Origin: Clostridiales bacterium
GTDB taxonomy: Bacteria > Bacillota > Clostridia > Saccharofermentanales > Saccharofermentanaceae
Direction: 5' to 3'
Assembly (NCBI GenBank): GCA_017519205.1
Contig: JAFWSW010000059.1
Location: 1-32,667 of the forward strand
Length of the DNA stretch: 32,667 bases
Positions 1-32,667 of the stretch are shown piece by piece. Position numbers and translations under genes: made by a program. How positions within the stretch are numbered: position 1 is the stretch's first letter; each line of letters opens with the position of its first letter. Under the pieces are notes generated by a model. The model was not told the origin of the DNA. It did not search any database and saw only the letters and a program-made list of their open reading frames with translations.

Positions 1-232
1 CGTCCGGACCGAATGTCACATATGCGCCATCCTCAAAGTTGGCACTGGACGGAGTGAAGTCCGTCTGCTTGATCTCCTTTTTCTGTTTCTTTGTAGCTTC
101 AGAGGCTCCACAGAAGTTCTCCGCCGCCTTGATGAATTTCTTTTCCTTGCCGGAGAAGCCGCCCTTTGAAAAACAGCCTGTAAGGCTTGCTAACATGGTC
201 AGGACCAGTGCGCATGATACAATTTTTTTCAT
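1..232 (-). CDS. Lipoprotein of unknown function (C-terminus outside window)
   Basis: The visible part is 77 codons. It starts with MKKIVSCALVLTMLASLTGC, a lysine-led hydrophobic signal ending in a lipobox (LTGC, Cys20), so it should be an exported, lipid-anchored protein. The start at 232 follows AAAGGAGG at an 8-base spacing. The mature part (KKFIKAAENFCGASEATKKQ) matches the next gene upstream (KKVIAAAESCCGAEEADKKQ) residue for residue at most positions, so the two are paralogues. The stop of that gene lies 37 bases before this start, so they are probably co-transcribed. I recognise no family, and the rest of the protein lies outside the window. Confidence 0.8.
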   Translation of the reverse strand, partial: MKKIVSCALVLTMLASLTGCFSKGGFSGKEKKFIKAAENFCGASEATKKQKKEIKQTDFTPSSANFEDGAYVTFGPD

Positions 233-269
233 ATTATTATCCTCCTTTAAATCGATTGGTCAATCTTCT

Positions 270-926
270 TTATTCACCCAAAAGTGCTTCCATATCTACA
301 AATCCCGCTTCATTTGAGAATTCGAGGAATTCTTCATATAGATCCCCGGTCGTCGAGCCCTGGTAATTACACGCGATCACAGCGGTTCCCGCTCTCTTGA
401 TATATACACCGCGTGCCTGTTTCTCTTTCTTCGAGGCCATGATAACGGCGAACTCGTTCTTCTCTTCCATAATGCCGTATTCGGCATTATATCTCTTCGC
501 TTCTGCCTTGAGCTCCTTCTTGGTAATGCCCATATCGTCATAGCAGTAATCGTAGACATCTTCCGCCGCGCTTTTTGTCCGCATGTCGAACACGAGAGTG
601 ATCAGATAGCTGGAAGAATCCTCGGATTTTACGAAAAAGAGCATCTGCTTGATATAATCCGGATCAAAAGTGATCAGGCCAAACGAAATATCATCAACTT
701 CATCCTTGGAAATCGTGAAATACACACCGTCACTAAATTCCGGATCATTCAGATTTGCAGTGGCGCCTATGATCATTCTCCTCTGCTTCTTATCCGCTTC
801 TTCTGCGCCACAGCACGATTCTGCTGCCGCAATGACTTTCTTCTCGATTTTCGGATATCTGCTGCTGCAGCCTGAAAGGCTCAGCACCATTACAACAACC
901 AGCAGAAAAGATACTATCTTTCTCAT
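270..926 (-). CDS. Lipoprotein of unknown function, paralogue of the adjacent gene
   Basis: 218 aa. The start at 926 is chosen because GGGGGTCAGGGT lies directly upstream and it gives a normal signal: MRKIVSFLLVVVMVLSLSGC with lipobox LSGC at Cys20. An upstream in-frame ATG would put 26 unlikely residues before the signal. The mature protein is charged and mixed alpha/beta in appearance, with a Cys-Cys pair near residue 38 (AESCCGAEEADKKQ) and no further membrane segment. It is the same family as the gene that follows it downstream, which points to tandem duplication. I recognise no domain. The last residues end at a TAA whose following 37 bases hold the next gene's ribosome binding site. Confidence 0.82.
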   Translation of the reverse strand: MRKIVSFLLVVVMVLSLSGCSSRYPKIEKKVIAAAESCCGAEEADKKQRRMIIGATANLNDPEFSDGVYFTISKDEVDDISFGLITFDPDYIKQMLFFVKSEDSSSYLITLVFDMRTKSAAEDVYDYCYDDMGITKKELKAEAKRYNAEYGIMEEKNEFAVIMASKKEKQARGVYIKRAGTAVIACNYQGSTTGDLYEEFLEFSNEAGFVDMEALLGE

Positions 927-954
927 TACCCTGACCCCCAAGCATATATAAAGA

Positions 955-963
955 ATTATAGCA
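955..963 (-). promoter_or_regulatory. Extended -10 promoter for the lipoprotein pair
   Basis: On the minus strand this reads TGCTATAAT, a perfect -10 hexamer with the extended TGn motif. It lies 29 bases upstream of the 926 start. A weak -35 (TTCGGA) sits 17 bases further upstream. It is inferred to drive the two lipoprotein genes. Confidence 0.5.
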
Positions 964-1084
964 CATTCGGGCATTCTTCCGAAATCTTTATAATCTCTTA
1001 GCAAACAAACCCCAAACCTGTATTAAAATAATTGTGTACGGGTTTTCCGGAAGTGTTCCGGCACCGTATAAAAAGGAGAATGAA

Positions 1085-1864
1085 ATGAATAACGAAGATA
1101 ATATGCTGTTCCCTGTGGGAACGGGAAACTCTTTATCTACGGAGAGCGAGAACTTTGTAAGAGAGAATCTGATGTCGGATTCCTTTCTCGATTTCGTAGA
1201 AGAAAACACAAAACCCATCGACCAGATGTTTGCCTACTACCAGTGTGCGATCATGGAGGTCGAGACGAAGTTTAAGGTACTTGATGAATCCCTCTCTGTC
1301 GAGCTCGAGAGAAATCCGATCGAGAGCATCAAAACGCGTGTAAAATCGGTCGACAGTCTCCTTCGGAAGATGCGGAGGAAGAATATTCCGTTGAACTTAA
1401 CTTCCATCGAAGAGAATATCAATGACATCGCCGGTGTACGCGTGATCTGCTCCTTCCCGGATGATATTTATGACCTGGCAAGTGCTTTTCTAGCACAGGA
1501 CGACATCACTCTCATCGCACAGAAAGACTATATCAAGAACCCGAAACCGAGCGGATATCGGAGCCTTCACCTGATCGTAGAAGTACCGATCTTCTTAAAA
1601 GACGAGAAGCGGAACATGCGCGTCGAAGTACAGTTCCGGACGATCGCGATGGATTTCTGGGCAAGCCTTGAGCATAAGCTCCACTATAAGCACGATCTTC
1701 CGCCGGAGCAGGCAAAAGCACTGGCCGACGAGCTCCGTGACTGCGCCGAACAGATCGAGAACCTGGATCTTCGTATGCAGGCCGTTCGAAACGAGATCAA
1801 TGCCTATAACGAAGAAAACCCCAAGGACTCTTCGTTCCCGGGGTTCCCGCTTACTGATATGTAA
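1085..1864 (+). CDS. Small alarmone synthetase (RelQ/RelP-type GTP pyrophosphokinase)
   Basis: 259 aa. It should transfer pyrophosphate from ATP to GTP/GDP to make (p)ppGpp in the cytosol. The RelA/SpoT synthetase fold is visible: RVKSVDSLLRKM (about 85-96, ATP/guanine side), DIAGVRVICSF (114-124, metal Asp114), NPKPSGYRSLH (152-162, Tyr158 for base stacking), then EVQFRTIAMDFWASLEHKLHYK (catalytic Glu181). There is no HD hydrolase domain, no TGS and no ACT domain, so this is a stand-alone synthetase rather than a long Rel. The C-terminal helix (about 205-245) is typical of the tetrameric RelQ/YjbM group, but RelP cannot be excluded. The start at 1085 follows AAAGGAG. The gene is convergent with lepA; the two stops are 10 bases apart. 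Confidence 0.92.
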   Translation: MNNEDNMLFPVGTGNSLSTESENFVRENLMSDSFLDFVEENTKPIDQMFAYYQCAIMEVETKFKVLDESLSVELERNPIESIKTRVKSVDSLLRKMRRKNIPLNLTSIEENINDIAGVRVICSFPDDIYDLASAFLAQDDITLIAQKDYIKNPKPSGYRSLHLIVEVPIFLKDEKRNMRVEVQFRTIAMDFWASLEHKLHYKHDLPPEQAKALADELRDCAEQIENLDLRMQAVRNEINAYNEENPKDSSFPGFPLTDM

Positions 1865-1874
1865 TTTCGTGTGA

Positions 1875-3683
1875 TCAGTCTTCGTCGAGGCGAAGGACAC
1901 TCATAAAGGCTTCCTGCGGTACTTCGACGGAGCCTACCTGACGCATGCGCTTCTTACCTTCCTTCTGCTTCTCGAGAAGTTTCTTCTTACGCGTGATATC
2001 ACCGCCGTAGCACTTGGCAAGAACGTCTTTTCTAAAGGCACGGATCGTCTCTCTGGCGATGACCTTGCCGCCGATGGCTGCCTGTACCGGGACCTCGAAC
2101 TGCTGTCTCGGAATATTCTCTTTCAGTTTCTCGGTCATCTTACGGCCTCTGGCGTATGCCTTATCTCTATGCACGATGAACGAAAGCGCATCAACGATAT
2201 CGCCATTTAAGAGGATATCCAGTTTTACCAGATCGCTCTTCTGATATCCCTCGAGTTCATAGTCGAGAGAACCATAGCCGCGTGTTCTGGACTTCAATGC
2301 ATCAAAGAAGTCGTAGATGATCTCGTTTAACGGCATCTTATAGTGGAGCATGACACGGATATCGTCCATGTACTCCATGTTGATATACTCACCACGTCTG
2401 TCCTGACAGAGCTCCATGAGGTTGCCGACATATTCCTTCGGCGTCATGATCGTTGCCTTGACGATCGGCTCCTCCATGTAGTCGATCTCCGCCGGATCCG
2501 GCATATTCGTCGGGTTATCCATACGGATGCACTCTCCGGCTGTCGTATACACTTTATACACTACAGACGGCGCCGTCGAGATGAGGTCAAGGTTAAACTC
2601 ACGTTCGAGTCTTTCCTGGACAACTTCATAGTGCAGAAGACCTAAGAAACCGCAGCGGAAGCCAAATCCGAGAGCTGCCGATGTTTCCGCTTCAAAAGAA
2701 AGCGCCGCATCGTTGAGCTGGAGTTTCTCAAGTGCATCACGAAGATCCGGATACTTCGCACCATCAACCGGATACAGTCCGCAGAATACCATCTGCTGGA
2801 TCGGCTTATAGCCTTCGAGCGGTTCCGTTGCCGGATTATCAGCAAGCGTTACCGTATCGCCCGGAGCCGTATCTCTTACATTCTTGATGGATGCGCAGAT
2901 ATATCCTACTTCACCCGTCAGAAGGGACTTCGACGGGACAAATTCACCCGGATGGAAATAGCCGAGTTCTGTGACGACGAACTCCGCTCCTGTATTCATC
3001 ATGCGGATCTTATCACCTAAGTTGACAGAGCCTTCCTTCACACGGACATTTACGATGACGCCCTTATACGGGTCATACTTCGAGTCGAAGATCAGGGCAC
3101 GCAGCGGCTTGTTCTCATCTCCTGTCGGCGGCGGAAGGAACTTCACGATACCCTCGAGAACTTCATCGATACCGACATTATTCTTCGCGGAGATCAAGGG
3201 TGCTTCCGAAGCATCCAGACCGATAACATCTTCGATCTCTTTCTTCACTTCCTCCGGCTGTGCCGACGGAAGATCGATCTTATTGATTACCGGAAGGATC
3301 TCCAGGTTCGCATCTACTGCGAGATAGGCATTGGCCAGTGTCTGCGCTTCAATACCCTGTGCCGCATCGACGATCAGGATCGCGCCATCGCAGGCCGCCA
3401 GGCTTCGGCTGACTTCGTAGTTAAAGTCTACGTGGCCGGGCGTATCGATGAGGTTTAAGATATATTCTTCCCCGTCCTTCGCTTTATAAAGCAGTCTCGT
3501 GGACTGGGATTTGATCGTGATACCACGTTCTCTCTCGATATCCATGTTATCGAGGATCTGATTCTGCATCTCACGGGATTCCACCACACCGGTATTCTCG
3601 ATCAGACGATCGGCAAGGGTGCTTTTACCATGGTCGATATGGGCCACGATGCAGAAATTTCGTATTTTTTCCTGTCTGTTCAT
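1875..3683 (-). CDS. lepA: Elongation factor 4 (LepA), ribosome-associated GTPase
   Basis: 602 aa, the usual LepA length. It is a translation GTPase that acts on the ribosome (back-translocation / initiation quality). Seen: P-loop AHIDHGKST (14-22), switch I region [16 protein letters not shown], switch [23 protein letters not shown] (G4), followed by beta-barrel and EF-G-like domains. The C-terminus carries the LepA-specific basic segment [21 protein letters not shown]. The start ATG lies 20 bases after the lepB stop, and its ribosome site is weak (AAAGAAGCGAA), which suggests coupling to lepB translation. It is the last gene of the rsmE-hisS-lepB-lepA cluster. lepA and lepB are also neighbours in E. 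coli, in the opposite order. Confidence 0.97.
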
Positions 3684-3703
3684 TTCGCTTCTTTTTCTTT
3701 CTA

Positions 3704-4774
3704 TTAGAAGAATTTAATCTTGTTGAATGGGTAGATACGGGCGAGCACTTTCGCGTCGATCTGACTCTTCTTAAACGGGCCCATACGGCGGCTGTCATTA
3801 CTTCCGCCACGGTTATCGCCCATGCAGTAATACTCATCCGGACCAAGAGTGATCTCGTCGTATCCTCTGCTCTGTCCCTCCATACCGACATAAGTCTTTG
3901 TGTCAGCCGGCAGATAATCGGACTCATCGAGGAGCTGTCCGTTGATATATACATTTCCATCCGCGATCTTGATCGTCTCACCCGGGAGACCAATGATACG
4001 CTTGATCAGGTTCTCATCGTGAGAATAGCCCTCCATGCCCTTGGCATCGATCGTAACGATATCACCACGGTCGAAGTTACCGGTATATACGGAGATCATC
4101 TCAACAAATACAGCATCTCCGGAATAGAGCGTCGGCTCCATGGAGCTGCCGTAAACGTCATTTCTCTGGACTACAAATACGACGAGAAGGATACCGATCA
4201 GAAGACCGATCGCAACGAACTTGATGGTATCTAAGAACATGTAAAGAGCGCTCTTTTCTTTTTCCGACTCTTCCTTATCCTTCTTCTCATCTTTATCCTC
4301 GGAATCCTCTTCTTCATCCGATTCGTCAGACTCATCTTCTTCCTCAGCAGAGGCGTCCTCTTTCTCTTCCGCGTCTTCTTCGGCGTCTTTCTCTTCGTCA
4401 GTTTCGGCAGAATCTTCGTCGGACTCTTTTGTTGCCTCTTCTGTTGCTTCTTCAGGGTCGTTTTCGTCAACAACTGCGTCAACAGCCTCTTCGGTCGCTG
4501 CAACTTCCACCGGAACACTCACCTCGTCCACCTCATTGGTGACACTTTCGGTGAATTCCTCGACTTCGCCGACGGTTTCCGCCACAGTTTCTTCTACTGC
4601 ATCTTCCGCAGTATCTTCTACTGCATCTTCCGCAGTATCCTCTACTGCGTCTTCCACAGTCTCTTCTACTGTTTCCTCCACAGCATCCGAAGTCTCCTCT
4701 ATGTCCTTCTTCGAATGGAACCAAGAGTGTTTCTCAGGCTTTATATTCTCTTGTTCGCGGTTATGCTTCTTCAT
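3704..4774 (-). CDS. lepB: Type I signal peptidase with long acidic N-terminal extension
   Basis: 356 aa, against roughly 180-200 for Gram-positive SipS-type enzymes. It cleaves signal peptides of secreted proteins at the outer face of the membrane. The catalytic part is complete: one membrane helix (about 182-203), GSSMEPTL with nucleophile Ser211, [11 protein letters not shown] with general-base Lys258, and [13 protein letters not shown] (318-329). The first 178 residues are mainly Glu/Asp, with 8-residue repeats ([16 protein letters not shown] type, about 32-70), then an E/D/K-rich stretch that should be cytoplasmic and disordered. GGAGG precedes the ATG. It sits 29 bases after hisS and 20 before lepA. 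The enzyme call is certain; the role of the extension is unknown. Confidence 0.95.
4575..4694 (-). repeat. 24-bp tandem repeat encoding the acidic repeats of the signal peptidase
   Basis: About five copies of a 24-base unit. The best are 4599-4622 and 4623-4646, which differ by one base; 4647-4670 is close, and the outer copies are degenerate. Each unit encodes eight residues of the Glu/Asp/Thr/Val type inside the N-terminal extension. Copy number could vary by slippage without shifting frame. Confidence 0.85.
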
Positions 4775-4803
4775 TCATACCTCCGGACGAGTTCTGTTTC
4801 TCT

Positions 4804-6078
4804 TTACGCATTCCAGGAACGGATCGTCTCTGCGATCTCCGTCAGTGCTGTCTCTTTTTCCGTACCGTCTGCCATTGCCTTCAGCTTCGCTTTTCCGGAA
4901 GCGATCTCGTCATCGCCCAGGACCAGAAGGAATGGAATACCGGTCTTGCCGGCATACTTCATCTGCGCACGGAAGGATCTTCCCATCAGGTCGATCTCAC
5001 AGCCGATGCCCTGTTTTCTGAGAGCAAAAGCGATCTTCTGTGCTTCGATCTGCGTCTCCGGCGAGAGGTTCGCAATATAAAGCTGGACGTTCTGATCTTT
5101 CTCGATCTCGATGCCCTGTGCTTCCATCTCAAGAAGGAATCTCTCGGCACCCATTGCAAATCCGATACCCGGTGTCGGCTGTCCGCCGATCTCGGAAACA
5201 AGTCCGTCATAGCGTCCGCCGCCGCAGATCGTACCCTGTGAACCGACGTTCTCGGACTTGAACTCGAATACCGTACGAGTGTAATAATCAAGACCTCTTA
5301 CGATACCGGAATCGATCTCATAGTTAATACCCAGTGCCTCGAGGTTCGCCTTCAGTCCTTCAAAATGTGCCTTACAGTCGTCGCAGAGATAATCGATGAG
5401 TCTCGGTGCATCTGCTGCGATCGCACCGCATTTTTCTTCCTTACAGTCGATCATACGGAGCGGGTTCTTCTCGAATCTGGACTGGCAGTCCTCGCACATC
5501 TTATCGAGATGCGGACGGAAATAGTCCTTCAGGATCTTGTTATACTCGGCACGGCAGGTCGGGCAGCCGATGCTGTTGATGCAAAGCTTCGTTTTCTTTA
5601 AGCCCATGCGCTCGAAGAAAGCGACCAGGATACTGATGATCTCCGCATCGATTGCCGGTCCCTCGGCACCAAATGCCTCTACACCGAACTGGTGGAACTC
5701 TCTATAGCGGCCCTTCTGCATCTTCTCATAACGGAATGCCGTGATGTTATAGAAGAGTCTTACCGGGCTCGGCAGTGAACTCATGCCGTTCTCGACAAAG
5801 GATCTTACGACACCGGCAGTTCCCTCCGGACGAAGGGTGATGGAACGGCCTCCCTTATCCTCGAACGTATACATTTCTTTCTGGACGACATCCGTGGTAT
5901 CGCCGACAGATCTTAAGAACAGGTCCGTCTGCTCGAATGTCGGGATGCGGATCTCGTTATATCCGTACTGTCCGCATATATCTGCAAAAGCTCTTTCCGC
6001 TTTCTGCCACTTATAGACTTCCTCAGGCAGAATATCCTTCGTGCCTTTCTGACAACTGTATTTCATAAAGTTACTCAC
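4804..6078 (-). CDS. hisS: Histidyl-tRNA synthetase
   Basis: 424 aa from a GTG at 6078, or 420 from the ATG at 6066. It is a class II aminoacyl-tRNA synthetase that charges tRNA-His. Seen: KGTKDILPEE (11-20), TLRPEGTAGVVRSFVE (81-96), motif 2 FRYEKMQKGRYREFHQFGVE (115-134), the histidine-specific GIVRGLDYYT, then GGGRYDGL and GIGFAMGAERF (motif 3), and a C-terminal anticodon-binding domain. The insertion domain has Cys pairs (CPTC, CEDC, CDDC), a pattern common in Clostridia HisS. Neither start has a strong ribosome site; the ATG gives the more usual N-terminus (MKYSCQKGTKDILP). It follows rsmE by 29 bases and precedes lepB by 29 bases. Confidence 0.97.
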   Translation of the reverse strand: MSNFMKYSCQKGTKDILPEEVYKWQKAERAFADICGQYGYNEIRIPTFEQTDLFLRSVGDTTDVVQKEMYTFEDKGGRSITLRPEGTAGVVRSFVENGMSSLPSPVRLFYNITAFRYEKMQKGRYREFHQFGVEAFGAEGPAIDAEIISILVAFFERMGLKKTKLCINSIGCPTCRAEYNKILKDYFRPHLDKMCEDCQSRFEKNPLRMIDCKEEKCGAIAADAPRLIDYLCDDCKAHFEGLKANLEALGINYEIDSGIVRGLDYYTRTVFEFKSENVGSQGTICGGGRYDGLVSEIGGQPTPGIGFAMGAERFLLEMEAQGIEIEKDQNVQLYIANLSPETQIEAQKIAFALRKQGIGCEIDLMGRSFRAQMKYAGKTGIPFLLVLGDDEIASGKAKLKAMADGTEKETALTEIAETIRSWNA

Positions 6079-6107
6079 TTTCTTTTATCTAAACAATTTA
6101 TTATACA

Positions 6108-6854
6108 CTAAATCAGCTCGCTACGATAGACCAGCATCGCAAGCACGGCAGGTGCCGCCGTCTCAGTGCGGAGGATCCTTTTTCCGAGAGTGACGAGTTT
6201 CGCGCCATGGCTTTCCGCCAGTTTCGCTTCTTCCTCGGAAAAACCACCCTCCGGGCCGATAAACACCGCGATCTTCGGCTGTTTTTCAAAATCGACGGAA
6301 TCCAGGACCTTCCCGAGATTCCCTTCTTTTTCCTCTTCCCATGGGAAAAGCACCAGGTCGCAGCTTTCTTTTGCCTCTTTCAGGGCAGCTTCCAGGTTCA
6401 TGACATTGTCCACCTTAGGAACGATGCCGCGGCCGCACTGTCTGGCCGCTTCGAGAGCAATCGCCTGCCAGCGGTCTCTCTTCCCGTCTTTTCCCTCCTT
6501 GATCTTCACGATCGAGCGGGAGCAGGAAGTCGGCACATAGCGTGTCGCGCCGAGTTCAACGGACTTCTGGATGGAAAGATCCATACGCTCGCCTTTGGCA
6601 AGGCCCTGATATATCGTAGCCGTAAACCTCGGCTCATTCTCATTTGGATGTCGGTCACGGACAGAAACGGCGACAAGTGCTTTTGAAGCGGAAACGATCT
6701 CGCACACATGATCGATACGGTCACTGTCGCAGAGGATCAGGCTCTCTCCCGGACGCATACGGAGAACATCTGCGAGGTAACGGGCTTCGTCCCCCGTGAT
6801 CTCGTAGGTCTCTGTTGTCTGATCGATTTTGCCGTCAATAAAAAGTCTGGTCAT
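6108..6854 (-). CDS. rsmE: 16S rRNA (uracil-1498-N3)-methyltransferase RsmE
   Basis: 248 aa, normal for the family. It methylates U1498 of 16S rRNA using S-adenosylmethionine. Seen: an N-terminal PUA-like part (MTRLFIDGK... ITGDEARYLADVLRMRPGE), the substrate-side segment YQGLAKGERMDLSIQKSVELG, then the SPOUT trefoil-knot signature FIGPEGGFSEEE, ending in LGKRILRTETAAPAVLAML. GGGAGA lies upstream of the ATG and a perfect TATAAT lies further upstream, so it is likely the first gene of the operon that continues into hisS, lepB and lepA. Confidence 0.95.
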   Translation of the reverse strand: MTRLFIDGKIDQTTETYEITGDEARYLADVLRMRPGESLILCDSDRIDHVCEIVSASKALVAVSVRDRHPNENEPRFTATIYQGLAKGERMDLSIQKSVELGATRYVPTSCSRSIVKIKEGKDGKRDRWQAIALEAARQCGRGIVPKVDNVMNLEAALKEAKESCDLVLFPWEEEKEGNLGKVLDSVDFEKQPKIAVFIGPEGGFSEEEAKLAESHGAKLVTLGKRILRTETAAPAVLAMLVYRSELI

Positions 6855-6886
6855 ACCTGATCTCCCGATGAATTTCTACTTTTCCC

Positions 6887-6892
6887 ATTATA
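6887..6892 (-). promoter_or_regulatory. Candidate -10 of the rsmE-hisS-lepB-lepA operon
   Basis: TATAAT on the minus strand, 32 bases before the rsmE start. No good -35 is seen at 16-18 bases, so the promoter call rests on the -10 and its position. Confidence 0.4.
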
Positions 6893-6956
6893 CCCGATAC
6901 GCGGGCGCAACAGATAGAACCTCGGGATATAATTCCGCACAAAAATATCAGCCGTC

Positions 6957-7691
6957 TCAGCGTTTTCGTCCGTCAATAAACTGCTTCAGCGCCAGGAGCC
7001 CCGCGACGAGAACAACAATCGTGGAAATAACTGTTATATTGTATCCGATATTCTTCGCGTACTTATGTATGCCATCGTAGTGTCTGAGTGACTTCGTCGT
7101 TTCTCCCAGGTCCGCCAGGCTGATCAAACAGAAAGCGGTCACGCCTAACGAGTAAATAAAATACGGGATCTTCGACCACATCTTGTCAAAAAGAGCAATA
7201 AAGAAGGCGACAATAGATGCAATAAAGATGATCCAGGCCCATGGGCGGTTCATTTCCGTTTGGATTTTCATCCACGAATAGGTCTCCGTATAGCGGAATG
7301 TACCCGTGGTGATCGTCGGCAGGAACAGCGAGAATATCATCCCGATCGCGCCGAACATCGCAAAAAGATATTGCAATAATGAAATCTGTCTTTTTGAGTC
7401 GGCGCTTTGGGAATTCTCACGCGCCAGCGCCTGTTTCTGATCATACGGAATATACGCACCTTTCGGAGCCGTGGAGGAAGAAAACTTTTTCTTGGGTTCA
7501 GAAGCATCAGAGTCGACCGCCTCTTCCTGCTGCGGAACCTCCTGTCCCGACAACAGTACTGCTTCCAGCGCCGGATCGGAAACAGATGTCTTATCCGCAT
7601 CAGTAGTGATCGGATTGGAAAACATCTGACCACAATAAAAACAGTAGCTCGCATTATCATCGAGCTGCTTTCCGCACATAGTACAAATCAT
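6957..7691 (-). CDS. Zinc-ribbon membrane protein (copy 1)
   Basis: 244 aa. The ATG at 7691 is preferred over the in-frame TTG two codons upstream because GAGGGG is 8 bases before the ATG but only 2 before the TTG. The N-terminus is a zinc ribbon: MICTMCGKQLDD followed by CFYCG (CxxC-x11-CxxC). Then come about 75 hydrophilic residues and four predicted membrane helices (FAMFGAIGMIFSLFLP, WAWIIFIASIVAFFIAL, IPYFIYSLGVTAFCLISL, VISTIVVLVAGLLALKQF). It is related in plan to the two zinc-ribbon genes at 8.5-10.0 kb, but is separated from them by an AIM24 gene and a terminator. Function unknown; such ribbons often occur on membrane proteins of Clostridia. Confidence 0.8.
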   Translation of the reverse strand: MICTMCGKQLDDNASYCFYCGQMFSNPITTDADKTSVSDPALEAVLLSGQEVPQQEEAVDSDASEPKKKFSSSTAPKGAYIPYDQKQALARENSQSADSKRQISLLQYLFAMFGAIGMIFSLFLPTITTGTFRYTETYSWMKIQTEMNRPWAWIIFIASIVAFFIALFDKMWSKIPYFIYSLGVTAFCLISLADLGETTKSLRHYDGIHKYAKNIGYNITVISTIVVLVAGLLALKQFIDGRKR

Positions 7692-7750
7692 ACCCAATAC
7701 CCCTCAACCAAAAACCTGATTTCATTATAATTCGGGAATATCGGCGATGC

Positions 7751-7785
7751 AATAAAATAGGCTGTCTCCTTATCGAAACAGCCTA
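7751..7785 (-). terminator. Rho-independent terminator after the AIM24 gene
   Basis: Read on the minus strand: TAGGCTGT, a 12-base loop, ACAGCCTA, then TTTTATT. The 8-bp stem is perfect (7758-7765 with 7778-7785). It lies 26 bases beyond the AIM24 stop and separates that unit from zinc-ribbon copy 1. Confidence 0.8.
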
Positions 7786-7811
7786 CTCGTTCTGGTTTAT
7801 GCGACTTACTG

Positions 7812-8489
7812 TCAGCCTCTCGGAATCGCGGTACCGATGATGCCGGCGATCTTACTGATCGGCATGGTCTGGATCCATACACGGCCGGGGCCGGTGACCT
7901 TCGTATTGAAGAGTCCTTCACCGCCGAGGAATACGTTCTTTGCGCCGTGGACCATCTCGATATCCATGGAGACAGTCTCTTCCATCATAGCCAGATAACC
8001 GGTATCGATCAGCATTGTCTGACCCGGGAGAAGTTCATACTCTATGACAGATCCGTCGATCTCAACGAAAGCAGTTCCGTTACCGGAAAGTTTCTGCATG
8101 ATGAATCCTTCACCACCAAAGAGACCGGCACCGAGCTTCTTTCTGAAGAAGATACTGAGTTCAACACCCTCTTCCGCCGCCAGGAAAGCGGTCTTCTGCG
8201 CAATGATCGGATGATCGGGAGTGATCTGGATCGCACGGATCTCACCAGGGAAGCTGGATGCGAATGCGATAAGGCCTTCCGAACCCTGTGCTGTATACTT
8301 GTTCTGGAACATGGATTCACCGGAGAACATACGGCCGAAAGCCTTTCCGATGCCGCCTGTTGCCTGTGTCTTCATCTGCATGTTCGAAGACATCCAGCTC
8401 ATCGCACCACGTTCTGTGATCATGGACTCATCGGGCTGAAGATGACATACTACAACCGGTAACTGATCGCCTGTAATTTCATATCTCAT
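7812..8489 (-). CDS. AIM24 / TIGR00266 family protein
   Basis: 225 aa. The sequence is the glycine-rich beta-prism type seen in the TIGR00266/AIM24 family: MRYEITGDQLPVVVCHLQPDE at the start, ERGAMSWMSSNM, GGIGKAFGRMFSGESMFQNKY, GGEGFIMQKLSGNGTAFVE, FLGGEGLFNTKVTGPGRVWIQ, ending GTAIPRG. There is no signal peptide or membrane helix, so it is probably cytosolic or peripheral. The molecular role of the family in bacteria is not established. GGAGG precedes the ATG by 6 bases. It follows zinc-ribbon copy 2 by 46 bases, a linkage that may be functional. Confidence 0.9.
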   Translation of the reverse strand: MRYEITGDQLPVVVCHLQPDESMITERGAMSWMSSNMQMKTQATGGIGKAFGRMFSGESMFQNKYTAQGSEGLIAFASSFPGEIRAIQITPDHPIIAQKTAFLAAEEGVELSIFFRKKLGAGLFGGEGFIMQKLSGNGTAFVEIDGSVIEYELLPGQTMLIDTGYLAMMEETVSMDIEMVHGAKNVFLGGEGLFNTKVTGPGRVWIQTMPISKIAGIIGTAIPRG

Positions 8490-8535
8490 ATACTATTCCT
8501 CCAATATCGGATTTACTTCCAGTATTCTATCACTA

Positions 8536-9252
8536 CTATTTCCCGTGTTTCAACCGATATGTGAAGAGCCAGATCCCGCCGATCAGGATCACAACACTTG
8601 CGACAATAAGAAGATAGTAACCGGGAAGTCTCGTAAACCCTATTATTCCATTGCCATCACGCGTATCCTTTGAAATCTGGTATTCCGAAAACAGAATCTC
8701 CAGGATCCCGTAAAGGAATGTCAGAAGCGAAGATACAAATACGCCTATTTTCAAGTTGGTAAAAAGAAAAATCAGAATGAGGACTAATCCGACAAGGAAC
8801 ACCCCGCCGTCCGCCGTTGCGATAAGTTTTACCGTATTCGATTTCGAGTAGGAATAGACCGAGGCGAACTTCTTAAGGTAAGGAACGATAAGCGATATCA
8901 AAAGAAGCACGCATCCGAGAAGTGTCACGATCGTTCCGGGATACTTGATATCAAACTTGGATTTCGGCTTGATCGCCGCCGGATTATATGCGCCGTATGA
9001 AGGAACAGCTGCCTGCGTCATCGCGTAGTTTCCCTGCTGCGGATACTGCGGAACCTGCTGTTGAAGAACAGGCTGCTGGTACTGCGGAGCAGCATACTGG
9101 GCCGGCTGCGCATACTGGTTAACCGGTGGCTGCGGAGCATATACAGGCGGCTGGACTGCCGGACTCTGCGGCGCTGCTCCCAGCGGAGAACCACAGAAAC
9201 GGCAGAACTGCGTTCCATCATTGACGACTTGTCCACATTTGCTACAGATCAC
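8536..9252 (-). CDS. Zinc-ribbon membrane protein (copy 2)
   Basis: 238 aa. The start is a GTG at 9252, 7 bases after AAGGTGG. N-terminal zinc ribbon MICSKCGQVVND..CRFCG, then a Pro/Gln/Tyr-rich linker (about 25-80, with APQ and QYAAPQYQQP patterns), then membrane helices (IVTLLGCVLLLISLIVPYL; GVFLVGLVLILIFLF; IGVFVSSLLTFLYGILEILF; YLLIVASVVILIGGIWLF) and a short basic tail. The order of helices, the FTNLKIG loop and the final helix match copy 3 (FAGLKIG), so these two are close paralogues. The 12-base spacing to copy 3 indicates one transcript. Function unknown. Confidence 0.85.
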   Translation of the reverse strand: MICSKCGQVVNDGTQFCRFCGSPLGAAPQSPAVQPPVYAPQPPVNQYAQPAQYAAPQYQQPVLQQQVPQYPQQGNYAMTQAAVPSYGAYNPAAIKPKSKFDIKYPGTIVTLLGCVLLLISLIVPYLKKFASVYSYSKSNTVKLIATADGGVFLVGLVLILIFLFTNLKIGVFVSSLLTFLYGILEILFSEYQISKDTRDGNGIIGFTRLPGYYLLIVASVVILIGGIWLFTYRLKHGK

Positions 9253-9264
9253 GAAAACACCACC

Positions 9265-9978
9265 TTAAATCTGAACATAGGAGACCTGCTGTCTTGCCGC
9301 ATTCTTCTCTTTGTTTCTTCTAACAAGGATCATGATACCTCCGACAAGAAGTACGACGCTGGCGATGATGCTCATATAGAATCCGGGACCTCTTGTGATG
9401 CTGTTTTCCACGTGTGCATCTTTGATAATGTTCTCGTTGATAACAACAACAAGAAGCATCCAGCAAGTATTCAGAATACTCATGACAAATGTTCCGATCT
9501 TAAGTCCGGCAAACAGGAAGATAAGGCAGAGAACGATGGCGATCACATACGGCCAGCCGGTAGCAACTTTAATAAGCGATGTCGCTACACTGACTCCGAC
9601 TCTCTTCTTATTGGTTCCGTAGTACGAAAGGAAAAGAGAGATGAACAGAAACAAACAGGAAGCAAGGATGATGATTGTATCCGGCTTCGTAATGTCAAAT
9701 CTCTTCGGTTTCTGTCCCACCGGTGCAAATCCAGCCGGATTATATGCCGGCTGCGCGACCGGCTGCGGAGCCGCATACTGCTGTACCGGCTGCTGATACT
9801 GCTGCATCGGCTGCTGATACTGCTGTACCGGCTGCTGCGGAATCTGCGGCTGGACAGGATGCGGAGCTGCTACAGGAGCTACAGGAGCTGCTGCAGATCC
9901 AGCATCCAGAGGCTGACCACAGAAAAGACAAAACTTTGAACCATCGGCTAATTGTTTGCCGCATTTAAAACAAAACAT
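9265..9978 (-). CDS. Zinc-ribbon membrane protein (copy 3)
   Basis: 237 aa from the ATG at 9978, chosen because GGGGG lies 7 bases before it; an upstream in-frame ATG would add 20 unsupported residues. N-terminal zinc ribbon MFCFKCGKQLAD..CLFCGQPL, an Ala/Pro segment, a Gln-rich repeat linker (QPVQQYQQPMQQYQQP), then helices (TIIILASCLFLFISLFLSYY; VIAIVLCLIFLF; IGTFVMSILNTCWMLLVVV; MSIIASVVLLVGGIMILV) and a basic C-terminus. It is the first gene of the unit copy 3 - copy 2 - AIM24, behind a clear sigma-A-like promoter. Function unknown. Confidence 0.85.
   Translation of the reverse strand: MFCFKCGKQLADGSKFCLFCGQPLDAGSAAAPVAPVAAPHPVQPQIPQQPVQQYQQPMQQYQQPVQQYAAPQPVAQPAYNPAGFAPVGQKPKRFDITKPDTIIILASCLFLFISLFLSYYGTNKKRVGVSVATSLIKVATGWPYVIAIVLCLIFLFAGLKIGTFVMSILNTCWMLLVVVINENIIKDAHVENSITRGPGFYMSIIASVVLLVGGIMILVRRNKEKNAARQQVSYVQI
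9773..9837 (-). repeat. 21-bp tandem repeat in the Gln/Pro linker of zinc-ribbon copy 3
   Basis: Units at 9781-9801, 9802-9822 and a partial unit at 9823-9837 share CTG..CGGCTGCTGATACTG. They encode a seven-residue QYQQPxQ repeat between the zinc ribbon and the first membrane helix. Confidence 0.75.
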
Positions 9979-10009
9979 AACTAAACCCCCAATAAAACTT
10001 GATATTTTG

Positions 10010-10038
10010 ATTATAGTCTTCTCATAGTATGCACGCAA
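10010..10038 (-). promoter_or_regulatory. Sigma-A-type promoter of the zinc-ribbon / AIM24 unit
   Basis: Minus strand: TTGCGT (10033-10038), a 17-base spacer, TATAAT (10010-10015). The -10 is perfect and the -35 keeps TTG. It lies 32 bases before the copy 3 start and directly after the xylB terminator. Confidence 0.6.
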
Positions 10039-10041
10039 CAG

Positions 10042-10084
10042 AAAAACACCATCCGCCTAAGGTTTTGAGGCGGATGGTGTTTTT
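10042..10084 (-). terminator. Rho-independent terminator after xylB
   Basis: Perfect 17-bp inverted repeat (AAAAACACCATCCGCCT at 10042-10058 with its complement at 10068-10084) and a 9-base loop. Both arms end in A or T runs, so it could work in both directions. On the minus strand it lies 29 bases beyond the xylB stop. Confidence 0.92.
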
Positions 10085-10113
10085 GAAAACGAATTTATCA
10101 GACGCTGACCGGA

Positions 10114-11637
10114 TCAGACGTTGGCGAGTCTCTTGAAGTTCTCAGCCATCGGAGCGTACAGATCCTTGTAGATCTGGTAGTACGGCTCGTACTGTGCATG
10201 TACGTCTGCTCTTGCATCCATGGAGGAAGCGGAGAAGATCGTTGCGCCGCAAGCTTCCTGGATCGTCGGGTATACGCCGGCTGCTACGGAAGCCAGGAGA
10301 GCTGCACCGAGTGCACCGCCCTGATCAGAAGCGCAGGTATTTACTGTGCAGTCAAATACGTCTGCGAGCATCTGTCTCCAGAACTTACTCTTGGAACCGC
10401 CGCCGCAAGCGTACATGGAATCGATCTTAACACCGAGGTTATTGAAGATATCGATGGAGTCACGGAGTGCGTAAACAACACCCTCCATAACCGCACGGAG
10501 CATATCCTTTCTCTCGTGCATCGCGGACAGACCGAAGAATACACCACGTGCATTCGGGTCAAGATGCGGTGTTCTCTCACCCATGAGGTACGGGAGATAC
10601 AGGAGACGGTTTGCGCCGATCGGTACCTCAGCCGCAATCTTATCGAGGAGCTGATATACATCGATACCCTGCTTGTCTGCTTCGATCACTTCTGCATCGC
10701 AGCAGGTGTTCTTGAACCACTTGAGCGAGAGGCATGCAGCCTGGTGAACGCCCATTACATGCCAGCAGCCCGGAACAGCGGAGCAGAATGTATGCACACG
10801 GCCCTTCGGGTCGACCTGCATATCATCTGTATGAGCAAATACAACGCCGGATGTACCGAGTGTTGCAAATGCTGTACCTTCCTTAACAACGCCGCATCCG
10901 ATAGCAGCTGCTGCGTTATCACCTGCACCTGCAGCGACCGGGATACCTGCCGGAAGACCTGTCTCGGCAGCGATCTCTTCTGTTACGCGGCCGGAAACCT
11001 CAACAGACTCGTAAACCTTAGCGAGCCACTCCTTCTTGATGTCGAGGAGCTGGAGCACTTCATCGGACCAGTTACGGTTCTTGATGTCGAGGAGCTGCAT
11101 ACCGGAAGCATCGGAAACATCGGTTGCGAACTCACCGGTCAGTCTGTAACGAACATAGTCCTTCGGAAGAAGGATGTGAGCAACCTGAGAATAGATCTCC
11201 GGCTCATTGTTTCTGACCCAGAGGATCTTACTTGCGGTAAAGCCTGTGAGCGCCGGAGAAGCGGTGATCGCCATGAGCTTATCAAGGCCGACCTTCTCTG
11301 TGATCTCTTCGCACTCTTTTGCGGTTCTCTGGTCGCACCAGATGATGGACTTTCTAAGAACTTTTCCGTCCTTATCCAGCATAACGAGACCGTGCATCTG
11401 ACCGGAAAGACCGATACCTGCGATATCGTCCTTATTTACGCCGCTGTCGGCAACTACCTTCTTCAGGCCGGTAAGAGCAGCATTCCACCAGTCATCCGGC
11501 TCCTGCTCAGCATAACCGTTCTGCGGCTGGTACAGCGGGTACTCCACTGTATGTGCGGCAACCAGTTTTCCGTCCTGGGAAAACAGAGCCGTCTTGGTTC
11601 CGGATGTTCCGATGTCAATACCGATAAGATATTTCAT
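10114..11637 (-). CDS. xylB: Xylulokinase
   Basis: 507 aa, the usual length for FGGY kinases. It phosphorylates D-xylulose to xylulose 5-phosphate in the cytosol, feeding the pentose phosphate pathway. Seen: ATP-binding GIDIGTSGTKTALF (6-19), GLSGQMHGLVMLD (76-88), a xylulokinase-type IWCDQRT (99-105), the catalytic base in AAGAGDNAAAAIG (Asp240), the FGGY-type segment YLMGERTPHLDP, and a C-terminal ACGGGSKSKFWRQMLAD adenosine pocket. AAGGAG lies upstream of the ATG. It follows the GH3 gene by 71 bases and ends at a strong terminator, so it is the last gene of the pentose locus. Another FGGY sugar is possible, but the GQMHG motif and the neighbours favour xylulose. Confidence 0.93.
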   Translation of the reverse strand: MKYLIGIDIGTSGTKTALFSQDGKLVAAHTVEYPLYQPQNGYAEQEPDDWWNAALTGLKKVVADSGVNKDDIAGIGLSGQMHGLVMLDKDGKVLRKSIIWCDQRTAKECEEITEKVGLDKLMAITASPALTGFTASKILWVRNNEPEIYSQVAHILLPKDYVRYRLTGEFATDVSDASGMQLLDIKNRNWSDEVLQLLDIKKEWLAKVYESVEVSGRVTEEIAAETGLPAGIPVAAGAGDNAAAAIGCGVVKEGTAFATLGTSGVVFAHTDDMQVDPKGRVHTFCSAVPGCWHVMGVHQAACLSLKWFKNTCCDAEVIEADKQGIDVYQLLDKIAAEVPIGANRLLYLPYLMGERTPHLDPNARGVFFGLSAMHERKDMLRAVMEGVVYALRDSIDIFNNLGVKIDSMYACGGGSKSKFWRQMLADVFDCTVNTCASDQGGALGAALLASVAAGVYPTIQEACGATIFSASSMDARADVHAQYEPYYQIYKDLYAPMAENFKRLANV

Positions 11638-11669
11638 AATTCTAATCTCCTTATGTTGTTTTATTTTGT

Positions 11670-11684
11670 GGACGGTATCCGTCC
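11670..11684 (-). other. Intercistronic hairpin between the GH3 gene and xylB
   Basis: GGACGG - 3-base loop - CCGTCC, a perfect 6-bp stem. On the transcribed strand no T run follows it, so it looks like an mRNA processing or stability element rather than a terminator. A T run follows it only on the plus strand, where no gene precedes it. Confidence 0.4.
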
Positions 11685-11708
11685 TTTTTCACTTCTTTTT
11701 CGCAGTAA

Positions 11709-13805
11709 TTATTTTACTACGGAAACACGGATGCAGGAAGTTCCTGTAAGCTCTGCGCTCTTCTCATCCGGCTGGTTTACACCGGCAAACAGTTCGAAGG
11801 TATTTCCGTCTCTTACGACTTCACCTTCGTCGTTTACTACGTCAAAAGCACTCTCCGGGATCTCGATTTTTACAAGCTCTTCCCCGCCTGCCGGGATCGC
11901 GACCCTCTTAAAGCCGCAAAGTCTCGGATACGGATTTGCAAATGCGGAGGTGGTGTTTCGGATATAAAGCTGAACAACATCTTCCGTATCCACGTCACCC
12001 TGATTCTGTACACTGACAGAAGCAATACCGGTAGAAGGATCGTAGACGCAGTCGGTCACGGCGATCTTGGAATAAGTAAGGCCATATCCGAACGGATAGA
12101 GAATATTCTCTCTCGTGTATCTGTAGGTGCGGTCCTTCATGGAATAATCTTCGAAGGCCGGGATCTTGTCGATGCTCTCGTAGAATGTCAGCGGGAGTTT
12201 TCCGGACGGAGATACTTTACCGAAGAGGATATTTGCAAGAGCTGTTCCTCCGAGCTCACCCGGATACCATGCCTGGATCAGGGCATCTGCTTTCTCAGCA
12301 AGCGGGCTGATGGAAGATCCTGCAGCGAGAACGACTACAGTCGGTTTTCCGAGTGCGAGGACCTTTTCGATCAGGACTCTCTGTCCCTCCGGAAGGAGAA
12401 GATCTCTCTTATCGCCGGAATCAAATGCGTTACCTGTATCGCCCTGCTCACCTTCAAGAGTGGCGTCCAGACCGACGCAGAGAACGACTGCATCGCTCAT
12501 CTCCGCAAGGATCAGAGCTTCTGCGATTCCGTCTTCGGCAAATGCCAGAGGCTGGATACGGTCCAGACTGAGGGAAGCGCCCTCGGCATAGTACACGCGG
12601 ATATCGTCTCCTGCTTCTTCTCGGATTCCTTCGAGGAAAGTCTTCGGAGCAGCAGATGTTCCGTAGTAGTTACCGCGGAGTGCATCGATACTGTCACTGT
12701 TCGGACCGATCACTGCAATCGACTTCAGAGATTCTTTCTTCAGCGGCAGCATGCCGTTATTCTTCAGAAGTACCATCGACTTCTCAGCACATTCAAGCGA
12801 TACTTTTCTGTGCTCATCACAGGCAACGACATCGTAAGGGATATCATCGAACTCGGTGTGCTCATCAAAGAGGCCGAGTCTCATTCTCGTTCTCATCAGA
12901 CGGACAACGGCATTACGGATGGTCTCCTTACTGACGAGACCTTCCTTCTCTGCTTCCATCATATAGACATAGGTGTTACCGCAGTTCAGATCGCATCCGG
13001 CGTTGATCGCTTTTGCTGCCGACTCTGTCGGTGTTTTTGTCACGCGGTGGGATTCATGGAAGTCACGGATCGCCCAGCAGTCGGATACGAAGTAACCGTC
13101 AAATCCCCACTCTTTGAGCTTGCCCATCAGGAACGGGCTGGCACAGGTCGGATCACCGTTGAGGCGGGTATATGCACCCATGACACCCTCGACCTTAGCG
13201 TCCTTGACCAGGGCTTCAAAAGCCGGGAGATAAGTTTCTGCGAGATCCTTCTTCGAAGCGATCGTATTAAACTCGTGACGGAGTGCTTCCGGACCGCTGT
13301 GTGCGGCGAAGTGCTTCGCGCAGCCGGCCGCCAGCATATACTTGCCGTCACCCTGAAGATTCTTGACGAAAGAGACACCGAGCTTCGTGGTCAGGAACGG
13401 ATCCTCACCGTAGGTCTCATGTCCTCTTCCCCATCTCGGATCACGGAAGATATTGATGTTCGGGCTCCAGAGCGTCAATCCCTTATAGATGTCGCGGTCG
13501 CCCTTTTTGGAAGATGCGTTATACTTCGCACGGGCTTCTGTCGCGATGATCTTCGCAACCTTCCCGAGGAGTTTATCATCAAACATCGCCGCGAGGCCGA
13601 TGGCCTGCGGGAACATCGTCGCCGTTCCGGCACGTGCAACACCGTGAAGGCCTTCGTTCCACCAGTTATATGCCGGAACACCGAGACGGTCGATCGCCGG
13701 TGCGCCATAACTTAACTGCGGAACCTGCTCTTCAAAGGTCATCTTATCGGCCAGGTCTTCTGCTCTCTCCTGAAAAGAAAGATTCGGGTCTTGAAATTTT
13801 TCCAT
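11709..13805 (-). CDS. GH3 glycoside hydrolase, beta-xylosidase-like
   Basis: 698 aa. It is a retaining glycosidase expected to release xylose (or arabinose/glucose) from short oligosaccharides. Seen: LGVPAYNWWNEGLHGVARAG (41-60), typical of GH3 xylosidases; RDPRWGRGHETYGEDP (121-136); KHFAAHSGPE (164-173); and GYFVSDCWAI with the nucleophile Asp242. A second alpha/beta domain (VVLCVGLDATLEGEQGDT... PTVVVLAAGSS) follows, and a C-terminal fibronectin-III-like domain (DVVQLYIRN..PRLCGFKRV, about 610-690). There is no signal peptide, so it acts inside the cell on imported oligosaccharides. GAGGTG precedes the ATG, 11 bases after the LacI regulator gene. Substrate is inferred from motif and xylB linkage; beta-glucosidase activity is the main alternative. 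Confidence 0.9.
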   Translation of the reverse strand: MEKFQDPNLSFQERAEDLADKMTFEEQVPQLSYGAPAIDRLGVPAYNWWNEGLHGVARAGTATMFPQAIGLAAMFDDKLLGKVAKIIATEARAKYNASSKKGDRDIYKGLTLWSPNINIFRDPRWGRGHETYGEDPFLTTKLGVSFVKNLQGDGKYMLAAGCAKHFAAHSGPEALRHEFNTIASKKDLAETYLPAFEALVKDAKVEGVMGAYTRLNGDPTCASPFLMGKLKEWGFDGYFVSDCWAIRDFHESHRVTKTPTESAAKAINAGCDLNCGNTYVYMMEAEKEGLVSKETIRNAVVRLMRTRMRLGLFDEHTEFDDIPYDVVACDEHRKVSLECAEKSMVLLKNNGMLPLKKESLKSIAVIGPNSDSIDALRGNYYGTSAAPKTFLEGIREEAGDDIRVYYAEGASLSLDRIQPLAFAEDGIAEALILAEMSDAVVLCVGLDATLEGEQGDTGNAFDSGDKRDLLLPEGQRVLIEKVLALGKPTVVVLAAGSSISPLAEKADALIQAWYPGELGGTALANILFGKVSPSGKLPLTFYESIDKIPAFEDYSMKDRTYRYTRENILYPFGYGLTYSKIAVTDCVYDPSTGIASVSVQNQGDVDTEDVVQLYIRNTTSAFANPYPRLCGFKRVAIPAGGEELVKIEIPESAFDVVNDEGEVVRDGNTFELFAGVNQPDEKSAELTGTSCIRVSVVK

Positions 13806-13816
13806 GCTGTCACCTC

Positions 13817-14842
13817 TTATTTGTCGTTATTCAAGTCTCTGCAGCTTTCACCGGGGATCAGCTGAGGAGGAAGTGTCGTTGTTTTCTTTATATCCTTTTC
13901 GCCGGATATCTGGGCAAGAAGATTCTTTGCCGCTTCTTCACCGATCGCCTTCGTATCCTGACGGATCGTAGTCAGTTTCAAGTTCGTTCTCTGGGTGATC
14001 TCGATACCATCGAAACCTACAACGGAGATATCCTCCGGAACGGAAAGACCGGCTTCCCTGATCGCATCCATTACACCGATCGCAGAATAGTCATCACTGG
14101 CGATCACTGCGGTAGGACGGTCGTCCTTTGTTGCGGACAGAAGCTGCTTCATGGAATCATATCCGCCTTTGATGGAATAATATCTGGACGGGAAAAGACG
14201 GAATGTCACATCCTTGGCTCCCGATTCTGCAACGGCTTTTTCCAGCGCAGAAATACGGGCCTCGGTAATATATTTGCCACGGGCGCCATGCATGAAAACG
14301 ATGTTTCTGTGACCAAGGGAATAAAGATGATCAAAGATCATTTTCATGCTCTCGGCGGGATCCGTCATCACGCACCCGATGTATTCATCTTCATAATCGA
14401 CAGCGATCTTCGGAAGATTGCTCTCGATCAGTTCTCTCGCGTCTTTCTGCGAGTGATCCGTATTAACGATAAAGATACCGTCCACATGACGGTAACGGCA
14501 GTGTCCGAGATACGAAAGACCGAGGTTACCTACCTTATTACTGATAAAAACGATATCGTAACCGTGCTTCTCGACATAGTCCTTGAAGCTCTCGATGACC
14601 TGTGCAAAAAAGTAATGCCAGAGACCCATCTGTGAGGCATCCTGGCACAATACTCCGATCGACCAGGTGCGACTCTGGGACAGTGCACGGGCACCGGCAT
14701 TCGGAACATAATCGAGTTCCTGCGCAGTGCGGCGGACGCGCTCTCTTGTGGCAGCGCTGACATCACTTGCATTGGAAAGTGCTTTTGAAACAGTAGCCGG
14801 AGAAAGGCCGCAGGCCTTCGCAATATCATAGATCGTCGCCAT
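13817..14842 (-). CDS. LacI-family transcriptional regulator
   Basis: 341 aa. N-terminal helix-turn-helix and hinge are clear: ATIYDIAKACGLSPATVSKALSN (2-24) and VPNAGARALSQSRTWSIGVL. A periplasmic-binding-protein-like sensor domain follows (DGIFIVNTDHS, IAVDYEDEYIGCVMTD, GHRNIVFMHG, PTAVIASDDYSAIGVMDAI, DISVVGFDGIEITQRT, LTTIRQD). It likely represses or activates the transketolase-GH3-xylB genes in response to a sugar. The gene lies 11 bases before the GH3 gene. A LacI-type palindrome in the transketolase leader (17051-17072) is a candidate target. The effector cannot be read from the sequence. Confidence 0.93.
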   Translation of the reverse strand: MATIYDIAKACGLSPATVSKALSNASDVSAATRERVRRTAQELDYVPNAGARALSQSRTWSIGVLCQDASQMGLWHYFFAQVIESFKDYVEKHGYDIVFISNKVGNLGLSYLGHCRYRHVDGIFIVNTDHSQKDARELIESNLPKIAVDYEDEYIGCVMTDPAESMKMIFDHLYSLGHRNIVFMHGARGKYITEARISALEKAVAESGAKDVTFRLFPSRYYSIKGGYDSMKQLLSATKDDRPTAVIASDDYSAIGVMDAIREAGLSVPEDISVVGFDGIEITQRTNLKLTTIRQDTKAIGEEAAKNLLAQISGEKDIKKTTTLPPQLIPGESCRDLNNDK

Positions 14843-14901
14843 GAAATCTTCCTAGTCCTTCTTTATTTTGTTTTTTCTCCCGGCGTTCCGGGAAAGATAG
14901 A

Positions 14902-14938
14902 CTTCCGCCGGGACCCGATGTAAGGATCCCGGCGGAAG
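14902..14938 (-). terminator. Strong hairpin after the transketolase gene
   Basis: Perfect 12-bp stem (CTTCCGCCGGGA at 14902-14913 with 14927-14938) and a 13-base loop, starting 6 bases after the transketolase stop on the minus strand. The sequence after it is only moderately T-rich (TCTATCTTT), so it may be a partial terminator that lets some transcripts run on into the LacI-GH3-xylB genes. Confidence 0.65.
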
Positions 14939-14944
14939 AATGAA

Positions 14945-16938
14945 TTACTTATTCAGTACTGCCTTACAGGTAGCAACTACGTTGTCGACTGTGAAGCCGA
15001 ACTTCTCCATCAGCATGGAAGGCTTACCGCTGGCACCGAAGGTATCCATTGTAACGTAACCGCCGTCAATACCGCAGAGCTTGCCCCAGGAGTAAGAGGA
15101 ACCGGCTTCTACTGCAACACGTGCTGTAACGTTCGGCAGGAGGATGGAGTCACGATAGGACTTATCCTGAGCGAGGAATACGTCGAGGCACGGAACGGAA
15201 ACGACACGAGCGTCGATGCCCTCACCTGCGAGAACGTCCTTCGCCTTGATACCGAGCTCAACTTCGGAACCGGAAGCCATGATGATCACGTCCGGAGTAT
15301 CCTTGGATTCTTTAGCAACGATGTAAGCACCCTCAGCGCTTCCTTGGAGGAAGTGGTGAGCGGCATCAGGTTCTGACGGGACAGAACGAGAGCAGAAGGT
15401 GTCTTCGGAGAAGAAATAGCAGCTACCCAGGAAGCAACAGTCTCTGTTGCATCACACGGACGCCATACGTTGAAGTTCGGCATGGAGCGGAGCATAGTCA
15501 GCTGCTCAACCGGCTCATGTGTCGGGCCGTCTTCACCAACACCGATACTATCGTGTGTGAACATGAAGATCTGCGGGATATTCATCAGAGCGGACAGACG
15601 AGCCATCGGCTTGGTGTAATCGGAGAATACGAAGAATGTTGCGCAGTAAGAACGGAGACCGCCGTGGAGCAGAATACCGTTGGAGATACCGGACATTGCG
15701 AGCTCACGAACACCGAAGTGCATGTTTCTGCCGGCTCTGTCAGCCTTGCTGAAATCACCCTTACCGTTCATATAAGACTTATTGGACGGAGCCAGGTCAG
15801 CAGAACCGCCGATGAGGTTCGGGATACGGTCAGAAAGCTTATTGAGGACCTTACCGCCGAGAGCACGGGAAGCCTGCGGCTTGTCATCTACTGTCCACAG
15901 ATCTTCGTCATTAAGAAGTGCGGAGTAATCATCAGAGAAGTACTTGTCCCACAGATCCTTGAGATCCGGGTTTGCCTTTGCATATTCAGCGAACATAGCG
16001 TCCCACTTTGCGTGAGCGTCTGTGCCCTTCTTACCGAGCTCTGCATAGTGATCGTAGATCTCCTGCGGAACGACGAAGGACTCTTCGCACGGCCAGCCGA
16101 GTGTCTTACGCATAGCAGCGATGTTCTCCTCACCCAGCGGCTCGCCGTGAGCGGAAGCGGTACCCTGCTTTGCTTCGCAGCCGTAACCGATGATGGAACG
16201 GATCTCAATGAAGGAAGGCTTTGTCTTCTCAGCCTTAGCAGCCTCGATTGCCTTAGCGATCGCTTCGATATCGTTACCGTCTTCTACGAGGAGTGTCTGG
16301 AAACCGCAAGCTTCCATACGGCCTCTTACGTTCTCTGTAAACGCGATGTCCGTGGAACCCTCGATAGAGATGCTGTTGGAGTCATAAAGAACGATGAGCT
16401 TGTCGAGGCCGAGTGTACCTGCAAGAGAAAGTGCTTCTTCGGAAATACCTTCCATGAGGCAGCCGTCGCCGCACTCTACGAATGTGTAGTGGTCGATGAC
16501 CGGGAACTCAGGCTTATTGAATGTAGCTGCCAGGTGCTGCTCAGCAATCGCCATACCGACTGCCATGGAGAGACCTGCGCCCAGAGGACCGGTTGTAGCA
16601 TCGATACCTGCTGTATGGCCGTACTCCGGATGACCCGGTGTCTTACTGTCCATCTGACGGAACTGCTTGAGATCCTCAACAGACAGACCGCCAACACCGA
16701 ACAGGTGAAGCAGAGAGTAATAGAGTGCAGAGCCGTGACCGCCGGAAAGAACGAAGCGGTCTCTGTTGATCCACTTAGGATCCTTTGGGTCAAAGGTCAT
16801 TTCCTTGCCCCATACTGTGTAAGCCATTGCAGCGGCACCAAGCGGGAGACCCGGGTGACCGGAATTGGCCTTCTGAATCATATCCGCGGAAAGAACACGG
16901 ATAGCGGAGATTGCATTGTTTTCGATTTGTGTACTCAT
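14945..16938 (-). pseudogene. tkt: Transketolase, interrupted by a one-base frameshift
   Basis: The full reading would be about 664 aa, normal for transketolase, which moves two-carbon units between pentose phosphate sugars with thiamine diphosphate. Motifs are intact: SGHPGLPLGAA, GHGSALYYSLLHL, GDGCLMEGISEEAL, LIVLYDSN, GSADLAPSN, HFGVRELAMSGI. Frame is lost after SRQNLMPLTTSSKEAL at 15330-15332: in the given frame a stop follows about 17 codons later. The missing part (RGAYIVAKESKDTPDVII then MASGSEVELG) continues to 14945 in the next frame. One extra base in the GGG run would restore it. The start ATG at 16938 follows AAGGAG by 11 bases. A sequencing error, a recent mutation and programmed frameshifting all fit; error or mutation is likelier. 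Confidence 0.85.
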
Positions 16939-17050
16939 ACGTCCATACACTCCTTCTGATGAGATTTATATGTTTACGCGCTAAGAAAGCGCCATATTGA
17001 CAGAGGTAAGTGACCCGTGAATCCCACTTTTTTCCGAGGAGAAGGGAAAC

Positions 17051-17072
17051 GTTCCGAAATCGATTTCGAAAC
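17051..17072 (-). promoter_or_regulatory. Candidate LacI-type operator in the transketolase leader
   Basis: A 22-bp palindrome with 11-bp arms and one mismatched pair, whose core CGAAATCGATTTCG (17055-17068) is perfect and has the central CG of LacI-family sites. It lies about 35-55 bases downstream of the predicted transcription start, where a bound repressor could block elongation. The LacI regulator two genes away is the natural candidate; this is inference. Confidence 0.5.
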
Positions 17073-17112
17073 TGGGGCAAAAAAATGGGAGCACGAGCTC
17101 ACTTGCCTATCT

Positions 17113-17141
17113 AGTGTATATTTTTAGAGGGCAAGTGTCAA
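17113..17141 (-). promoter_or_regulatory. Sigma-A-type promoter of the transketolase gene
   Basis: Minus strand: perfect TTGACA (17136-17141), a 17-base spacer, TACACT (17113-17118). Predicted transcription start is near 17105, giving a leader of about 165 bases before the ATG at 16938. An inverted repeat, ACTTGCC (17101-17107) and GGCAAGT (17130-17136), brackets the -10 and touches the -35, which suggests regulation at this promoter. Confidence 0.7.
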
Positions 17142-17177
17142 GGTGAAAACTCGTCTGTTAAGTTTTTGTGAACCGCA

Positions 17178-17206
17178 TTGCGAAGCCTATTTCTTTGTAA
17201 TAAAAT
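17178..17206 (+). promoter_or_regulatory. Sigma-A-type promoter of the HD hydrolase-mutY pair
   Basis: TTGCGA (17178-17183), a 17-base spacer, TAAAAT (17201-17206). It is 45 bases before the TTG start at 17251 and diverges from the transketolase promoter. Confidence 0.55.
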
Positions 17207-17250
17207 AACAGCAGTGAGTTTGGAATAAACATCATTTCGGGGGACTGACA

Positions 17251-17784
17251 TTGCGAATTCTTATCAAGCGTGACGTACTATTTAACCACCTCTCCGCACC
17301 GGTTTTAAACACCGGCTTTCTTAACCAACTAAAAGAATTCAAGCAGCACGGCAAATGCACCTGCTACGATCACAGCATCGCCGTTGCCAAGACCGCTTTA
17401 TTCCTGTCCATGATCCTTCCCTTCCGCTTCAAGCAGAAGCAGCTCGTAAGAGGCGCTCTTCTTCACGATTATTTCCTCTATGACTGGCATACGGTCAAGC
17501 TCGAGAAACTCCACGGCTTTCACCATCCGACGATCGCCGCCGAGAATGCGCGCCGTGATTTCAATATCACCAAGATCGAAGAAAACATCATCAAGCGTCA
17601 CATGTTCCCGCTGACGCCGATCCCGCCGAGATATAAAGAGAGCGTTCTCGTAACGATCTCCGATAAATACTGCGCGATAAAAGAAGTCTTCGTCGCACTC
17701 GGTCATAAACTCAAAAGACTTGTTTCCGTCGTTCCGCTCGCCAGCGCGATCGCTTTCCTGATCGCTGCTATTCCGTTGCGATAA
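17251..17784 (+). CDS. HD-domain phosphohydrolase family protein
   Basis: 177 aa, starting at TTG (17251), 6 bases after GGGGGA; no other start is available nearby. HD-superfamily metal ligands are visible: His41 (CYDHSIAVAK), His72-Asp73 (LLHDYFLYDW), His91/92 (HGFHHPTIAAENA), His117 (IIKRHMFPLTP) and Asp138 (ISDKYCAIKE). The KLHGFHHP and RHMFPLTPIPP blocks are typical of a small Clostridia group annotated only as HD proteins. The last 20 residues are hydrophobic (VVPLASAIAFLIAAIPLR) and may touch the membrane. Substrate unknown. Its stop overlaps the mutY start by one base (TAATG), so the two are translationally coupled. Confidence 0.85.
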   Translation: MRILIKRDVLFNHLSAPVLNTGFLNQLKEFKQHGKCTCYDHSIAVAKTALFLSMILPFRFKQKQLVRGALLHDYFLYDWHTVKLEKLHGFHHPTIAAENARRDFNITKIEENIIKRHMFPLTPIPPRYKESVLVTISDKYCAIKEVFVALGHKLKRLVSVVPLASAIAFLIAAIPLR

Positions 17785-18869
17785 TGGATTCCTTGAAAGA
17801 ATGTCCCGATAGCATCACATCATCTCTTCTGTCCTGGTTTTACGACCACCGCAGGATCCTGCCATGGCGCACGGAGCGTACTCCATATACTACCTGGATC
17901 TCCGAAGCCATGCTCCAGCAGACACGTGTCACCACAGTGCTCGACTATTACCCCCGCTTTCTTGAGCGTTTTCCCGATCCAAAAGCACTTGCCGACGCTT
18001 CGGAAGATCTCGTTCTTAAAACCTGGGAGGGGCTCGGCTACTATTCCCGCGCCAGGAATCTCATGCGCGGGGCGAAGTACGTCTGTGAGAACTTCGGCGG
18101 AGAGATACCATCCGATACAGACCTGCTCATCACGATCCCCGGCATCGGACCCTATATGGCCGGAGCAATCGCATCTCTAGCTTTCGATAAACCATCCCCG
18201 GCGGTCGACGGAAACTGCATCCGCATCTACTGCAGGCTCCATGCTCTTCCGCTCATTCCGTCCGACAGTTCCACATATAAGGAAATAAATGCCCGTGTCC
18301 AAAAAGACATTTCGGAAGATGCTCCGGGAGATTTTAATGAAGCGCTTATGGACCTGGGATCCCTGATCTGTACGCCGAAATCTCCGAAGTGTACCGCCTG
18401 TCCTTTGAAGGAGAAGTGCAGTGCTTTTCTCTTAGGGAAACAGGAAGACTTCCCGGTCAGAAAACCGAAGAAAGAGACACCTGTTGAGGAACACACGATC
18501 CTCAAGATCCATATCGGCGATAAGATCCTTGTTCGGAAGCGCCCGTCCACCGGTCTTCTTGCCGGGTTATACGAACTCATCGACCTGCCCGGGACGATGA
18601 CGAATAAGCAGGTAAGGATGTGGCTCAAAAAGAACTTCCCCGCCCTTTCAGGCGCCAAAGATGACATCGACATACGCCCCATGGGAAAAAGCCGGCACAT
18701 CTTCTCTCACCTGCGCTGGGAGATGCTGGGCTATGAGATCTATCTTCCCGTTACTGATACGAAAAAGCAGAAGGACCTGTCCACCTGCGCAAGCCGCCTC
18801 GGCGAACCGGTCCCTCCGGATGAATACAATGATTTAGCTTTCGCGTCGGCGCTTCGTGCCTACCGCTGA
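17784..18869 (+). CDS. mutY: A/G-specific adenine glycosylase MutY
   Basis: 361 aa, normal for MutY. It removes adenine mispaired with 8-oxoguanine during base excision repair. Seen: WISEAMLQQTRV with catalytic Glu41, the helix-hairpin-helix TIPGIGPYMAGAIAS (117-131), PAVDGNCIRI with catalytic Asp142, and a [4Fe-4S] loop with Cys196, Cys203, Cys206 and Cys212 (C-x6-C-x2-C-x5-C). A C-terminal NUDIX-like domain that recognises 8-oxoG follows (KILVRKRPSTGLLAGLYELI). The ATG shares one base with the stop of the HD gene. It is convergent with SBP3, with 4 bases between stops and no terminator between them. Confidence 0.96.
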   Translation: MDSLKECPDSITSSLLSWFYDHRRILPWRTERTPYTTWISEAMLQQTRVTTVLDYYPRFLERFPDPKALADASEDLVLKTWEGLGYYSRARNLMRGAKYVCENFGGEIPSDTDLLITIPGIGPYMAGAIASLAFDKPSPAVDGNCIRIYCRLHALPLIPSDSSTYKEINARVQKDISEDAPGDFNEALMDLGSLICTPKSPKCTACPLKEKCSAFLLGKQEDFPVRKPKKETPVEEHTILKIHIGDKILVRKRPSTGLLAGLYELIDLPGTMTNKQVRMWLKKNFPALSGAKDDIDIRPMGKSRHIFSHLRWEMLGYEIYLPVTDTKKQKDLSTCASRLGEPVPPDEYNDLAFASALRAYR

Positions 18870-18873
18870 GGAC

Positions 18874-19977
18874 TTACTTGAGCCCGTACTTGTTCACATC
18901 TTCCGCTGTGATCGTCTTCGCGTCAAAGCCCAGTTCCTGCACAGCCACCTTCTTCGGCGGCATGATTCCTTCTTCCATATCCCGGATGATCATATCGATA
19001 TATCCTGCCTGGAACGGATTGTCATGTACTTCGTAATTCCAGTTTCCCGCAAGAAGCTCTTCCATCGCCCAGTACATTCCTCCGTAGCTGACGATGATCA
19101 CATCTTTTCCGACGCCATGGGAGATTTCAGCGTTATCCAGAGCCTCGACAGCGCCCTTTGCCATCTCATCGTTCTCTGCATAGATCACGTTGAACTTGTC
19201 TCCTGAAGCGATCACTGCGGTGACATACTCCTCTGCACGCTGCCGATCCCACTCACAGCACTTCTGACCGACGATGCACCAGTCCGTATCGGTAGCAAGT
19301 TTTCTTTCGAGCGCACCGGTTCGTTCCTTCTGCGCCATGGATCCCATTATTCCCTGAAGGTGAAGGATATTGTACTCGGGAAGGCCTTCGGATTCGAGAA
19401 GTTTGATCGCAGTATTTGCATCCACCTCCATATCCGACATCACGAGCGTGTCATAGAGGTCCGGATCAACATCGATCTCCCGATCAAAAAGGATCACGTG
19501 GATACCCGCATCCTTAGCTTCCTGCAGCACCTGATCCCAGCCGGCGGAATCTGCCGCGGAGACCAGGAGATAATCGACCTGGTCCTGGATAAACGATCTC
19601 GCTGCAAGGATCTGCTCGTCATTTTTGAGACTATAAAAGAAAGTCGTATCATAGCCGTTATCCTTCGTGAGCATCTCTTTAAGATCCTGGTCATTCGCCA
19701 TGCGGTAAGCTGACTCATTCGGATCATTATTGATGACACCCACCTTGATGAGTTCGTTCTTAGATGGCGGATCTGTTTCCGTCGTAGTCGGATCCATCGT
19801 ATCTGTCACGACCGGTTCGGTCTCTGTTTCCGTCGGCTCTGTCGTTTCTGTCGTTGTCGTTACTCGAATATCAAGATCCTTCAAAACATGCTTGCCCTTC
19901 CCGGATTTCTCCGAACTGCATGCAGTCACGGGAAGGATCATTGCTGCCGTAAGGATAAAAGTCAGGATCTTCTTCAT
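18874..19977 (-). CDS. Sugar-binding lipoprotein of the CUT2 locus (SBP3)
   Basis: 367 aa from the ATG at 19977, which follows GGGAGG by 6 bases. Signal and lipobox MKKILTFILTAAMILPVTAC (Cys20), then a Thr/Glu-rich linker (about 45-80), then a type 1 periplasmic-binding-protein fold. It shares exact blocks with SBP1: VGIINNDPNES, YSLKNDEQI, GISHGVGKDV, YAEND, MAKGAV. It should bind a monosaccharide outside the membrane. It is the last gene of the locus, 27 bases after the DUF3298-like lipoprotein and far from the permease genes. It may deliver a second ligand, or present ligand to the histidine kinase; neither can be decided from sequence. Confidence 0.88.
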   Translation of the reverse strand: MKKILTFILTAAMILPVTACSSEKSGKGKHVLKDLDIRVTTTTETTEPTETETEPVVTDTMDPTTTETDPPSKNELIKVGVINNDPNESAYRMANDQDLKEMLTKDNGYDTTFFYSLKNDEQILAARSFIQDQVDYLLVSAADSAGWDQVLQEAKDAGIHVILFDREIDVDPDLYDTLVMSDMEVDANTAIKLLESEGLPEYNILHLQGIMGSMAQKERTGALERKLATDTDWCIVGQKCCEWDRQRAEEYVTAVIASGDKFNVIYAENDEMAKGAVEALDNAEISHGVGKDVIIVSYGGMYWAMEELLAGNWNYEVHDNPFQAGYIDMIIRDMEEGIMPPKKVAVQELGFDAKTITAEDVNKYGLK

Positions 19978-20004
19978 ATCATTCCTCCCGAGAAGCACTT
20001 CTAC

Positions 20005-21612
20005 TCAGTCTGCATACATCAGTCCGATAAATGCGCTGTCTCTGTCCTGTCCCGCGATCTTACTTCTCTTATCTGTTTCAAGGGCAATAGTCAGCGGTTC
20101 CAGATTGTCACGGGACGGGTGTACACGTACCACCAGGATACCGGACTTAGTATCAAAACCGAGGACCTCGACACATTCGCCTGCCGGTACCTCGTTATCT
20201 TCTCCCATCGTGCCGGTCGTAACATCGTAGTTCTTTCCGCTCAGAGGCATCATTGACAGATACGGGCCGCTGTTGCACTTTCCCATTGTGGAGAGCGAAA
20301 TAAGATGTCCGTCCGTGCCGAGACCATATCCGTAATTCATGAATACCGTTCCGACAATATCCGTGCGAAGACTGATCGTAAAGTCTGTCGGATCCAGCGT
20401 ATTTCCAGCCGTACTGTAGAAGAACTCAACAAACTTCGGCTCATCACCGTTAATGTCGAAGATATACGTGGCGTAGTCCTCTCCTTCACTGTCCATCGCA
20501 ACAAGAAGATAGTACTTTCCGCCGATACACATGACACAGTTTCCGCCATACGGATCGAGCTCTTCCATATAGTCCATCTCTTCATAGTCTTTTGCCTCGA
20601 AGACATAGTCCTTTCCGCAGAAGGAGATATGCAGCGCATCGACCGCGTATCCTTCCTGATTCATCGTCACGGAGAGGGACAGATCATCCATCTGGTTATC
20701 TCCGTTAAAGTCCCACTTCAGCGCAAAACTTCTGTCGATCAGAAGCGTGTAGTTTTCCGGTGTGGATCCGAAATAAGACATATCGAAGATATCCTCGTGT
20801 CCGATGACCGGGAGTTTATCATCGCCGATGATCAGGCCGTCATATGTCATACCGAATGTAAATGATCCCTCGGTGATCTGTGACATGACCGGATTTCTGT
20901 CTCGATTTATTAAAACCAGATAGTCATCCAGATATTCCACAAATGCATCCTTATCGAGGATGACATCGTCAAATCCGATCTCCGATCCGTCTTCGGAACG
21001 GTAGTTTTCATATCGTGTAGTTGTTACAATGAAATCTTCGGAGGAATACCCGCTGACAGTCGTTCCCAGCGACAGGATCTGGCTGTCCGAGCGGATCACA
21101 CGGCTGTCATAGTCGTACCAGAAGTTCGGGAGTTCTTCGTGTGCGCTCTCTTTTTCCTTAAACTTCGTAAGTTCCTGCTCATAGATCCTGCTGCTGGCAT
21201 CCGCTGTATGCCAGACATATTCATTTAAAATGCCGGAGATCTTCGTCGCTCCGCCCTCTGAAGTCAGCACATCGTATTCCACATCCACGGAAGACAGCTG
21301 CATCGGAAAGCCGTCATCCTGCTTTGTCGTATCGACAGCTGTATACATCATGGTATCTCTCATACTTTTGATCTTCTCGGAGGTCAGATCATGGGAGATC
21401 ACAAATTCATTCTTCGGTTCCGGAACCGTTGTGGTTTCTTCCGTCTCACTTTCCGACGTATCGGTCGTTAGCGAAGGATCCAGCGACTCTTCCGTTTCCG
21501 TAGTACGCTTTGTTTTTTTCTTTTTTCTTGTTTCCTTGGTATCTTTCGATCCACACGCCACGCATGTGAAAACTGTCGCCATACACAGCAGCACAGAAAT
21601 TGCTTTTTTCAT
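20005..21612 (-). CDS. Large lipoprotein with DUF3298/DUF4163-like region
   Basis: 535 aa. Signal with lipobox CVAC (Cys20), then a Lys-rich and Thr/Glu/Ser-rich linker (21-66). Residues about 105-235 follow the DUF4163/DUF3298 pattern: VEYDVLTSE..KISGILNEYV, then VIRSDSQILSLGTTVSGY, then SEDGSEIGFDDVILDKDAF. Residues 299-314 (KWDFNGDNQMDDLSLS) form a DxNxDxxxDD calcium-type loop, and a similar FDINGDEP occurs near 385-392. The C-terminal third is beta-rich and unassigned. AAGGGA precedes the ATG. It sits between SBP2 (98 bases upstream) and SBP3 (27 bases downstream), so it may belong to the sugar uptake or sensing system. No enzymatic motif was recognised. Confidence 0.8.
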   Translation of the reverse strand: MKKAISVLLCMATVFTCVACGSKDTKETRKKKKTKRTTETEESLDPSLTTDTSESETEETTTVPEPKNEFVISHDLTSEKIKSMRDTMMYTAVDTTKQDDGFPMQLSSVDVEYDVLTSEGGATKISGILNEYVWHTADASSRIYEQELTKFKEKESAHEELPNFWYDYDSRVIRSDSQILSLGTTVSGYSSEDFIVTTTRYENYRSEDGSEIGFDDVILDKDAFVEYLDDYLVLINRDRNPVMSQITEGSFTFGMTYDGLIIGDDKLPVIGHEDIFDMSYFGSTPENYTLLIDRSFALKWDFNGDNQMDDLSLSVTMNQEGYAVDALHISFCGKDYVFEAKDYEEMDYMEELDPYGGNCVMCIGGKYYLLVAMDSEGEDYATYIFDINGDEPKFVEFFYSTAGNTLDPTDFTISLRTDIVGTVFMNYGYGLGTDGHLISLSTMGKCNSGPYLSMMPLSGKNYDVTTGTMGEDNEVPAGECVEVLGFDTKSGILVVRVHPSRDNLEPLTIALETDKRSKIAGQDRDSAFIGLMYAD

Positions 21613-21710
21613 TTCCCTTGTTTCCTCTTTCCTTAGCGAAAAGCACTTGCCGGTGTCTTTTCTTTTCCCTTTAGAACGGAAGTCAGTTTCTCACATTTTC
21701 TTGATTTTGT

Positions 21711-22751
21711 CTACTTTACGATGTCGACGTCGTATGTCTTATCCCCAACGGTGATACTCTTGATCTCAGAGACGGAACTGAATAGTGTTTCCGCTACGTA
21801 GTTATATTTTTCCGGTTCTTCTCCTTTTTCCAGCATCTCGATCAGCGCCTGCACACGTGGTCCGTGAAGCGGGTTACACTCGGCGATACAGGAGATCTTC
21901 CCCTCGCGGAGATACTGCATCGCATCCTGGTTGATACCGTCAAAGGAAACCACCATGATCTCCCCGTTTTCGATATCCGGGCCCACTTTCTTTCCAAAGG
22001 CTTCGATCGCACTGATGGCACCGATCGCTTCGTTATCGTTTTCGCAGTATACGATGTTGATATTGTCATATTGTCTGAGGAACGATGACATGACTTCCTT
22101 TCCGCGCACCTCGGTAAAATCACCGCTCTCCTGTGCAAGGATATTCCAGCCGTATTCTCTGGCAGCATTCTGAAGTCCCCGTGTTCTTCCGAGCTGGGCC
22201 GTCGAGCCGAGCGTTCCCTGGATATGGGCGATATGTACATCCTCGTCCGCGATGCCCTTGAACTGCGTATATTCGTGGATCCACGCCGCCATTTTCGTTC
22301 CTTCCAGTTCGAAATCCGATCCGACCCAGCAGCTGTAAAGTGAACGGTCTTCCACATCTACTCTTCTGTCTACGATGATGACCGGGATCCCTGCATCCTT
22401 TGCCTCTTTCAGCACGAAATCCCAACCGGTCTCCGTCTCCGGAGCCAGTACGATATAGTCCACATCCTGCTGAATAAACATGCGAAGAGCGGTGACCTGA
22501 TTGGCCTGTTTCTGCTGACCGTTTTTATAGATCAGTGTATAGCCGTTCTCCTTCGAGAGGGCTTCGAGCATCGAGTCCGTGTTGGTGGATCTCCAGTCCG
22601 ACTCCGCGCCGAGCTGGGAAAAACCGACCGTGATCATTTTCTTTTCGGATTCTGCGGATGTCGAGGTTTCAGAAACAGTACTACTCCTACAGGCAACCAG
22701 AAAAGTTGCCAGCAGGAGCAGTATTGCAGTCAGGTGGACCGTCTTTTTCAT
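21711..22751 (-). CDS. ytfQ: YtfQ-like furanose-sugar-binding lipoprotein (SBP2)
   Basis: 346 aa. Signal and lipobox (LLLATFLVAC, Cys21), then a binding-protein fold. From memory of E. coli YtfQ the match is block by block: VGFSQLGAESDWRSTNT, NGQQKQANQVTALR, FVLKEAKDAGIPVIIVDRRVDVEDRSLY, IQGTLGSTAQLGRTRG, SGDFTEVRGKEVM, IVYCENDNEAIGAI. YtfQ binds galactofuranose; related proteins bind other furanoses or pentoses, so the ligand here is inferred. AAGGAG lies upstream of the ATG, 9 bases after the YjfF-like permease stop, in the same operon as the ATPase and permeases. It is clearly different in sequence from SBP1 and SBP3. Confidence 0.9.
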   Translation of the reverse strand: MKKTVHLTAILLLLATFLVACRSSTVSETSTSAESEKKMITVGFSQLGAESDWRSTNTDSMLEALSKENGYTLIYKNGQQKQANQVTALRMFIQQDVDYIVLAPETETGWDFVLKEAKDAGIPVIIVDRRVDVEDRSLYSCWVGSDFELEGTKMAAWIHEYTQFKGIADEDVHIAHIQGTLGSTAQLGRTRGLQNAAREYGWNILAQESGDFTEVRGKEVMSSFLRQYDNINIVYCENDNEAIGAISAIEAFGKKVGPDIENGEIMVVSFDGINQDAMQYLREGKISCIAECNPLHGPRVQALIEMLEKGEEPEKYNYVAETLFSSVSEIKSITVGDKTYDVDIVK

Positions 22752-22760
22752 TTGCTCTCC

Positions 22761-23804
22761 TTATACTCTGAGCGCCCTCTTTTTCTGTCTGATCACGATA
22801 CTCTGGATCAGAAGGAAGATGCACAGCATCGCTGCGATCGTGATACCTGTCCACCAGGCATCTCCCAGACCTGCCGATGCAACCATGTTCTGGATCGTGC
22901 ACAGTGAGAGAACACCGAATAGCGTTCCGACGATATTTCCTACGCCACCCGTCAGCAGTGTACCGCCGATGATGGAAGATGCGATCGCATTCATTTCCAT
23001 GCCTGTCGCGTGAGCAGCAGAACCGGATCCGACATTAAGGAAATATACATATCCGGCAATTCCTGCCAGCAGTCCGCAGATCACGTGGGAGAGGAACTTC
23101 GTCCTTCGCACATTGATACCGAGCATAAGTGCGCTCTGCTTGTTACCGCCGACGGCATAGAAACTTCTTCCGAGTTTGGTATAACGTAGAACTAAGAATA
23201 ATACTACCACAAGAACCAGTGCGACTACTACACCTATTTCTATCTTCGCAGGTTGATAGATGTTATGTTTATTGTAAGAACCCGCTCCGGGAATTACGAT
23301 ACGTGTATCTTTCAGTTTTCTGAAAGCTTCATTTTCTACATTGAACGGTTTTGTATGTACGATCGTCGTCATGCCGCGGGCGAAGAACATACCTGCCAGA
23401 GTGACTATAAACGGCTGAATATCGAAGTAAGCAACCAGGAAACCCTGTACGATACCGAACGCCAGACCGATACCGACGGCGATCAGCATGGATACCCAGA
23501 TATTGGCACCCGGACAGTAGTCGAGATATACCGCACAGGACATCGTGACCAGAGCGACCACACCGCCGACTGAGATATCGATTCCACCGGAGATCATAAC
23601 GATGCTCAATCCGAGAGCTGTAATGATCAAAGCCGCATTGGAACTCAGGATGTTAAAGAGCGTCTGCGGTTTCCTGAAACCACCGCCCTGGAAGATGACT
23701 GCGCTTGCATACATCAGGATAAAGATGGTAACCGTGATCGAGAAAAGAAGATTGGTATCGCTGACCTTACTGAAAAGTCCGCCTTTCATTTTTGACTTAT
23801 CCAT
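22761..23804 (-). CDS. yjfF: CUT2 sugar ABC transporter permease, YjfF-like
   Basis: 347 aa, strongly hydrophobic with about nine or ten membrane helices. It forms half of the membrane channel for monosaccharide import. It has the BPD_transp_2 signature (VMISGGIDISVGGVVALV) and YjfF-type blocks: PFIVTLAGMFFARGMTTIV, YAVGGNKQSALMLGINVRR, IASSIIGGTLLTGGVGNIVG, TLFGVLSLCTIQNMV and DAWWTGITIAAML. Its ATG overlaps the stop of permease 1 by one base (TAATG), which suggests equal production of the two subunits. Adjacent SBP2, permease 1 and the ATPase complete the transporter. Confidence 0.9.
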   Translation of the reverse strand: MDKSKMKGGLFSKVSDTNLLFSITVTIFILMYASAVIFQGGGFRKPQTLFNILSSNAALIITALGLSIVMISGGIDISVGGVVALVTMSCAVYLDYCPGANIWVSMLIAVGIGLAFGIVQGFLVAYFDIQPFIVTLAGMFFARGMTTIVHTKPFNVENEAFRKLKDTRIVIPGAGSYNKHNIYQPAKIEIGVVVALVLVVVLFLVLRYTKLGRSFYAVGGNKQSALMLGINVRRTKFLSHVICGLLAGIAGYVYFLNVGSGSAAHATGMEMNAIASSIIGGTLLTGGVGNIVGTLFGVLSLCTIQNMVASAGLGDAWWTGITIAAMLCIFLLIQSIVIRQKKRALRV

Positions 23805-24940
23805 TAGTTGTCCTCCTCCACTTCTTCGTTTTCACCGGAGATCACTTCGGCCGCAGAATCACCTACAGCAACAAGCTGAGCGGTTTTTTTCTTTGCTTTC
23901 ATCTTCTTAAAGAAGTCTCCGACATACTCTCTCACCTTCGGGGCGGAGAAGAATACCAGCAGGATAACTACGACAGCCTTATATGCAGCAAGTGCATCCG
24001 AACTGATGTGGAACTTATAAAGTGTGGTGGTCAGAGCCTGGATAACATATGCACCCAGAACCGAGGCCCACATGTTGAACTTACCGCCGGAGAGTGCATT
24101 GCCGCCGAGTGCGACCGCCAGGATGGCATCCATCTCAATATCCTTGGCAATAACGTTATAGTTGATCGTCGCGATACGGGATACTTTGATGAGCGCGGCT
24201 ACTGCCACACAAAGGCCCAGGATAACAAATGCCAGAAACTTAACAAAGGTCGGGTTGATACCGTTTAAGCGGGCCGACTTCTCGTTGATACCTACTGCCT
24301 GTGTGTAAAGACCGAGATTGGTAAACTTCAGCACTAGCGCGATCACTAAGACACATAAGAGCATGATAAAAACTGTAGTCGGGATCGGGATACCCGGGAT
24401 GAATCCGCCGAAATACTTGAACTTCGGATCCGGGACGATCGGAAGGCGGTTGAAGTTGATCCAGGCCGCGATCGGTCGTCCTGCGGTAAATAGAATGAGC
24501 GTAGCGATCATTGGCTGGATTTTAAAGATCGATACAAGTGCACCGTTAAATGCACCGCAGAGCATACCGACAAGACAAGCCACGAGGAATGCTACGATGA
24601 TCGGAGCCTGGATGGCGTCCGGTCTCGGGTTGGTGCCGCAGAGGACGCGCAGCATCGCCGAGCCGGCAATAGCAATCGTTGCGCCGACCGAGATATCCTG
24701 ACCGCCGGATGCCGCCGTTACGAGCGTCATGCCTATAGCCAGGATCGCCAATTCGGATCCGTAGTCAAGTATGGTAATAAGGGAGCCGGATAATACCGGA
24801 TTACCATCATTATTAGTGCGCAGGGTTACCTTAAAGAACCCCGGATCTACGATCAGGTTGATCACTGCCAGAAGCAGGAGCGCCATGATCGGTATGAACA
24901 GCTGATTGCTGGTAATTTTCTTGATTAATGACTTATTCAT
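23804..24940 (-). CDS. ytfT: CUT2 sugar ABC transporter permease, YtfT-like
   Basis: 378 aa, about nine or ten membrane helices. It pairs with the YjfF-like permease. Seen: LAILAIGMTLVTAASGGQDISVG (the usual GGxDxSVG signature, here with GGQDISVG), FKIQPMIATLILFTAGRPIA, AVGINEKSARLNGINP, IEMDAILAVALGGNALSGG and FNMWASVLGAYVIQAL. The last 40 residues are a charged cytoplasmic tail (KKMKAKKKTAQL ... ENEEVEEDN) longer than I recall for E. coli YtfT. The start lies 4 bases after the ATPase stop, and its ribosome site is inside the ATPase gene. Confidence 0.9.
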   Translation of the reverse strand: MNKSLIKKITSNQLFIPIMALLLLAVINLIVDPGFFKVTLRTNNDGNPVLSGSLITILDYGSELAILAIGMTLVTAASGGQDISVGATIAIAGSAMLRVLCGTNPRPDAIQAPIIVAFLVACLVGMLCGAFNGALVSIFKIQPMIATLILFTAGRPIAAWINFNRLPIVPDPKFKYFGGFIPGIPIPTTVFIMLLCVLVIALVLKFTNLGLYTQAVGINEKSARLNGINPTFVKFLAFVILGLCVAVAALIKVSRIATINYNVIAKDIEMDAILAVALGGNALSGGKFNMWASVLGAYVIQALTTTLYKFHISSDALAAYKAVVVILLVFFSAPKVREYVGDFFKKMKAKKKTAQLVAVGDSAAEVISGENEEVEEDN

Positions 24941-24944
24941 CCTT

Positions 24945-26450
24945 TTACTCTCCTCCTGCGATGGTGCTCATGATCATACTCTGTGTAAGATCATCGCCCG
25001 ATAATTCTCCAACGACTTTCCGGTCACGCATGACGACCAGTCGGGAGCACGTTCTGAGCATCTCATCTGTTTCAGAGGAAATGAAGGTAATACTCATTCC
25101 CTCGGAAGCAAGTTCCAGGACCAGTTTCTGGATATCGATCTTGGTACCTACATCGATTCCTCGTGTCGGTTCATCCAGGATCAGATATTCCGGATGCATC
25201 AGCAGCCATCTGGCTAAAATAACTTTCTGCTGGTTTCCGCCGGAAAGTGATTTTACAGGGGTATCGGCAGATGCTGTTTTAATATTGAGTTTCTTTATGT
25301 ATTCATCGGCAAAAGCATACGCCTGTGCTTTTGTGAACGGCTTAAAGAAACCTTTCATTACCTGTAGTGCGAGAATGATATTCTCACGAACGGACAGATC
25401 TCCGACGATGCCGTCGATCTTACGGTCTTCAGGAAGATACGCTATACCGTTCTTCATTGCCTGTTTCGGGCCTTTGATCTTTACGGGTTTCCCGTGCATT
25501 TTGACTTTTCCGCCAAGAACACGGTCCGCTCCGAATATCGCACGGACACATTCACTTCGTCCGGATCCGAGAAGACCTGTGAATCCGTTCACCTCACCTT
25601 TTCTGATGTGGAAATCGAAGGGCTTGATTCCCGCATTACTGACGAGCTTACTTGCTTCGAAGACTTCCTCATCGGCATCTTCTCCGCTATAGGATTCTGT
25701 CTCTCCCTTGATATCGGAAAGATCATCCATCTCTTTTCCAAGCATCTTCGCAACGAGCTTTACTCTCGGAAGATCCTTGATCTCATATTCCCCTACAAGC
25801 TGACCGTCGCGGAGTACGGTGATCTTATCACACACTTCGTAGACCTGGTCCAGAAAATGCGTTACAAAGATGATACCGACTCCGAGCTCCTTCAGATCTC
25901 TCATTAATCCAAACAGTTTTTCTACCTCTTGTTCATCCAGAGAGGAGGTCGGTTCATCCAAGATCAAAACCTTACATTCCATATCCACTGCTCGGGCTAT
26001 AGCGACCATCTGTTGTACTGCGATCGAGCAGCTGGCCAGCTGCTGAGTGGCCCTTGCCGGAATATCCATCCGTTTCAGGATCCGATCTGCAGACTCATTC
26101 ATTTTTTTCCAATTGGTGATGGCGCCATTTCCACGGCCGATATACATGTTCTCCGCAACGGTCAGGTTGGGGCACAAGGTAATTTCCTGATAGACAGTAC
26201 TGATGCCTAATCTTTGAGCATCCTGAGGGGAGTGGATCTGTACTTCTTTTCCGTCGAGGCGGATCACGCCGGCATCTTTTCCGTACACTCCGGTCAGGAC
26301 TTTGATCAGTGTAGATTTTCCGGCACCGTTTTCTCCCATCAACGCGTGTATCTCTCCACTGTTCAAAGAGAAGTCTACCTTCTGAAGGGCCTTTACGCCC
26401 GGAAAGTATTTCTCTATTCCTCGCATCTCAAGCAATCTAGTATTTTCCAC
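24945..26450 (-). CDS. ytfR: CUT2 sugar ABC transporter ATPase with two nucleotide-binding domains, YtfR-like
   Basis: 501 aa, typical of RbsA/YtfR/MglA-type proteins. It hydrolyses ATP to drive sugar import. Domain 1: Walker A MGENGAGKST (38-47) and Walker B VLILDEPTSSLD. Its signature is degenerate (the LASCSIAVQQ region in place of LSGGQ), as often seen in this class. Domain 2: a non-canonical P-loop TGLLGSGRSECVRAIFG, an intact signature SLSGGNQQKVILARWL, and YLILDEPTRGIDVG. The start is GTG (26450), 7-8 bases after AGAGG. It is separated from SBP1 by 95 bases with a hairpin. Substrate class is inferred from its permease and SBP partners. Confidence 0.93.
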   Translation of the reverse strand: MENTRLLEMRGIEKYFPGVKALQKVDFSLNSGEIHALMGENGAGKSTLIKVLTGVYGKDAGVIRLDGKEVQIHSPQDAQRLGISTVYQEITLCPNLTVAENMYIGRGNGAITNWKKMNESADRILKRMDIPARATQQLASCSIAVQQMVAIARAVDMECKVLILDEPTSSLDEQEVEKLFGLMRDLKELGVGIIFVTHFLDQVYEVCDKITVLRDGQLVGEYEIKDLPRVKLVAKMLGKEMDDLSDIKGETESYSGEDADEEVFEASKLVSNAGIKPFDFHIRKGEVNGFTGLLGSGRSECVRAIFGADRVLGGKVKMHGKPVKIKGPKQAMKNGIAYLPEDRKIDGIVGDLSVRENIILALQVMKGFFKPFTKAQAYAFADEYIKKLNIKTASADTPVKSLSGGNQQKVILARWLLMHPEYLILDEPTRGIDVGTKIDIQKLVLELASEGMSITFISSETDEMLRTCSRLVVMRDRKVVGELSGDDLTQSMIMSTIAGGE

Positions 26451-26480
26451 AGGTCATACCTCTTTCGCTTTTTTAAAAGA

Positions 26481-26522
26481 TGCGGTGCGGTTCTTTCTTT
26501 ATAGGATCGAAGCCGCACCGCA
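26481..26522 (-). terminator. Intercistronic hairpin between SBP1 and the ATPase gene
   Basis: TGCGGTGCGG..TTC pairs with GAA..GCCGCACCGCA with a single bulged base and a 15-base loop: a long GC-rich stem just after the SBP1 stop. On the minus strand ATCTTTTAAAAAAG follows, a poor T run. It fits a partial terminator or an mRNA-stabilising stem that keeps SBP1 mRNA in excess over the transporter mRNA. Confidence 0.65.
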
Positions 26523-26545
26523 CCCTTAGGTAAATGGTTATATAA

Positions 26546-27562
26546 TTAGATTCCGTACTTATCTACGTCTTCCTGCTTAATGGTAGCAGCGTCGAATCCT
26601 TTTTCTTCCATGATGATCGTCTTCTCAGGTGTCTTTCCTGCTTCGAGATCCTTGATGATTGCGTCGATGTAGCTTGCCTGGAACGGATTGCACTGTCCGT
26701 CATAGTTCCAGTTCTGCTTCAGGAGTTCTTCGAGAGCCCACTTGTTGCAGTCAAAGCCCATAACAACTACGTCTTTACCAACACCATGAGAGATACCTGC
26801 TGCGTCGAGAGCTGCTACAGCACCCTTAGCCATATCATCGTTCTCAGCATAGATTACGTTGAACTTCTCGCCGGAGTCGATAACGGACTGAACGATCTGC
26901 TGTGCTTTTTCTGCGTTCCACTCAGCTGTCTGCTGCTTAACGATCTTCCAGTTTCCTTCTGCGGCAACCTTCTTATCAAGAGCGCCGGATCTGCCCTGCT
27001 GAGCTGCGGAACCCATAACGCCCTGGATGTGGATTACATTGTACTCAGGAAGATTCTGGCTTGCGAGCCAATCAACTGCTGTCTGGCCTTCCTTGTTCAT
27101 ATCGGAAACGATAGAAGCTTCATAAAGGCTCGGGTCTGCATCGATCGTTCTGTCGAAAAGGATAACCTTTACGCCGGCAGCCTTTGCATCCTGAAGAACG
27201 GAATCCCAGCCTGCTGTATCAGCAGCGGAGAGCAGGAGATAGTCAACTTCATCCTGGATGAATGTCTTAGCGTACTGGATCTGCTCATCATTCTTCAAGC
27301 TGTAGTTGAAAGAAGCGTCATAGCCGTTCTCTTTGGTGAACATAGCCTTCAGGTCAGCGTCATTTGCTGTACGGTAACCGGACTCGTTCGGGTCGTTGTT
27401 GATGATACCGACTTTGATCAGACCATCTTTCTTTTCCGGTGTCTGAGACTCAGCTTTGGTCTCGTCACTCTTGGTGGTTTCCTTCTTGTCTTCTTTCTTG
27501 CTGCAGCCAACAACGCTGAAAGCAAAAACAGAAGCCATAATAAGTGCAACTACTTTTTTCAT
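26546..27562 (-). CDS. Sugar-binding lipoprotein, first gene of the CUT2 operon (SBP1)
   Basis: 338 aa. Signal and lipobox MKKVVALIMASVFAFSVVGC (Cys20), a short Lys/Glu linker, then a periplasmic-binding-protein type 1 domain from about residue 48 (KVGIINNDPNESGYRTAND). It is distantly similar to YtfQ in block order (AKTFIQDEVDYLLLSAADTAGWD, AAGVKVILFDRTIDADPSLY, IQGVMGSAAQQGRSGA). It is very close to SBP3 at the far end of the locus. GGAGG precedes the ATG by 6 bases. Its place at the head of the operon, and the hairpin after it, suggest the main, abundant receptor for the transporter. Ligand unknown; a pentose or furanose is likely. Confidence 0.9.
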   Translation of the reverse strand: MKKVVALIMASVFAFSVVGCSKKEDKKETTKSDETKAESQTPEKKDGLIKVGIINNDPNESGYRTANDADLKAMFTKENGYDASFNYSLKNDEQIQYAKTFIQDEVDYLLLSAADTAGWDSVLQDAKAAGVKVILFDRTIDADPSLYEASIVSDMNKEGQTAVDWLASQNLPEYNVIHIQGVMGSAAQQGRSGALDKKVAAEGNWKIVKQQTAEWNAEKAQQIVQSVIDSGEKFNVIYAENDDMAKGAVAALDAAGISHGVGKDVVVMGFDCNKWALEELLKQNWNYDGQCNPFQASYIDAIIKDLEAGKTPEKTIIMEEKGFDAATIKQEDVDKYGI

Positions 27563-27592
27563 TTTTTACCTCCTCGGTTTTTTCTACCTCAT

Positions 27593-27625
27593 CGGGGTCT
27601 TCCCCCGTCATCTGGTTTCATTTTA
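27593..27625 (-). promoter_or_regulatory. Candidate promoter -10 and leader hairpin of the SBP1 operon
   Basis: A -10-like TAAAAT lies at 27620-27625 on the minus strand with no good -35, as expected for an activator-dependent promoter. A small hairpin, CGGGG-loop-CCCCG (27593-27607), lies in the leader. The remaining 27563-27750 region is T/A-rich and shows no gene. The response regulator at 29.1-30.7 kb is the likely activator. Confidence 0.35.
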
Positions 27626-27750
27626 GGATTGCATTGAAAAAAGACCATTGATAAAAAATGGAAACAAGTTGTGTTTTTTTCTCACATAAAAAACGCAGTT
27701 GGTTTTTTTACGAAATCGGTGTAGATTTTTCTTTTCCGTTGAAAAACAGT

Positions 27751-27790
27751 AAAGAAAAAAAGAGAAAACCGCAGTAGTTATGCGGTTTTC
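27751..27790 (-). terminator. Rho-independent terminator overlapping the histidine kinase stop codon
   Basis: Perfect 10-bp stem GAAAACCGCA / TGCGGTTTTC (27764-27773 and 27781-27790) with a 7-base loop, then TCTTTTTTTCTTT on the minus strand. The stop codon of the kinase gene lies inside the loop region, so termination is immediate. It insulates the regulator pair from the SBP1 operon. Confidence 0.85.
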
Positions 27791-29088
27791 TTCGGAAGTC
27801 TGATTACGACGCGTGTACCTTTTTCCGGAATACTCTCGAGGTGTACACCATACCCTTCACCGAAGTTCAATCGTATTCTTTCATTCACATTATAAAGACC
27901 ATATACGACATTCTTTTCGGGGGTTCCGTTGCGGATCGCTTTTCGCACCTGTCGGAGACGATCCTCTTCCATACCTTTTCCGTTATCTTCAACGATGATC
28001 GAGAAGTAGTCCTTCTTTTCCTCGGCAGAGATGGTGATCTTTCCTCCGCCACGTTTATTCTTGATGCCGTGGTAAAGCGCGTTTTCCACCACCGGCTGGA
28101 TCGTCAGTTTCGGGATGCGGTATTCATAAAACTCCTCCGGAACATTGATCTCATAAGTGAGGATATCCTGGTAACGGATGTGCTGGATCTCAAGATAGGA
28201 TCTTACATGCTGGAGCTCTTCGCGGATCAATACGTTCTCTTTACCTTTATTCAGGGACAGCCGGAAAAAGTCGGAAAGGTTTCCTACCATGCTGACGACC
28301 TGTTTCTGGTTTCCCGCTTCCGCCGACCAGACGATCGCATCCAGCGTGTTATAAAGGAAGTGCGGATTGATCTGTGACTGCAGAAGATCGAACTCTGCCT
28401 TCCGCAGGAGCTTCTGCTCTTCCTTAACCTGTTTCTCGATCGGTCTTGTGATCCACTTCGGTCCGAAGTAGGAGACTACGACCATGCTCACCAGACCAAA
28501 TGCCATAAGACCCACGGAGATCTCGACGATATTGACGAACAGGGCATTGTTCTCTGCCTGCGTCGTCTGGATCTGCCGGTTCTCGTAGTAGATATATTCG
28601 TTGATCGTATCTTTCAGAAGCGAGGTAACGATCTGGACGTCGTTTTCCCAGATCAGCATGTTATCCTCGTACTTGTTTTCATAGCCGAGGTTCTTCGTGA
28701 TCTGGGTAACATATGTCACTAAGTTGTTGAGATATTTTTCCGCATAGAGAAGTCTCTGCTGGTTATCCTCGGTCGTAGTATATCCTTTCAGTTCCGTAAC
28801 GACCTGACGGGCTTTTTTCAATTCATCATTAAGGCTTGATTCCTCCGGGCTGACATAACCTACGATAAGAAGATAGGTCTCATTATCGAAGTCTTCCTTA
28901 AACTGAAGGCTGAATTCACTTGCAGCGACCACGGAGCTGATCATCTCGTTATTTCTCTCATTGATATGCCACATGTTATAGAATGCATACGCAATGAACA
29001 CCAGACTCGGCAGCAGAAGGACGATATATGAGATTCGGATCTGTGTCGCCAGATGCGATCTTTGTTTCTGCCTTTTCTCCTTCGTCAT
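27778..29088 (-). CDS. Sensor histidine kinase, YesM/LytS-like
   Basis: 436 aa. Membrane helix 1 (about 20-38), an extracytoplasmic helical domain of about 150 residues (39-184), helix 2 (185-207), then a short linker and a His_kinase (PF06580-type) domain. The phospho-accepting His243 lies in LQSQINPHFLYNTLDAI; the ATPase part has IQPVVENALYHGIKNK (N box) and VEDNGKGM (G1 box), ending YGLYNVNERIRLNFGEGYG. It should phosphorylate the AraC-type response regulator just upstream; the ATG overlaps that gene's stop by four bases (ATGA). Genes of this class next to CUT2 sugar transporters typically sense the transported sugar, sometimes through a binding protein. Confidence 0.93.
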   Translation of the reverse strand: MTKEKRQKQRSHLATQIRISYIVLLLPSLVFIAYAFYNMWHINERNNEMISSVVAASEFSLQFKEDFDNETYLLIVGYVSPEESSLNDELKKARQVVTELKGYTTTEDNQQRLLYAEKYLNNLVTYVTQITKNLGYENKYEDNMLIWENDVQIVTSLLKDTINEYIYYENRQIQTTQAENNALFVNIVEISVGLMAFGLVSMVVVSYFGPKWITRPIEKQVKEEQKLLRKAEFDLLQSQINPHFLYNTLDAIVWSAEAGNQKQVVSMVGNLSDFFRLSLNKGKENVLIREELQHVRSYLEIQHIRYQDILTYEINVPEEFYEYRIPKLTIQPVVENALYHGIKNKRGGGKITISAEEKKDYFSIIVEDNGKGMEEDRLRQVRKAIRNGTPEKNVVYGLYNVNERIRLNFGEGYGVHLESIPEKGTRVVIRLPKKTA

Positions 29089-30710
29089 GCTTCTTCTGCT
29101 CCGTGACCTTTATTTCTGTACTGTGTCGGAGTCACGCCCTGTGTCTTCTTAAACAGATAGGAAAAATAGTGCGGATCTTTATATCCGACCAGGATGCCGA
29201 TCTCGTTACTCTTCTTCGAGGTGCGGCTCAGAAGTTCTTTTGCCATATTCATACGGTAATCGGTAAGATACTTGATAAACGGCTGGCCGGTCTCCTGCTT
29301 GAAAATGGAGCTTAAGTGGTTCGGCGAGAAGTTCACCTGGGCCGCCAGAGTATTGAGGGAAAGCTCCTCATCGGAATAATGCTCATTGATATATGCGATC
29401 GCATCCTTGATGACATCGTGATAACGTCCCAGTGTGTGATCCTCGCGAAGGGACAGTGCCAGTGCCAGGATCTCGGAGAGATAATCATGTGTCTTCTCCT
29501 CATCAGAAAGCACTTCATTTCCCGGAAACGGGAACTTCTCTTCCATCTCTTCCCTGGTAAGTCCCAGTTCATTCTCGGCAAAATCCGCGATGCAGAAATA
29601 CACGTCCATAGCAATATACTGACGGAGCATCTTGGAGCGTAGTGCATGATCTCCGATATTGTTGAGATATTCCTCGAGGAAGAACGTGATCTCCGATTCT
29701 TCACCTGCGCGGAGGAATCTCTTCATGAGACGGCGGTCGATGTGCTTCGGGTCGATCTCCGAAAGGATATCGACATTATTCTCAGGACGAAGACCTTCCT
29801 TCGATCCTACAAGGAATCCATTCTCCGATGTCAGATACAGATGTGCGAATGCACGGCTTGCCCAATCAAAGGATGTGTGGATCTCCGATACTCTTCCGAC
29901 GGGCTGACCGACAGCTCCGAAGTAACGGATATGCTTATACGCGGAGAAGAGTTCTTTCATCGCGCCGATCGCACGATCCGTCTTTTTCTTAATATCGTTA
30001 TCGTCATCGCCCTTAAAAAGCAGCGCGGTACCCTCGACCTTAAAGTCGAAGAACAGCGCACTGTTTTCTTCCGCGATATTTCGGACGGCTTCCTCGACAC
30101 GGACTACACTGTTCGAATACTCGCCGATGTCATGCTTATCCGACCAGATCTTAAGGAGCATAATATTATAGCGGAGCGCGGAAATGTCGATGGAGAGTGC
30201 TTTTGCCTCGGAAATCAGTTCCGATGTACTCTTCCCGCCCTGGACAAGTGTATTGAAGAATTCACGCTTATCCAGCTCGGTGCGCTCCCGCATTTCTTCT
30301 TCATATCTTTGCGCGGCTTCACGCTCGGATTTTTTCTCACGGATCTTTTCGGAGATCGCATCGACCTCTTTGATCAGGTTCTCTCCGTTTACCGGCTTCA
30401 GCAGATAGCAGGATACACCGATCTTGATGGCTTCTCTTGCGAACTGGAAATCCTCGTAGCCGGTAAGAATAATGATCTCGATCCACGGGAACTCGGACTT
30501 GATCATACGGCTCAGTGTAATACCGTCCATGAACGGCATCTTGATATCGGTAATGACAATATCCGGTTTCAGTTTCTGGATCATGGAGTAGGCGACTTCA
30601 CCATCGCCGGCTTCGCCACAGAAATCATAACCGTGTCCTTTCCAGTCGATGATATTTTTAATTCCTTCACGGACGACGTATTCGTCCTCTACCAGAAAAA
30701 CCTTCAGCAT
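29085..30710 (-). CDS. Response regulator with AraC-type DNA-binding domain, YesN-like
   Basis: 541 aa from the ATG at 30710. That start follows GAGG by 5 bases; the GTG two codons earlier would overlap the ribosome site. Receiver domain at 1-120: MLKVFLVEDEYVVREG, phospho-acceptor Asp55 in IVITDIKMPFMDG, and the Lys of YLLKPV. A long middle region of about 300 residues (coiled-coil start EKIREKKSEREAAQRYEEEM) is of the YesN type. The C-terminal AraC domain has two helix-turn-helix units (LSLNTLAAQVNFSPNHLSSIF; IGILVGYKDPHYFSYLFKK). It is probably the activator of the SBP1-transporter operon and pairs with the overlapping kinase gene. Confidence 0.93.
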   Translation of the reverse strand: MLKVFLVEDEYVVREGIKNIIDWKGHGYDFCGEAGDGEVAYSMIQKLKPDIVITDIKMPFMDGITLSRMIKSEFPWIEIIILTGYEDFQFAREAIKIGVSCYLLKPVNGENLIKEVDAISEKIREKKSEREAAQRYEEEMRERTELDKREFFNTLVQGGKSTSELISEAKALSIDISALRYNIMLLKIWSDKHDIGEYSNSVVRVEEAVRNIAEENSALFFDFKVEGTALLFKGDDDNDIKKKTDRAIGAMKELFSAYKHIRYFGAVGQPVGRVSEIHTSFDWASRAFAHLYLTSENGFLVGSKEGLRPENNVDILSEIDPKHIDRRLMKRFLRAGEESEITFFLEEYLNNIGDHALRSKMLRQYIAMDVYFCIADFAENELGLTREEMEEKFPFPGNEVLSDEEKTHDYLSEILALALSLREDHTLGRYHDVIKDAIAYINEHYSDEELSLNTLAAQVNFSPNHLSSIFKQETGQPFIKYLTDYRMNMAKELLSRTSKKSNEIGILVGYKDPHYFSYLFKKTQGVTPTQYRNKGHGAEEA

Positions 30711-30747
30711 AGTCACCTCATCATGAGAAGCATCTCATCTGACTATT

Positions 30748-30777
30748 ACTGTACAATAGGTACCCTCTGAAAATCAA
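30748..30777 (-). promoter_or_regulatory. Candidate promoter of the response regulator-kinase operon
   Basis: Minus strand: TTGATT (30772-30777), an 18-base spacer, TACAGT (30748-30753). An inverted repeat ATGAGA-AGCA-TCTCAT (30723-30738) lies between it and the ribosome site. Both are plausible but unproven. Confidence 0.4.
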
Positions 30778-30811
30778 CAACGACGCTTTCCCTCCTCTCG
30801 AAAAGCACCCG

Positions 30812-30836
30812 TACAAAAACGCAGGCAGCGCGTTTT
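30812..30836 (-). terminator. Terminator downstream of the FtsX-like permease
   Basis: Minus strand: AAAACGC, a 7-base loop, GCGTTTTTG: a perfect 7-bp stem with a T run at 30816-30836. It ends the transcript coming from the FtsX-like gene after the two palindromic repeats and just before the regulator promoter. Confidence 0.65.
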
Positions 30837-30842
30837 CCCTTT

Positions 30843-30896
30843 TTCCAAGTAATGGTCAATGTAAATCCCCTCTACATTGACCACTACATGAACTTT
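30843..30896. repeat. Palindromic repeat unit 1 (54 bp)
   Basis: Arms GTAATGGTCAATGTA (30849-30863) and TACATTGACCACTAC (30873-30887) pair over 15 bp with one mismatch and a 9-base centre. The flanks TTCCAA and ATGAACTTT are conserved with unit 2. It lies in the gap between the FtsX-like gene and the response regulator gene. No protein is encoded. Confidence 0.9.
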
Positions 30897-30904
30897 CTGC
30901 TTTA

Positions 30905-30958
30905 TTCCAAGTAATGGTCAATGTAAACCACCTCTACATTGACCATTACATGAACTTT
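30905..30958. repeat. Palindromic repeat unit 2 (54 bp)
   Basis: Arms GTAATGGTCAATGTA (30911-30925) and TACATTGACCATTAC (30935-30949) pair perfectly over 15 bp, with a 9-base centre AACCACCTC. It is a direct repeat of unit 1 with a period of 62 bases; the two units differ only in the centre and in one arm base. As RNA it would form a long stem with no proper T run on the minus strand. Confidence 0.92.
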
Positions 30959-30976
30959 TTTCCGCTGCCTTCATTA

Positions 30977-32667
30977 TTACTCAATGACCAGTTCTCTGAT
31001 CTCCACCTTCTTTACTTTCCTCGAAGCAAGGTAGGCAAAGAGGAAGAAGCATCCCAGAAGGAGAATGACCGGGATCAGGATCGTCTCCGTCCGATACTTC
31101 GAAATGAAGTTAGAGACACCGACGCTTCTGAGGACCGTGCTCAGTGTCCGGTTTGAAAAAAGAACACTCAGAACGATACCTAAAGCAGATCCGATCACGG
31201 CGATGATCAGGAAGCGAAGCGCAAACAGCAGGCGGAGTTTTCCCGAGGTAAAGCCGATGGCTTTATAGATACCGAGGTCTCTTCTTTCCTGTGCAAAGGA
31301 CTTGCTGCAGATCATGGAGACAACGACCAGTACGAAGATGACCGATAATGCATAGATCGTATAACGCATGGCATCGACTGCGGTCGAGATCGACTTGATA
31401 TCCGAGACTTCGGAAAAATCGGAATCAGCCGTGATCTTAAACTCATCTCCGAGTTTTTCTCTCAATGCTTCTGCGATCCGATCGGCTTCATCCGGCTCCG
31501 AAAGGCTCGCACCGTACCAGACATACCCGTTCACACCGATCTTTTTCGCTCCGGCATCGGACATGGCCATTGTCATACCGGTATCGTTCATGCTGCAGAA
31601 AATACCCGAGACGATAAACTCCTCCTTGTATTCTCTTCTCGCAACTTCGAGCTTATCGCCGGTCTTCAGTCCCAGATCTTCGGCCAGGATGTCCGTGATA
31701 ACGAGTTCATTGTCATAGACCGGAGCTCTTCCGGAGACCATACTGATCGTTTCCGGATCATAATAGAACTGACAGTAGATCGTATTTCCATTTACCGTGA
31801 CATACTCATTTCTGAAAAAGATCGACTTATTGACACACGTTTCGTCTTTCACGACAGATTCAATCTTTTCCATCTCCTCTTCGGTAAAGTTTCTATCCTG
31901 CGGTCTTACCTCGACTTCGCAAAGGATCGAACCCAGAGCCTCGAGTGCGGACTTCGACTTCATGCAGCTGGCCATAAGATTTACGGTAAGCATGAAGAAC
32001 ATCAGAAGTGCCGTGATCAGGATCGCCACGAGATAGCGGCGCTTATTCGAACTGAACTGACGGTAGGAAAGGCTCATGGACAGGTTCTTTCCGGAAACCG
32101 GTGCCGTCAGGAAACTGTCGAAATAGACATCCCTGCTCTCGCCGGTCAGTGCTTTTACCGGAGAAACCTTCGCCACTTTTCTTGTCGCAAGAAGGATGAC
32201 CAGGACCGACAGTACCAGGATCACGAGAAGCACCAGAAGGCTCGTTCCGAGATCGACATCTTTCTTCGCGATGATTGCCGTGATCGGCTGGAAGATCCCG
32301 CCGAAAAGAGAGATCATGGGGATCGAGAGAATGGTTCCGATAATGGCACCGACGATCTCTGCAAGAAGATACTGCAGCATATAGAGCACGCGTATTCTTC
32401 CCTTTGTGAATCCTTCGGCTTTCAGGATGCCGATCTCCGCATAGCTCATCTCGATCGTCACGGTGATATTGTGCGCCATGATGATCAGCACGACGCCCGC
32501 AAGGACCATCGCAAATCCGATCATGATCGAGCAGATGATGTCCGAGAAAAGATTGGTATAGTGCTTCATCTGGGTCTCTGTCGCCGAAGCGTATGCATAG
32601 TCCTGGATACCGGTATCACGGTTGATCGTTCTTGCAAACTCACCGTCACTTAATTCGCAGTCAGCAC
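30977..32667 (-). CDS. FtsX/MacB-type ABC transporter permease (N-terminus outside window)
   Basis: 563 codons are visible, and the frame stays open to the window edge, so the first ATG at 32569 is not the true start. Seven membrane helices are visible: about three in the first FtsX core (IICSIMIGFAMVLAGVVLIIMA; LLAEIVGAIIGTILSIPMI; LLVLLVILVLSVLVILLA), one before a large extracytoplasmic domain of about 200 residues (YLVAILITALLMFFMLTV), and three in a second core (YALSVIFVLVVVSMI; LRFLIIAVIGSALGIVL; ILIPVILLLGCFFLFAYL). EIGILKAEGFTKGRIR and DLGIYKAIGFTSGKLR are the paired loops that contact the ATPase. It is likely the permease of an exporter or lipoprotein/antibiotic-type transporter; the ATPase gene is not in view. 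Confidence 0.9.
   Translation of the reverse strand, partial: ADCELSDGEFARTINRDTGIQDYAYASATETQMKHYTNLFSDIICSIMIGFAMVLAGVVLIIMAHNITVTIEMSYAEIGILKAEGFTKGRIRVLYMLQYLLAEIVGAIIGTILSIPMISLFGGIFQPITAIIAKKDVDLGTSLLVLLVILVLSVLVILLATRKVAKVSPVKALTGESRDVYFDSFLTAPVSGKNLSMSLSYRQFSSNKRRYLVAILITALLMFFMLTVNLMASCMKSKSALEALGSILCEVEVRPQDRNFTEEEMEKIESVVKDETCVNKSIFFRNEYVTVNGNTIYCQFYYDPETISMVSGRAPVYDNELVITDILAEDLGLKTGDKLEVARREYKEEFIVSGIFCSMNDTGMTMAMSDAGAKKIGVNGYVWYGASLSEPDEADRIAEALREKLGDEFKITADSDFSEVSDIKSISTAVDAMRYTIYALSVIFVLVVVSMICSKSFAQERRDLGIYKAIGFTSGKLRLLFALRFLIIAVIGSALGIVLSVLFSNRTLSTVLRSVGVSNFISKYRTETILIPVILLLGCFFLFAYLASRKVKKVEIRELVIE

Follow-up and report, generated by a model that had tools for sequence, protein, structure and literature searches.

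Dispersed tandem hairpins in a Clostridiales genus adjoin and track a family of putative PD-(D/E)XK-like nucleases

The two palindromic units studied here belong to a family of tandem hairpin repeats whose arrays adjoin genes for a nuclease-like protein, match the lineage of that protein, and also occur as solo copies away from the gene. They were found in a window of 32,667 nt, i.e., positions 1 to 32,667 of contig JAFWSW010000059.1 from a Clostridiales bacterium. We consider it fairly probable that protein and repeats form a pair of a nuclease and its cognate dispersing hairpins, which works like RAYT and REPINs but with an unrelated enzyme, and that the window's array is a solo, non-autonomous copy. 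The gene-array linkage by itself is clearly better assured than this full reading, in which the putative enzyme would recognise, cut and spread its repeats. The relevant features of the window are the following.

30904-30958, minus strand: hairpin unit 1 in the sense orientation, closest to the FtsX-like gene, with a perfect core palindrome (repeat analysis and covariance-model boundaries)
30842-30896, minus strand: hairpin unit 2, with a single arm change (repeat analysis and covariance-model boundaries)
30897-30903, minus strand: inter-unit linker of 7 nt (from the unit boundaries; compared with the linkers of other arrays)
30977-32569, minus strand: FtsX-like permease gene (PF02687), lying within a longer open frame and, in the sense direction, preceding the array by 18 bp
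29085-30716, minus strand: AraC-type response regulator gene (PF00072, PF12833), downstream of the array
30816-30836, strand unassigned: hairpin resembling a terminator, located beyond the array (plus-strand result of the terminator scan)

The array (30842-30958) reads sense on the minus strand. The initial annotation had described tandem palindromes with a 62-bp period, and we indeed find two direct copies, 62 bp apart from start to start and 89% identical. Both are inverted repeats in which a 9-nt centre separates two arms of 18 nt (complementarity 94% and 89%). The 15-bp core given there, GTAATGGTCAATGTA-N9-TACATTGACCATTAC with its 9-nt centre, is perfect at 30911-30949 and carries one change at 30849-30887. 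That this change results in a G-T wobble holds for the minus strand but not for the plus strand, where the position is an A-C mismatch. When folded, the minus strand of 30800-30976 reaches -71.6 kcal/mol (z -9.4); 200 dinucleotide-shuffled sequences average -37.8 kcal/mol (sd 3.6), and none of them is as good. A search of Rfam with the window units gave no family above chance, i.e., a single hit with E 3.2 and 16.4 bits against a cut-off of 75.5 bits, and a sigma-70 promoter scan of the window region returned nothing useful. A CRISPR array was considered and rejected: the linkers are 7 nt long and alike between units, not variable spacers.

Close homologues of the FtsX-like gene occur in most genomes of the genus. 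The adjacency of this gene to the regulator gene is shared by nine relatives (judged from the downstream sequence), none of which carries the array, such that it is present in the window's genome only. We infer that it was gained in this lineage as a seeded copy; comparison with the relatives revealed neither a target-site duplication nor a clean empty site at the window locus. Beyond the units, a terminator had been annotated at 30812-30836. The terminator scan does report a stem at 30816-30836 on the plus strand, but the minus strand is not called: there, the T-run of the hairpin is part of the stem, which makes it a weak terminator at best.

A BLAST search with the window unit finds more arrays in the draft genome that the window comes from (240 contigs, completeness 90%), where the family comprises seven units at three places. 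Among the 59 genomes searched as relatives (own genome counted), 8 show matches, every one of them from the window's genus. With the covariance model R1, built from 36 units of genomes that were then searched with it, matches are found in 14 of the 23 genus genomes (150 first-look candidates scored per genome). The copies thus reside at many unrelated loci, and of the options listed in the initial annotation that of an interspersed palindromic element proves to be right. Arrays hold 1-6 units across the genus and copy numbers are in the tens per genome, where arrays may be collapsed or cut since most genomes are draft metagenome assemblies. Units begin with AAAGTC or similar, and all units of an array share a single orientation. 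Their mean identity is 87% within an array, 77% between arrays of one genome, and 70% between genomes. The closest arrays repeat at exactly 62 bp, the diverged arrays of two genomes (G012, G022) at 61 bp or wider. Orthologous array sites differ in their number of units (3, 6 and 4 at one site; 2, 3 and 2 at another).

The core pattern occurs in 10/23 genomes of the genus and in 2/165 other genomes of the order. One of the latter two, a genome of the sister genus (G151, L170:1400-1650), has two similarly built hairpins about 74 bp apart with a GTCTATG motif and no enzyme gene in the fetched stretch around them; in the other, the match looks like chance. Named records with the core pattern are mostly ruminant Clostridia assemblies, one of them labelled Mageeibacillus sp. 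Pattern matches outside the genus in Veronia (L078, L084), a Prevotellaceae record (L086) and L083 were rejected as chance-like. A Lachnospiraceae locus (L088) has a lone hairpin between convergent genes, without the enzyme, and was left unassigned.

At the home locus, the convergent neighbour of one array encodes an orphan protein of 253 aa, the gene of which lies on another contig than the window. That is, the family's array adjoins this gene of about 253 codons and overlaps its stop codon: in 4/5 close homologues, the beginning of the first repeat provides the stop codon, either TAA or TAG, with TGGTC after it. Palindromic repeats of differing sequence flank most homologues down to about 40% identity, with the array downstream of the gene in the window's enzyme clade and upstream in other clades.

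To quantify this linkage, we called arrays with TRF (period 40-110, score >=100, at most 700 bp from the gene). Arrays are found near 27/55 enzyme genes (17/26 in the genus, 10/29 in the class), the 55 loci being best matches instead of a random draw, with several genus loci representing the same orthologous slot; at the other 28 loci TRF calls none. Near control genes, which come from two gene families only, arrays are seen in 3/45 cases, one being the window's own (p 2.4e-6 against the enzyme genes). Near flanks (0-600 bp) carry arrays in 25/103 cases (10/56 class, 15/47 genus), compared to 2/99 far flanks (600-1200 bp), one of them belonging to a locus with a near array as well. Within the genus, the mean number of exact 9-bp inverted repeats in 600 bp is 2.35 past the 3' end of the enzyme gene but 0.05 further out. 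We also related array similarity to enzyme similarity. Since a comparison of whole flanks also picks up conserved neighbouring genes, it was set aside and only the arrays were compared. For 27 arrays, both similarities are correlated (Mantel r 0.53, 0/5000 permutations), with the signal being carried by close pairs. Two of the listed loci, L203 and L242, are the same place, and L242 was left out of the array-similarity and flank comparisons.

Arrays of unrelated sequence also share a short motif recurring at 12-bp spacing. Direct 6-mer repeats peak at a lag of 12 bp: the 26 genus loci show 134 such pairs compared to 10 when shuffled (17 loci with at least two), and the 29 class loci 70 compared to 3, limited to 10 loci. 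In the class loci, lag 17 is high too (79 pairs, three loci). The window's own units carry the 12-bp motif pair in degenerate form, below the threshold of the 6-of-7 test.

The 253-aa protein has matches at E<=1e-30 in 18/23 genus genomes, and a profile search of the class finds its family in 34/391 genomes from 18/223 genera, with at least 6 scored copies in several genomes. Neither Pfam nor NCBIfam holds a fitting entry above cut-off, and neither yields a toxin-family or Y1 match. Among the PADLOC profiles, PDC-S68 matches the C-terminal part, with 1.3e-16 for the genus protein and values as low as 2.8e-28 among class homologues, and HEAT_CxxC_PD-DEXK matches the homologue L255 at 3.3e-8 as well as L249 and L257; it is not listed for the genus protein itself. 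In an alignment of 25 proteins (A2), FRSKSE and EH are invariant, as are E143 and E188, while D173 is present in more than 90%, one of the 25 proteins lacking the conserved D. In these 25 sequences, no lysine follows E188 two residues on, i.e., EH takes the place of the usual E-x-K. From the profile matches and the motif, the C-terminal domain is predicted to be PD-(D/E)XK-nuclease-like. PDC-S68 and PDC-S69 have such a nuclease-like C-terminal domain of about 110 residues in common with the proteins studied here; the PDC-S68 models in contrast span about 1,200 residues, whereas our proteins have about 250 with an N-terminal part of their own. A structure model from four close homologues reached a mean pLDDT of 46, too poor to judge the fold; its fold search gave no significant match, and we ignored the Foldseek list given the quality of the model. 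Searching PDB sequences with A2 returned one chance hit (E 0.21). Among viral contigs, 38 stretches fit the pattern but none is a relative, and a search of plasmids with one protein gave no match. In one enzyme copy (L210:1489-2262), Y replaces the conserved D of the YxDFAV motif, and this copy may be inactive.

Most copies of the window's repeat type are solo. That is, the enzyme is present at 6 of the 45 fetched loci and absent from the fetched DNA of the other 39. A second repeat type, which belongs to the enzyme of locus L219, sits in home arrays in two genomes, G005 and G015. Its solo copies occupy four further places in G005 and a single place each in G015 and G007; the DNA fetched around these solo copies contains no enzyme. 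At the level of genomes, R1 matches are found in 8/8 genomes with an enzyme of at least 50% identity compared to 6/15 genomes without. The main exception is G014 with 21 units but no close enzyme (best homologue 40%), the assembly of which is 80% complete.

The home slot represented by loci L201-L210 links enzyme and array further. Here, the upstream neighbour genes share 97-98% and the downstream ones 89-91% identity, while the enzymes share only 43-53% and the arrays are different. For instance, G007 and G011 have a neighbour of 98.1% but an enzyme of 53.2% identity; for G001 and G015 the values are 91.1% and 43.0%. This pattern looks like a cassette replacement of enzyme plus array, though a fast joint divergence of both would fit equally.

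Next, we consider the stem itself. Pairing is maintained via double changes (AA, CA, AC, TA and CC, each with the matching partner). Within 32 distinct rows, 24 cells are changed on both sides compared to 15.4 when shuffled (3/500 as high) and 5-8 in slid versions, while the number of pairs with double-sided changes shows no excess (6 vs 5.7 shuffled). Further tests used 76 units, for which L083, L088, L132, L134, L136, L137, L138, L140, L142 and L143 (foreign, with indels, or weak) as well as L145 were left out. Two variable stem bases differ among the loci of one genome. Within genomes, these two bases match in 46/72 distinct units, where 5000 shuffles give a mean of 37.5 and a maximum of 44, bearing in mind that the units of one array are related, such that shuffle tests overstate independence. 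On the sense strand, G-U and A-C combinations are equally frequent (62 vs 63, fixed pair 25/33 excluded), i.e., no wobble asymmetry is seen, and an RNA of one strand is therefore not indicated. Template-switch correction of palindromes can also yield compensatory changes. The earlier hint at selection for the stem hence gains some support from the compensatory changes, but these could also have arisen by such correction.

The mechanism that we favour runs as follows. Each unit contains a short motif whose two copies in the left arm are spaced by 12 bp and which recurs inverted in the right arm; this allows the unit to form a hairpin or an extruded cruciform. The home array flanks the enzyme gene and in several genomes supplies its stop codon. 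The putative nuclease would recognise its own repeat and cut at or near it; repair or strand transfer would then expand arrays and seed copies where these are tolerated, mostly at 3' ends and between convergent genes. The window's array would be one such seeding. A more general version is about evenly balanced between true and false: multi-copy small PD-(D/E)XK-like nucleases of Clostridia would recognise and disseminate their own tandem hairpins, a partnership with an origin separate from that of HUH-based REPtrons, and enzyme and array would be swapped as a cassette at fixed chromosomal slots.

Two alternatives concern the position of the arrays among genes, which we assessed for 40 scored array gaps (four contig-edge loci unscored; L083, L088 and L145 left out). 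These gaps are convergent in 21, codirectional in 17 and divergent in 2 cases, compared to 9 convergent and 11 divergent among 58 further gaps (>=100 bp) of the same loci (Fisher p 1.3e-4 and 0.07, respectively). Genes were called as longest ORFs throughout. The initial annotation had suggested operators for the response regulator, and palindromic sites do occupy the gap upstream of its gene. That the units are operators for this regulator or another local factor is nevertheless very improbable, as the copies adjoin many unrelated genes, chiefly at 3' ends, the nine relatives sharing the regulator lack the array, and the variable stem bases are not constant across the loci of one genome; the window palindromes are probably not operators. 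The preference for convergent gaps rather fits bidirectional terminators or stems at mRNA 3' ends, maintained by selection between convergent genes and multiplied through ordinary recombination, with the nuclease gene as a mere neighbour. Some units also have an A-run ahead of the stem and a T-run behind it, and a single hairpin unit lies between convergent genes in four genomes (L227-L233, the locus of L105), while the relative G010 has a hairpin resembling a terminator at this place. Nevertheless, this explanation seems rather unlikely. It does not account for the concentration of arrays beside one gene family in many genera or for array sequences that track the enzyme, a separate terminator adjoins many arrays, and G-U does not exceed A-C. 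The same equality speaks against the paired RNA stems at an mRNA 3' end proposed earlier, for which the usual position would fit. It is plausible that single copies serve as terminators as a secondary benefit.

Other alternatives start from the enzyme. In type III toxin-antitoxin systems (ToxIN, CptIN, TenpIN), tandem RNA repeats restrain a nuclease and the array precedes the toxin gene. A toxin-antitoxin-like or defence pair, in which the array (as RNA or DNA) restrains a harmful nuclease and solo arrays are leftovers or anti-addiction copies, would account for tandem repeats adjoining a nuclease-like gene, for the matched lineages, for the joint difference of enzyme and array at one slot and for the resemblance to the PADLOC defence candidates PDC-S68/S69. 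We judge it unlikely: in the window's clade the array is downstream and overlaps the gene end, a match to Pfam toxin families is absent, dispersed solo arrays are numerous, and the equal G-U and A-C counts do not indicate RNA. Mobilisation as REP/REPIN elements by a RAYT transposase (Y1, HUH) is in turn suggested by the repeats, since REPINs, according to PMC3116915, are palindromic, intergenic, clustered beside their cognate gene, and dispersed. But the linked protein is not a Y1 transposase, and Y1_Tnp (PF01797) occurs in 4/23 genus genomes and is absent from the array carriers G000, G001, G005, G007, G012 and G022. We thus rejected this candidate as highly improbable, unless several incomplete assemblies happen to lack the gene simultaneously.

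The nuclease-hairpin pair that we favour still resembles REPtrons (RAYT/TnpAREP plus REP/REPIN) as outlined in PMC8266576 and PMC3116915: palindromes are intergenic, cluster at the gene of their cognate enzyme and have dispersed copies, several enzyme/repeat types occur per genome, and enzyme and repeat change together. It differs in its enzyme (PD-(D/E)XK-like instead of a Y1 HUH transposase), in its repeats (direct tandem hairpins with 12-bp-spaced motifs instead of inverted REP pairs with a GTAG tag) and in its copy number (tens instead of hundreds per genome). By inspection, none of the listed units has a constant GTAG, the REPIN tetranucleotide, ahead of its stem. Because the Y1 enzyme that defines REPtrons is absent from most array carriers, we do not file the pair there. 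BIMEs, which PMC8266576 describes as REPs combined with inverted REPs, are likewise tandem palindromes within intergenic gaps; in contrast to them, the units found here all have one orientation and, in the window's type, a fixed period of 62 bp.

If the enzyme does spread its repeats, dispersed bacterial palindromes arose at least twice, with unrelated enzymes, and a second, independent model would be available for the movement of REP-like elements, a question called unresolved in PMC8266576. An enzyme family that has no fitting Pfam or NCBIfam entry and at least 6 scored copies in some genomes would gain a function. The pairing is testable, since each enzyme predicts its own substrate while the 12-bp motif spacing is shared. 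Were it a defence or decoy system instead, matched nuclease-array cassettes at one slot would be equally unexpected. In the open-access literature (preprints outside the scope) we found no description of such a nuclease/hairpin pair; a prior description is possible.

Finally, two observations concern the surroundings of the window's array. The region 23804-30716 is an ordinary sugar-uptake cluster that encodes an ABC ATPase, a permease, a binding protein, a histidine kinase and the AraC-type response regulator. Furthermore, GGCAGCG (30824-30830) and CGCTGCC (30963-30969) flank the entire array, the former lying within the loop region of the terminator-like hairpin. This 7-base match is possibly due to chance; alternatively, the array may have been inserted into an older terminator, or the bracketing 7-mers may pair across the array.
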